Source: Rhizophagus irregularis
Taxonomy: Eukaryota; Glomeromycota; Glomeromycetes; Glomerales; Glomeraceae
Direction: 5' to 3'
DNA: 64,000 nucleotides
NCBI RefSeq assembly: GCF_026210795.1
Contig: NC_089438.1
Coordinates: 3,493,501 to 3,557,500, forward strand
Shown: positions 1-64,000 of the stretch, piece after piece
Layout of the letters: each line of letters starts with the position of its first letter
Numbering within the stretch: the stretch's first letter is position 1
The notes under the pieces: generated by a model
Database searches by the model: none
What the model was told of the DNA's origin: nothing
Seen by the model: the letters and a program-made list of their open reading frames with translations, nothing else
Translations under genes and position numbers: made by a program

Positions 1-878
1 AGTTCTAGCATGTATTTTTTATTACGCAACTTTCAATCATTAGTAAAAATGTCATTTTGCGGAATGACTGATTATTTCTTTTATTTCTTATAAAACCAGA
101 ATTATTTTTAAACGGGCGGTTCGAGCTTTTTCCAAAAAGTTCTGGTATATCTTTTTCATTATGCACGCGAAATCTCCTCTGATTTGCATTTTGCGGATCA
201 TGGAAGTTTTGTGATATATTTACAATGAAATAGGGGATAACTACTTAATATCGGTTTTCGTGAAATCACAATCGCCTCGATTTTGTTGATCTATTTCAGC
301 CCATGCGTCTCCTGAAATCTGAAAGATAAATTGAGGGGCATAAAACATGTACTGTCCGATTTTTTATAAATAACTGCCAGTTTACCTACCTTTTGATCAG
401 CATCCAGTCTATATCTTAGTGAGATATCGCATAATATTTACTGAAGATGAAAATTTTATATATATATTTACTATATATATATTTATTTATTTATTGCATA
501 TGAAATTATAATTTGAGAAATATTGTAATTAGCAATTATCATAAAATTATATAATAGAACAACTGTTTACAGAACTTATAATCATGAATTAAAAATGAAA
601 TTTTTTTTCCCTTAACGTAAAAAAAAAAAATAATAACAGATAATTACAAAACACAATAAAAATTTTGATCATCTTTTTTTTTATGCATATCGCATATCAT
701 AAATTGAGGTAGTACATTGATGCATTATTTGGGTTACGCATGATCAACTCTATAAATAAAATTTCGGAGTCATAATTCCGGCTCAGCCTTTCTATTCTTT
801 TTTTTTTTTTTTTTGTTTCAAAATCCATAACAGAAAAATTTTATTAAAAAAAAATTAAATCTTTATATATTATTCATT
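1..878. other. AT-rich upstream region, no gene seen
   Basis: No open frame here reads like a protein on either strand. The stretch is AT-rich with short TA runs near 460-500 and poly-A/T runs near 600-690. A long T run at about 797-815 lies just before the kinase start, as is common in leaders of these genes. The only likely function is as promoter and 5' leader of the kinase gene at 879. Confidence 0.5.
751..760 (+). promoter_or_regulatory. TATA-box-like element of the kinase gene
   Basis: TATAAATAAA lies about 120 bp before the kinase ATG at 879, in a locally less AT-biased context (CGGAG and CCGGCTCAGCC follow). The same TATAAATA core is found upstream of the P450 and the F-box gene in this window. 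In DNA this AT-rich such a match can arise by chance, so the call rests on position and on the shared core. Confidence 0.4.
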
Positions 879-3135
879 ATGTCTTATAGTGAAAATCAAT
901 CAGTTAATGCTGCACTTAATAGAGCAAAAGCATTAATAGATTTTAATATTTGCAATGATATACACAAACAATTTGAATTTGTGCGACAAACACTTCTTGC
1001 TGATAATTCACTTACAGAAAATGAAAAATATGAAGCAATAATAATATACACTAAATGTTATGATTCTTATAAAGTTATGTATAATTCAGGAACAAAAAGA
1101 ACTTGTGATAATTGTAATCAAGAATGCTTGGCTACATTATATTGTGAACTTTGTATTCGAAATTATTTAAAAGCAAAATTTTCAAATTGGACATCTGAAA
1201 ATGTTAATATTGATAATTTAATAAAAGAATGTCAAATGGAAACATTAAAACCAAATAGAATAGTAGAATGGATTCCATATAATAATTTGAAAAATATTAA
1301 ATATCTAACAAAAGGTGGATTTTCAGAAATTTATACAGCAGACTGGATTGATGGATATTATATAGAATGGGATTCTAAAGAACGACAATTAAAAAGATTT
1401 GGGAGACATCAAGTAATACTTAAAAAATTAGAAAATGTTGAAAATGCAAACCAAAGTTGGCTTGAAGAGGTTTGTAATTTAAACTATTTAAAATTTTGAT
1501 AATATTCTATTAAATTACTAAAGAATTTTTTGGTAGGCTAAATCACATTTAACTCTAAGCACTAAATACCCAAATATTGTTCAATGTTATGGTTTAACAC
1601 AAGATCCGTCAAATGGAGATTATATGCTTGTAATGAATCAAATGGATACAGATTTAAGAAAATATTTACACCAAAACCGACAACTTACATGGAGAGAAAG
1701 AATTCAAATTGCTGTTTATGTAATTAAATCACTTCAAATAATTCATACAGAAAATGCAATTCATAGAGATTTGCATTCTGGAAATGTATTAAATGATTTT
1801 GGTACTGTATTTCGTATCAGTGATCTTGGATTTTGTGGACCTTCAGATAAACCATTAAAAAGTATATATGGAAATCTTCCTTATATAGCACCTGAGGTTA
1901 TTATTGGAAAAGAACAGACTTTTAAATCTGATATTTATAGTATCGCAATGCTTATGTGGGAAATTTCATCTGGACAACCACCATTTTTTAATTATGATCA
2001 TGATTATGAACTTGCAATGCATATTGTTAATGGTATAAGACCAAAAATTGTACCAGGAACTCCTTTAGAATATAAAAATTTAATGAAACAATGTTGGGAT
2101 GCTGATCCATCAAACAGACCTGATAGTTATGCACTTTGGAAAAAAATAAGTGAAATTAATTTATTTTATCAAAATAAATCAGATGAACTATTAACTCAAC
2201 CAGAAGAAAATAATAGTTTCGAAATAGAAAATTATACTAGCGGTAACATATTATCTACAAGTAGACTTCATCATTTTGAAAAACTTCCTGAACCAAGAAA
2301 TGCAACAGAAGGTATTATATTATGAACCTTGTATTAAATATTTAAAAAAGTACTAGTATCATGCTAAATATAATTAATGATATCTTTTTTTTTTATTTAA
2401 ATCAATAGGAGAATTAGAGGGTATGAATTATTTTTAAATTTATTTACCTTTTATAAATTATTAAATAGTTAATTATTTAAATTTTATAGCATTTTATAGT
2501 AAATCATTTGACTTTTGTATTCCTGACAATGGTAAGTATTATTGGATTTATATTTTATACTTTAAAATAAAATATTTTATTGATATAAACTTTTTTTTTA
2601 GTTGATGATATTGATAAATCGAATAATAAAGAAAGTAGTACATCGAAAATAAGCACTATATTTAAAGGTAATTTATTAAATTTTCATATTTTTCATAAAT
2701 AAATATTAATTTGCAAATCATTTAGTTAATAGTAAAAAGTTATCCAAAATATTTAAAAAGATTTTAAAAAATGGTAGGTAAATTGATTATATTGTCATTT
2801 TAATTATTTTAGTGTTAACGTGACTTTGCTAAATTTTTAGATGTTCAAAATGAAGATAAAAGAGAAACAATAAAACAACAAATAAATAAACATCATCATG
2901 ATAATGTAGATTGTATGTAATTTATTTCATAATAATAGTAATTAATTTTATATTATTGTGTTAATTATAATATATTTTTACAGATGAAGATGAAGTATAT
3001 AATAATCCAAATTTTCATTCGGAAGAACAAGATACATTTGAACTTCCTGACGGTAAGAATTTTTTTTGCAGATATTAAATTTTTAAATAGTTATTAAATT
3101 ACTAAATTATTCTGTGCTTTTTCCTAGATATTTAA
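879..3135 (+). CDS. Tyrosine-kinase-like protein kinase with Cys-rich N-terminus, nine exons
   Basis: Exons read 879-1469, 1537-2311, 2409-2420, 2490-2531, 2602-2667, 2726-2773, 2841-2912, 2984-3052 and 3128-3135. Phases agree at every junction and give exactly 560 residues. Residues 76-92 hold five cysteines (C76, C79, C83, C89, C92), possibly a small zinc-binding knuckle. The kinase domain follows: glycine loop KGGFSEIY (about 145-152), ATP lysine in VILKK (K182), catalytic HRD 273-275 with N280, DLG instead of DFG (D293), APE 315-317, and C-lobe WEISSGQPPF and CWDADPSNRP. Key catalytic residues are present, so activity is plausible. The C-terminal 130 or so residues come from tiny exons and are acidic and Asn/Ser/Lys-rich, ending ELPDDI. 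This domain and tail pattern typifies the hugely expanded kinase family of Rhizophagus. Substrate unknown; cytosolic signalling is inferred. Confidence 0.9.
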
Positions 3136-4710
3136 ATATAGCGGATGATGAGATGAATTTATAAATATTATATATTATACTATTTATATTAAACTTATTA
3201 TTTATTATTATTATTTTTAAAGTTTTTTATATTAAATATTATTTAAACACTAAGACGAGTACGTAAGATTAGCCATCTTTCAAAATTCTTAGTTTGTAAT
3301 TTAAATAATATTAATAAATTATTGTATAAAATTATTCATGAACATACCGTCCGTATATTTAACGAGTGTAATTTTGATGAAACCAATGGGGTGTTTTATT
3401 ATAAAATTAATCAAATTGTTGATTTTTTTTGAAATAATAAGTCCAAACTCCAAACCCGTGAAAGTCTAATATTGCTAAAGTACTTTTTCGTTCGAATTGA
3501 ATTTTCGTGCTTTCAACATGTATTATTATTTGTCAAATCCAAACCTATATTTTATTTTCTTGGGATAATGGCATGATTTTGCTACAGAGTTACCATATTT
3601 GTCATTTTGTCGCTTAATTTGATCAGTTAAATAGTTAAATCCTTTATATTTCCTTACTCGGACGAAAAGTCCTTTTTTAGGTAAGACTAATGAGTGAGGC
3701 AGATAGCAAATATAGGTTATAACCAGTTTAGATGTTACGAATTTGATTAGTAAATTTTTTTTGATTATTATTAATTTACAAATTTTGATTTTTATATAAA
3801 AAAGGTAATAAAAAAATTTTTTCATTTGAAATTTTGTTTAATTGTTCAAATTAGAAATCATATCATATTATTAGGTAATTAATATGAAGACCAATAATAT
3901 TAAATGAAATTTTTTTAAAATATGAGAAATTTTGAATTTTATTCGTGCTATATGATATCATATCATAACTTGACGTCAGAGTCGTCAGATATCATGTCAG
4001 AAAATCCTGATAGTCAAATCTCGAAGTTTTTTTAAAAAAAAAAAAAAAAAAATTTTATTAAAATGATGTATCATATTTGGCCATTTGAATCGCTAATAAA
4101 ATTACTATCACAAAATATTTAAATTAACACAAATTGTATTTTTTTTTAAAACAATATGAAGTTTGCAAACTTGTGGTATCAAAAGAATAGAAACAAGTGG
4201 ATGTTTAAGCTGATGTATTCTTCGTGATGAGCAAAAGAGCCTGATTTGTAAAAGACGATCGGGAAGATCGTGGAATAACATACTGTAATTACTGTATACA
4301 ACCTTTTCTTTATAATTTTGATTTTGAGATTGAGAATTAATTATTTTGTTTAAAAAAATAATTAGAAATTTATAGATAATTGCAATATAATTTTATTGAA
4401 TTTCTAAATCATTTGCTTTAATAGTCTTATTAACGTTAAACTTACAAATTACGTTAATAACTGATAATATTTATCTTGCGTTAATAATGTTATTTATTAA
4501 TTTTATTAATTGGATTTAACAAAAAAAAAATTGAATTGTACATATTACAAATTTATTTAAATCTCAAGACTTCTAAATTTCGAAATTTTACAAGCAAGAA
4601 TTTTAACCATCGGATTCTGTGATCGTCGTTTGGCCAGGATTTTAAAACTTTCGGGACTTTAGGGAGTGATTTTGGAAGATCCCGTATAAAAAGAATTTGT
4701 TATTTAATTA

Positions 4711-4745
4711 GTAGGGTTAGATAAGGAATTAGGGTTAGGGTTAGG
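4711..4745 (+). repeat. Interstitial telomere-like TTAGGG repeats
   Basis: TTAGGGTTAGGGTTAGG at 4729-4745 is nearly three head-to-tail TTAGGG units. A further GTAGGGTTAG lies at 4711-4720. TTAGGG is the standard fungal telomere repeat. Single-copy sequence on both sides makes this an interstitial tract, not a chromosome end, perhaps left by break repair or a fusion. It is short, so chance is not excluded. Confidence 0.6.
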
Positions 4746-4770
4746 AGGAAGTGGACTAAGATTTCAAAAC

Positions 4771-4868
4771 TGTCAGTGAAATGACTGTTGGTAAAATGAT
4801 CCTGTCAGTGAAATGATTGTCGGTGAAACGTCCGTCGTTGAGATAATTGTCTGTGAAATGACCCAATT
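4771..4868 (+). repeat. Short degenerate tandem array, unit about 16 bp
   Basis: Six imperfect units resembling TGTCAGTGAAATGAT follow one another between 4771 and 4868 (variants TGTTGGTAAAATGATCC, TGTCGGTGAAACGTCC, TGTCTGTGAAATGACCC). They look like a decayed subterminal repeat of a transposon, but no matching inverted copy was found nearby. Confidence 0.6.
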
Positions 4869-5565
4869 AAATGTCTTATAATGAATTTGCAGTGAAAACC
4901 GGAGGGTTCGCAATAATGAGAGTTGGCTGTACATAACTTTTTGTTTTCTTCCTCCCCATCTGCTAGTAAAATTTGTTTTAAGCCAAGTTTCGATAATTTC
5001 CTTCACATTATCATTATTTGTAAACCATACTTCCTAAAGTTAAAACATTTGAATTATTAATTCCACGAGAATCAAAAGTAGTTTTTAACATCTTGATGTG
5101 AAAAAGCATAAACTCCAGGATTTTCTCACGAAAACAATTTTCAAATCATAAAATTTAGTAACTTAAATTGAAATAAATTCATACTATTCCAGTACCACAA
5201 ACTAAAATTCCTTTTCTTTTTTCGGATTTTCAAGTTTTTTCTTTCGTTAATTAATAAGAAATTCGTATACAGAAATGATACGTTTGTATACGTTTGACAT
5301 ATGTTTATATAGATTTCGTATGATAATTCCGTATATTTAATACAAATAAATCTACTTTCGTAACTCATAATATTTATAAATTAAACTTTTGAAATTTTAT
5401 TAAATGATCGCAAATCCGCAGTAATTAATATTCTTGAACTTTTCCAGTTATAGAAATTGATCATCATAGAATAATATAAAAATGGTTCGTAAATTTTTTT
5501 AGTTTTTTACCGCATTTTCTGCATTTCTTGCTTATTCTTATTACTACATTTATAAATTAAAAACA

Positions 5566-5969
5566 ATGTCTTCAAAATTTTGGGCAGAATTATCTAACGA
5601 TTATGAAAAACTTTTTGAGACAGAAATCGGATATGATGTTATTATTTATGCTGGTGAAGAGCAATATGTTAAGGAAATTCATGCTCATTCAAATATTTTA
5701 TCTATTAGGTCTCAATACTTTCACTCTGCATTTTCTAATGAATTGACTGAGAAAAAGGATGGAAAATTTATTTTCAAAAAACCAAATATTTCTCCACAAT
5801 TATTTAATATTATTCTTATAATAATTTTTATGTTAAAAAGGAAATTCTAATTAATATGATGTTATTGTACATTAGGTTTATTTATTGTGGAAATATTGAA
5901 TTAAAGAATTTACAAGATCCCGACGTATTGAAATTGTTAATTGCAGTTATTCTCGATAAAAAAATTTAA
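5566..5969 (+). pseudogene. BTB/POZ-domain gene remnant, truncated
   Basis: Exon 1 starts MSSKFWAELSNDYEKLFE and continues with the BTB core: a YDVII strand, HAHSNILSIRSQYFHSAF, then FKKPNISPQLFNIIL. The domain resumes after an acceptor at 5874-5875 with FIYCGNIELKNLQ from 5876. That continuation hits a stop at 5967-5969 after about 30 codons, where the family goes on for hundreds of residues. The exon junction also lacks a clean donor in phase: the only GT nearby gives ATGTTAAAA. BTB proteins usually act as substrate adaptors for Cullin-3 ligases, and this copy retains only the dimerisation domain. A Lys-rich low-complexity tract follows the stop. A truncated expressed product is possible, but a pseudogene is more likely. 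Confidence 0.75.
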
Positions 5970-7017
5970 CTAAAAAAATCTAAAAAAATTATTAAAAATA
6001 AATCTAAGAAAAATATTAAACCCAAAAAAGAAATCAGCAAAAAAGCAAAAAAAAAAATTAAATTGTAAATAAAAAAAAATTGTTTATTCTCGGTAAAAAA
6101 GAATTTAGCCAAAAAATCTAACCAAAAAATACATTAATAATCAATCAAATAAATAGCTCTATCCAAATAAAAATATGGAATAGATAAGGTACAGAATTTA
6201 TTTTATTCATAAAAAAAATATACCATATTCCGCAGTAAGCTTGCGGATCCTTTTGAATCTTCCGTTTCTGAAGATTTAAAAAAGAAAATTTTTGTTATAA
6301 TAAAAATTTTGTCCAAAGATCAATTTAAAAAGACAAAATGAAAATTTTTATAATTAAATAAAAAAAAAAAGATTTTAATAAATAATTATAATAAAAAAAA
6401 CCCTGGAATTAAATGTTTAGACATTATTCTCGAATATGATTTTTTTTTTATTTGTGCAATCATACTAAAATAAAAATGATTAGTTTTTTTTTTAAAAAAA
6501 AAAATTTGTCAGCAGTAAACAATACTGATCTACCGAACCATCCGTAGTATTCTTTGTAATTTTTATCATTAGTCAGAAGCGATATTTATTATTATTTTTA
6601 TTATTATTATTTATTTATTTATTATCCTAAAGTAAAAAACATATTTAAACAACCTTTGTTCAATTTTTGCCCTGAATCTTGAATATTAATTATAAATAAA
6701 AACAATATATAAAACAATATAGAAATATAAATAAAAAACATATGTATAATTATAAATAGTAAAACAAAAACAATAATATATATATATATATGTATGTATA
6801 ATTAATATATAATAATATAATAATATTTATTGGTCAGTCTAATAGGATCATGCAGATTTTGACGGACTGATATTTTTGTTGATGGCTAAATAATTTATAT
6901 TTGTCTTTTATTGGTTAAATATCAAATATATTTGCAGTTTAATTATACTTTTTATATACTCTTACTATAATAATAGCATGATCTTGCGTGACTTACGCAA
7001 TAACTATTATATAATGG

Positions 7018-7193
7018 GTATTGCTAAATATCACCAGTGGTGACGGTCACCAGTGGTGGATTTATGATGTAATGCCGGTCAGTGTTTTATTAAATTTTAA
7101 TTCGGGCCAAAAGTGCATCTTAATGCTGGTATGGTGACAATCACCGCTGGTGAGTTTCACCGGTCGTTGAAGTGATACAAATTGCCATAAAAG
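7018..7193. mobile_element. Probable degenerate MITE with CACCAGTGGTG palindromes
   Basis: Two copies of the near-palindrome TCACCAGTGGTGA or TCACCAGTGGTGGA lie at about 7030-7060. A diverged complementary counterpart (GGTGACAATCACCGCTGGTGA...) lies at about 7134-7165. The ends GGTATTGCTAAATATCAC and, read inverted, GGCAATTTGTATCAC are imperfectly related, as in an old element with terminal inverted repeats. No clear target duplication was found, so the boundaries are approximate. Confidence 0.4.
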
Positions 7194-7778
7194 GAGATTT
7201 CTTTTGAAAAAGGAAATCATTATTACACAAAATGACCCAGCAGTTCGGTAACAATATCATTTTTAAGGTAACACAATTTTTTATCTGACCGTCCTTTATT
7301 ATAATATGTTAATCAATTACATTTTCCCATATATATATAATTTTTTTTATCATAGTAAATAAATTATTAATAAATAATTACGCTTATCATTTTTATTAAG
7401 ATAATACTACGATTAAAGCCAAACACATTACATAAGCTTTTCGGCATTCTTATTTTCAAGCTAAAAAAGGTTCTCCCAATACGTACATATATATATATAT
7501 ATATAAATTAATATGTAAAGTGCCGCCGATTATTAGTAAGATCAACGAGAATATTTTTCGTATAAAGAACTTTCTTTAATTTCTTCAAATATTACAAAGT
7601 ATAAATTAATATAAACAATAATTGGTAATTCCATTTACCTTTTAATAATAACTCTCGCTCATGTATTATTGGCGTTAAAATATGGTAAATCATTTTGTTA
7701 TTATTCAAAATGTAAAAATATTTCGGAGGTTGCGTATGATTGACTGGATGCTATTATCCGTTTCACCGAAATCAAATA

Positions 7779-7787
7779 TATAAATAA
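7779..7787 (+). promoter_or_regulatory. TATA-box-like element of the P450 gene
   Basis: TATAAATAA lies 48 bp before the P450 ATG at 7835. The interval is short and A-rich, which fits a compact leader. Confidence 0.4.
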
Positions 7788-7834
7788 TAGCGCTTTTTCC
7801 CTAAATAATCATTTAATAAAGTTTAAAATATAAA

Positions 7835-9841
7835 ATGCTTTCTGATCCGATTAATTTAGTAAGCTTTTTTGTATTAGGATTTATAGGATGGATTACCCAT
7901 AAAATTCTTATTTGGCCATTTTTTGTTTCTCCTTTGAAAAATATTCCTGGTCCACCACCTGATAGTCTAATTTACGGAAATGTTAAAGCATTGTTATCAA
8001 TAGAGGTAACGAATTGTTCATATTTTTAACTTAATAATCAATTTTTATTGTTAACAAGTATTTTTCTATTTTTTCGCTACGATAGGCTGACGGTTTCGTT
8101 GAACCACAATTTAAATGGTATAAAAAATACGGAAATATATTAAAATACTACGGAATATTTAACAAACCAACAATTTTTGTTGCCGACCCAAAAATAATTC
8201 AAGAAATAACGTTGAGTAGAAGTTATGATTTCACTAAACCTTACAGTAATAATAAGTCTGCTATTGCACTTCTCGGTAAAGGACTAATATTTGCGGAAGG
8301 TGACGTTTATAAGAGACAAAGAAAAATGATGAATCCAGCTTTCTCTCATAGTAACATCAAAGTAATTATACTTCATTGTGGAAAATCAAAATTTTAATTT
8401 TAAACCAAGGTTAATATTAAATATAATTAATTAATTTAGGGAATGGTTTTAGACTTTATTCGTGTAACCACTACTTTAATAGACTTAATCAAAAAAGAGA
8501 TGAACCAAGGAAATTCTAACGTTAATCTTACACTTTATATATCAAAGGCTACTTTGGACATTATCGGTTTAGTAGGTGAGAGAAAGAAAAAAAATAAATA
8601 AAATATTGGACGCATTTTATAATAGGAGTCTGAAAATTCTGTTTTTTTTTTAGGATTTAGTTATGAATTCAATTCGTTAACTTCCAAGCGAATTTGCAAT
8701 AGCATTCGATGGTCTTTTCAATGCCACTCCAGATATGTTTCACGCTGCCATTATGCCATTATAATGTTTTCAAGTTATTTCTCATCTGTCGGACATATCC
8801 CAATAGATGTAAATTTGAGATATAAAGAAGCGTGTGTTGTTATACACTGCGAATCAAAGAAATTGATTGATGTAAAATATAAAGAAGCCGAAAATGGAGA
8901 ATTGAAAAATAAGGATTTGTTGTCATTATTAATTAATAACAATAAAACTTTACCTGATGAAGAAAAATTGACTTATGATGAATTAAAAAATCAAGTAATT
9001 AAAAAATAATTATTTATTATTATTTATTTATTAGTTTATTAATTTTTTATTTATTTACCTATGTTTTGAAATATTTCAGATTATGACATTTTTAATAGCA
9101 GGACATGAAACTACAAACGTTACAACTTCATGGGCTTTATATTTACTCGCACACCATCCACATCATCAAGATTTATTACGTGAGGAATTAGTCAAAGCTT
9201 ATCCTGATAAATCACAATTCAATCCCACATATGATGAAATACATTCTTTGGAGTTTTTAAATTGCGTACTTAAAGAAGTTTTAAGAATAGCCGCTCCAAG
9301 TACATAGTTAATTTAAACTGTCTTAGCACATCAAAAACTAATACTAATTTAGCGGTTTTGTTACTTTAGTACCAATCTCTAAACGACTTAACCTTAAAGA
9401 TGAATTTTTTGGGAAATATCTTATTCCAAAGGCATGTTATTATATAATATATATGTCCATTAATAAATAAAATAATTTTTTAAAATACTTATTAAATTTT
9501 TTTTTTATCTTTTATAGGGTACTGAAATACATGTTGGAATTTTAGCAGTTCAAAAATCAGCTGAAATTTGGGGCCCAACGGCTGAGGAATTTGATCCAAA
9601 AAGATGGTTAGATTCTGCTTTAATAAAGAAGATAAACAATTATAATTATTTACCCTTCCTTAATGGTGCAAGAGGTTGCATAGGCAATAAAGTAGCTTCA
9701 GCTGAAGTTAAAATAATGTTGGCCATGTTAATTATGAATTTCGTTTTCAAACCAATTGAAGGATTTCAAATTAAAAGAAGAGCTTTGTTCACACCAAAAG
9801 TTGATCCATATCTTGGATTAGGTGTATCTAGCTATAGTTAA
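7835..9841 (+). CDS. Cytochrome P450 monooxygenase, seven exons, with a frame-shuffled segment
   Basis: Exons 7835-8005, 8086-8361, 8440-8575, 8654-8994, 9080-9299, 9370-9431 and 9518-9841 join in phase to 509 residues, a normal P450 length. An N-terminal membrane anchor (about residues 8-30) precedes the Pro-rich hinge IPGPPP. The I-helix oxygen-binding motif is AGHETT (315-320), ExxR is E374/R377, and the heme-binding loop FLNGARGCIG (449-458) keeps the axial cysteine C456. It should use an electron from NADPH-P450 reductase at the ER to oxidise a lipophilic substrate, which is unknown. Within exon 4, residues about 206-231 (8686-8763) are translated out of the family frame, because two small indels compensate each other. 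Intron 6 (9432-9517) begins GC rather than GT, and only that choice keeps phase. Function of the product is uncertain because of the shuffled segment. Confidence 0.82.
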
Positions 9842-10407
9842 ATCTTAAATTTATTATCTATGCAATACATATCATTATATTATTATTTACTTTGTTACTA
9901 CCTACTTTAATTTCAACAAATTGTCATAGTTCATTTAATTTTAAAGTGATCAATTAATGTACAGTGAATATATTCATCACGTTTGATTTTAAAAAAAATC
10001 ATTTTACATAACTGTATTGTTAAACAATTATCTTTAATTGAAAATTCTTTATAAGAAATCCATATCAAAATATAGTAACAAGGTTACGGCACGATTTCCG
10101 ACGGATGATTTCCTGATGCCCAACAAGTTTTGCCAGAGTAATGCAGAGTTATGCATGAACATGTGATCAAAAGGCCAGCTTTAGGCTGTTATAAAAATGT
10201 CCTGTTGGGAAACCTCCGTAAGCAAGCAAAACAAAAAGACGGTATACATAATGGGATCCGACGATCAGAATCCCGTTACAATACAACACAATCCATTATT
10301 TTTTTTTTTTAATTATATATTACTTTTTTCAATTTTTTTATAAATATAATATTATTGTAATATCTCGTAATAGTTATCATGGAGAATCCAATTCCTAATA
10401 ATATAAT
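9842..10407. other. Intergenic, with a less AT-rich patch
   Basis: No open frame of substance. About 10077-10275 is clearly richer in GC than its surroundings and contains no tRNA-like box pattern or coding frame that could be recognised. It may be an old repeat fragment. Confidence 0.4.
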
Positions 10408-10720
10408 TCACTTCTGATGTACAGTAGATGGTCTTTTTAATGGATCTTCATTCCAACATTTTTTCATTAAATCTACATAACACTGTGGAGTATTTTCAAT
10501 AATTTCAGGACGTTCACCTTTACAAATACTTAAACTAAGTTGAATATCATGTGCTCTATTATTAAATGGTGGTACTCCGGATGTAAGTTCCCACATAATC
10601 ATAGAAAAACTAAATATATCACTAGCTGAAGTATAAGATCTGCCTCTTAAAACTTCAGGTGCCATAAATAAATGGTATAACACCATAAATATCACACTTT
10701 TTCAAAAACGATTTTACAAT
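10408..10720 (-). pseudogene. Kinase C-lobe fragment
   Basis: Read on the minus strand, the fragment carries the activation-segment end MAPEVLRGRSYTSASD, the C-lobe MWELTSGVPPF, and the helix KKCWNEDPLKRPST. These are hallmarks of the same kinase family as the gene at 879. It begins abruptly: about 25 codons upstream, CDIYGVIPF is in another frame, so a small indel separates it from MAPEV. No N-lobe, catalytic loop or tail exons are found on either side, and it stops soon after the RPST helix. It is a relic of about 100 residues. It lies just beyond the 3' end of the minus-strand kinase at 11310-13273, suggesting an old tandem duplicate. Confidence 0.8.
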
Positions 10721-11309
10721 TCAAAGGTTACGCAAATAAATACATTGACTTGGCTACAGAAATCTAAACAAGTCTTGCCCTTCATGAGGAAATTAATAAA
10801 CTATTAAATTTGTTTTTACAAAAATGCGATTCTCGTTTATATTTGGCTATACATTTACAAAGGTTTTTTTTTCAATAAACATAATTTTATATAATAGAAA
10901 TAAATATTATCAAGGATTCTATCGTATTTAATCAAAAAAAATTAATACTGAAAAATTTTTTGAAAAATTTCGTGAATAAATTAGTTAATATTGTTGAAGT
11001 TTTCGTTAGGTCATAAATGACTTTATATTAGTAATTTTTACCGAATTTTTTGGTGAATAAACATTTATTAGCTAAACATTTAATATAATGAACGATGCAA
11101 AAATTCAAATTACGCTGGATGATTATACAATTTGACTTCTCAAAACTGCTATCGCTTTATAATTGACGCTTATTAATAAGTTAGTTATTTATCATATTTT
11201 GAATTAAACTTTTTTTATATTATATTTGAAATATCAATAAAACTTAAAAAAAAAGAATAATATTATTAAAGAGAAAACTCTAGTAAGATTTAATAAAGAC
11301 CGACGTCAT
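10721..11309. other. Spacer between two kinase relics
   Basis: AT-rich, with no coding signal in either orientation. It is bounded by the C-lobe fragment and by the stop codon of the next kinase gene. Confidence 0.45.
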
Positions 11310-13273
11310 TCATATATCAAAATCAATTTCAAGTGTAGTATATCCTATATTTTTAATTTAAAGAAAATAGGTTAAGATAATAAAAATTTTTTTAAAAAAT
11401 AATAATCACTTACTTTCATCATCGATGAATTGTTCAGAATCTATATTTATGTCCAATTCAAATTCTTGCGTGGTATAATCTAAATAAATGAAAACGAAAA
11501 ATAATTAAATTTAAGCACAAATTATTTTTATTACAAAAACGCGAAATATTTTACCATTATTTTCATTTTCGATTAATTTAACCTTTTTAATAAATTTATC
11601 TGGAAATTTTAAATTAGTAAATATTGAATTCATTCACATTTATATATAAATTTTGACTTTTGTCATACCTCCATCATTAAAACTGTTTTCAATTTGAGTG
11701 TCGTCAAACTTTCTTTTATCTTAAAAAATAAAACTTTTTAATATTACTTAAAATTATATTAGTTATTAACCTTAAATAAATAATTACCATTAAATGATAT
11801 ATCGTTTTTTTGATGATAATTAGATAGTTCTAAATAGTAACGGAGTAGTAAAATTATTAATTTTTTTATTAAAACTAAATATTCAATGTTGTTATATTTA
11901 CCAAATTCTGCAGTTATAGACTGGCTTCTTAAACTTGTAGACATTGTAAACATCGCAGATTGAATCATACCACTCAAAGGTCTACTTCTATAAATAGCAC
12001 CTGGATTATTTGTAGTTACAGGTCCAATATCTGACGATTGTATAATTTTAGTTCTTGTATCCTGTTCATTCCAATACATTTTTTCAATTCTATGATAAAT
12101 ATCAGCAGCTATTGGTCTTTTATTAGGATCAGAATGCCAGCATTCTTTCATTAATTCAATATACCCTTCGGGCGCATTTGTAACAATTGGTGGTCTTAAA
12201 CCATCACATATTTCTATTATAAGTTCTGCATCATGACTTCTATTCCAAAAAGGTCTTCTACTTGTCATAAATTCCCACATAATCATACCAAAACTATATA
12301 TGTCTGATTCTTTGGTATATTTTTTTCCTTTAAAAATCTCTGGAGCCATATAAGGAATGATACCATAATTCTCTTTGTTATTATCATCGTCTGTAATTTC
12401 AGTTGCAGATTTACTTAATCCCAAATCACCTAAATATACATAGTACATTTTATTAAAAAAGATATTTCCACTATGAAAATCTCTGTGAAAATATTTACAC
12501 TATGCAAATTGGTAAGACCAATTACTATTTGTTTTAATTTATTCAACTTTAACACCCAATAAATACTATAAAAATTACTAGTTATAAAGTTTGTCAAATC
12601 ACCTAATTCATAATGTGGCATAATAATCATGATATCGTTGGTAACGAGATCTTGGGTAATCCCAAAATATCTACTAACATTATTGCCGTAAGAACCCTTA
12701 ATTTTCCGATTTAAAGAAAATTCATGAAATATCTTGAGCTAAAATAAAAGTTTATTAATTACTTAACTCAAATTTAAGCTAATAAATAATTATAATCACC
12801 TCATTTAACTCCTTAGATGTAATGCCTTTAGAATTATTAAGCTTTTTAAGAACGACTTCATAATTTTCATACTTTTTCTCATTCCAAGTAATCGTTGTTG
12901 GGCCATCAACCCAAATAGCCTTATAAATTTTACTAAAACCTCCTTCAGCAATGAATTCTACATTTTCGAATTGATCATAAGGTACAAACACTATTTTTCC
13001 AGCTAATTTATTGCCACTAATTAATGTATGCTTGATAAAATCATCAATAACTTTGTTCCCACTTGGTATATATACTGATTTCGCTTTATAACAAACCTGA
13101 CAAATCTGATGATTTTCATCTAAACGTTTCCTTTTTTGGTTACATTCGCTGCATAATATCGTCATTTTACGTTTACGATTTGGTTTAATTGTAGTTTGTT
13201 GTGGCAGGTCTAAAGATGTGTTGTCTGATAATAAAAAATCAATTTTTAGTTTATGATTTGTTAATTGATCCAT
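11310..13273 (-). pseudogene. Tyrosine-kinase-like kinase, one-base frameshift before HRD
   Basis: Exons on the minus strand: 13273-12800, 12738-11902, 11829-11788, 11719-11669, 11599-11555, 11479-11414 and 11344-11310. All junctions are in phase except that exon 2 is one base short. Exon 1 (158 codons) has cysteines C41, C44, C58, C61 beside a basic run KPNRKRK, then glycine loop EGGFSKIY (from about 110) and VVLKK (K143). Exon 2 runs FGITQD, a hinge, and NLHSVNIF. Then one A is missing from an A run (plus-strand 12488-12491). The other frame continues HRDFHSGN, DLG, MAPEIFKG and CWHSDPNKRP. The tiny-exon tail ends EIDFDI, matching the tail style of the gene at 879. Apart from that base the gene is intact, so a recent mutation, an allele or a sequencing error in a homopolymer are all possible. 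Confidence 0.85.
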
Positions 13274-15985
13274 TGTTAATTTTTTTTTAAAAAAAAAAAT
13301 TATCTATTTTGCTTGAGACAAAAAAGTCTAAATATATGTATTTTTTTTCTAAGCAAGGAGTTTTTAATCCGAATTCAGAAAATTCCATAATAATATAATC
13401 CGTAGAAGTTTCTAATTATAAGAATCGTACTAAAAAAGTTTAAATAACTAATCTAGAACACTTCTAGAACTGTAACATGGAAAAGATTTTTCGAATGAAC
13501 TTTTAATAAGAATACCGGCAAAGAATTCTATGGATGCGGTGGCATGCAGATCACACTGTAAGACAGGTACAACGTGAAATTAACTCTTATTATTTAATAC
13601 ATAGTAAGTAGTACGACTTTCGTAATAATATTTTTTTACAATGTAAAAAGATAGTGTCAAATAAGCGTAATGTTAATTCTCAGATTTTAGGAACTGTAAA
13701 TATCAATTCATTAAAAATTTACAAATTTTATTTAACTTTAAAGTATATAGTCTTCGAGGAATTATTGCTTATAATTTATAAAATATAGTGTACAGTATAA
13801 ATTAAAGAGTATATGTAAGGTAATTTTCTTTTTTTTGATCATTTATCAATTCCGAGTTAAGATAAGAAGAGTAATCATTAAAGCATTTTTTTTCATGCTT
13901 TTCAACCTAATATACTGACAGTTTGAACTAATAAAACAAACACTGCAAGGCCTTCAAGTTAAATTTATTTTACAATTTATGACAAAAATTAATTATTTTT
14001 TTTTTACTTAACTGTTAAAATTTTAAAATATGAAGATTATTGTAAGTTATTTTTATTCATAAAGAATTTCTCGTTCTTAATTGATAAAAAACATGTTAGA
14101 CTTGGCCAAATTAAAATTTTTTTCAAGTCGTCACAAGTCACAACACTAGGAAACGAAGCCCGAAAATTTTATTTTGTTTTTTGTTTTTTATTTTATTCTG
14201 AGAAAGGTGGTTAACTTTGTTGTAAGAACGGATGTTTAGATGTAGCATAAATTTTATTGTTGTTTACTTCGTCACGTGCCAGACGGACAGCTGACATTCG
14301 TTACACATTATTAAAGCAACAAACTGCGGCAACTAAATCGTAGCTGTGTAATTATGATCATTGTGCCCGATTGTGGGTTATGCAAAAATTTTTTGATGGT
14401 TTGCACTATTTTTGATTTTATTTAAACTTGCAATGGGTCTGAACGGTTTTCGCCTTAATTCATTTATCGATTACTAAAATCAATGAAATAATCAGAAAGT
14501 TAGCATCTAAGCATAGCTTATTGCTAAATAATAATAGTTAACATAAAATTTATATAACTGAATAATATATGTTAAATATTAAATATACTATATATAAATT
14601 TATAAAGAAATTTTAATTATACTATTGAAAGTAGGTTGGTTGATTTACCGAAAAATGTCACCGGATCAATAGTTATTTACGCAAAAAAATTGTAACCGTG
14701 TAACATATAGTTTTACCATAAGTATATAATTTAAATAATATGGTTTTCTTTATCTTTTTTTTAACGTCTGTTTTTCTTTCTGTCTTTATTCTTAGGCCCC
14801 TTTTCTTTAGGTTTGTGTGTGAGTTTATGTGTGGATGGTGTGTATGTTTGTTTCCCCAAATTTTTTTTAATTTTTTTTTCTTTTTCTTTCAATTTTTTAT
14901 TATTATTAAATAAAGAAATAAAATATTATATTAAATATATTTACAAAATTATTATCTTTTAAAAAATATGACATGTAGGAAAATTGACCGACGTTGATAG
15001 AAAGATGATTAAGATTTTTTCAACTAAATTAAACGCTGGATAAATAGTTAAATTTTCAAATTCATAAAAATTAGAAAAAAATTGAAATTTTACAATATTT
15101 TATAATTAATTATTGAAGAAATTTTTAATTTAATAATAGATTATTATAACCAAATCCATATCCGAAATAAATCCCCAGATTTTTGAATAAAGATTTTAAT
15201 TCAAATTATTTAGTTAAATTAATAATTTATTGAGTAAAATGAGTATCAAAAGAATAATAATAAATGAAATGAACAAATTCTAATACATTTAATTGAATAT
15301 TTTCCTAAGTCTGTTATAACTTATAAGTTTAAGTTGCGTAATATAAAATAATAAGAAATAATTATAAAATTTATAATTAATCAATAAAAATATTTGTAGT
15401 ATTTTCATAATATCAAAGTTTTTTTGAAAATACTTCTAAAAATTAATCAATTTTATTGATAATTATTTTTTTACAATTCCTTAATTAATCCGAATTTCAT
15501 TTTACACTCAAATGACTCAAATTTCAAATCGTACATTATTATAAATATAATTTATATCATTAATACATATTATTTGTTATTTTTTGTTAACTAATTATTA
15601 CCATATAATAAACAAAAAACTACTATAACCATCTTTAATTTACTTAGTATTACATTATAATACTAAATTTTTCTATTTAAACAAACTCATTGGTCCCAGT
15701 GCAAAGGAACGGGTGGCTGCTAGTCATTAAAAAAAATAATACAATATAATGATAATAAATAATTAAATTATATATTAAAAAAAATTTTCTGATTAATATA
15801 TATATCTAAACCATTTCATTTCATACTGCTTTAGATTTTTTTTTTTTTAAAAAAAAAATATGCCATTAGCAGTATCTGTATTATTTCAAGTCAAATCCAT
15901 GGCAAACTATATGATTTCACCAAAAACATTCATTTTATAAATACAAAATTTGACATTACTTAATACAATGTATAGTTATTTATTA
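13274..15985. other. Long AT-rich gene desert
   Basis: No supported gene. The first 150 bases are the likely promoter of the minus-strand kinase. About 14270-14350 is a patch of balanced composition without an identifiable frame, and 14790-14850 is GT-rich. At 15690-15725 the word CAGTGCAAAGGA occurs beside a short GC patch; the same word recurs at about 24356, hinting at a dispersed repeat end. Confidence 0.45.
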
Positions 15986-15989
15986 GTAT

Positions 15990-17470
15990 TACTAATTGAT
16001 AAATAAAAAAAAGAATAAATATAATCCAATAATAAGAAGTCTGATAACAAATATAAAGTAAAAACATCAAAAAAAAATTTTCACATTTTTAATATTTAAT
16101 ATGCATTCTTTTTCAAAAACTCCTTTAAAAAATTTCTTCATTCTACCAGTGGTTGTAAATCTCTGTATTTACCTATTATGAGAAAGAAAAAATTATTAAT
16201 AGTGTGCTAAATTTTTATTTAATGGTAAAGAAGACATAGCCAATTCCTCCTTTAGAATTAGCAGACTTTATCATAACAAAGTAGGATGTTATTTGCTTGA
16301 GTTGGTTATCAAGTGAACAAGAAAAATAAAAAAAAATAAAAAAAAAGAAGAAAAAAAGGGAATAAAAAAATAAAAATAAAAATAAAATAAAATAAAAAAG
16401 AAAAAGCAGGTAATTTCATAGGAATTACCCACTTTGCTCACCCTTACCCAACCAAACAAATAAATCCAGTACCCTCCTAAGTAAAATTTGTGAACTCCCC
16501 GACTCAAATGAGTTATCTGTTCTAATTTTAGCTTAGGAAGTTACCCACTTTGCAAATAAAAAAATACACACCTTTTTTAAAGTCTTTTGATCAGTAATGC
16601 TTGAGATTCAAAGAACTTTCATCTGTTGTCCAGTATTTCAATACAAAATAGTGCTGTAACTAATAAATAAAAAAGGAATCAGATAACAAATATAAAGTAT
16701 AAACATCAAAAAAAAATTTTCACATTTTTAATGTTTAATACGCACTCTTTTTCAAAAACTCTAAGAAATTTTTTCATTCTACCAGTGATTGTAAATCTCT
16801 GCATTTACCTATTATAAGAAAGAAAAAATTATTAATAGTGTGCTAAATTTTTATTTAATGGTAAAGAAGACATAGCCAATTCCTCCTTTAGAATTAGCAG
16901 ACTTTACCAATAACAAAGTAGGATTTTATCTGCTTGAGTTGGTTATCAAATGAACAAGAGAAATAAAAAAAAAAAGGAAAAAAAAAGAAGAAAAAAAAGA
17001 AGAAAAAAGGAAATAAAAAAATAAAAAGAAAAATAAAAGAAAAAAGAAAAAAGCAGGTAATTTCAAGGAATTACCCACTTTGCTCACCCTTACCCAACCC
17101 AAACAAACAAATCCAGTACCCTCCTAAGTAAAATTTGTGAACTCCCCGACTCAAATGAGTTATCCGTTCTAATTTTGACTTAGGAAGTTACCCACTTTGC
17201 AAATAAAAAAATACACACCTCTTTTAAAGTCTCTTGAGCCATTTACACTCATCTAGAAATCAATAATACTCTATTCAGAGAACTTTCATCTGTTGTCCAG
17301 TGTTTCAATACAAAATAGTGCTATAACTGATAAATAAACAAAGAATAAATATAATCCAATGATAAGAGGTCAGATAACAAATTTAAAGTATAAACATCAA
17401 AAAAAAAAAAATTCATGTTTTTAATACTTGATACATACTCTTTTTCAAGAACTTCTCTAAGAAAATATGT
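15990..17470. repeat. Tandem repeat, unit about 640-690 bp, two full copies and a partial third
   Basis: The anchor GATAACAAATATAAAGTA recurs at about 16043, 16682 and (slightly changed) 17373. Between the anchors the copies are nearly collinear: a Phe-rich or A-rich tract near 16320-16400 and 16960-17055, the phrase TAGCCAATTCCTCCTTTAGA, and GTTACCCACTTTGCAAATAA. The third copy breaks off after about 100 bp. The short open frame at 16289-16507 (-) inside it is compositional and is not conserved intact in copy 2. It is a segmental tandem duplication of non-coding DNA, and its source element is not recognised. Confidence 0.85.
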
Positions 17471-18449
17471 GCACCTTCATCTTTGTTTTATCCTATCACT
17501 CTATAATAAAAAAAGATTTTTTTTTTAATATTTGTAATAAAGATTCAAGTATAAAAATAATAAAGCAATAAATATTTACTATTAGCTTTGCTGCAAATAT
17601 CGTCAAAAATTTTGATCCCAGATGTCACTTCATCCCTTTCTTAGGCCTATGTGACGTCTTTGTTTGTTAGGCTTTGAAGCCTACCCTAAGCTTTAGATCA
17701 TAAGTCTTCCCCGAAATGTGAGAGAGAGAGACAGAAGGATGTATTAACACAACAAAACAAAGGTAAAAATTTAAGTTAAAAATAAAATAAAAAAATTTTA
17801 TTAAGAACTTTTTAAAAAAGGGAAGGGATAAAATACTGTGAAAAAAATGTTTATTGACAAGAGTGAAGAGAAAGAGAGAGAAAAATTTCTGGAGTGGCTT
17901 TTTATATAAATTTGTTAGTCAATTATGTCATAATCAAAATCATGAGACAAAAGAGATGACTCATAATTAATAGTCCCGATTAGTCTGATCTGATCAAAGT
18001 CCGCTTATAGTCATACTGCGGTACTGTAGGTCACCGGCCCAATATGGAACTATGTGTTTAATAATTATTTATTTTAAATAAACCAACCATTTTTAAACGT
18101 AAAAATAATATATTATTAAAATAAAACAAACTTGTAAACTTAAAAATCGCGTCTCAGACGTCTCATGTAAACAACATCCAGATTTACAATTTTTTTTGTA
18201 ACCATCCTAACGTTATACACTGACGCGTGAAAGTGAAAATAATGTTATCAAGTTTGGCGTTCCAGAATTGTCAAAATTCAAATAAGGATTCATTTACTTT
18301 TACGATTAAAAATGCATTGAGTTTGCATTACTTTATTTACCTTGATTTTTTTATCAATTCTCAATCTTATTATCGTAACTGTTTGGCAACTTCTTTCAAG
18401 GAACTTATCGAAAGAACCCTATTACAAGCGCGCCTAATGTTCAATAACT

Positions 18450-18645
18450 CGGTGAAACTTCAACTCACTTATTGTAAGGTTGTGTTTCTTCCTTTGTAGC
18501 ATTTTCTAATTGTTCCTGAATATCTTACAGTCTTCTAGAAGCTCGCTGCTGTTCTTTGATTTGTAATAACTCGGTATGATAGTCTGATAAGTTCCATTGA
18601 TCTCCAATTTCAATAGATATTGTAGCTGATACTTTTATTAAACAA
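18450..18645 (-). pseudogene. Decayed coding remnant, family unknown
   Basis: On the minus strand about 60 codons read like protein in one frame: ISIEIGDQWNLSDYHTELL, then KEQQRASRRL, a stop, then DIQEQLENATKEE. The part around the stop is Glu/Gln-rich and would form an amphipathic helix. It could be an exon of a transposon-encoded or host protein. The evidence is only composition and continuity. Confidence 0.3.
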
Positions 18646-20209
18646 ATAATTCATTCTTTTTTTTATATATCTTTTTAGTGAATTATCTTGATATTATTTA
18701 GGAAAATACAGGGTTTTCTTGCTTGATGATAAACTGTTCAGATATAATTGCATTATCTTCTAAGACAAATCCAAGCGTTATAACATCAGTGTTAATTTGG
18801 AACTTTTAATATTACGATTGATGAAAATGATCATGCACTTTCATATAATACGGAAAAATACTTAAATTATAGATAAGTAGTAAATTACATCAATCGTAAT
18901 AATTTTTTTGGTGGTGATACAAGACTTTGTTGTTTAAGTTTTTTATAATACGAGATTGAGTTAAATCATTTTATGTGCGGTACAATGTTCAAAATGTTTA
19001 GAGAATCGACTTAAATTCAAAAAAAAATATCTAAATTGAAAGTTCATTAGTGAAAATTAGGTTTTTTTTTTATCGAAAAATAAATAAATAAATAAATAAA
19101 TTTCGGAAAAAAAAATTTTTTTTTGTCCAAAAAAATGAGTCGTGACTCGTGATTATAAACTTACAATTAAATTCTTTTTTAACAATGATTTATTTATAGA
19201 GTAATAAGTTTAATTTGGTAATAAATTTATATTTTAAATAGTTAAAAATAATCACATTATTATTAAAAGACAATCTAATATTATCATTTTACTGCGCCAT
19301 CATTTTTTTCTCGAAAAGCTTATATCCTTCCATTTCAAATTCCAACTAATCTAAATTCCGCACAAATTACCAAAAGTAGTGATGACAATAGCTGATCAGC
19401 CTTCTCAGAAAGTTTATTTGTGTATGAAAAAGTTAAGCATAATAATGTATTATACAATCGGAATCATTAGTATTCAGTAGGACAAACCAGCCGTTTGATT
19501 TTAGAAAAAATTTACTGCGACGAGTAATTTGTGTAACAATACCAAGTCCTCCCATGACATCCCAAAGTGAACAATTTTGAACTTTGGAAGAGACTTTTGA
19601 AACGAATAAAGCATAATTTATGCATGCATTAAGATTACATCAATGATTTATTTGTTCTTTTTTTGAAACTCATAAAAGGAAATACATTGACAATGCCAAT
19701 TCCTTTACTTTTAGCCTAACCTAAAATTAGAAAATTATGAACATCGGGAAAACACCACATTATGTAATGCAGTAAAAAAGTAATAACTTATTTGTAACAA
19801 TGATTTTTTTATTTTTTGTTGACCTAAAAATAATTGTCGTGATCACGTGATCGACAATAAACGTGATCTCGTATTACATGACACACATTACACATTAGTG
19901 TTTTTTGATCATCGCCTTGCAGATCATCAATTTCAAAACGGCAATAATTTAATAATAATTAATGATAGTTCGTCCTAAACATTATCAAATGAGAAAACCT
20001 TGTTCATATAATGATTTTAACTACAAAGAACTTACAACCGAACACGGCTACAGTACCCACTTTACCACTTCTGCAACTGCTACTACTGTACTACACATAC
20101 AGTACCAATATCTCTCACGTCATCGCCAACACCACACAACACCACCACCACACAAAGTGTAAATTATTAATAGAATAAGGGTAGAGTATATCTTTTCATT
20201 TTTTTTATG

Positions 20210-20237
20210 AAAAAAGATGCCGTTTCGGCATCTTTTC
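20210..20237. repeat. Strong hairpin with a downstream half-copy
   Basis: AAAAGATGCCG, a TTT loop, and CGGCATCTTTT form an 11-bp perfect stem at about 20212-20236. The left half recurs as a direct copy (AAAAAAAGATGCCGTTTT) at about 20250-20267. It resembles an intrinsic terminator in shape but lies in a gene-free eukaryotic context, so a foldback repeat or element end is more likely. Confidence 0.55.
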
Positions 20238-23066
20238 GTATTATTTTATGAAAAAAAGATGCCGTTTTCAGCTAATTCCGTTTCATAATTATCAACTAAT
20301 CCTTACGACATAAGTATGTTGCATATTAAAAATTACCATATTTATGATATTTTGCGATTTGTAAGGTAATTTCTAGAATACCATTTTGCAGATAATTATT
20401 TAGATTGTTAATGAAATCCTAATTAAAATTTTTTCCTGACAGATGATAAACCCTGTAAGGTTTATGTGTGTTAGTATTAGTTTCAGAACAAAAATTAAAA
20501 AAAAAAAATTATTGAAATTTTTATCAGTTATAGTTAGTACTGATATTAACTAATATATTGATTTGATTAACGATTTAAAAAAAAGATTATTCGTTTTTAA
20601 TATTTTATTTATACTTTATTTCATACCAGATACATTTTGCTTCATTAAAATTATTTTATTTTAGTATTTGTACCGATTACTTAATAAAAGAAATGTTTTT
20701 TCAAATTTTTTGTACAAAGAAATCTTAATTTTAGGCGATATATTACAATGTATTTAATCTTCGGCGAGTAATCTTGTAAACTTTGATTTCACTGTTTAAA
20801 ATATAACAATGGGCTAATTAATATAAAGCCCCTTTATAAATTAACGCAAATAACTCTAAAAATAAACTTACTACATTATCCAGCATTGATCTTAAAATCA
20901 ACGGAAATGATTGGATGAACCATATTATCACGTGCGTATAATATTTGATAACCGTACGAATTTTTCAAAAAAAAAATTATATTTTGACATCCTATTCTTT
21001 GACTATTAAATCGAGCGTAATTGTGCTTACTAAAAGCTAAGTTTAATAATAATAAGGTGGATTTAATATTAGCTAAATAATTTATTTTTATAACATACCA
21101 GATACATTTACAAAAAATTATGTATGATTTTAATGATATAAAATTTTTTTACTGCGCTGCGCCATTTTACGTTTCGTTATGATTTAAGAAAGTCATAAAA
21201 TTATCTCATCCTCACAAATTTTTTGGATAATAATTTGGCTAATTTTAAAATAAAATAGAAGCATTATTTTAAATAAATTGGAAACATACTTTTTTTTCTG
21301 CTTAAACATTGTCTTTTTATATCAAAGTCATATAAGGAGATTAACTTACTGTTTTACTAATAGGGTTTTGTATCTCGCATGCAGTATTGCATTATATTAA
21401 CAAATGAATTTCTTTTTATTATTATTATATTAGCAGCTAATTTTACCGGAGTGCCGTGTTATAGGTTTTTTATTTTCTAAATTTGATGCAAATATTGTTA
21501 TTGTAACAATATACTAAGCAGTCGACAGTATTGAATATGTGTTCATCATCTAAATTGGTGTAACTTTATTTCTCTTATATCGTTTATGTTTGAAATTAAG
21601 TAATAAAGAACTTAAAAATTACGATAGTTTATAATTAAAAAGATTCATTGAACAAGATTTCCCACATCTCATAACTTATTGCTTTGATTTTTGGATTATA
21701 TTAATTAGAACATTTAGTATATTTAAAGTTTGTTAAAATAGTTTACACATGAATGTTTAGTCATTCAAATATATAAGTATTTACAAATATTATTGTATAG
21801 ATCAGTGAACATCAGATACTTTTAGTATTTAGGACTTGAAAGTGCAATACCTTTCATAATAACCAAATACCGACCATAACTTTCCACATCATTAATGATA
21901 ATTAAACTGATTTTTTGATGTTATTAGATAAATAGAGTAATTTTAAAATGATATATTTACCATATAAATGAATTTTTTATTTTTATTATAAATCTAAGGC
22001 TTTATTAACAATTAAGATTAGTGATGGCGTCGGTCGAGTTATAACATGGCCAATGTTGGCTGAACACTTGACTAACCCGTTTGACCAATTAATATCTTAT
22101 GTCAACTTATTTATAGTTTCACTTTATAAATAAATAGTAATAAAAAGTAATTTACAAATTATCATTTTCAGCAGAAATGTTGGAAATCCGAAATGACATT
22201 TTTTGTTATGTTCAGTGTATTTGATTCAAATTGCGAAAAAATCAATAAATAAATCTCTAATTAAGATAATGAACATAAAACAATCAATATATTGATTAGA
22301 ATCGAATCACTTATTATCACTATTAGATTTTCACCTTATATTCGTTTTATACTTTGTGCTTAGATTTTTATATTTTCAATTAGATTCCATTTTTGTTGAT
22401 TCAACTTTATCATTTGATCCTTGGTGTAATAACCACAGTTTTATTAATATTAATTTTTTTATTTTTGATTTCATTAATTTAATCCTTTATCTTACTTATT
22501 ATTTTAATTTGTTTCATTTTTGGTCTTTATTTGATTTAATAATGCTTTTGTTAGTTTTAGGTTAATTTGCAATCAAAGATATTACAAGTGGTTTAGTATA
22601 ATTTTCCAATTTATAATTCAATAATTAAAATCTTTTAAAACATTTTTGTAAAAATTTTAAAATCATTTTTTGTTTAAAAATAATCAAGTAAAAAAAATAA
22701 TAATAAATTTATTCAATAAGTGATAATTTAATTTGACATTACATTATATACTGTATATTAAATCTTTTACATCAAAAATAAGGTTGTGATTAATATTCTG
22801 GAAAGTTTAAAGAATTATCATAAGGCAATAACATTTATTATGTAATATTTTAGGGGTTGGCAAAGAAAGGTCTCAATATATATGATGTAACATAAGATTT
22901 ATATATTATGTGGAGCTTATAACAAATGGATATACCAATTTATAATTTATTTTTATTAGACCAAATATTACATACAAAACCCAATAAATAATAATAGCTA
23001 GTATGATATAAAATTTAATAATAAATTTAAATTAAACTAAATTCTTTGATTCTTATAAAAAAAAAA

Positions 23067-23392
23067 TCATTCAGTATTATTTTCTTTATCTTGATTAATT
23101 TCATCAAGATCTACAAAATAAGCAAATTATAGTAAATATTTGCATGATAACTTACCTAATTCGTCTAATTGACAATCAAAACATTCCAAATCTATAAATT
23201 ATATTAAAACAATATAAAGATTTATTAATATTATATTGATTGCCAATAGAAATAATTACTTACGTAATGTTGTTTTAGTAATGTCTATTAAAAAATAAAG
23301 TTATTAGTAATGTAAACATTTTTTTTTGGTTACCAAAGTTAAGTTTAAATTAAATTACCTGAATTTACTGGTTCTGTAAGATTTTTGAAATA
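23067..23392 (-). pseudogene. Orphan C-terminal tail of a kinase gene
   Basis: Four tiny minus-strand exons join in perfect phase: 23392-23359 (YFKNLTEPVNS), 23284-23264 (DITKTTL), 23191-23156 (LECFDCQLDEL) and 23110-23067 (LDEINQDKENNTE, stop). The acidic Asn/Glu-rich content, exon sizes of 21-44 nt and consistent phases match the tail architecture of the kinase genes at 879 and 11310. No kinase domain lies upstream (towards 24000), so the 5' part was deleted or moved away. Splice sites are all still GT-AG, so the loss may be fairly recent. Confidence 0.6.
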
Positions 23393-26300
23393 CTAGTATA
23401 GATTGCTTTTGAACGTTATTGGATCTTTTTTCACTTGTTAATATAAATAAATATGGTTTACCCTCGGGATTACATCATTATATAACATTATATATATAAC
23501 CATCCATTATTATTAATGTTCTTCAACATGTGGGAATACGAGTTTTCATATTCATCTGATCATCTCTTACTTGATCGTCATGTGAGTCATGTGATGTAAT
23601 TTATCCTATCACTTTCCACCCCACGTGATTTTTGTGGCAATTAAAATTTAATTGGTTAGTTTCGCGTATAAAATTTATCAGAGAAAAAAAAAATCACAAA
23701 ATAAAAAAAAACAAAAGAAAAAAAGATAATTCCTTTGTTACTTTTACAACAAAAAAAAATCAAATTACTCAAGCTAGCTTGACAAAAACTAATACACAGA
23801 TAGTTTTACACTTGCTGTATAACATTATAAAAAAATCTTTTATTAGCTTAATTGCTTATTAATAAGAATTAGTGTTACCGGAAACTAAAAAAATCTTACT
23901 AAAAAAAACATTATTAGCTTAATAAGTTAATTGACAATTACCTATTAAAAAAAAATCCCAAAAAAGATGTATTTATCTATTGTACTATAATGTTATATTG
24001 TTATTAAAAAAGAAAAGTCTCAGAAAATTTTATTAAACTGGTCGGAAAAAAAAAATCCCCAAAAAATTTTATTATATCTATCTTTCAATTGGACATTTAG
24101 ACATCTGGGTATCCAATTGTCCAATTGTCCAATTATGTCCAATTGGGTGTCTAATGTCCAATACTATTGTTATTAAAAAAACATCAGAAATTTTTTTTAT
24201 AAATCTCTTTAAATGTAATCTATTGTTATAAAAAAAATTTATTAACTTACCTTATTAAGTTATCGGGAACTAAAAAAAAAATCTTACTAAAAATAACTAG
24301 GTAAAAAAGTTTAATAAAATAATAAAATAACCAACCCAACCTGATTATTTCGGGTCAGTGCAAAGGAGTTATCCTATTAAAATCATTTGAACAATAGAGA
24401 TGATCGGCATTTATGCTAATCAAGTCACAACAAAAACCAACCTATAGGTTAGGCGCGGATGCAGTACATTACACAATTCAAAATTATTTATACAGAGAGT
24501 GACATTGAATTTTTTTAATTACACATCAAATTTGATGGTTTTTAATGTCTGGTTATTTTATAAAAAATTCAGTTATTTTCTGTCTTATTAAACAGACCAA
24601 GTTTTTTATTATTTAATAAGTTATTTCCATCTTACCTGACCTGAATTATTATTTCAGAATAACTTAAACAATTAAACCAATGTTTTTTAAACTATGTATT
24701 ACAACTTAATAGATGAAACCAGATTTATTCAATTATAAAGCTCACTAACTGTACCTAAATTACCCTAGTTAGTATTTATGATAAAAACATAATCCTAAAT
24801 AATAGATAAAGCAAAAACGTTAATTCGTTATAGAATTCCCAAAAAAACATTTATAATAAAACTATAACAATCAGCTAAAAAGCCTTTGAATTTTACAATG
24901 AAAATGCGATAAGAGTGATCCTAAATAATGAGAAATAAAATAAAACTTTATATTGTAGAAATCCCAAAAAAATTTGCTACAAAATAACTACAATAAAACG
25001 ATCCGAAATAATATAAATAATATAATAAAGAAATTAATTTGAATAATTTATTAAAATACCAATGCAAGTTACTAACAAAAAAAAAAAATAAAATAAATTT
25101 GTTGAAATAACCTAACCTGTTCGTTCCTATAATGAAATCGATTATTTTTTCAATTCTTTCCTAATTTGTAAGTTGCTTAATTTTCTTTGTTCCTATTTTC
25201 TGCTCTGTATTTTCTTTTAAATATTTTCTATATCTCAAATATCCAAATTCACATCTAGATTTCCTATGTAAATAAAGAAATTTTTAAAAACTAATATCGC
25301 GAGAAGTGTTAGTAATGAATTTTCTAAGATTAGGTTCAACAATGATACTATTCCTCTATAACGGAAAATAGTGAATTGAAGAAATATTGGAGTAAGAGAA
25401 ATTAATAGGTAATAAATTATAATTATGAGAGGAACGAGCTGATAACACAAATATTCCTCATGAATTTTACAATAGAAACATTCCTAAATGTAAATAAAGA
25501 AAGGATAAAAAATTATTAAATTGAAGAAAAACAATGTAAACCAACGTAATAACCCTTAGTTGCTTTGTCTTTCTGAATTTCACATAGAAACCATTCCTAA
25601 ATAATAGAGAAAGAAAAAGAAAATTTTAATTTATTGTAAAAACTCCTAAATCATCATTACAAAACTTAACTAAGCAGTCATTCTTGCTGAAAACCACCAT
25701 CCTCACAAAACAAAATTTACCTAATTACGCAATAGAAGCTATTATAAAAAAAAAAAATTTTTTATTTTTAAAATTCGATTTTTAACTTATCTCAACATAA
25801 CTAGGGATGTTAAGTAGTTCGAAACAATTTTTGAAATTATTAAATACAGATGAGTCAAATTACTTTACTACAATTAAGTAACTTTACCTAAAAAATTGAT
25901 GTCAATAAATTTAATTAATTGTCAATAAAGAAAAAATGGTCTCTAAAATGTGCAATTGCTTCGAACTACTTTAGAACCGAGCCAGTTTTGAACCCGGTTT
26001 CTAACAACTAAAAATATTGATTTGTCATTATAGACAAGTTGAATAGCTTAACTTCATTAATTAAACTAGGCTAAAAGATTATTATAAACGAGATTTATTA
26101 ATATTATAATAAGAGAAAATGAGTGATACTTAAACCAAGCAATTTTCAATAAACTACTGTACTTCCGAGCTACTTAAGCAATTATCGATGTGCAGAACTC
26201 GTGATTTAAACTGTTAGTAAAAGGATTCTGTATAATTATTATAATTAGCGAAGAACGTGATCTAATTTACTAGCAAAGTTTAACTTCGGTTGGAATTAGT

Positions 26301-27191
26301 ATAATTTCAGGCTATATTATTGAATATCTGTAAATCATGTGGCTACACTTAAAATAATACGGTATGACAAGTTTTGATGGCTCATTTGTTATTTCGCTCG
26401 CATTTGGCTCATTATTGTTATCAAAAGTATTAAAATATTTCTCGTAATTATATTGCTCAGGAATAAATACGGACTCTCACGTGCTGTGATCAAATCCAAA
26501 AATTTTTATTTTATTTGAATAAAAATGGAAAAAGCTAAAATTAACAAATTTAACAAGTCGAGAAGTCGAAGTTAAAAGCCTTGAACATAGAAAATCTTTT
26601 AATTTCATAATGATATTAAAATGCTCCGGTTTAAACACGGCAATTTTTTTTTTCTATAGTTTTTTTAACTTTTAGCTGTTTGCGATTCAATTGTCCTAAT
26701 TTGATCTCATAAGTTTGACCCGTGATACGCGATTTAAATTTTTATCTGTTTTATCGTAACATGATCAGATAAAAATATTCCTATTTCTTTCTCTAAAAAA
26801 AATATCCCAAAATAATTTACTACAGTGGCATTTAATAATATCAAAGGAGCTGATTCTTTCTTGCCTACTAATATTTAAAACATTTTTTATTGCATATGAA
26901 AAAAAAAACATTATTATTTTTTTGTACCATATCATAAGAAAAAAATATTTGTAACTGTGTGATTGTATTTTTCACTACTTATAATTAAATTCGTAAACAA
27001 GAATTTTACAATTTGAAACTTCTCTTTCTCAAATAACTATAACAGCTATTTTAGAGACAATGGACTTCAAAGTTATTTAAAAGATTTGTGAACAGATACT
27101 TTCCAATTTCAAAAATCAAAAGTCATCGTGTAAAATATATGAAGTTAAAAAATATATTTTATTTCACCCAACTTATTAAATCACAAAATAA
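23393..27191. other. Gene desert with internal short repeats
   Basis: No supported gene. The words AAACTAAAAAAA and TCTTACTAAAAA occur together at about 23881 and 24264, and variants of CCTAAATAAT recur between 24900 and 25640, so the stretch contains decayed duplications. The minus-strand open frame at 25235-25450 is hydrophobic by composition and is not credible. Confidence 0.45.
24083..24163. repeat. GTCCAATT minisatellite
   Basis: GTCCAATT and its variants recur six or so times at irregular 8-14 bp spacing (GGGTATCCAATTGTCCAATT, ATGTCCAATTGGGTGTCTAA, ATGTCCAAT). CCAATTG is self-complementary in part, so the tract can also fold. Confidence 0.6.
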
Positions 27192-28787
27192 TTAATTGTT
27201 TACAATATCAATATCTCTAATATAAGATTCATCATATTTTTGAACTTTAATATTATATAATTCAAATTCTTTTACTTCATCTTTCAAAGAAACTAAGTCT
27301 TGACAATTAATTAATATGGCTAAATATTTAACCCTTTTCTTTTTCATAATGTATTCTTTTATATAAGACAAAATATCTTTGTATCCCTCATGAAATTTGA
27401 TTTTAATAAATAACCTTTTGATAAAAGTATCTTGAAAATTTTCTAAAAATATTTTCAAATAATTTGGTTTAATAAGATCTAATTTTAAAAATTCTAATTT
27501 AGAAGGAAGAATTTGTCCTAAATTTTTTAAATTTTTTGATTCGTAGTAACCATAATAATCATAAAATCTTATATTAAGATAATTAAGACTTTGTTTTTTA
27601 ATATTTTCAATTAGATTAAGTGCTAGATTAATATTAATATCTCTTAATGAAAAATATTTAATTTTTGTACAATATTCTATAATTGATTCGAATAATTTTT
27701 GTCTTTTTTGTTTTGATTTACCATGTAAAAGGCCTTTACTAAATTCAAAATTTTCTAAATCACTACCAAATTTTTGTATTAACAATTGTAATGATTCAAC
27801 TTGAAAATGATACTTTAGGATCAAAGATTTTAATTTAAATGGCCTAATAACATTAATAATTTGTTGAACAAAATCAGAATTTAAAGAATAACAATAAATA
27901 ATATGAATAGTTTCTAAAACATTCAATTGATTGAATATTTCTTGAATATTATTAATTATTTCCTCAAAATCAACTCTATAGAATGTAATTATTTTCAAAG
28001 TATTTGAGATATTGGTTAATAATGAAAACGAATCGTATAAAGAGTTATAGCATTCAAATGAAATTTTTTCGATACTCTGTTGTGTATTAAACATTTGTGT
28101 CAAACATTTTTCAATTAAGGTGTTATCACCGTCTTTATATCCATAACCAATATAAAATGATGAGATTGAATTACAATTAAAACATAAAAATTTTAGTAAA
28201 GGAAACATATTTATATAAATATTTGTAGCACTCATAGAAAACTTTAAATTTCTAATATTGCAAGTAAAATTTGGATTTTGTAAAGTTAATTCCATAGTAA
28301 CTTTAAGATAATTAAAATCAAGAACTGTATGATATTCAAATTCAAAAGAATGTAAATTTCCTTCATTTTCAATAAACATTTTAAATAATGATCTATAAAC
28401 TAATATTGTCCAACAATCCATTAAAGCTGGGTGCCAATTTCCAATAGAACGAAAAATTTTATTTGTATTTAAACGTTTAATAAAACTAGGATAATTGAAT
28501 AATGTACTTGAACAATTTTTTGCTATTAAATTCCGATCCACTAAATGTTGTTTTGCATCCTCATTTAAATTACCTAAATAAATTTCAATAAATTGAAAAT
28601 TTTGGGCGTAAATTGAAAATGGATCTTCCCATAACAATGGAATTGCTAAGCGACACCATAATCTGTTGACTAAAATGCATGAATACAATGTTGAAAAATC
28701 ATTCCTAAAATACTTTATAATTTCACATATTAATTCAGGTAAATTTCCTAATTCAGAATTTCCTGAAAATAATTTTGAGTATGTCAT
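27192..28787 (-). CDS. F-box/leucine-rich-repeat-like protein, single exon
   Basis: An uninterrupted reading frame of 531 codons runs from the methionine at 28787 (MTYSKLF). A further upstream in-frame ATG at 28835 would add 16 hydrophobic residues, but the inner start is preferred because it brings the F-box to the N-terminus as usual. The F-box is LPELICEIIKYFRNDFSTLY, then LVNRLWCRLAIPLLWEDPF. The remainder is a long Leu/Ile/Asn-rich array of irregular repeats (such as LKIITFYRVDFEEI and LETIHIIYCYSL) expected to form an LRR-like solenoid. Family role: the F-box binds Skp1 in an SCF ubiquitin ligase and the repeats choose substrates. The family is greatly expanded in Glomeromycotina. The gene has no intron and no defects. 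Confidence 0.85.
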   Translation of the reverse strand: MTYSKLFSGNSELGNLPELICEIIKYFRNDFSTLYSCILVNRLWCRLAIPLLWEDPFSIYAQNFQFIEIYLGNLNEDAKQHLVDRNLIAKNCSSTLFNYPSFIKRLNTNKIFRSIGNWHPALMDCWTILVYRSLFKMFIENEGNLHSFEFEYHTVLDFNYLKVTMELTLQNPNFTCNIRNLKFSMSATNIYINMFPLLKFLCFNCNSISSFYIGYGYKDGDNTLIEKCLTQMFNTQQSIEKISFECYNSLYDSFSLLTNISNTLKIITFYRVDFEEIINNIQEIFNQLNVLETIHIIYCYSLNSDFVQQIINVIRPFKLKSLILKYHFQVESLQLLIQKFGSDLENFEFSKGLLHGKSKQKRQKLFESIIEYCTKIKYFSLRDININLALNLIENIKKQSLNYLNIRFYDYYGYYESKNLKNLGQILPSKLEFLKLDLIKPNYLKIFLENFQDTFIKRLFIKIKFHEGYKDILSYIKEYIMKKKRVKYLAILINCQDLVSLKDEVKEFELYNIKVQKYDESYIRDIDIVNN

Positions 28788-28874
28788 GTTTGTGAAGAAG
28801 AAATGAGTATATATTATATATTTAAGTATATTCAAAGGAGAAGTTTGTTAGATTGTTTGCATAATTTTGTCGAC

Positions 28875-28882
28875 TATTTATA
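28875..28882 (-). promoter_or_regulatory. TATA element in a palindrome, F-box gene
   Basis: On the minus strand TATAAATA sits inside CGACTATAAATAGTCG (28871-28886), which has matching 7-bp arms. It lies about 90 bp before the chosen F-box start at 28787, a normal TATA position. Confidence 0.45.
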
Positions 28883-29644
28883 GTCGATATGTGAATACGC
28901 ATCACAGCTTTATTGTTTGTAAATAATAATATACATAATGTTAATTGCACATGATTTAATGTATATCAGTTTTAAACATTCATTTTTCTCATTAAAAATT
29001 CCTAAATTATCTGAAAACTTTCATCTTAATTATTGCTTTAAGTTTTATAAGTTTAAATAGTATATAAGTCTATAGCAAATTTTTATATAGTGAATAACTT
29101 GCTATAATGAAGAAAAGTTCGTGAATTTCTCACTATAACGAATTTTAAGGGTGAACTGTACTATGTTTGTTTCAGTGTTTAACAAATTAACAAATGACTT
29201 GTAGTGACAAATTATTCAAAATCTCAAATGACAAATGATGAGTCATTTGAGATCAATGTTGACCAGAACTATACTTTACTTTGAAAGAAGTTTCAAACAA
29301 TACATAATAATTTAATCCAAAACTCAAAGAAACCAGAATAAACTTAACTATTGCAAGTGTTAAAGCGTAATTATTAGAGAAAGAACACTTTGTATTTATT
29401 AGATTGATAAAAAAGATTTTTTTATTATTCCAATATACACAATAATGAAAATAATGGTAATAAAAATTATTTAATATAAAAAAAAGAAAATAATTTGTGT
29501 AAATAAAAATAATAATATAAAAGAAAAACAAACCAAATGAAAGAGCAAAACCAAATGAAAGAGCAGTGTAATAAGAGAGTGAGCGTAGCGTTTATTTCGT
29601 GTGAAAAAAAAAATGGTAAACAAATGATGATCAACTGTGCCACA

Positions 29645-29715
29645 AGGTCTAAGATAAGAGGTATGACACCCCCCGGGTCTAGGATAAGAAGCCTAAACCC
29701 CCGGTCCAGGTTACG
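29645..29715 (+). repeat. C-rich minisatellite, unit about 28 bp
   Basis: GGTCTAAGATAAGAGGTATG, ACACCCCCC, then GGGTCTAGGATAAGAAGCC, TAAACCCCC, then GGTCCAGG make two units and the start of a third. It is the most GC-rich tract in this part of the window. Confidence 0.65.
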
Positions 29716-29819
29716 TTTTCTCTTTTAAAATTTGATGTACAAGAATCTAAAATTTATTTTACCATATTAAAACGTGAAAAATACTATTATATGTTTGGTC
29801 GAGCGATATAATAAGAGAG

Positions 29820-31232
29820 CCCTATAAAAAATCTGTATACGTTTTTAATATGTTTTTATATAGGAAAAAACGTATTTATTATATGTAATAAACACATAAT
29901 TAACGTATAATAAGCGTACAATATTATATTGAAAGAAAAAGATACGTGATACGGAAATCTGTATTACAAAATTACGTTTTATATACGTTTTGTATGCTGA
30001 ATATTGGAATAAACACGTTTTATCAGTATGTTATACACATATAATTATACATTATTATACAGAATTTATACGATTTCAATACATTTTTTAAACACTAAAT
30101 TATATTTATAAATTATATTTAGTTATAATAATACACTTTATTAAGTCAAATATAAATAAAAAACAAATATATTATAAATAAACAAAAAAAAGAAATGTAA
30201 GAACGTTTCTTTTACTCAATTAAAAGCCAAACTTCCTCCTATATAGTATCTACAGTAATTAAAGCCCGGTAACCTAAAAAAGAAAAAAAGAAATGTTACT
30301 ACGTTCCTTTAACATAAATGAAATGTCAACTCCCCACTATTTAATACTTACAAGTAATTCCAGGATCGTACAAGTCTCAAAGAGCCGATGTTCCTAAAAA
30401 AGAAGCTCAGCATCATATAAAAAGAAGGAAGTCGAACCACACTAGAAAAAAAAAGAGAATTCCAAACCGTCCTAGAAAAAAGAGTTCGAATCACCTACAA
30501 AAAAGAATTCGAACACCTTACAAAAAAAGAAAGAGAAATCTGAAATGTCCTACAAAAAAAGAAACCTGAAGAGTCTCACAAAAAAAGTGATCAATCCCGC
30601 CCTACAAAAAAAGAAAAAAGAAATTCTAAATGTCCTACAAAAAAAAGTCCTTGGCATCCTACAATAAAAGAAGAGAAATTCCAGCGACTTACAAATAAAG
30701 AGTCCAATGTAATATGTAATATAAAAAAAGAACTAAAAATTTTTTTTAAAAGACTTCTAAAAAGGGGGAACTGGGGAAGACAAAACAACGAGGTGGAAAT
30801 AAAGAAATTTTTTTTTTTCCAAAGGGGAACGAAATGAAAATAAAAAAAGAAACTTTTTAAGAAAAAAGAAGGAACGAGGTGGAAATAAGAAAAAGAAAAT
30901 TTTTTTTCTTAAAAATCAAAAGGGTTAAAAAAGAAATAAGTGAAAAAGTATAAAAGAAAGGGAGGTAAAAAAAATTTTTTTTTTAAAAAAAAGGGGGAAA
31001 GTGAGAAATAAAAAAAATTTAATAAACAATCACGTGGTCACATGCTATGATACGGAATGATGATAAAATTATTTTTAAAAAATGAATAAATTCCGTATCA
31101 CAATATTCATTCCGTATACATTGAATTTTTTTAAAAACCTTCAAAAATGAATTGAATATGAAATATGATACGGAATAATATATAAAACGTATATAAAACG
31201 TATCATTTCCGTATATAGATTTCTTATAGGGC
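29820..31232. mobile_element. 1.4-kb non-autonomous TIR element (GCCCTATAA ends)
   Basis: The left end GCCCTATAAAAAATCTGTAT and the right end, inverted, GCCCTATAAGAAATCTATAT match at 18 of 20 positions and stay similar further in. Subterminal copies of TACGTTTTATATACGTTTT and ATACGGAA occur on both sides. No transposase frame is present inside. The centre holds an unusual array of CTACAAAAAAAG units (30460-30710) and purine-rich low complexity. A clear target-site duplication could not be assigned. Best described as a long MITE of an unassigned DNA-transposon superfamily. Confidence 0.75.
30460..30710. repeat. Array of CCTACAAAAAAAG motifs with variable spacers
   Basis: About nine copies of CCTACAAAAAAAGAA or a close variant (CTAGAAAAAA, CTTACAAAAA, CTCACAAAAA) alternate with different 10-20 bp spacers. 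Read on the minus strand each unit is a pyrimidine tract followed by GTAGG, the form of a 3' splice site. Spacer sequences are not similar to each other. It is not a CRISPR array (eukaryote, 12-15 bp repeat, no associated genes). Confidence 0.6.
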
Positions 31233-31900
31233 GAAACATAATATATAAAGTAATTAGAAGATAATAAAATAGAGTAATTAGAAGTGTAAAATAAACATTC
31301 CTACACCAATAACAAAATACGTGCGGGTTACAGTAACCAATTTTTTTTAAGCAAAGAATGAAAAATTACCACATAAAGAAAAAAAAATTGACATCATAGT
31401 AAATAATCTAAACAATATGATCTACAAAAACTATTGTCAGTAGTTTAATCCCTCCTATTAAACATTATTCAAAAATATATTTTCAAATGATAGAAACGAA
31501 TGCAATTTGATATTTACTGTGCGACAATAATGATATCATTATTTATTTTTTATCAAATTCAGGAAATTGTGAACATGTTTAGTTCCTATATTAGATTCTG
31601 TTAGTTTTCATACTTAGCAATGATTTTATTAGCGATTTAAAACGGGAAAATAATACTATAGTAATTATTCTTTTTATCGAAAGTTTCTATTATAATCGTA
31701 TATCATAATCGATTTACAAATAAAGAATATAGTTTGTGTTTGTGATAATAATACAACGAAAAAAAATTGTTTGTGTTTATGTAAAGAACGAAATATGTAA
31801 ATAAAAAATAAAAATAGCACGAAAATATAAAACTTATGAGTTTAAACATACATAAGTAATTTCTTAAATTCTTAATTATTCTTAATGCTTATTTAATCAT
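31233..31900. other. Spacer, no gene
   Basis: AT-rich stretch between the TIR element and the 3' end of the HMG-like gene. No coding frame or repeat stands out. Confidence 0.4.
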
Positions 31901-32194
31901 TTAATTAATTTGACTGCACAAATTAATATACCCTTCCTTATTATCTCGAGACGCATTTTTCCACAAATCTCTTGCGACTTTGTTGACGGCCACCTTGCTA
32001 TGTGCACTCGTTTGAAAAATGATGAAAAGTTTAAATAGACCATAGCCAGTTATGCGTCGTTCTCCCCGAGAACATTTTCGTCTAAATCGTGCGGTTATAA
32101 CTCTAGGGATAGTGTTTGGAGCAGGGAACAGAGGAGGTCCGTTTGCAATTTCTTGGCTGAGTGCATCAACATCTTCATTAATATTAATATTCAT
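31901..32194 (-). CDS. HMG-box-like protein, possibly truncated
   Basis: A 97-residue frame starts MNININEDVDALSQEI. It has a basic stretch (FRRKCSRGERR, about residues 37-47), then YGLFKLFIIFQ, VNKVARDLW and NKEGYINL. The order aromatic helix, VxxVARDLW, and K-x-Y-I-N-L fits an HMG box of the MATA-HMG type, with the first helix diverged and the domain ending at the C-terminus. HMG boxes bend DNA; fungi use them in mating-type and developmental regulation, and the family is expanded in Rhizophagus. The stop immediately follows the third helix, so truncation is possible. Low overall similarity to consensus limits confidence. Confidence 0.55.
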   Translation of the reverse strand: MNININEDVDALSQEIANGPPLFPAPNTIPRVITARFRRKCSRGERRITGYGLFKLFIIFQTSAHSKVAVNKVARDLWKNASRDNKEGYINLCSQIN

Positions 32195-35100
32195 ATCGTT
32201 ATATAATAATGTCTATGGATATTTATAATATAAGAAAAGGAAAGTTCTTTGTATATATATATAAATTTTTTTGTTTTTTTTAAATATATACAATTTTTTT
32301 TTATTTTTTTTTGTTTTAATTTTTTTTTTGTTTTTCTTTTTACGCACAACATAAAATCTTCGAATTCTGTCATATTTATATAAAATGCTTCAATTTGTTT
32401 TTCTCTACATGCGTGTTTTATGAAATATTACTAGCAATCTCTTAATAATCAGTACAATAAAAGCATTATTAATAATTTATTGTTATTAATATTGCGCATT
32501 TATATTAGTAACAATCAATTGATAATTAAAATTTTAAACACAATACCGTAAGTCCGTAACTGGTTTGACTTATTCTATAATTTGCACGTGCAAATATTAA
32601 CGCGTAATCGTGTAAGATTTTTATTTTCAATTTTCATGGTGTGACTTGATTTTAAGGAGTTTAAAATATATATATCACAAATTTGCCAATTTATTTCATA
32701 TCATTGTAAAAAAAAAAAAAATTACCCGAATGTTTGCATAATTGGCAAAAACCAATTGAAATTGTAAATTCCTGCAAATTACGGGAAAATACTTAATTGG
32801 GCTTAACCAAAATTGCCTAATCAAATAAGACATCTTAATTAGTGAATTTTTGATTATAAAATTATAATGTTGTACTATTTTTAATTTCTGATCAGTAATT
32901 CATTACCTCCTTAATTAATTTTTTTAAAATTTATTCCGTAATGTGACGAATTCGCAGATTATAACTACAAATAATAAGTCCCACGATAAATCATCACTGA
33001 TATTGATAATCATGTTGATATCGTTGGCGCGCGTATAGGATAAAATTAAATTCAATTAGACCACAATTATGACTCATATGACTAACAAACTGTTGATCCG
33101 TTTAGCGAGTCTTTAAGGAAATACAGAAACATGGTATAAACATCCACATAAATGTTTTTCAGGAACAATCAAACGTAAATATATATTATCTGTATGTTTG
33201 TCAAATTAATATTGTTTTTGGATTTCATCTTTTTAACCGATTTTGTAATGGAGCGTAGATTCTAATATTCTATGAATTGACTTATACATATAGCCTTCAC
33301 AGAAATACCGAAATTGTGCCTAAAATTTCCTTGCATATTTTCTTTGAGGAAATTTACATTTTATGCATATAAAAATACATCTACACTCGCTTATTCTGGA
33401 AAGTGGGAACATAATTTTTCTCATGAAAAAAAAAATAATAATAACTTTTTAAATATTATATTTAATATATAGTAATCGAATACTTTGCGACAATAAATGG
33501 CACATATGATGTAATTTTATTGATTTTATAGATAAAAAATTTTAAAATTTTTTAAAAAACATCTCGAATATTATAGCACTTTTCAGAATTTGCTATCTCT
33601 TATATGAACTACCTAATAAAAAAGATTATTAGATTATCAGATTATTAAATTATTACTTAGATTACTAGACAGTTATTGGTTATAATCTCTGATAATCTAT
33701 AATTTTTTGGGGGAGTAATTTATACAGGGGGTAACAGAATTTTGAAAAGTACAATAATAATGGAAAAAAAAAAAATACTCGGGATACGGGTTATATAATA
33801 ATGCATAATAATGTGAACATTCCCCAAAAAACTATGTGACACAATATTTTTTTTTTTTAACCCGTAACTGCGCAGGCGCCGATTTCGAGTTTGGCCAAAT
33901 ATGTATTTTTTGTTTTCAGTTAAGATTGTTAAACAAACAAGGAGATATATTTCCGGTGTAACGAATCGGTGTTTAAACGGAACTGGGAAATTATGTTTTT
34001 TATCTAATTATTTATACTTATTCATGCTAAAATTATTTGATAAATCCGACGAATTGCGCTATATCATATGTATTAGTCACGCGCTTTGTAAAAGTTATAA
34101 ATAAAATAAACGGCGTTTTTTTTTTATTAAAATTTGATATAATTAAACTTTAAATATTTATTTTACGTCATATTAATTGATTTGGTAAGTTTTACCAATT
34201 TGCCAAAGTATTAATCTAATTGTATAATAATGGAAAATAGCAGGAACCTGCCAAAAAACAGCAGATCCTTCTTCCATAGAATACAATAAGTACTTCATAT
34301 TGTTTTATCGTGCCGGTTTAAATAAAATTTCGATAATTAAAGGACCAAATAAATAACTTAAAAAAGGAGGAATAAAAAAAACCTTAAAAGGTGTAACAAG
34401 GCCCCTGAATACATCGTTATACGGATAGTATTGAAGTTCTGCGGTTCTTATTGTACAGATATGAAAGTTGGCCGAAGTTTAAACAAACAATGATTTACCT
34501 TGAATTGCCTCCGCGTACAAATTTACAATAAATTTTTACCTCCGCGTATATATTTACTCCAGAATTAGGGGTTCGACGTACAAAACTCATATAAATATAC
34601 TTTTTATCATGTTTTTTTTGTCAATTAATTTAATCATAAATATGAATCTTAGCATTTTTAGACGAATTTACATAGATAGAAGTGTAGCATTGATGAAATC
34701 AAAAAAAAAAAATAATAATCAAGAAAATCCAAGTATTCTTAATAATATAAAAAATTTTTGCGAAGTTCCTCGTATAGAAATTGAATTTTCAAAAAGTTTG
34801 GTGTACAGAAATGGGATTTATAAATTGATTTGTTGCCTTATAAAACTGCAGGGGTCCTCCTGGTGTAACATTGCAATGATTATTTGTAAACAAGATTTTT
34901 AAACAATAACACAAAATAATGATCAAAGATTTCCAAATTCGATTATAAAATATTAAGATTTTCCGAAAGTACGTTATTTCCCGATGGCTCATCGCCATCT
35001 TATCCATCTTTTTTTTTTGTTTTGATGGTTATGGTCAATATTTAGGAATGGAGACCATCTAGATATCCTATATTATTAATATCTTAAAGTTTCACAGAAA

Positions 35101-36146
35101 TTCGTATCACATTACATTAGCAGCGAGGAGCGCTTTAAAATATCCTTTTTTGGCATATAAAATTTCGGACAATGATCAACAATATGTTAACTGGATTATA
35201 TAATATAAATAAAATAATTTAAGTAACGTATGAAAATATATTCTTATTGTTTATATGCATAGTTAGTACGGTTGTGATTAGAATACGTACTAAATTGCAA
35301 CATCATTTAACATCATTTAACATCATATCTATAAAATTACGCGCATTATTATCTCATTATCATATTATCTCGTTTATTTATTAAATAACATTCTAAATGA
35401 TACATACTTTGATACTACAAGTCAATAACTAGCTATTTAAATAAAAAGATTTGCAAGGATTATCGAAACCTTAATCTATTTTTATTAAAACAATAAAAGC
35501 AAGATAGCTCATTCAACATTATCAATGATAACAATATGGACTAAGGTAACATTGTCTTTTGAGATATAAAATAAACAGAATATATTAATCTTATTGTATC
35601 ACAGATAATATTCCCACGTTTTATTTTGAGTAATTGACTTAGTTGATACTCGATATTTTTTTTTTTTTTTGTTAGAAATTACACATATGCCTTTAGTTTG
35701 ACCTGAAGTTACAGTATTAAAAGTAAAAACTAAAACAATAATACTAAACTAAATACCTAGAATATAATAATAAATTACTATATCCCAATAAACCAGGTTA
35801 AACGAATCATAAGAAAAGAAAAATAAAAAACTTACCCGAAGGACAAAGGAGAAATAGAGGTATTCATCTTTATTAAAAGGATCGTGTTTTTCTTTAGCCA
35901 AAAGGCTCTACATGTAAATACTGTCATATGTAGAATGATGTTAAACAAATTTGTAATTGTAAAAAAAAGTGTGATAAAATACTTAATTCTAAAACTAGAA
36001 ATTGAGAAAAATTAAGGGTTAAAAGTCTGTGAATTATAAACGTTAAAAAAAATTTTTTTACTTTTAGTCTATATAGTCTACTGTGAGCCTACGGGATCAG
36101 CTACCAAAATCACAACCTTCAATTCCTTAATTATTCTTAATTCAGC
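32195..36146. other. Gene-poor stretch
   Basis: The frame at 32191-32373 (-) is Lys-rich low complexity upstream of the HMG-like start. Frames at 33901-34104 (+), 34609-34902 (+) and 34789-35007 (-) overlap repeats and have no family features. Near 33610-33690 ATTAGATTATCAGATTATTA-type words recur. A patch at 33860-33897 (GCGCAGGCGCC) is unusually GC-rich. Confidence 0.4.
34283..34480 (+). repeat. Dispersed repeat, copy A
   Basis: AATAAGTACTTCATATTGTT, a GTGCCGGTTTAAAT block, CTTAAAAGGTGTAACA, CCCCTGAA, ACGGATAG and TTCTGCGGTT occur in this order. They recur in the same order at about 37907-38105. The copies are strongly diverged, and no terminal repeats were identified. Confidence 0.6.
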
Positions 36147-36419
36147 CTATTTTTTCCATTCTAAAAATCGATTCATTCTTTCTATATCTAGAGGTTGATT
36201 TCCTAATCGCTCCACAACCTCATTTAAGTTGTTATAAACTTCAACTTTAGAACGTAAATCATCTATTTTAGCCATCTGTAAATTGAGCCTTGTTTCTAAC
36301 TCTAAGGCTTCTTCAAATCTTTCATTATCCGCCAGGCTAATCAATTTATTTAATATATTTTTATTTATAATATATTTCAATAAGGTGTAACCTTCTCTTT
36401 TTGTAGACATATAACTCAT
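36147..36419 (-). CDS. Small hypothetical protein, helical
   Basis: A 90-residue frame starts MSYMSTKREGYTLLKYIINK. It continues as a charged, amphipathic sequence (NERFEEALELETRLNLQMAK, then LRSKVEVYNNLNEVVERLG), predicted to form two or three helices or a short coiled coil, and ends FLEWKK. Composition is protein-like and unlike the surrounding AT noise. The family is not recognised. It may be a complete small protein or a terminal exon of something larger; no splice-linked partner was found upstream. Confidence 0.5.
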   Translation of the reverse strand: MSYMSTKREGYTLLKYIINKNILNKLISLADNERFEEALELETRLNLQMAKIDDLRSKVEVYNNLNEVVERLGNQPLDIERMNRFLEWKK

Positions 36420-36756
36420 AATCGGGATATAATCGGAACATTTTCAATTTTAATACAAATCGGAATACAGTGTGCGTGGGACAAAAAAAATGAGAATTTT
36501 ATTTTTGATCATTAACGTTCGATTATAATAAAAAAAACGTGTGAATTTACGTATTTTAAAGCTTAAGATCAGCTGATTTTATTAAAAAAAATTTAATATT
36601 ATACACATTCGCCATTATTTCAATAATTAACTTACAACATCTTCTAGTTGACTTTAAAATATCGATTAGAACGATTTTTAGAGTATTTTGGTATTACTCC
36701 ATCATAAATAATTAAAATTTTTTTGGTATTCGCTTTCCGCCTTATTTTTTGTGATA
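36420..36756. other. Upstream region of the small hypothetical gene
   Basis: AT-rich and without a frame of note. It presumably holds the promoter of the minus-strand gene ending at 36147. Confidence 0.35.
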
Positions 36757-37395
36757 TCCTATAAATTCAATAGGATTTGGGTCGGGACTATCTCATGGCC
36801 ACCCTGAAACTTCTGATAAATTTTCTTTTAGACTGAGCTTAGAAAAATGACTATTATGCAGGTAATTTTCTTGTTGGAAATACCAACAAACGACCGCACG
36901 TGTGCAAAAAATTTCTGCATAAATCTCGATGTTCATAATCTGAAACAAAATAAACTTGCTTTTCCCTTCACAAACGACCGCCCACGCCATAATTTTTTAT
37001 ATAATCTTCAGACGTACAATAAACAGGTCTTTCCTCTTTATACTAATATTTAACAGTGTCACTAAAGAGTTGCAAGGCTGATTTATCAGCAGATAAAATT
37101 TTTTCCCATTGGTCATAATATTATTTTGTTCCTACTCTACATGTCTTTGCTTGTGTGCTTTGATTAACATAGGAGTTGCTTTGGGAAGTTTTTTTTTACA
37201 TAACCAACACTTGAAAGATGACTTCTAGTTGTTCTATATTATACTTTTCACCTGTATTTTTCGATTTTCTTGCTAAAGTTCTTGTAAAAAAAGATGTATC
37301 ATGCCTTACATATTGACTGAGTGTATGGAATGCACTTGTGGTAATTTTATTTTAGGTCTTCCATTCCCTCTAGGATGCTCCAAAAACTAGTTTTT
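36757..37395 (-). pseudogene. Fossil Tc1/mariner transposase
   Basis: On the minus strand, in shifting frames, one finds the order of a Tc1-type transposase. HPRGNGRPKIKLPQ is the linker after the paired DNA-binding domain. KKLPKATPMLIKAHKQRHVE precedes the catalytic core. DQWEKILSADKSALQLF aligns with the first catalytic block (consensus W..V.FSDES.F.LF). IMAWAVVCEGKSKFIL follows, then CWYFQQENYLHNSHFSKL (consensus FQQDN.P.H.S) and SPDPNPIEF (consensus SPDLNPIE). At least six stops and several frame changes interrupt it. No intact terminal repeats were found. It is an old, dead copy. Confidence 0.75.
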
Positions 37396-37906
37396 TTTTA
37401 TTTTTATAAATTGTTGACAATAAAAATTACATGAGGATGTTGTAATTCTTTAATATTATATACACCATTATTTCATAAGTCTAATGAGAATTTATTATGG
37501 GCTTTTCCTTTTGCGCAAGTCATTGTTTTGGAATTTCTCACGAAAATAAGGACGCAAAGACACTCTATTATGTATTTAAGTGGTACAAATTTAGCTTATT
37601 TTGGCGATGTAGATCATTTTAGTCACGGGATCACTTTCTCTTCAAAATTTTTCGGAGTATTTCCTGATACTTTTATCATATTAAAACTTCTAAATTTTAA
37701 CTTGAAATATAATCGTAATGTTATCAGTATAATCGGAGTATTTTCAATAAATTCGGAAAAAATTGAAGTATATCCGACAAAAATTTTTTATAAGGGCTTT
37801 TATTTGCTTTTGTATTTTTTTTTCGGAAAAAAAAATAACAAAAGGGATATGTTAGCTGCTTTGTCAAAAAAAAAAGGTTTGATCAATTTAATTAGTTTAT
37901 TTGAGT
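37396..37906. other. Repeat-derived spacer
   Basis: An open frame spans 37528-37950 on the plus strand, but it is Phe/Ile-rich, contains a lysine homopolymer and runs into a dispersed repeat. It is treated as chance. Confidence 0.35.
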
Positions 37907-38105
37907 ACAATAAGTCCGTACTTCATATTGTTTTTTGTCGCGCCGTTTAAATAATAATAAAAAATCTTAAAGGTGTAACATTACATATAAGTACACAAGT
38001 TCTGGCGAAATCAATACTCCCCTGAAAATGTTTTACATTAACGGATAAAACTTCGGCGGTTTGCCGATTATAGAAGGTTTCGGGAAATTCCGGAAAAAGA
38101 ATTTT
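37907..38105 (+). repeat. Dispersed repeat, copy B
   Basis: Collinear with 34283-34480: AATAAGTCCGTACTTCATAT, GCGCCGTTTAAAT, CTTAAAGGTGTAACA, CCCCTGAAAA, ACGGATAA and TTCGGCGGTTT. The order and spacing of the shared blocks show one origin. Confidence 0.6.
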
Positions 38106-38622
38106 AATAATCACATAATAAACGTAATTTGATTTTATACTAGACACAAGATTAGAATATCCATTTTCGAGGATGAACGTAAAAAAAAATAAATTCCGTT
38201 ATCCGCTTAAACTTTCTATGGAAAATTCGGTAATTTTCCAAATATTTTATGTGGCACCTTGATTTGTTAAATTATTGCCACCGGCTGGTGTGCAGAAAGT
38301 AAAATTTATTATTAATAAATAAAAATATATTTTCCTTAGTTTGAAATAAAATAAAAAAAATAAAATTTCAAGAAAGAAATTTCAAACAAAAATACTTTCA
38401 AAGTCTATTTAAATGAAAATTTCCCCTTATAGAATTAATTAAATGATTAATATAAATTTAAAAACGCAAGTCTAAAATTATAAAAATTAAAATTTCTAGA
38501 TTATTCCGTTCCCACCCATTGTGAAATTTTTTCTAGCTAAATTGGGAGTCGATCATTTTCCATATACTTAAAATAATAAAATAGATTGATGATAGTTTAA
38601 TGTCATTCCGGACCGCAGTTGT
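38106..38622. other. Spacer, no gene
   Basis: AT-rich, with a small CCACCGGCTGG patch near 38279. Nothing coding is seen. Confidence 0.35.
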
Positions 38623-39495
38623 ATGTATAAATAACAATAGATTTCAATCATATCTGGTTTTGTGAAGAAAGACGAGAGGATATGGATGATTTAATTTCAG
38701 GAGTACAAAATTGGCTTCTTTTAGAAATTAATAAAATTTTAGATCCTATTAATCATATTACTCTTGAACATATTAAAAATCTCAATGATATTTGGAAACT
38801 TGAAGTATCAGAGGATCACATAACTTTCATAGATTTAATTAAAGGTTTCTTTCCTTGTTCGTTAATTAATTTTTTTAAACAATTATTATCTACGAAATCA
38901 AAAGTTGAAATTTTGTCATATAATTTTAGGAATGAAATTTTGGATAAATCTATGATTTTTTGGAAAGTGAGGTGTAATAAACTTAATGAAATTGATAGAG
39001 GTTTGGGAATTGATAAAAATGTTAAAAAACAACATTTTGGTAAAGAGCAGTTTATTGACAAAACGCGTAAATCAAAAAATAAGAAATACTTTAATCTACA
39101 AAGTCTTCAAAGTCATATTTATTTTGGGGGTAATACAATAGATTACTATAATATTGTTGATTACGGTAGTGTTTCGTAGTATTATTTTTATTATCTTTTG
39201 ATGTTGTAGTAGTAATTAAAGGAGTTGTGGTGAGTTTTTATATAACATTACCGAAGTCCATACGAATAGTAGTAGTTATGCGGATAGTTTAGTGAACCTA
39301 TTTGGGTGAGCAGGATGGTAGATAGTTCTTTTGAACATAAAATCTTAAGTCCCTAATAATATTATAGTACTAGTTCGATCGTGTTCTTTACTAAATGTTA
39401 TATAATGTAGATCTTTTCCTTTTTTGTAATTTTTCTTATTTCTAAATAAAGTTGACTTCGTTAAAAAAAAAAAAAAAATGTATAAATAACAATAG
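38623..39495 (+). mobile_element. 5'-truncated LINE (non-LTR retrotransposon) with target-site duplications
   Basis: The 18-bp sequence ATGTATAAATAACAATAG is present at both 38623-38640 and 39478-39495. Between the copies lies a coding fragment, a 3' untranslated region, the word AAATAAA near 39445 and a 16-base poly(A) at 39463-39478. That combination is diagnostic of target-primed reverse transcription. The element is 5'-truncated, the usual outcome. The target itself is a degenerate tandem repeat around CGGACCGCAGT (about 38609-38618, 39511-39520, 39541-39550). The perfect duplication implies a fairly recent insertion. Confidence 0.88.
38643..39179 (+). pseudogene. C-terminal piece of a LINE ORF2
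   Basis: The frame is open from the element's 5' junction with no natural start. It includes HIWFC (about 38649-38663), a remnant of the His/Cys knuckle near the end of LINE ORF2 proteins. Then follow ITLEHIKNLNDIWKLEV, DLIKGFFPCSLINFF and FWKVRCNKLNEIDRGLGI. The last matches the IW..RC......E...GI motif that closes many fungal LINE ORFs. The Lys-rich tail KNVKKQHFGKEQF ends at the stop 39177-39179. An ATG at 38682 would give 165 residues, but the fragment lacks the endonuclease and reverse transcriptase and cannot act alone. Confidence 0.65.
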
Positions 39496-42267
39496 TTTAA
39501 GGTCAATTGCGGATCGCAGTCATATTAAATTAATTCATTTCGGACCGCAGTAGATTTAAAAATAACGCCAACACCCGAAAAAATTCCGCACAGGGCCGCA
39601 TTACGTGCATTATGCACGAGCACGTGAAAATAATCAGTAAATAAATGATACCTGGTATATACCGAATATGTACCATATGTGTATATATGTTATATATATT
39701 TTTTAGGGTATATACCATGTTATAAACAAGAGTTCATGTTTCAAAGGGGAGTTATAACTATAAAATGTAAAATATATGAAATGTGATTTATTTGAACTTG
39801 TTCATTTCTAATAAAATCATGACATTTGAATTTATAATGAATATTTTTTAACCATAATTGAGTTAATTATACAAATTTTTTAGTATCTTAATTTTATCAT
39901 ACCTTCAGAATTGTTACTTTTTGTGCAGTGAAAGGAGATGTTTTATATATGAAAAGTTCTATATAAAATTTACAAACACTATTTTATATAATTTTAAGGA
40001 CCAAACATGGATTTTATGTAAATGTGTAAAATATGTCTATGTAGATTTTTTAATTAAAATTCAAACATATTTCATATAGTTTTAAATAAGATAAATTCAG
40101 TTTACTTTAAAATATTGTATAAATACATTTACATTTTCTATAGTTAAACTGTTTTAAACGAAATGCTGATTGTATCTTTTCTTTAGGGTCTTTAATTTTT
40201 CAATTGATGCAGATCATGCAAAATATTAAATCATTTTTTTTAATCATGACTTTTTAAAATACCTATTATTATAAATAATTTTTAAAAAGTTTAAGAAAAG
40301 GATGGTTATGTCATGTTATTGCAGGCTATTCAATATTCATGTTTTGTGCTAGTTTAGATAGATTTGGATTGAAATACATTAGTTTGTAAATTTCATGTTT
40401 TAATATAAAATATGTTAGATAGTTTTTATTTTAAAATTAAATAAAATATACAAGTATTTTTAAACCTATCACAATACAAATCCATGTGAAAATTTTATGT
40501 ACTTAAATAATTAGTGTATAAAATATTTACATAATATTTAGTTACTGTAACTTTAATATAAATTGTAATTCCATAATTTTATATTTAAATAAAAATAAAT
40601 AAGAATATATATGTATTCAAATTTATTTTCCGATTTTTTTTTCAAACTTTCCATTTTCGAGTTGGATTTTTTCTAAAACCGAAAATTTTTTTTTTCAAAT
40701 AATCTTGATTTTTTCTTTTTTTCGATTTTAAACCGATCTTCTAAATTATTTTTTTTTTTGATATCATATTTTTCTAATAATTTTTATTATTTAATTCGAT
40801 ACAGTATAATTTTCTATTATCGTTATATAAGTATAAGTATATTATATTATTTTTTATACTTGAATCTAGACAGTAAAACGCCTTTTTTTTCTGATTCTTA
40901 TTTTTAATAATTTTTTTTTTTTTGCTTAACTTTTTGTAATACAACAAACAGTTTTCGTATGATTTTTTTTTTTATTTAAAATTAAATAACACTTCAAACA
41001 CTAATATAAAAAAATCCATTCTATCAGGGATTTCAATTATTGTGAATTTCATCTATATTAAAAAATATAAAATAAATTGCAACCATTAGATAATTATAAT
41101 GAATACCATCGATATCAAAATATTCTTATAAATAATAAAGTTAGGTGTTACACAAGTTGCTTTTGTCATGATTTTTTAAAAAAATCACGTGAGAATCATA
41201 CCACAGTAATATTTGTACGAAATCGGATGGTATTCTTCTTCTGTTATTTTATATAATGATAATATTTACCAAAGAAGATGGCTTGTCTCGAATTTTAATT
41301 ATTTTTTACGTTAAAATATAAGTTTACATGAGAGGAATACATGCAAGAGAAATGTCCTACAATGATGGACTGTACGACAGAAAATCTTTACGCTTATTTG
41401 CATTTCTATTTCTATAATTTATTATTCAGAACGAGATAAAATACAATGTGCCTTTGTAATGGAGCAGAAGAAGAGGAACAGGTTCTACTGATGTTCGGAA
41501 GGGGAGCCGAACAATAACTCAAATAGAAACCACGGATGAAGAGTCGCTTCGTAATGTAAACAACTCCTCTCCCAATTTTAGGCCTAGAAATGATTCCCCA
41601 TTCAGACGGAGCCCTAAGGATGAATTTTTTTGCATTACTGACGTTTGTATTATTATATCTAGATACGACTTATGTTAATGAAATAGCAAGTCAAATACTT
41701 TATATTATTACCTAGTTTAAGGGTTTTGTGGCAAAGGAATAAAAAGTAGTTATATTGGCGACAGTTGTAGAATTTTTTTTTTTGAATGATCATGAAATAG
41801 TAAGAATTACGGGTATATGGTTAATGACCAGTGGTTACTTCGTTGAGGTTGCCGAAGAGTGGTTTCGCAAAAAAATTATAAAGAAAATAGCATTTCATTT
41901 ATTTATTTTTATTAATAAGCATTTTTTTTACGAAGGAGTATATTATTATGTGTTCGGTTTAAGTTATATTTATTTGTTGCTTAGCTAAAGTATTACGAGG
42001 AAAGGGAGAGAGGAAATACTTTAAAGAAATAGGTTATCAAAGAAATTGTTGTTGAGGGAAACCATTTATTAAAGTTGTTCTTTAGGAATACAAATCAATC
42101 ACTGGCTTGTATTCGGTGGACCACTTAAATATTAAAACATCATCATGACGTAAAGAATATCCCGAATAGCTTGAGAATTACTAACTCGTGCGTGCCCATA
42201 TCTATACAATAATAAAATGTTGACGTCATTATATATTCTTACGTTCGACCTATAAGACTGCTGATAG
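39496..42267. other. AT-rich gene desert
   Basis: No supported gene. The first 60 bases continue the CGGACCGCAGT repeat that the LINE entered. 40620-40930 is T-rich low complexity. 41460-41620 is less AT-rich but has no convincing frame. The open frame at 41755-41988 (+) starts with TTG and is probably chance. The left break of the DUF3684 pseudogene lies at about 42268-42285. Confidence 0.45.
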
Positions 42268-44457
42268 AAGATCTATTGTTACTCCAGTCCAGATGATTTT
42301 GAAAATTTGGAAATTCATCCATCACATAATAAATTGTGGAATTTATATCTAAAAAATTATTTTCACATCTTGGGAAAAATTAATCCAAATCTCGAAACAA
42401 TTCTCAAGCGTGCAGCACCTCCAACTTATCCCCAAATCCGAGAATTGGTTCTTAAATATTTTATTGATAATTTTAAAAGGTATTCTAAGCATTATAATCC
42501 AGAAACAGTCGATATTGCATTTTTACCTTGCTCAAATTCAAATGGTTATGCAAGACCTTCGGATTGCTTTATTAATGATGAATGTACGATAATGAATTTA
42601 CAAACTATACGTGAGGATTTACGTTCTAAAGCAGAAAAATTAGGTGTCCGACAAATTCCTGATTATAAAAAACTCAAAGAGAAATTAATTGAGAATCCAC
42701 CACAAAATAAAAATGAGGCAAAAAAAATATTTGAATACTTGAATAGATTTAATTATAATTGGAGTTCACTTATCAATATTCAGTTTATTCCGATTCAAGA
42801 TGAAAGTAAGATCAATAACAAATACTTCAAACCATGTGACTGTTTCTTTAAACTTAAAGAAGAAAGGTGTGTATTTGTTAATTCAAATATTTTTAACAAA
42901 AGTTACGTTTTTTTTTAAAAAATAATATATATATATTTCTTTTTTTTTTTAGCCTAAATGAATTCTTTCTATGCGTTGATTTTGGTACAAAGGCCAATAA
43001 ATTCTTGGCCAAATGTGGCGTTAGAGATCCATCTTTATATGATTTTGCCGAAATATCAGTTGATCCATCACATAGTAAATTGTGGAAGTTACATTTAGAT
43101 AACTATTTGAAAATTTTAACAAAAATCAATCCCAACCTTGAAACAATTCTCAACCTGGCAGCAAATCCAATTTATCCTAAAACCCGGGAGATGTCTCTCA
43201 AATACTTTGTTGATAATTTTTATATTAAATATTCAAAGTTTTATAAACCAGAAGAAATCGATGTTGCATTTTTACCTTGCTCAAATTCTAATTCTTATGC
43301 AAAGCATTCGGAATGTTTTATTAATGATGAATGTAAGATAATGGGATTCAAAATTATACGTGAAGATTTACGTTCTAAAGCAGGAGATTTTGGTGTTCGT
43401 CAAAATCCTAATCGTGTAGAACTCATAAATGGGTTAACTGAGAACCCACCAAAAAATTTAAATGTGGCAAAAGAAGTTTTTGATTATTTGTATACACAAC
43501 AAGAAAGTTTTACTGATTCTGATTGGAAGAAGCTTAAAGATTTCGAATTTATTCCAATTCAACCTAACGAACTCTTTAAACCACGTGACTGCTTTCTTAA
43601 ACTCAAAGAAGAAAGGTATGTACTTTTTGAATACAAATATTTTTAATGAATATCTTTTTTTTTTAATAGAAAAATATTTTTTTTTTTTAGTTTGAATAAT
43701 TTCTTTCCATGTGTTGATTTTGGTACAAAGGCCAATGAATTTTTAGCCAAATGTGGTGTTAAAAAACCATCCTCGTATGATTTTTCCAAAATATCAGTTG
43801 ATCCATCACATAAATTATGGAATTTATATTTAGAAAATTATTTGAAAATTTTAGCAAAAATTAATCCCAACCTTGAAACAATTCTCAACCTGGCAGCAAG
43901 ATCAAATTATCCTAAAATTCGGGAGTTAGCTTTCAAATATTTTGTTGATAATTCTATAGTAAATATTCAAAGTTTTATAAACCAGAAGAAATCGATGTTG
44001 AATTTTTACCTTGCTCAAATTCTAATTCTTATGCAAAGCATTCGGAATGCTTTATTAATGATGAATGTAAGATAATGGGATTCAAAATTATACGTGAAGA
44101 TTTACGTTCTAAAGCAGGAGATTTTGGTGTCCGTCAAAATCCTAATCGTGAAAAACTTATAAAAATGTTAATTGAGAACCCACCAAAAAATAAAAATAAA
44201 GCCAAAGAAGTTTTTGAATATTTGAATACACAACAAGAAAGTTTTACTGATTTTGATTGGAAGAAGCTTAAAGATAATGAATTTATTCCAATTAATTATG
44301 AAAGTCAATCTAACAAAAATATTAATGAACTTGATGACCTTTTCAAACCACGTGATTGTTACTTTAAATTTAAAGATAAAAGGCAAGTACCTTAATATAT
44401 TTTTCACCTAATTATATATATTAATTTTATTCATCTACTTATTTATTTTATTTTTAG
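42268..44457 (+). repeat. Tandem exon array of the DUF3684 pseudogene (three units)
   Basis: Units start at about 42268 (partial), 42953 and 43691, with the next exon at 44458, so the period is about 740-770 bp including intron. Each unit carries SHxLWxLYxxNY, INPNLETIL, AFLPCSNSN, CFINDEC, REDLRSKA, NPP and PRDCF or PCDCF, and ends at a phase-2 donor. Unit 1 has a RFNYNWSSL segment, unlike units 2 and 3 (TQQESFTDSDWKKL). Its intron also differs (GTGTGTAT against GTATGTAC), so at least two unit subtypes coexist. Confidence 0.85.
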
Positions 44458-45507
44458 ATTGAATGATTTCCTTCCATGCGTTGATTTCGGAACAAATGCT
44501 AATAAAATTTTTGGCTAAATGTGGTGTTAATTACGATTTATTATCAAAAGATATTCACCGATTGCTGTTTAAATCATCACATGAATTGTGGAATTTATGT
44601 AAAAAAATGATACAAAAAAATATTTGCATATTTTGGAAAAAATTAATGATATTAATAATAAGTTTCCAGAAAAAAAATTAAACAAAGATGATGTTCTAAT
44701 TGCTATTAAAACTGATAGTAAAGGAAATGACTTTTATTTTTTGGCAACAGTAAAAGAAATTTACATAAATGATGATAAAGTATATCATAAATTTTTAATC
44801 CATTTACACCTCCTAAAAACTTGCGAGATTTTTATAAGGTATGTGTGTTTAAATTATTTAATCTTTTATTTTTTTTTATTTTTTTTAATTTTTTATTCAT
44901 TTTTTTACCTTTTTTTTTAGAAACTTGGATGTAAATCGTTGCATGAATCTGTGACAAAATCCGTGGTTCCATATGGTCCTATTCAAAAAACAAAGTATTC
45001 ACGACAATTACAAAGAATAATTAGAGAACGAGCGAGCTTATTCTACTTAGATCATTCTGAAGAATACATTAGAAAAGATGAAAAATGGCTTAAAAAGCTA
45101 AAAGTTAGAGAGATCGAATATATGGAAACGAGTTATAAGTTAGGATCCATTACAAAGAACGAAAGAAATGATATTACTACCAATATTTCTCAAAAAAACA
45201 CGATTTCATGGATTCTTTATGTGACACCTAATTCTAATCTAATTGATATTTCACAACAATTAGTCAATCATATTTTTACATCACATTATCAGAATACTTC
45301 TTATTTTAACAATTTTAACAGCACCTTTATCAAACTTAAAAAATATGGGAATAATTCACCCAAAATTACAAAATGATCAGCGCACATCAAATACATTTCC
45401 ATCACAACATAATGATGTAGATATTTCTTCTGAGAATACACGAAATTTACGAAACTTTTTGCAAGTTGCCATAAAATCTTACTATTCTAACTCAGAAAGC
45501 AATATTA

Positions 45508-45893
45508 TCGCTGTTTTCAAATTAGTGCGACCCCCTGCATGTCACCCCCTAAGGAAATCGGTTTTCGCAAATGTGGAAAACCCGGAATTTTTCTGAATAA
45601 CTTTGTAGAAAAGGTCCGATTGCTAGTGATTTCTGGAGGAAATCTCAGGAAAATTTCAATTATTCAAATAGTTTGCTTATAAGTGAGTGATAAAACTTTG
45701 TGTAACGTAAACACTTTTTTATAAGCAAACTACCTTTATAACTGAGAATTTCGCAAGATTTCCTCTGGAAATTGCTAATAATTGACCCTTTCCTACGTAG
45801 TTATTCAGGAAAATTCCGGGTTTTCGCAAATTTTTGGAAATCGATTTCCTTAGGGGGTGACACGCGGGGGTCGCACTAATTTGAAAACGGCGA
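45508..45893. mobile_element. 386-bp foldback MITE inserted in the pseudogene, TA target
   Basis: The left end TCGCTGTTTTCAAATTAGTG continues GCGACCCCC and TGTCACCCCCTAAGGAAATC. The right end inverted is TCGCCGTTTTCAAATTAGTG with the same continuation. The two halves are complementary through most of the element, meeting near GTTTGCTTATAA / TTATAAGCAAAC. It is flanked by TA at 45506-45507 and 45894-45895. Removing it and one TA restores the reading ESNINSIKTCIDESK in frame, which proves insertion into coding sequence. TA target and foldback form suit a Tc1/mariner-type MITE. It carries no gene. Confidence 0.88.
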
Positions 45894-46581
45894 TAATAGT
45901 ATTAAAACTTGTATCGACGAAAGTAAAATGAATTACTGTGAAACTATGCCTGGTAATATTAAGCAACATGTAATTTTAATTAAGTTTACTATAAATTTTT
46001 CTGCTAACTTGGCTTATTAATTTTAGGTTATTCAATGCACTGTGTTGGAAATTTACAAAAAATTGAACTTTACGTCCCTACTGATGTTGATCAATCAGAA
46101 ATCCTATCTCAATCACGTATTGTCCCATTGAGCAAATTCATATATATATTAAAAGATCAAGCGAATGTCTTTGAAGTTACACCAAAAGTTATTCACATAT
46201 TTTATGATAATAGTAAAAACTCAATTGCATTTAATCGTGATAGAGCGTTATTTTTTAATTTGAAATTTTATCTTGAATTACACGAACAAACATGTAAAAA
46301 TAAACCAACGATTGACGCTATGACTTATTGGTTCACGATATATTGTCATGTATTGGCACATAACTTTATTCAACTTCATAATACCGAATTTGAAGTGAGT
46401 ATAAAAAAATTTATTTTTATTTTTTTTAATATTTTTTTTTCATTAGTTTTATTATTCGTCATTCGCACAAGCTTATATGCCGGACTTGATTGAATTAACG
46501 AAAAAACGTGAAGTCAAATCCAAAACTTTTAACATTGAAATCTTTTGGAAAAATTTTAACCGAATTTTAAACCGAAATTAA

Positions 46582-48251
46582 AAGCAAAATCGAGTGTTAA
46601 GTTATTTACACAATAAATATTCCAACGAAAGTATCAATTAAATTTTTCGAATTTTCACGTTTTTTTTTTTAGCCTATTATTTTATGATTTTTGTAGTTTT
46701 TATATAAATATACAGTACAGAGTATACTTTTATATAAGTATTTTCTAAATATTTTATTTTCCATTAAAATGTATATTTTACTTTTTTATTTTTCTTTTAT
46801 TTGATTGAATAAATATTCATATAAATTTCAATGGTTACTGAAATTTTTCTGACGGTATTTGAATTTAATATTTTTATATGAAGCTGTAGATAAAGATCAT
46901 CCTAAAATTATTGTTTTTCACGGATATGTGTATTGACGTCAGGGAACTTTCTGTGGTTGCATGTCTGAAGTGTGTGTTAGGACTGTTTAGTGTTTTGATC
47001 CGGATAAAATCTTAAATATTTTAAATGAGATTATTGCCGAAAAAAGATTGTAAATCTCAGTTCTGAATAGACTATAATTTCGACCAGAATATTTAGTATA
47101 TTATGAATCAAAAAATTGGTAATTCTGATAGTTCCATCCTGAATTAACCGAAACGGATACCGGATAAAAACCGGATAAAACCGCTTCGGATCCAAACACT
47201 AGGACTGTTAGGTAGACCCGCATCACAAAATTCTGATCGCGTGATACAACCAATCAGATCATCGCATCGCACTGATAAAAAAAAATGAGAAAAATAAAAG
47301 AAAAAAGGCAATATTATATTATAATGAAAATATTTTATTACTTTTATAATAAGGACACCTAAAATAGTTCTTTGCACATATTAAATTTAAGATATTTTAA
47401 TTTTTACCCATTATAACGTTTCACAAATAAATATCACTTGACTTACCCACATCATCTCACATTCCTTGTAGAGAAAATTGTTCTTTTGACAACTTCATTA
47501 TAATAATACAAATTTTTATTTATTTACTTGCAATTGTTAGTACAGTCATAGATGATATGCAATTCGGCGGATAACAGTTTTTATCTTTTTTTTGTTATAT
47601 TGACTACATCCCTTTTTGATTTTTGCGGGAATTTTATTGATTATTATTACATATTACAACTGTTACTATTCTTTTTTTTCATACTAATTTTTTTTCTTTT
47701 TAGAAGGTTCTTTTCCAACGCTCGTTTTTCTGAGAAAAAAAATCCTTTGCTTGCTACTATTTATTTTCTTATACTACATCGGATTTGATGAACAAAAACA
47801 TGCTTATACAAAATAAGACTTGTACATATATACATAAAAAAGAATACTTGTATGTATACATACATCAAGTAAAAAGTTTTTTTTTTCATTAGATGGGAAA
47901 TAAATAAATTAAAATAACAAATAAAATATAATATAATATTGATTATTTATACGTGTTACTTATGATAAGAATATCTATTTTATTAAATATTTTTACTGCG
48001 GGTTCATGCACCCAGAAAAAGTGATCTAAACTTAAATGAAAATATAAACGAACCAGGTTTATTCTTCGGGTTTTTATTAAAAGAAACACAAAAAAGAATT
48101 TTGTTTTTTTCAAATAAAATAAAATGAAAATGAAAATACACACAAGTGAACAGCAATAACGTGGCTATGTCGATTTAAAAATTTTTTTACGTAAAAATTT
48201 AAAAAGTGACTCTTACCTTAATAAAAAAAATATATATTTATTTATTATATA
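46582..48251. other. Downstream of the pseudogene, no gene
   Basis: AT-rich. 47145-47200 contains repeated ACCGGATAAAA words on a CCGAAACGGATACCGG core, the debris of a repeat. Short frames at 47144-47377 (-), 47552-47788 (+) and 47943-48143 (-) are hydrophobic by composition. Confidence 0.45.
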
Positions 48252-48763
48252 CACAGTGAAATTCGATAAACCGGATCTTCGATAAACCGGATTTGGGCCT
48301 AAACCGGATTTTTTTGCTGGAACCAAATCACGTATATTAAAATAGTTTCGATATACCGGAGTTTACTAGTAAAAGCTCGATATTCGATAAAACGGATCAA
48401 TTTTCTAACCAGCTATAGTAAAAATGATTCGATAAACCGGGTCACGTGATCATTAACCAATAAAATTTAAGTAACGTGATGCGGTAAATCTTAATTTTGG
48501 CCAGAATTATAAAAATCTTATTTCGGCCAAAGTTATATATTACTTATATATTCAATTAAAATATTTTATATTTATTTTCATGACCTCTATGACTAAAAAC
48601 TAAGATAAAAAATTAAAATATAATGTGTATTAATTTTATTAGCATGAATTTTTCAAAAAAATTCAGTATAATAGATTTTTAATATATTCGCTATACCGGA
48701 TATCCTGATAAACCGGATATTTTTAGTGGAACCGATAGATCCGGTTTATCGAATTTCACTGTG
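48252..48763. mobile_element. 512-bp TIR MITE, pogo/Tc1-like ends, TA target
   Basis: The ends are CACAGTGAAATTCGATAAAC and its exact inverse GTTTATCGAATTTCACTGTG, both joined to CCGGAT, giving a TIR of about 25 bp. TA flanks both sides (48250-48251 and 48764-48765). The interior is studded with GATAAACCGG, GATATACCGG and CTAAACCGG words, several inverted, which suggests growth by internal duplication. The CAGTG-type end and TA target resemble pogo-family elements. No transposase is encoded. Confidence 0.85.
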
Positions 48764-50008
48764 TAGTATAAAACAAATAATGAAAAAAGGAGATCCTAAG
48801 TATTAAAATATGTACAATAGTCAATAAGTGTCATTTTTTAAAAAGTGTCACTTAAAATAAAAAAACTTTTTTTTTGGTCGTAGATCAATATTTAAAATAT
48901 TTTTAATTTTCATGATTGTCACTTTACACTTGTATACCCTATTCTATTTTGCACAACGTACTGTACTTCGCCACTCATAATGTATACCCTAGGTATTAAA
49001 ATATATACAATATGCGCCATTTAAAAAAAAAGTGTCATGATAAATAATAATTAATTTTTTTGGTCGTAAAAAATTTTAAATATTAATATATAAGTTTAAT
49101 TTATTTATAGCTATTAATTATACTAATTATTTAAATTATTTTTTGGCTGGATATATTTTTTCTAACTAAAAAAATCATGCGAACCATATTTATTCAAATA
49201 AAAAAAAAATGATTATACTACAGCAATGAACCCTAAATGAAAAAAAAATTATTATTTAAAAATAAGAATCAGAAAATAAAGGTGAAAAAATAAAAAACTT
49301 GGAAAAAATTTTTTCGGTTTAAAAAAAAAAATCAATCCGAAAAAAAAGAAAAAAAATTTCGGTTTTAGAATACCAAACCTAAATGGGAAGTTGAAAAATT
49401 AAAAAAATTTTTAGGCTTTAAAAAAAAAATCAAACTGAAAAAAAGAAAAGCAAACCGAAAAAAGTAAGTTTGAAAAAAATAGAAAAAAAAATTTGAAAAA
49501 AAATTTTCAGTTTGGAAAAAGAACCAAACCAAAAAAAGGTCTCTTTCAAAGAAAACCTCGAAAAAAAATTTTGGAATGGCCAAAATGGGCAAGTTAATAA
49601 GAAAACTTTTGTCGATTTTTATTAACTGAATATATCAGGCGCAGACATATCACGTTTTTCTGTGTACATAATTCATCGAACCATCTATCATCGAAGTGGG
49701 TAATTATATATAGAATAGCTTTAGATTCCCCTTAAATAGTAAAATTATAAAAAGATTTTATGAACTATAGTAAAACCATAGTTAGTAATTATCGTGGAAA
49801 ATATAGAATAGTTTACTATTAACTTTGTTAATACATCCATAATTGATATGGAGTTAGTAGGTAGTATTTTATACTATGATTTGCTTCTGTCTAACTTATT
49901 AATTGTGCTACGCAATAATAAATTTAATAAAGAATGCATATTACTAACGAAAAAAAAAATCGATCGGTCTTACAGGTAGACTAAAAGAAAAAAAAGTAAT
50001 TAAAAAAA
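48764..50008. other. Low-complexity AT-rich stretch
   Basis: 49200-49620 is an A-run-dominated tract in which CCGAAAAAAA, TTCGGTTT and AAACCAAA recur. The Phe-rich minus-strand frame there (49365-49592) is an artefact of composition. CTGTAT or TGTATACCCTA words near 48935-48990 occur twice. Confidence 0.45.
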
Positions 50009-50198
50009 ATTACAGCTGATTTCACAAAGGTCGGAACACAGCAATTTTAAAGAACTTGGAAATATTCGGTAAAGCTTGATATAAAATTGTAAAAATTATA
50101 CGAATGGTGGTATAATTTTACCTTATTTTGAGTTTACCAAATATTTCCGAGTTCTTTAAAATTTGCTAAGTGTCCAACCTTTTTGAAATCAGCTGTAA
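50009..50198. mobile_element. 190-bp foldback MITE, TTACAGCTG ends
   Basis: The left arm starts TTACAGCTGATTTCACAAAG. The right arm, inverted, starts TTACAGCTGATTTCAAAAAG. Both continue through TTTTAAAGAACTYGGAAATA and TTYGGTAAA, so the arms are about 70 nt. The loop is AT-rich. Another element with the same outer ends is at 53851. Confidence 0.8.
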
Positions 50199-50264
50199 AT
50201 ATAGAATTTGCGAAAAATAATCAGCTGATGATCACATGCGCAAATATAATTTTTGCTTAGTTTC

Positions 50265-50395
50265 AGAGCTCACGAGCGGCTTATAGCTCGTGAGTCAGCT
50301 CGAACAAGCCAAGCTCAATTGATTGCGAGCCGCAGATCGGCTCGGATCAATATACCTGGCTCGTGAGCTGGCTCGAGCTGGCTCGGCTCATGTCT
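50265..50395. repeat. GCTCG-rich short repeat
   Basis: GCTCGTGAG, GCTCGAGC, GCTCGGCTC and GGCTCGGATC recur about eight times, partly inverted, within 130 bp. It is an island of high GC in AT-rich DNA. It overlaps the end of a small minus-strand open frame. Confidence 0.6.
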
Positions 50396-50565
50396 ATGAA
50401 ATCGACAGCGGATGTATATGAGCGATCGCTCATAGTAGAGTGCGAGGTGGTTTCCAGAGGAGGAGTCTTTCGGAAGTAAACATTCAGATCATTGATGATT
50501 GCTTGGTCTTTTTGTGAAATGATATAGTGTGATTGCGCGTTTACTATGGGAGTAACATTTTCCAT
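50347..50565 (-). CDS. Hypothetical 72-residue frame, possibly a fragment
   Basis: Starts MENVTPIVNAQSHYIISQKD with protein-like composition (QAIINDLNVYF, TSHSTMSDRSY). The last 20 or so codons lie in the GCTCG repeat, so the natural 3' end is probably lost. Its family is not recognised. It sits 200 bp beyond another small minus-strand frame (50765-51052), and both may derive from one broken gene or transposon. Confidence 0.3.
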   Translation of the reverse strand: MENVTPIVNAQSHYIISQKDQAIINDLNVYFRKTPPLETTSHSTMSDRSYTSAVDFIDMSRASSSQLTSQVY

Positions 50566-50603
50566 AGTTTATGATCGTTTTCGATTAATATTATACGTGC
50601 GAA

Positions 50604-50681
50604 ACGTTTTTAATTTTTTAATTTATCGAAAAAAAAAACGTTTTTCGTAACAGTTTTTTCGTTAAATTAAAAAATAAAAAC
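50604..50681. repeat. Short foldback hairpin
   Basis: Arms 50604-50632 and 50653-50681 (CGTTTTTAATTTTTTAATTT... against its near-exact inverse) enclose a loop of about 20 nt containing CGTTTTTCGTAACAG. Stem near 28 bp with one or two mismatches. It lies between two small minus-strand frames. Confidence 0.65.
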
Positions 50682-50764
50682 GTTGTTATGATAATAGATA
50701 CGTGGACCGACTGGTGTATCAGGTGGTAAAGGCGGTAATTTTTTCTAGTTCTTGTTACGTTTCT

Positions 50765-51052
50765 TTATTCGTCGGACCAATTTTTCCACCGATGTTGCAT
50801 TTTTTTGTAGTCAGGATCTAATGATCTCCAATTATCTGAAGGATGATGCGCATCCACGTACGGGAGGTGATGCAATTGTTTGAAGACTATGGGATTGGGA
50901 AGTCCCAGTCCTGGTTCTGTTAAGATGAAGGGTTTCGTTTTGTATTCATTCCTGTTTGAGCAAACCCTTGGTAAGATGATTCCATCGTTGAATCTGCTGA
51001 GGTGAACGAATGACATCGAAACGTAAGTGAAAATATTCCTTGTAGTAAACAC
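50765..51052 (-). CDS. Hypothetical 95-residue frame, possibly a fragment
   Basis: The frame reads like protein: MFTTRNIFTYVSMSF at the start, PGLGLPNPIVFKQLHHLPYV, then DAHHPSDNWRSLDPDYKKMQ and HRWKNWSDE at the stop. The pattern of Trp, Tyr, His and Pro is unlike random AT-rich translation. The family is not recognised. It could be the last exon of a larger gene, or part of a mobile-element gene, with 50347-50565 as another piece. Confidence 0.4.
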   Translation of the reverse strand: MFTTRNIFTYVSMSFVHLSRFNDGIILPRVCSNRNEYKTKPFILTEPGLGLPNPIVFKQLHHLPYVDAHHPSDNWRSLDPDYKKMQHRWKNWSDE

Positions 51053-51744
51053 GTTCCATAATTTTGTTGTCTGCGTCTCATATTTCTTTCTCCATTTTTG
51101 GTTTAAGTTTAGGATTTTTGGTCCTAAACTCTTATTATATTTGCGTAGCGTAACGGTATATGTAGTGCTGAGGCGGTTTGAATCTACTGTTTTAATATTC
51201 TCACGATTTTTGAGAGCTTTTTTTTGATAATTTTTGTTTCACTTGATTTTTATGAAAATCCGGTTCCCGTTTGAAAAACCTAGGCATCACGGGCAAGGTC
51301 ATCCTCAGGTTGGTCAACATCAGATAAGGTAAAATGACATTTGACATCGCCAGCTAGTGGCGAGCTCCCATTCTGAAAAAAACTTACCATCAGAACCTAC
51401 TCAAAAATAATAAAAAGAAACATTAATACGTTTCTTAAAGTTTATTTCGAAACCATAACTTGTCAGCTTTTTTTCGAATGAAATTTTTTTTAGTTTATTA
51501 AGAACTTTTTGGAGTTTTTACGAAAAATCATTTTTGTAAAAAGAGGTTTTCTTGCGATAAAAAATACTAAAGTGTGAGGTGATTGTTGTGGAACATACTA
51601 TGGGATAATTTGGATCAACTTCAGCATGTGAAAAAGAAGTGATCACCCTTGCTTGTCCCGCAAATCCATCACCATTGATTGGTCGAGCATATTGATTTTT
51701 TAAAATAGTAAAGACTGCATAGTACTATTTTAAAATTATATCTG
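51053..51744. other. Upstream stretch, no gene assigned
   Basis: The composition at 51235-51370 (TTCCCGTTTGAAAAACCTAG, GGCATCACGGG, CCTCAGGTTGGTC) is less AT-rich than its surroundings but gives no continuous frame. The plus-strand frame at 51027-51227 is probably chance. Confidence 0.35.
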
Positions 51745-52530
51745 AAACGTCAACGGGAGAATATTAAAAAACGAACAATGCAATGCTTAAAAAAGAAGAT
51801 AATGATAAAGGTTAAAAATAAACTACGTAAAGATAAAAAAGAATTAAAACATTATTAAGAATGAACAATGCAATGCTTATTAGAAAAGAAAATAATAGCG
51901 AAGATTAAAAAATAAACTATGTAAAGATAAAAAAGAATAAAATCATCACTGGGAGAATATTAATACTTGGAAAGAAGATAATGATAAAGGTTAAAAACAA
52001 ACTACGTAAAGATAAAAAAGAATTAAAACATTATTAAGAATGAACAATGCAATACTTATTAGAAAAGAAAATAATAGTGAAGATTAAAAATAAATTACGT
52101 AAGGATAAGAAAGAATAAAATCATCACTGGGAGAATATTAATTCTTAGAAAGAAGATAATGGTAAAGTTAAAAATAAACTACGTAAAGGTAAAAAAAAAC
52201 GAAAAACATTATTAAAAATGAACAATGCAATGCTTAGAAAAGAAAATAATGGCGAAGGTTAAAAATAAACTACATAAAGGATAAAAAAAAAATAAAAACA
52301 TCACCGAGAGAATATTAATTCTTAGAAAAGAAGATAATGGCGAAGGTTAAAAATAAACTACAAAAGATAAAAAAAGTAAAAATATAAAAATATCAACGGG
52401 AGAATATTAAAAATGAACAATGCAATGCGTGGGAAAAGAGATAACGGTGAAAAATAAATTACGTAAGATAGTAAGACATTAAAAATGAGCTATGCAATAA
52501 GTAAAAAATAAATTAAGATAATCTATGCTT
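51745..52530. repeat. Minisatellite, unit about 90 bp, higher-order pairs of about 180 bp
   Basis: About eight units carry GAACAATGCAATGCTT, a block AAGAAGATAATGATAAAGGT (or AGAAAATAATAGCGAAGATT) and AAATAAACTACGTAAAGATA. Two subtypes alternate. One has a CATCACTGGGAGAATATTAA junction and the other CATTATTAAGAATGAACAAT, so the unit of amplification is probably the pair. Later units (from about 52300) are more degenerate. No open frame spans it. Confidence 0.85.
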
Positions 52531-52722
52531 TAATTATATGAACTTTGAACGTCTAAAATTTGTTTGTTCGATTTATTATAAATACCTCTGATTTCGTCCT
52601 TGTAAAATTTCTCATCAAAGCAAAGAAAAAAAAAGGTTCAAGAACAAAAACAAATCACACTTATCAAATAAATCAAAAAAACAAACCAATTCTCGAAAAT
52701 CTTAAAAACAAATCTAACCAAA

Positions 52723-52827
52723 ATGAACCCATCAACTTCCACTGTTAAACCTGTTGTTATTGTTACTTCTAATACAACAGATCATCCTCTTAATGTTCCG
52801 CCATCAACTCCATGCTCTATAATGTAA
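52723..52827 (+). CDS. Possible short peptide or first exon
   Basis: A 34-codon frame MNPSTSTVKPVVIVTSNTTD, then HPLNVPPSTPCSIM, stop at 52825-52827. Codons are more balanced than the surroundings, and the preceding 100 bases (A-rich with CAAAGCAAAG, ACAAAAACAAATC, AATCTAACCAAA before the ATG) look like the leader of a real fungal gene. The stop lies in AATGTAATTG, which is also a possible donor, so this may be exon 1 of a gene whose remainder is lost or unrecognised. No downstream exon was identified. Confidence 0.4.
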   Translation: MNPSTSTVKPVVIVTSNTTDHPLNVPPSTPCSIM

Positions 52828-53850
52828 TTGTTATCTGCCATTCAAAAAAATTCCTACTTAACTTCACAAATTGTTGGCCTGACGCTTTAAATCCTCTTAA
52901 CAGTTATTAATTTTAATTAATTTCATTAATTATATTTTTTTCTCAAATATTTTCGTATATTTCATTCTTCAGTTAAAATACTTTTAAATTGTAGTAGTGC
53001 TTTATATTTTTATTTTACTTTGCACTTTTTTATTTTTTTATTTTTCACAACCCTGACTTTATTATATTCTATTTTATGTTTATCGTACATTCTTGTACTT
53101 TATTTTCATTTGGGCTGGATCAATTTTGATTTTCTGTTTAACAAATCCCCAATAGACAAATCTAATTTTTAGATTACTTTTCCTCCCCCCATTTATTAAA
53201 AACAATTTAAAAATTTTTAAATTATTTTTAACCCCCTCCCTCCTTTCTCTTTTTTCTCGTTAAACAGAAAATCCTATTAGCCTGGCCCTTATTCTTATCT
53301 TTTTTTTTGTACGTTCCTGTTTACCGGGTATCATTTAATTAATAAACTGAAGATTTCTTGATAACTGAACTAAAATGTAAGCGAAAATATTTACATGATA
53401 TCATGCATACTTTGATTATCGAATAAAGGTAGTATAGTAAAATTTGTTACCATATATAATAGAAAGTGTTATATAAATAGTATAAACCAAGGTTAAAGTC
53501 ACAAAATAATCTAATATGAAAAAAAATATATAAATTCTTCAGGTAACTGAATAGGCTATTAAATTAAAAATTGTATATCCCGTTTGTTTGTATGTAATTG
53601 ATTCTGTAGATGGTTACCTTATTTTGACCCTGTTTTTGACGCTAAGCGGTAGAGTGAGGAGTAAACGGAAGCAACCCTGTAAAAAAAGTCGATCCGTGTT
53701 TTTAATAAATTCCATCCTTTTACCGTAAAAAGGCGGTATTTATCGAATCATTTGCATTTTCCGTGAATGGATCCGTGAATGGATCAGTTTTTACGGAGTT
53801 TTTATGGTGACCCGATATATCCCCGATTTTGACCCGGATGTTTTTAAGTT
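52828..53850. other. Pyrimidine-rich and AT-rich stretch, no gene
   Basis: ATTTTCTGTTTAAC near 53130 has its inverse GTTAAACAGAAAAT near 53260, flanking a C/T-rich tract (CCTCCCCCC, CCCCCTCCCTCC). At about 53758-53785 CCGTGAATGGAT is doubled. Together these look like an old repeat, without a recognisable class. Confidence 0.4.
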
Positions 53851-54052
53851 TTACAGCTGTTTTCATAATACCTGGGACAAACTAAATTTTTGAACCCGAT
53901 CCGCCGATCCGCCGATCCGGTATTTTAGCTGGGCACGTGATCCTGATTTGATAGTTTGATTTGTAAAATAAATAACAACTGAACCGGATCGGTGGGTCGG
54001 CGGTCGGGTTCAAAAATTTATTTTGTCCCAGGTCTTATGAAAACAGCTGTAA
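53851..54052. mobile_element. 202-bp foldback MITE, TTACAGCTG ends
   Basis: The left arm starts TTACAGCTGTTTTCATAATA and continues CCTGGGACAAA, AATTTTTGAACCCGA. The right arm, inverted, starts TTACAGCTGTTTTCATAAGA and continues likewise; arms are about 75 nt. Inside, CCGATCCG is tandemly repeated (GATCCGCCGATCCGCCGATC). Same outer ends as the element at 50009 but a different interior. Confidence 0.82.
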
Positions 54053-56591
54053 CTCTGGTCAAATTATAATATCGGCCGGAATTAACCTAGTAGTTAAAAA
54101 TAGTAGAAATAAAATACTAGAATATAACAATAAGAATCGTTTTTTTTTTATAAATAAATTTAATAAATAATAAATAATTAAATTAAACTGTGTATTTAAA
54201 ATATTTTAAAGTTCTTTAGCTTATTAGTTATATTTGTATTCTTGTCATTATATTAATTGCAAAGTTGACGATCATTTGTAGATCAATTTTATTGTTATTA
54301 CTAAAAAATTAAAAAATTCGAATAACCCGAGTTAACTATACTCAGGTCGAGTTAAGGGTTGAGTTATAAAAAATATGTGACCGGACCACTTATGAGACTT
54401 GCTCTCCAAACCCGACTCGAGTTGACCCTGTAGAAGCATTAGATCAAATTAAATTAACAAAGCAATATAAAATATATAAATTTGGTTTTTCAGAAAAGGT
54501 TATTATTATTAGCGTTGTAATTAATATTATTAATAAACTGGTCGCGACTAATAAAATCAGTTATTTTAAGATTATGGCACAGCATAGTACAATATTCACA
54601 TGCTTATGTAGTTAATAGTAAATAATTGTATTACAGGATCAGTCCTAAAAGGGATAAGTGACATGTTGTGTAATATTTAATATTTTACGCCCATTATTTA
54701 ATATTTTTTTATGCTGATCTGAAAAATGGGATTTTAGGAAATCACATTTTCAAAACAAATTAACAGTAAATATAAAGCAAGAGGGGTGAATTTAATATAA
54801 AGGATTTACTTAAGTTGATTAATAAAAATTTTTGAATGTTTCGCGTAACACAAATTGTAATTTATACTTTCGCTGGTTTTTAAAATGTCGTAAAACGAAA
54901 TGATCAGCAATCATATGAGCACGTTATGTACACAAATACACATTACCACTTTTATTTGATTATTATTTTATATAATAAAATTTACTCTAATACGTCAAAT
55001 TTTTAGAGAAATATGCAAACACTCACTTTATTACTTTTAAATAGGTAAGGAGCAACCTTCATTGCATGAAATTCCTAATTTCCCTTAATATAGATTTTTT
55101 GTGGCTTTCTGTAATTCAAAAAAAGTTGTGATTTCAACGGCTAAAGGTAATAATATTTTAAATTCATTTCCTTGATCCTCACATCTAACCTTTTTGACTT
55201 TATTTGACACACATCAATACTGTAGAAGGTATTATTTTATTTTTATTATTTTTTTAAAAATTTTTTTATAAATCTAATTTTTATGATCTAATTTTTATTT
55301 GTTTGTCGTAAAAAAAATGATCCGCACTTTACAAATATAAATTTACCAATCAAATTGTTTTATGATATAATTTTATGGAAATTCACAATCTTATTTTTAA
55401 AGATTTTTTATTATTGTTCTTTTTTTATTATTTATTAAAAAAAAAGTATAAAAAGATCTTTAATGTGGCGAGTTTGGTGTTAAATTTAGCATTAATAAAC
55501 GAATGAAATGTTGTTAACGTTAACATTTTGTCCTTTTTTGTATGCTGATCATTTTTTCCATTGTTTAGTTTTTTCAATAAAAATATCTATAAATGTAATC
55601 TTAATTATTGTTGACGTACGAAATTCCGTTAAAACAATATATAAATGATCATTTATTTTATTACAAAATAAATAAATAAAGTGTTACATCTTGTTATTAT
55701 TTATTTGACTATTGATCATAAGGCATTTATTTCACAATGTCCTCTGTGCGTAAATGCACGTAAAATTACTTAAAATCGGGTTCCTTCTAAATGATATAAT
55801 ATAATAATTAGCTTAACAAATTAATTAGAATCATCTGATAGTAATCGTTGAAATTTTATGATGTCTATATAAATTTTCCCATTTAATATTATCATTTTAT
55901 TGTTATTTTATTATTTACACGATATTATTTTGACTTGTATAAAGTTTCTGACAAAATTGATCGACCATATAATTATGGTTTATGGCCTAGACCCTTGGCC
56001 TTTCTAATTATTATTGGTGCTACGGGATTAACCAAAGTAATATGTTAATGATTTGACGATCAATGTCAACTGACAGATAAATGATCGTGTATTATACATA
56101 AATGGAAATTAGGCTTTGCTTCGATTCATTGCTGGGAAATATGGAATATTCATATAATTCGGATGTTTAGATATATCTAAACTATCATTACATAAAATTT
56201 TTTAATATTAACTAATTTATACCTTGATTTGATCAAAAATGTTTAGTGCATAGCAGATCAATTAAAAATCATTATGAACTTTCAATGCATTCCTATATTC
56301 GTCTTTCATTTGAGAAAAAATGACAATGCGATAATATACTAGCATTTTTTAATGGCTAACCTGAATAAGGATAGATTTTAGGTATATTCAATGGGTCCGT
56401 TCTTAGTTGAATGGTTGAGTTTGGACAAATATTACTAATATAAGTATAGACGGATTTTTTTTGATATTGATAATCAGTCCTTATCATGTTACTAATAAAT
56501 AATAAATAATCAATTTATTTATTCATTTTTTTTTTTGAAAAAAATCATTTTCATTACGTTCTTAAATGAAATTTCGTCATAATATTTTACA
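54053..56591. other. AT-rich spacer before the DUF3684 gene
   Basis: No supported gene. 54325-54430 has GAGTTAA or CGACTCGAG words. The last 70 bases (56521-56591) contain T and A runs before the ATG and are likely promoter and leader of the DUF3684 gene, with no clear TATA box. Confidence 0.45.
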
Positions 56592-59500
56592 ATGTCTTTA
56601 GATACCCTTAGAAACGAGATCCTTTCAAACTCTGACGAGGATCGAGTTCAAGTCAATCAAAGAGATTTAATTGATAAGATTTTAGCTCGGTAAATCGTTA
56701 ACTCTTACGTAATATGATGACATCATTATTTCCTGTTTTGCTAAAAAAAAAATACCTTTTTAGATACTCTTGTAAATTTGTAATATTCCGAGAATTAATG
56801 CAAAATTCTGGTAAAATATTTATTCTTTATATATTTGTTCGTAATTTAACAAAAAAAAAAATTAATTATTTTCGTTTACGTACTTTAATAAAGATGATGC
56901 GGAATCATCAAGTGCTAAAATTATGTTTAAAACCAATGGCAATAAAATTACAAGAATAATATTTAAAAATAATGGATTCGCTTTTAGACCTGAAGATTGG
57001 GAGCGTTTAGTGAGAATTGCTGAAGGAAATCCTGATGAACAAAAAGTAGAAAAAAAGATTTTCATATCAATTTTTTTTTAATTAAATCATATTTATCATT
57101 TTTATTGATAAAATTTCCTTTTTATGACATTAATAGATAGGAGCTTTTGGCGTAGGATTTTATTCATTGTTTGCTGTTACAGAAAATCCATTGTAAGTAT
57201 TTTATTATTCTCTTTTACTCACCGTGAACTATTTAATAAATAATAATAACGTTAATATTTAATAGTGTTACTTCTGGCGGACAAGGCATGGCTTTCTATT
57301 GGCGTGGAAAACAAATATACACGAAACGAGGACCAAGGAACGATGATGATGACAAAGGTTGGACAACATTTTTGATGGACACTAGGGAACCCTTAATGGT
57401 AAATATTGCTTAAACATAATTAAAAATAATCATATATACAGTATATCATGATATTTATCCCCTTTTTTATCGTTAATTAGATACCAAATATTGAAGAACT
57501 CTCAAAGTTCTTGGTCAATTCATTGGTAAGTTAGTTAAATAATATCGCTAACTATTATTATTTAATCTTATTAATATTATATTTCTTCCATAACAATAAT
57601 AGGGGTTTACGGATAACCTTAAAGAAATATCAATGTATATCGATGATAAACTGGTAACAAAAGTATCAAAGAAAATGCAAGATCCGGAATCAATTGATAT
57701 TACATCTAGGTTTAATACATTTTCTTCAAAAAATATGTTTAATCTCACATCGGTAGAACTTAGATGTGTCCAACTAGACGTTGAAAGATTACTTCTACCA
57801 AAAAAAATAAATATAAAACATCTTCGCTCAGATGAGTATAATATGGAGGAAGCTTCTGCAATATTTAGAATTGCCAAAGGAAGTTTGAACGTTAAGATTA
57901 GTAAAGAATTTTCCGCAAAAATGGGACGAATAACTAAGAAAAGTCCACCAAATAATACATCCATTCAAATGATTTTTACTGAATTCGATGAACGTAATAC
58001 ATCCAAAGATTATTATAATAATCTTTCTCCTATATTTGAAGATTTAATTTCATATCCTGAACAAGGAAAAATATATATTGGTTTCCCAACTAATCAAACA
58101 ACCGGTTCTAGTTCTCACTTAGCAGCTCGTGTGATTCCTACTGTAAGTATATTTTAATTTATATATACCATGATTTATTAAATGTTAGCATTTATCTTAA
58201 CATAATTATGCTCTTCTAGATGGAACGAGAGTTGATTGATTTTGCTGAACAAACATTAGCTGAATATAACATTGAAATGTTATGTCTAGGAGGAACATTG
58301 AGCAGAATTTTATACGAATATGAAATGGCTCAAATGTCGATCTTCTGTAATGAGACTATCAGTTCTGATATTGAAAAATATGAAGAATATGAAGAAACAA
58401 AACAGCCTAAAAAGCGTGCACCTGAGCCAAAAACGAAAAGATCGTTATATAAATGGCTTACAAAACGTTTCAAATTCAGCAATCACGCTAATTACACTTC
58501 GACCGTGCAATTAACATCTCCTCACCGTCAATTGTTAGAAAAATGGGCAGCACATGCGATAGCACACTTTACATACAATGCAAGTACTCCAAATGTACGA
58601 GTTTCCGAAATAGCAGAAAAACAATTTTTTAATTGTTTGGAACAGAACTTGCTTATTTTATCAACAAACGGTGTCCATCCAATAACTGATGTTCGCTTAC
58701 CTAATCCAGAAATGGCAGGATTCATAAAGACAGTTCCACTTGTTCCAAAAAAATTGTTGGAACAATGTGAAAGTTTTTTTAATAAAGCCAAAGGTGCAAA
58801 TCTTATAACAGAGTTAAGTTTTGAGGATGTTCTGGTTGAACTAAAAAGTCGAGCACTTTCTGAAGAAGAAATAATTAAACTTTTGAAATGGTGGATTTCT
58901 TATCTATCAAATGGAAATCCATATGACACGCGGCTTTTGAAATTTACACAAATCGGTGATAGTTCTCAAACTCTAAATACAATTAAATTTTATTTGAATC
59001 CACACAAAATTTCCTCAGATTTTGACATTCCATTTGAAGTAATACCATATAATATTTCTAAAAATTTCACTCAGCAAGAGCTTACGAATAGTTTGAAATG
59101 GAAAGAATTACCATTGGTTAATTGGGCAAACTTTATTGTCAATGATCCTGGATTAGAAACAGAACCTAAATTTGCTGAAAAAATTCATCATGTTTTGGCA
59201 AAAAATTTAGAAAGTATTCCACAACAAGATAAAGAAACTATTCGTCTATCATTTATTGCAAAAAGATGTATACCAACTAAATTTGGAATGAAATTTCCCA
59301 ATAAATCTTATTTCGAAGATGTAAATCTATTTCCTAACTTGCCAACGATAAAATTTCAAAACTCAACGTCGGGTATTAAATATTTGATGGAACATTTTGG
59401 AGTTCGTAAGGTAATGATAATTCATTATGAATGATAATTTTAGAAAATTTTTTTTAAAACAATTAATTAAATTAATTATATAGGTTGTAGAATTAAAACT

Positions 59501-62500
59501 CATTCTTGAACGACTTGTCAATCAAGAAGATTGTAACTTTGTTGGAGTTGTAAAATATCTTGCTTCAATATATGATGAACTCAACGATAATGAAAAGAAT
59601 ATATTAAAAAATGAATCAATATGGCCTAAAGAAGATTTATTAGGTTTACCAACAACTAAAAAAATTCAACGTTTTATTGCCAGAGATTTATATGTACCTA
59701 TAAGATCACTTCGTGAACTTGGTTTATCTATAATTGATTGGAATGCAGAATGGTCTAATAGCTCAAAAGGAGGTAATATAACTAACTATTATTTAATTTG
59801 TTTGTTTATCTTATCAAGTTATACATATTTAATTAATTAAAATTTATAGGAAAATTTTTAATTGAATTGGGTTTACAAGAATATCCCAAACTCGAAACAA
59901 TTCTTAACCTGGCGGTACCTTCAAATGATCCTAAAATTCGAGAATTAGCTCTTAAATATTTTATTGATAATTATGATAAATATTCTGTACATTACAAACC
60001 CGATGAAATTAATATTGCATTTTTACCTTGTTCAAAATCCAATACTTACGCAAAACCTTCAGAGTGTTTTACTAATGATAGATGTATGATAATGAATTTC
60101 AAAGTTGTACGTGAAGATTTACGTTCTAAAGCAGAAAAATTTGGTATTCAACAACATCCCAATCATGATAAACTCGTAAAGAGGTTAACTGAGAATCCAC
60201 CACAAGGTGAAAATAACGCAATGAAAGTTTTTGAATATTTGTATTCACGACAACACGACTTTACCAATGCTGATTGGAATATTCTTAACAATTCCGAATT
60301 TATTCCAATAAAAAATGAGAACATACATATAAAACCACGTGATTGTTTCTTTAAACTTAAGGATGAAAAGTAAGTACTCTTCAAATATAACTCTTTTTTT
60401 AATAAAAATTTTATAGATACTTTAACAACAATTATTATTAATTATTATTTAGATTGAATGATTTTTTTCTCTGTGTTGATTTTGGAACAAAGGCCAATGA
60501 ATTTCTGTCCAAATGTGGTGTTAAAAAGCAAACTTCTAATGATTTTGCCGAAATAAAAGTTGATCCATCACATAAATTATGGAAGTTATATGTAGAAAAA
60601 TATCCAGTCATCCTAGAAAACATTAATCCAAACCTTGAAAAAATTCTCAACTTGGCAGCTCCTCCTACCGATCTTAAATTACGTACAATGGCTCTTAAAT
60701 ATTTTATTGACAACTTTGATAGAAAATACGTTGGAGTTTACAATCCAGGGATGGTCAATATTGCATTTTTACCTTGCTCAAATTCCAATGCTTATGCAAG
60801 GCCTTTGGATTGCTTTATTAATGATGAATGTATGATAATGAATTTCCAAATTATACGTAAAGATTTACGTTCTAAAGCAGAAAAATTTGGTATCCAACAA
60901 AATCCTGATTATACAAAACTCACAGAAAAGTTAATTAAGAACCCACCACAAAATAAAAATGAGGCAAAAAAAGTTTTTGAATATTTGAATAAATTTAATC
61001 ATAATTGGAATACACTTATAAATTCTCAATTTATTCCAATTCAAGATGAAAATAGTCCAAACAACAAATATATCAAACCAAATGACTGTTTCTTTAAACT
61101 TAAAGATGATAGGTGTGTACTTTTTAAATATAAATATTTTTTTAACGAAAGTTACATGTTTTTTAAAAATTAAATATATATTTCTTCTTTTTTTTTTTAG
61201 CTTGAATGAATTCTTTCTCTGTGTTGATTTTGGTACAAAGGCCAATAGATTCTTAGCTAAATGTGGCGTTAGAGAACCATCATCATATGATTTTGCCGAA
61301 TTATCAGTTGATCCATCACATAAATTGTGGAATTTATATGTGGAAAAATATCAGGTCATCCTAGAAAAAATTAATCCAAATCTCGAAAACATTCTGGAAC
61401 TGGCAGCCCCTCCCATTAATCCTAAATTACGTGCAATGGCTCTTAAATATTTTATTGACAACTTTAAAAAAAAATACGCTAGATATTATAAACCAGAAGT
61501 AATCAATATTACATTTTTACCTTGCTCAAATTCTGATACTTGTGCAAAGCCTTCGGATTGCTTTATTAATGATGAATGTAAGATAATGGGATTCAAAATT
61601 ATACGTGAAGATTTACGTTCTAAAGCAGTGGATTTTGGTATTCATCAAAATCCTAATAGTGCAAAACTTATAGCGAGGTTAACTGAGAATCCACCAAAAA
61701 GTGATGATGTGGCAAAAAAAGTTTTTGAATATTTGAATACACAACAAAAAGATTTTGTTAATTCTGATTGGAAGAAGCTTGAAAATTTTAAATTTATTCC
61801 GATTCAATATGAAAGTCAACCTAACAAACTTTTTAATCCACGTGAATGCTTCTTTAAACTCAAAGAAGAAAGGTATGTACTTTTTGAAATTTTTTTTAAT
61901 AAATATCTTTTGTTTTTTTAAAGAAAAATATATTCCTTTTTTTTTAGCTTAAATAATTTCTTTCCATGTGTTGATCTTGGTACAAAGGCCAATGAATTTT
62001 TGGCTAAATGTGGCGTTGGAGAACCATCATCATATGATTTTGCCGAAATATCGGTTGATCCATCACATGAATTGTGGAAGTTATATGTAGAAAATTACCC
62101 AGTCATCCTAGAAAAAATTAATCCAAATCTCGAAAAAATTCTCAAACTGGCAACTCCTCCTACCAATCCTAAATTACATGCAATGGCTCTTAAATATTTT
62201 GTTGACAACTTTGATAAAAAATATGTTAAAGATTATAAACCAGAAAATATTGATATTGCATTTTTACCTTGCTCAAATTCTAATTCTTATGCAAAGCATT
62301 CAGAATGTTTTATTAATGATGAATGCAAGATAATGGGATTCAATATTATACGTCAAGATTTACGTTCTAAGGCAGGAGATTTTAGTGTTTGTCAAAATCC
62401 TAATCGTGTAAAAGTCATAAATAAGTTAATTGAGAATCCTCCAAAAAATGTAAATGTGGCAAAAAAAGTTTTTGAATATTTGAATACACAACAAAAGGGT

Positions 62501-64000
62501 TTTATTGATTCTGATTGGAAGATGCTTAAAGATTTAGAATTTATTCCAATTCAACAACACAAATTTATTCCAATTCAACAATACAAACTTATTAAACCAC
62601 GTGACTGTTTCCTTAAACTCAAAGAAGAAAGGTATGTACTTTTTAAAAAAATTTTTTTTTAATGAATATCTTTTATTTTATTTATTTTTTTTTTAAAGAA
62701 AAAATATTTCCCTTTTTTTTAGCTTGAATAGTTTCTTTACATGTGTAGATTTTGGTATAAAGGCCAATGAATTTTTGGCTAAATGTGGCGTTAGAGAACC
62801 ATCTTCATATGATTTTGACAAAATATCAGTTGGTCCAACACATAAATTGTGGAATTTATATGTAGAAAAATATCCGATCATACTAGAAAAAATTAATCCA
62901 AATCTCGAAAAAATTCTCAACCTGGCATCTCCTCCTACCAATTCTAAATTTCGTGTAACGGCAATTAAATATTTTATTGACAACTTTGATAAAAAATATG
63001 CTAAAGTTTATAAACCAGAACAAATCAATATTGCATTTATACCTTGCTCAAATTTCGATGCTTGTACAAAGCCCTCGGATTGCTTTACTAATTATAGATG
63101 CATGATAATGAATTTTAAAATTATACATGAAGATTTACGTTCTAAAGCGGGAAAACTTGGTGTTCGTCAAAATCCTAATCGTGTAAAACTCATAAATAGA
63201 TTAGTTGAGAGCCCACCAAGTAATGCGAATGTGGCAAAAGAAGTTTTTGATTATTTGAATACACAACAAGAAAGTTTTACTGATTCCGATTGGAAGAAGC
63301 TTGAAAATGTCAAATTTATTCCGATTCAATCTGCTAACAAACTTGTTAGACCACGTGACTGTTTTCTCAAACTCAAAGAGGGAAGGTATGTACTTTTTGA
63401 ACACAAATATTTTTAATGAATATCTTTTTTTTAATAGAAAAATATTTTCTTTTTTTTTATAGTTTGGATAATTTCTTTCTATGGGTTGATTTTGGTACAA
63501 AGGCCAATGAATTTTTAGCCAAATGTGGCGTTAGAAAGCCATCTCCGTATGATTTTTCCAAAATAACAGTTGATCCATCACATAAATTGTGGAATTTATA
63601 TTTAGAAAATTATTTGAAAATTTTAACAAAAATTAATCCCAACCTTGAAACAATTCTTAACCTGGCAGCAAATCCAATTTATCCTAAAATCCGGGAGTTA
63701 TCTTTCAAATATTTTGTTGATAATTTTTATAGTAAATATTCAAAATTTTATGACCCAGAAGAAATTGATGTTGCATTTTTACCTTGCTCAAATTCTAATT
63801 CTTATGCAAAACATTCGGAATGTTTTATTAATGATAAATGCAAGTCAATTGGATTCAAAATTATACGTGAAGATTTACGTTCTAAAGCAAGAGATTTTGG
63901 TGTTCGTCAAAATCCCAATCGTGTAGAACTCATAAATGGGTTAACTGAGAACCCACCAAAAAATGCAAATATGGCAAAAGAAGTTTTTGAATATTTGAAT
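56592..64000 (+). CDS. DUF3684-family protein with HSP90-like ATPase fold and tandem exon-encoded repeats (3' end beyond window)
   Basis: Fifteen exons join in phase: 56592-56689, 56764-56810, 56894-57045, 57137-57192, 57266-57398, 57481-57525, 57603-58142, 58220-59410, 59484-59772, 59850-60369, 60453-61112, 61201-61872, 61948-62631, 62723-63385 and 63463 to the window end. That gives 2096 open codons so far. Residues about 45-130 show a Bergerat (GHKL) ATP site: ELMQNSDDAESS (Glu/Asn/Asp), NNGFAF, and GAFGVGFYSLF. Residues to about 850 are the conserved DUF3684 body, then six repeat domains follow. The first (exon 10) is short and diverged and the other five are about 220 residues each. Related fungal proteins normally have one such domain, to my knowledge. 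The fold predicts an ATP-driven chaperone or DNA-linked machine, but no role is established. No stop or frameshift is seen. Confidence 0.85.
60453..64000 (+). repeat. Tandem array of symmetric (phase 2-2) repeat exons
   Basis: Unit starts 60453, 61201, 61948, 62723 and 63463 give periods of 748, 747, 775 and 740 bp. Exons are 660, 672, 684 and 663 nt (multiples of three) and every intron splits a codon after base 2. Conserved in each unit: VDFGTKAN, FL-KCGV, SHKLWNLY or close variants, AFLPCSN, CFINDEC or CFTN, DLRSKA, ENPP, VFEYLN, FIPIQ, and RDCFxKLKxxR at the donor. Introns (74-90 bp) share GTATGTACTTTTTGAA and a long poly-T tract, so exon and intron were duplicated together. The array continues past the window end. 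Confidence 0.92.

Follow-up and report, generated by a model that had tools for sequence, protein, structure and literature searches.

A symmetric array of hybrid exons in a sacsin-type ATPase/DUF3684 gene of Rhizophagus irregularis and its probable growth by misaligned recombination

The 3' end of a 64,000-nt stretch of the Rhizophagus irregularis genome (contig NC_089438.1; the whole stretch is called the window here) carries the same exon several times over, which raises the question of how such an array could start and grow within one open reading frame. A sequence-only reading of this DNA had described at least five head-to-tail copies of one exon with its intron, each a multiple of three in length and bounded by phase-2 introns, behind a GHKL-type ATPase and a DUF3684 body. 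It had inferred that with these phases copies can be gained, lost or skipped without frame damage, so that protein length could vary between nuclei or strains and alternative splicing could give many isoforms. We consider it probable that one duplication created a hybrid exon and that misaligned recombination then multiplied it; the product would be a long protein, putatively of scaffold type.

Architecture of the array gene

The very large gene lies on the plus strand, from window position 56592 to about 66730-66795, and its exon ends were set from the sequence alone. The spliced model has 20 exons in one open frame of 2,871 codons and reaches about 2.8 kb beyond the window end. The features are listed below; all are on the plus strand.

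42290 to 46826, plus strand: decayed, 5'-truncated copy of an array gene, with one intact unit, one frameshifted unit and a broken final exon
56592 to 64000, plus strand: in-window part of the array gene (spliced model, one open frame)
56592 to 57525, plus strand: exons 1-6, predicted sacsin-type GHKL ATPase domain (Pfam SACS PF25794, E 9e-16; HATPase_c_3, E 1.9e-6)
57603 to 59772, plus strand: exons 7-9, predicted DUF3684 body, strongest matches lying within profile positions 125-714 (Pfam PF12449, E 7.6e-36, 8.3e-84 and 4.8e-19)
59850 to 60369, plus strand: exon 10, which is exon A, the 5' half-unit (DUF3684 positions 713-897; Pfam profile and exon model)
60453 to 61112, plus strand: hybrid exon unit 1, 660 nt (exon model; 97% to unit 1 of the nine-unit gene)
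61201 to 61872, plus strand: hybrid exon unit 2, 672 nt (exon model; 96% to unit 2 of the nine-unit gene)
61948 to 62631, plus strand: hybrid exon unit 3, 684 nt (exon model; 97% to unit 3 of the nine-unit gene)
62723 to 63385, plus strand: hybrid exon unit 4, 663 nt (exon model; 96% to unit 5 of the nine-unit gene)
63463 to 64122, plus strand: hybrid exon unit 5, 660 nt, cut by the window end at 64000 (exon model; 95% to unit 8 and 93% to unit 6 of the nine-unit gene)
64200 to 64871, plus strand, beyond the window: hybrid exon unit 6 (exon model)
64950 to 65328, plus strand, beyond the window: exon 17, half-unit B, the 3' end of the array (exon model)
3' of exon 17, plus strand, beyond the window: exons 18-20 of the array gene (exon model)

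By its profile matches the gene is a predicted sacsin-type GHKL ATPase with a DUF3684 body, and the Pfam profiles confirmed this order of domains ahead of the array. The ATPase part belongs with the sacsin type (SACS PF25794, 58.9 bits; curated cut-off 32.8) and with the HATPase domains (PF13589, 28.4 bits; curated cut-off 25), and its best sequence matches among solved structures were the sacsin entries 5v45 and 5v44 (E about 2e-9). By eye only, GHKL-like motifs can be made out in this predicted domain. The Pfam search placed the SACS domain only within the first 232 residues, and the searched pieces of exons 7-11 and 17-20 matched DUF3684 (PF12449), not SACS. Membership in DUF3684 is clear for exons 8, 10 and 11 at 282.6, 165.4 and 155.5 bits, respectively (curated cut-off 27), and the array repeats are sub-regions of that domain.

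A direct-repeat search of window positions 59850-64000 found five in-register copies at spacings of 748, 747, 775 and 740 nt. The exon model resolves exons 11-16 as six complete units, head to tail, of 660-684 nt each, every length divisible by three and every bounding intron in phase 2, with a half-unit at either end (exon 10 at the 5' end, exon 17 at the 3' end). Exon 10 shares only its last ~500 nt with the unit, and its upstream intron is in phase 1. The earlier description of the lengths and phases agrees with this model, and its count of at least five copies stands with six full units, except that the copy at 59850 is a half-unit. Nucleotide identity among units is 76-92% within the six-unit gene and 76-98% within a nine-unit sister gene, so that unit pairs differ by 2-24%. 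All 19 intact hybrid exons that we identified are divisible by three, and in the gene models they are phase 2/2, which makes this a symmetric tandem exon array.

Paralogues and the origin of the hybrid exon

We found 20 DUF3684 loci in the genome, 13 of which cluster in 0.8 Mb of one contig. The hybrid exon is absent from 14 loci; the remaining loci carry one, two, six and nine hybrid units, a decayed array and a fragment. The nine-unit sister lies nearby, with an open model of 3,530 codons and the same exon lengths outside the array as the six-unit gene, while the two-unit sister has an open model of 2,012 codons and five exons that differ from those of the six-unit gene outside the array. 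The model of the one-unit paralogue (1,777 codons) is provisional: the donor sites of two of its exons were varied until the frame was open, and one donor is unusual. Intact hybrid units thus number 0, 1, 2, 6 and 9 among paralogues of a single genome, which bears out the claim that unit number changes without frame damage. The array genes form one clade, supported at 100/99 in the exon-A tree and at 99/97 in the exon-B tree, the latter built without the final B exon of the decayed locus.

We propose that the ancestral gene had neighbouring exons A and B with a phase-2 intron between them. One in-frame tandem duplication that began within A, crossed the intron and ended within B would yield the first hybrid exon, in which the first ~174 nt of B are joined to the last ~500 nt of A. 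The A/B junction was aligned in one gene, the two-unit gene, where nucleotides 1-173 of the hybrid exon align to its own exon B and nucleotides from 174 on to its own exon A; by eye, the junction was judged alike in 19 translations. Every resolved case of the A/B intron in single-copy relatives is in phase 2 (acceptors seen directly in 11 of 14 and set by a phase-constrained script in the other 3; donors set by that script in 9 of 14 and left unresolved in 5). Because the duplicated segment holds one phase-2 intron, which has this phase in the single-copy relatives where it was resolved, the 2/2 symmetry of the units is, judged from these exon models, inherited and not designed. An independent origin of the array in each gene was considered as well and is unlikely, since the array genes cluster in both trees and the junction is alike by eye. 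The two units of the two-unit gene may have expanded separately. One genome holds both the ancestral two-exon form and the hybrid exon, along with genes of 1, 2, 6 and 9 units, and the locus can be read as a natural record of the start and growth of a symmetric exon array.

Growth of the array and chimeric units

Once two repeats were present, misaligned recombination within them could add or remove whole periods of ~750 bp (exon plus intron), and the middle part of the protein would thereby have changed length in steps of ~220 amino acids. Homology between the repeats, with the same intron in each, would keep the frame. We compared the units of the six-unit gene (W1-W6) with those of the nine-unit sister (P1-P9) and found W1 paired with P1, W2 with P2, W3 with P3 and W4 with P5 at 96-97% identity, followed by weaker pairings of W5 with P8 (95%) and W6 with P9 (94%). 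For W5 and W6 the one-to-one pairing is blurred. The exon-A tree places W6 with P6/P7 (100/95), not with P9, and leaves W5 unpaired with P8; in the B-part tree W5 is paired with P8 (96/79).

The three extra units of the nine-unit gene (P4, P6 and P7) are chimeras of neighbouring unit types, arranged in the order that unequal crossing-over predicts. In P4, 7 of the first 9 diagnostic sites are of the next-unit type, nine being all that its 5' switch depends on, and 63 of the last 64 have the previous-unit type. The downstream type is seen at 73 of the first 80 sites in P6 and at 72 in P7, and both carry the previous-unit type at 10 of their last 12 sites. For each of the three units, 0 of 2000 shuffles reached the observed split. 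P6 and P7 are almost the same sequence (98% identical, about 16 substitutions apart), so that these units and P4 record at most two independent chimera events. The intron that follows P4 likewise has the previous-unit type (96% to that of W3, 83% to that of P5); for those that follow P6/P7 the fit is less sharp (97% to that of P5, 93% to that of P8), and P8's own intron is 95% like P5's. In the largest array, crossover points within the exon are still visible in the extra units, and misaligned recombination appears to have produced the added copies. The mechanism may have been unequal crossing-over or other misaligned repair such as template switching.

The dS of the extra units gives no date for them relative to the gene duplication, and single steps may have been losses in the six-unit gene instead of gains in the sister; the chimeric units still require gain events. 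In a scan over all unit triples, 258 of 1257 had 0/2000 shuffles reaching the observed value, but the triples are non-independent and rate variation along the exon would inflate this count as well, so the case for recombination rests on the three extra units. Conversion may be widespread among units. The series allows stepwise length evolution to be tested in a sacsin-like ATPase.

Selection, alternative readings and function

Each of the 19 intact hybrid exons, which come from five loci, reads open in the expected frame and none does in either other frame (0/19 each), a count that leaves out the frameshifted unit and the 5'-truncated unit of the decayed locus; chance is thereby excluded as the source of the array. 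The pooled dN/dS of the units was 0.39 (six unit pairs), compared with 0.37 over exons 1-10. Across the whole unit it was below 1 in 15/15 unit pairs (range 0.21-0.65), with no diversifying selection seen at this level. Purifying selection acts on the array units as it does on the rest of the gene, and a dN/dS of about 0.39 suggests that they are probably translated. We propose that all units would be spliced into one long protein. It is unlikely that they are optional cassettes, one or more of which splicing skips to give many isoforms of different length: all six are symmetric (2/2) and compatible with skipping, but this symmetry comes from one phase-2 intron and is no sign of selection for skipping, and the units are constrained as the rest of the gene is.

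The array might instead be a recognition surface whose repeat number is polymorphic between strains or nuclei, evolving much as in fungal NLR incompatibility genes, whose WD40 arrays are marked by hypervariable sites under diversifying selection and by length polymorphism between strains. In a study on Podospora, which sets the precedent, the tandem WD40 repeats of the fungal NLR genes het-d, het-e and HNWD have high internal conservation (HIC), and their number is proposed to change via unequal crossing-over, with concerted evolution (PMC12222747). The large differences in unit number between paralogues, the mosaic units and the clustering of 13/20 loci in 0.8 Mb are in line with this reading. 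Against it stand the overall dN/dS below 1 in every unit pair and the lower likeness of the units, each an intron-bounded exon: HIC repeats share over 80% to 100% identity within a gene, according to that study (PMC12222747), and the units here reach 76-92% in the six-unit gene and 76-98% in the nine-unit gene. No Pfam match to NACHT or WD40 was found in the searched pieces of the array gene. To our knowledge, no incompatibility function is known for DUF3684 array genes, and we think a recognition surface improbable. Quite improbable, too, is a variable-length recognition or client-binding system in which misaligned recombination continually makes new chimeric units and unit number and order, differing between strains or co-existing nuclei, set the specificity of the sacsin-like ATPase as in the NLR WD40 arrays.

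The array fragment at 42290-46826 is clearly decayed, with frameshifts, and might suggest that the whole expansion is decaying and non-functional. This is very unlikely for the array as such, given three genes with complete open models, hybrid exons open in one frame only and the low dN/dS of the units. Assembly errors classically arise at tandem repeats, but an over- or under-counted repeat is hardly credible here, with every unit distinct (even P6 and P7), units 1-4 having one-to-one partners in a second gene, and introns and splice sites consistent throughout. The locus also supplies markers by which nuclei and strains of this multinucleate fungus can be compared; accessions of four other public assemblies of the species are given in Table 1 of PMC10234402.

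Growth by tandem duplication of symmetric exons is known from large animal genes such as titin, nebulin and fibronectin, where exon-sized, frame-neutral units likewise lie between introns of the same phase; the present case differs in being a fungal ATPase gene with phase 2/2, a hybrid exon and a graded series of paralogues. In the Prunus Ma TIR-NBS-LRR gene there are five post-LRR (PL) exon repeats where most cloned relatives have one (PMC6141779). These are also repeated exons on the C-terminal side of a large gene, ascribed there to exon duplication, but in another protein family and kingdom, whereas the fungal unit is a two-exon hybrid, its array has a half-unit at either end, and the sister gene contains chimeric units. 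Sacsin (SACS; SRR/SIRPT repeats) shares an Hsp90-like GHKL ATPase with a long non-ATPase region behind it, and is likewise internally repetitive. As described in PMC3629688, it has three large repeats of at least 1,100 residues each, 16-18% alike and including the ATPase, and in the human gene nine exons lie upstream of a single gigantic exon of 12.8 kb. In contrast, the fungal gene repeats only ~220 residues behind a single ATPase, one exon per repeat at 76-92% nucleotide identity, and is not a sacsin proper with three large ATPase-bearing repeats. Our literature search found no paper on DUF3684, none joining sacsin and Rhizophagus, and nothing on a DUF3684 sacsin-like gene family in Rhizophagus.

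The repeats would lengthen the region behind the ATPase, putatively the scaffold or client-holding part of a chaperone-like machine, and a lengthened chaperone-like scaffold is the most likely function. The scaffold part of this reading is weak because the repeat did not fold with confidence: an AlphaFold model of unit 2 from six window-only alignment rows had a mean pLDDT of 51 and no confident fold. A sequence search of one unit against solved structures gave no meaningful match (best E 0.094). As a hint only, the segments having been cut at a shared motif and the score being biased accordingly, hhalign of the unit's two FxP-P-CF segments gave a probability of 69% (E 4e-5).

Structure of the array gene

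In the window, C10:3493501-3557500, the gene under study starts at position 56592 and runs beyond the window end. With the adjoining 5.5 kb examined (L001, the C10 stretch directly past the window), a model built from splice sites contains 20 exons in a single open frame of 2,871 codons:

Exons 1-6: sacsin-type GHKL ATPase (PF25794, E 9e-16; best solved structures sacsin, E about 2e-9)
Exons 7-9: DUF3684 body (Pfam match)
Exon 10, window 59850-60369: half-unit matching DUF3684 713-897
Exons 11-16: six copies of one exon (660, 672, 684, 663, 660 and 672 nt)
Exon 16, window coordinates 64200-64871, past the window end: the sixth unit, with a GC-AG donor
Exon 17, 64950-65328: half-unit with a repeat-like start, then the C-terminal part of DUF3684

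The sequence-only reading had counted at least five copies, and this was borne out: the full array has six complete units flanked on either side by a half-unit, with start-to-start periods of 737-775 nt. The GC donor of the last unit is common to three loci.

Origin of the hybrid exon

In the order of the Pfam profile, the repeat covers 902-966 and then about 724-901, so the unit opens with the beginning of a later exon (B) and continues with the main part of an earlier one, exon A. In a paralogue with two units, nt 1-173 of the hybrid exon align to the gene's own exon B and nt 174 onward to its own exon A. An in-frame tandem duplication running from inside A via the intron to inside B would create the A/B junction as seen in this 2-unit gene. 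The introns of the array share one phase, since each copy brings the same intron with it. The A/B intron acceptor lies one base before the homologous codon (phase 2) in the raw output for 11 of 14 array-less genes; the remaining three acceptors, and the donors in 9 of the 14, come from a script with the phase as a fixed requirement.

A DUF3684 search of the genome (146,748,485 bases in 32 contigs) gave at least 76 matches with 42 of 126 candidates scored, and the search of control genomes gave matches in 0/14. Searching with one repeat exon gave 58 matches (61/61 candidates scored). Both searches combined yield 20 loci, of which 14 are on C10 and 13 of these within C10:2.95-3.75 Mb, so that 13/20 DUF3684 loci are packed into 0.8 Mb. 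Tandem duplication seems to have acted on this cluster at both the gene and the exon level. The hybrid exon is absent from 14 of the 20 fetched loci, each of which has a single exon A and a single exon B. The locus on C18 matches part of the DUF3684 body only, and no repeat-exon match was found in the 5.5 kb fetched there. Hybrid exons occur at five loci: the window gene (six), C10:3583k (nine; open model of 3,530 codons), C10:3744k (two; open model of 2,012 codons), C10:3670k (one; provisional model of 1,777 codons) and a decayed fragment at C10:3536k. The fragment (window 42290-46826, ~10 kb upstream of the window gene) is a 5'-truncated relative of the array genes with one intact unit, one frameshifted, one 5'-truncated and a broken final exon. 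The array-gene rows used form one clade in both the A-part tree (38 rows, 100/99) and the B-part tree (37 rows, built without that broken final exon; 99/97), in keeping with a hybrid exon that arose once.

Array growth in the nine-unit sister gene

The 9-unit gene starts ~32 kb downstream of the window gene start, inside a tandem segmental copy of the window locus (window 53358-66991 versus C10:3578539-3594369; main block 91.5%). With units numbered W1-W6 in the window gene and P1-P9 in its sister, the clear pairs are W1/P1 (97%), W2/P2 (96%), W3/P3 (97%) and W4/P5 (96%). The whole-exon best partners W5/P8 (95%) and W6/P9 (94%) are less distinct. The A-part tree, which places W6 with P6/P7 (100/95) and P9 outside, goes against simple one-to-one pairing; in the B-part tree W5 pairs with P8 (96/79). 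L002, the stretch holding the 9-unit gene, has a reported open frame of 492 codons (C10:3585597-3587018) that takes in both P1 and P2; the 87-nt intron between them thus seems to lack in-frame stops, and retaining it would be frame-safe.

Judged by their diagnostic sites, the extra units P4, P6 and P7 are chimeras. P4, in the P3-P5 interval, is of P5 type at 7/9 first sites and of P3 type at 63/64 last sites. P6 and P7, in the P5-P8 interval, are of the downstream (W5/P8) type at 73/80 and 72/80 first sites, respectively, and of P5 type at 10/12 last sites. For each of the three, the observed split was reached in 0/2000 shuffles. P6 and P7 are 98% alike and therefore represent two independent chimera events at most. 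A crossover between misaligned neighbours would join the 5' part of the next unit to the 3' part of the previous one, exactly the order observed. The intron after P4 goes with the 3' parent: it is 96% like W3's, 91% like P3's and 83% like P5's. The signal is weaker for the introns after P6/P7 (97% to P5's, 93% to P8's, 88-89% to W5's), and the introns of P8 and P5 are themselves 95% alike. In some other units, for example P9, internal patches lie nearest to a different type and suggest gene conversion. Synonymous divergence of the extra units (P6/P7 0.056, P3/P4 0.073) is about as large as between the window gene and its sister (units 0.067-0.127, pooled 0.088; exons 1-10 0.068; exons 17-20 0.054), so it does not show whether the gains preceded the gene duplication or followed it.

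Exon or repeat arrays that grow without disturbing the frame are known, for example the Prunus Ma PL exons (PMC6141779) and fungal NLR repeats (PMC12222747, whose text nowhere contains the word exon). Within the literature searched, what is new is the presence of such an array in a DUF3684/sacsin-like gene, its construction from hybrid exons and, within a single genome, a graded 0-1-2-6-9 series whose crossover points can be read.

Constraint, possible function and neighbourhood

The expected frame is open in 19/19 intact hybrid exons and each other frame in 0/19. Comparing the window gene with the 9-unit gene gives a pooled dN/dS of 0.39 over six unit pairs, with 0.37 in exons 1-10 and 0.57 in exons 17-20, indicating that constraint on the units is about equal to that on the rest of the gene. 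Across all 15 unit pairs tested dN/dS is 0.21-0.65, with no diversifying selection seen among them.

Judged by its sacsin-like N-terminus, the protein may be an Hsp90-like ATPase that serves as a chaperone or scaffold. Sequence search found no solved relative of the repeated stretch, and structure prediction of the repeat gave no confident fold (pLDDT 51). Most likely the array just lengthens a scaffold or client-holding region, in which case a change in unit number would alter its reach or number of binding sites. Skipping of array exons by splicing is a less likely possibility, and so is a role of the array in strain-specific recognition.

Upstream of the window gene, a 178-bp tandem repeat of about 3.3 copies occupies window 51792-52375. 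A 90-bp near-perfect palindrome (L001:3205-3294), perhaps a mobile-element relic, lies ~0.4 kb past the stop codon; its two 45-nt arms are 96% complementary with no spacer. An ORF that overlaps the palindrome and extends downstream (L001:3245-3706) has a match to PF06369, the sea-anemone cytotoxin family (E 6.8e-28), which points to a cytolysin-like gene, or a fragment of one, in the genome of a fungus.
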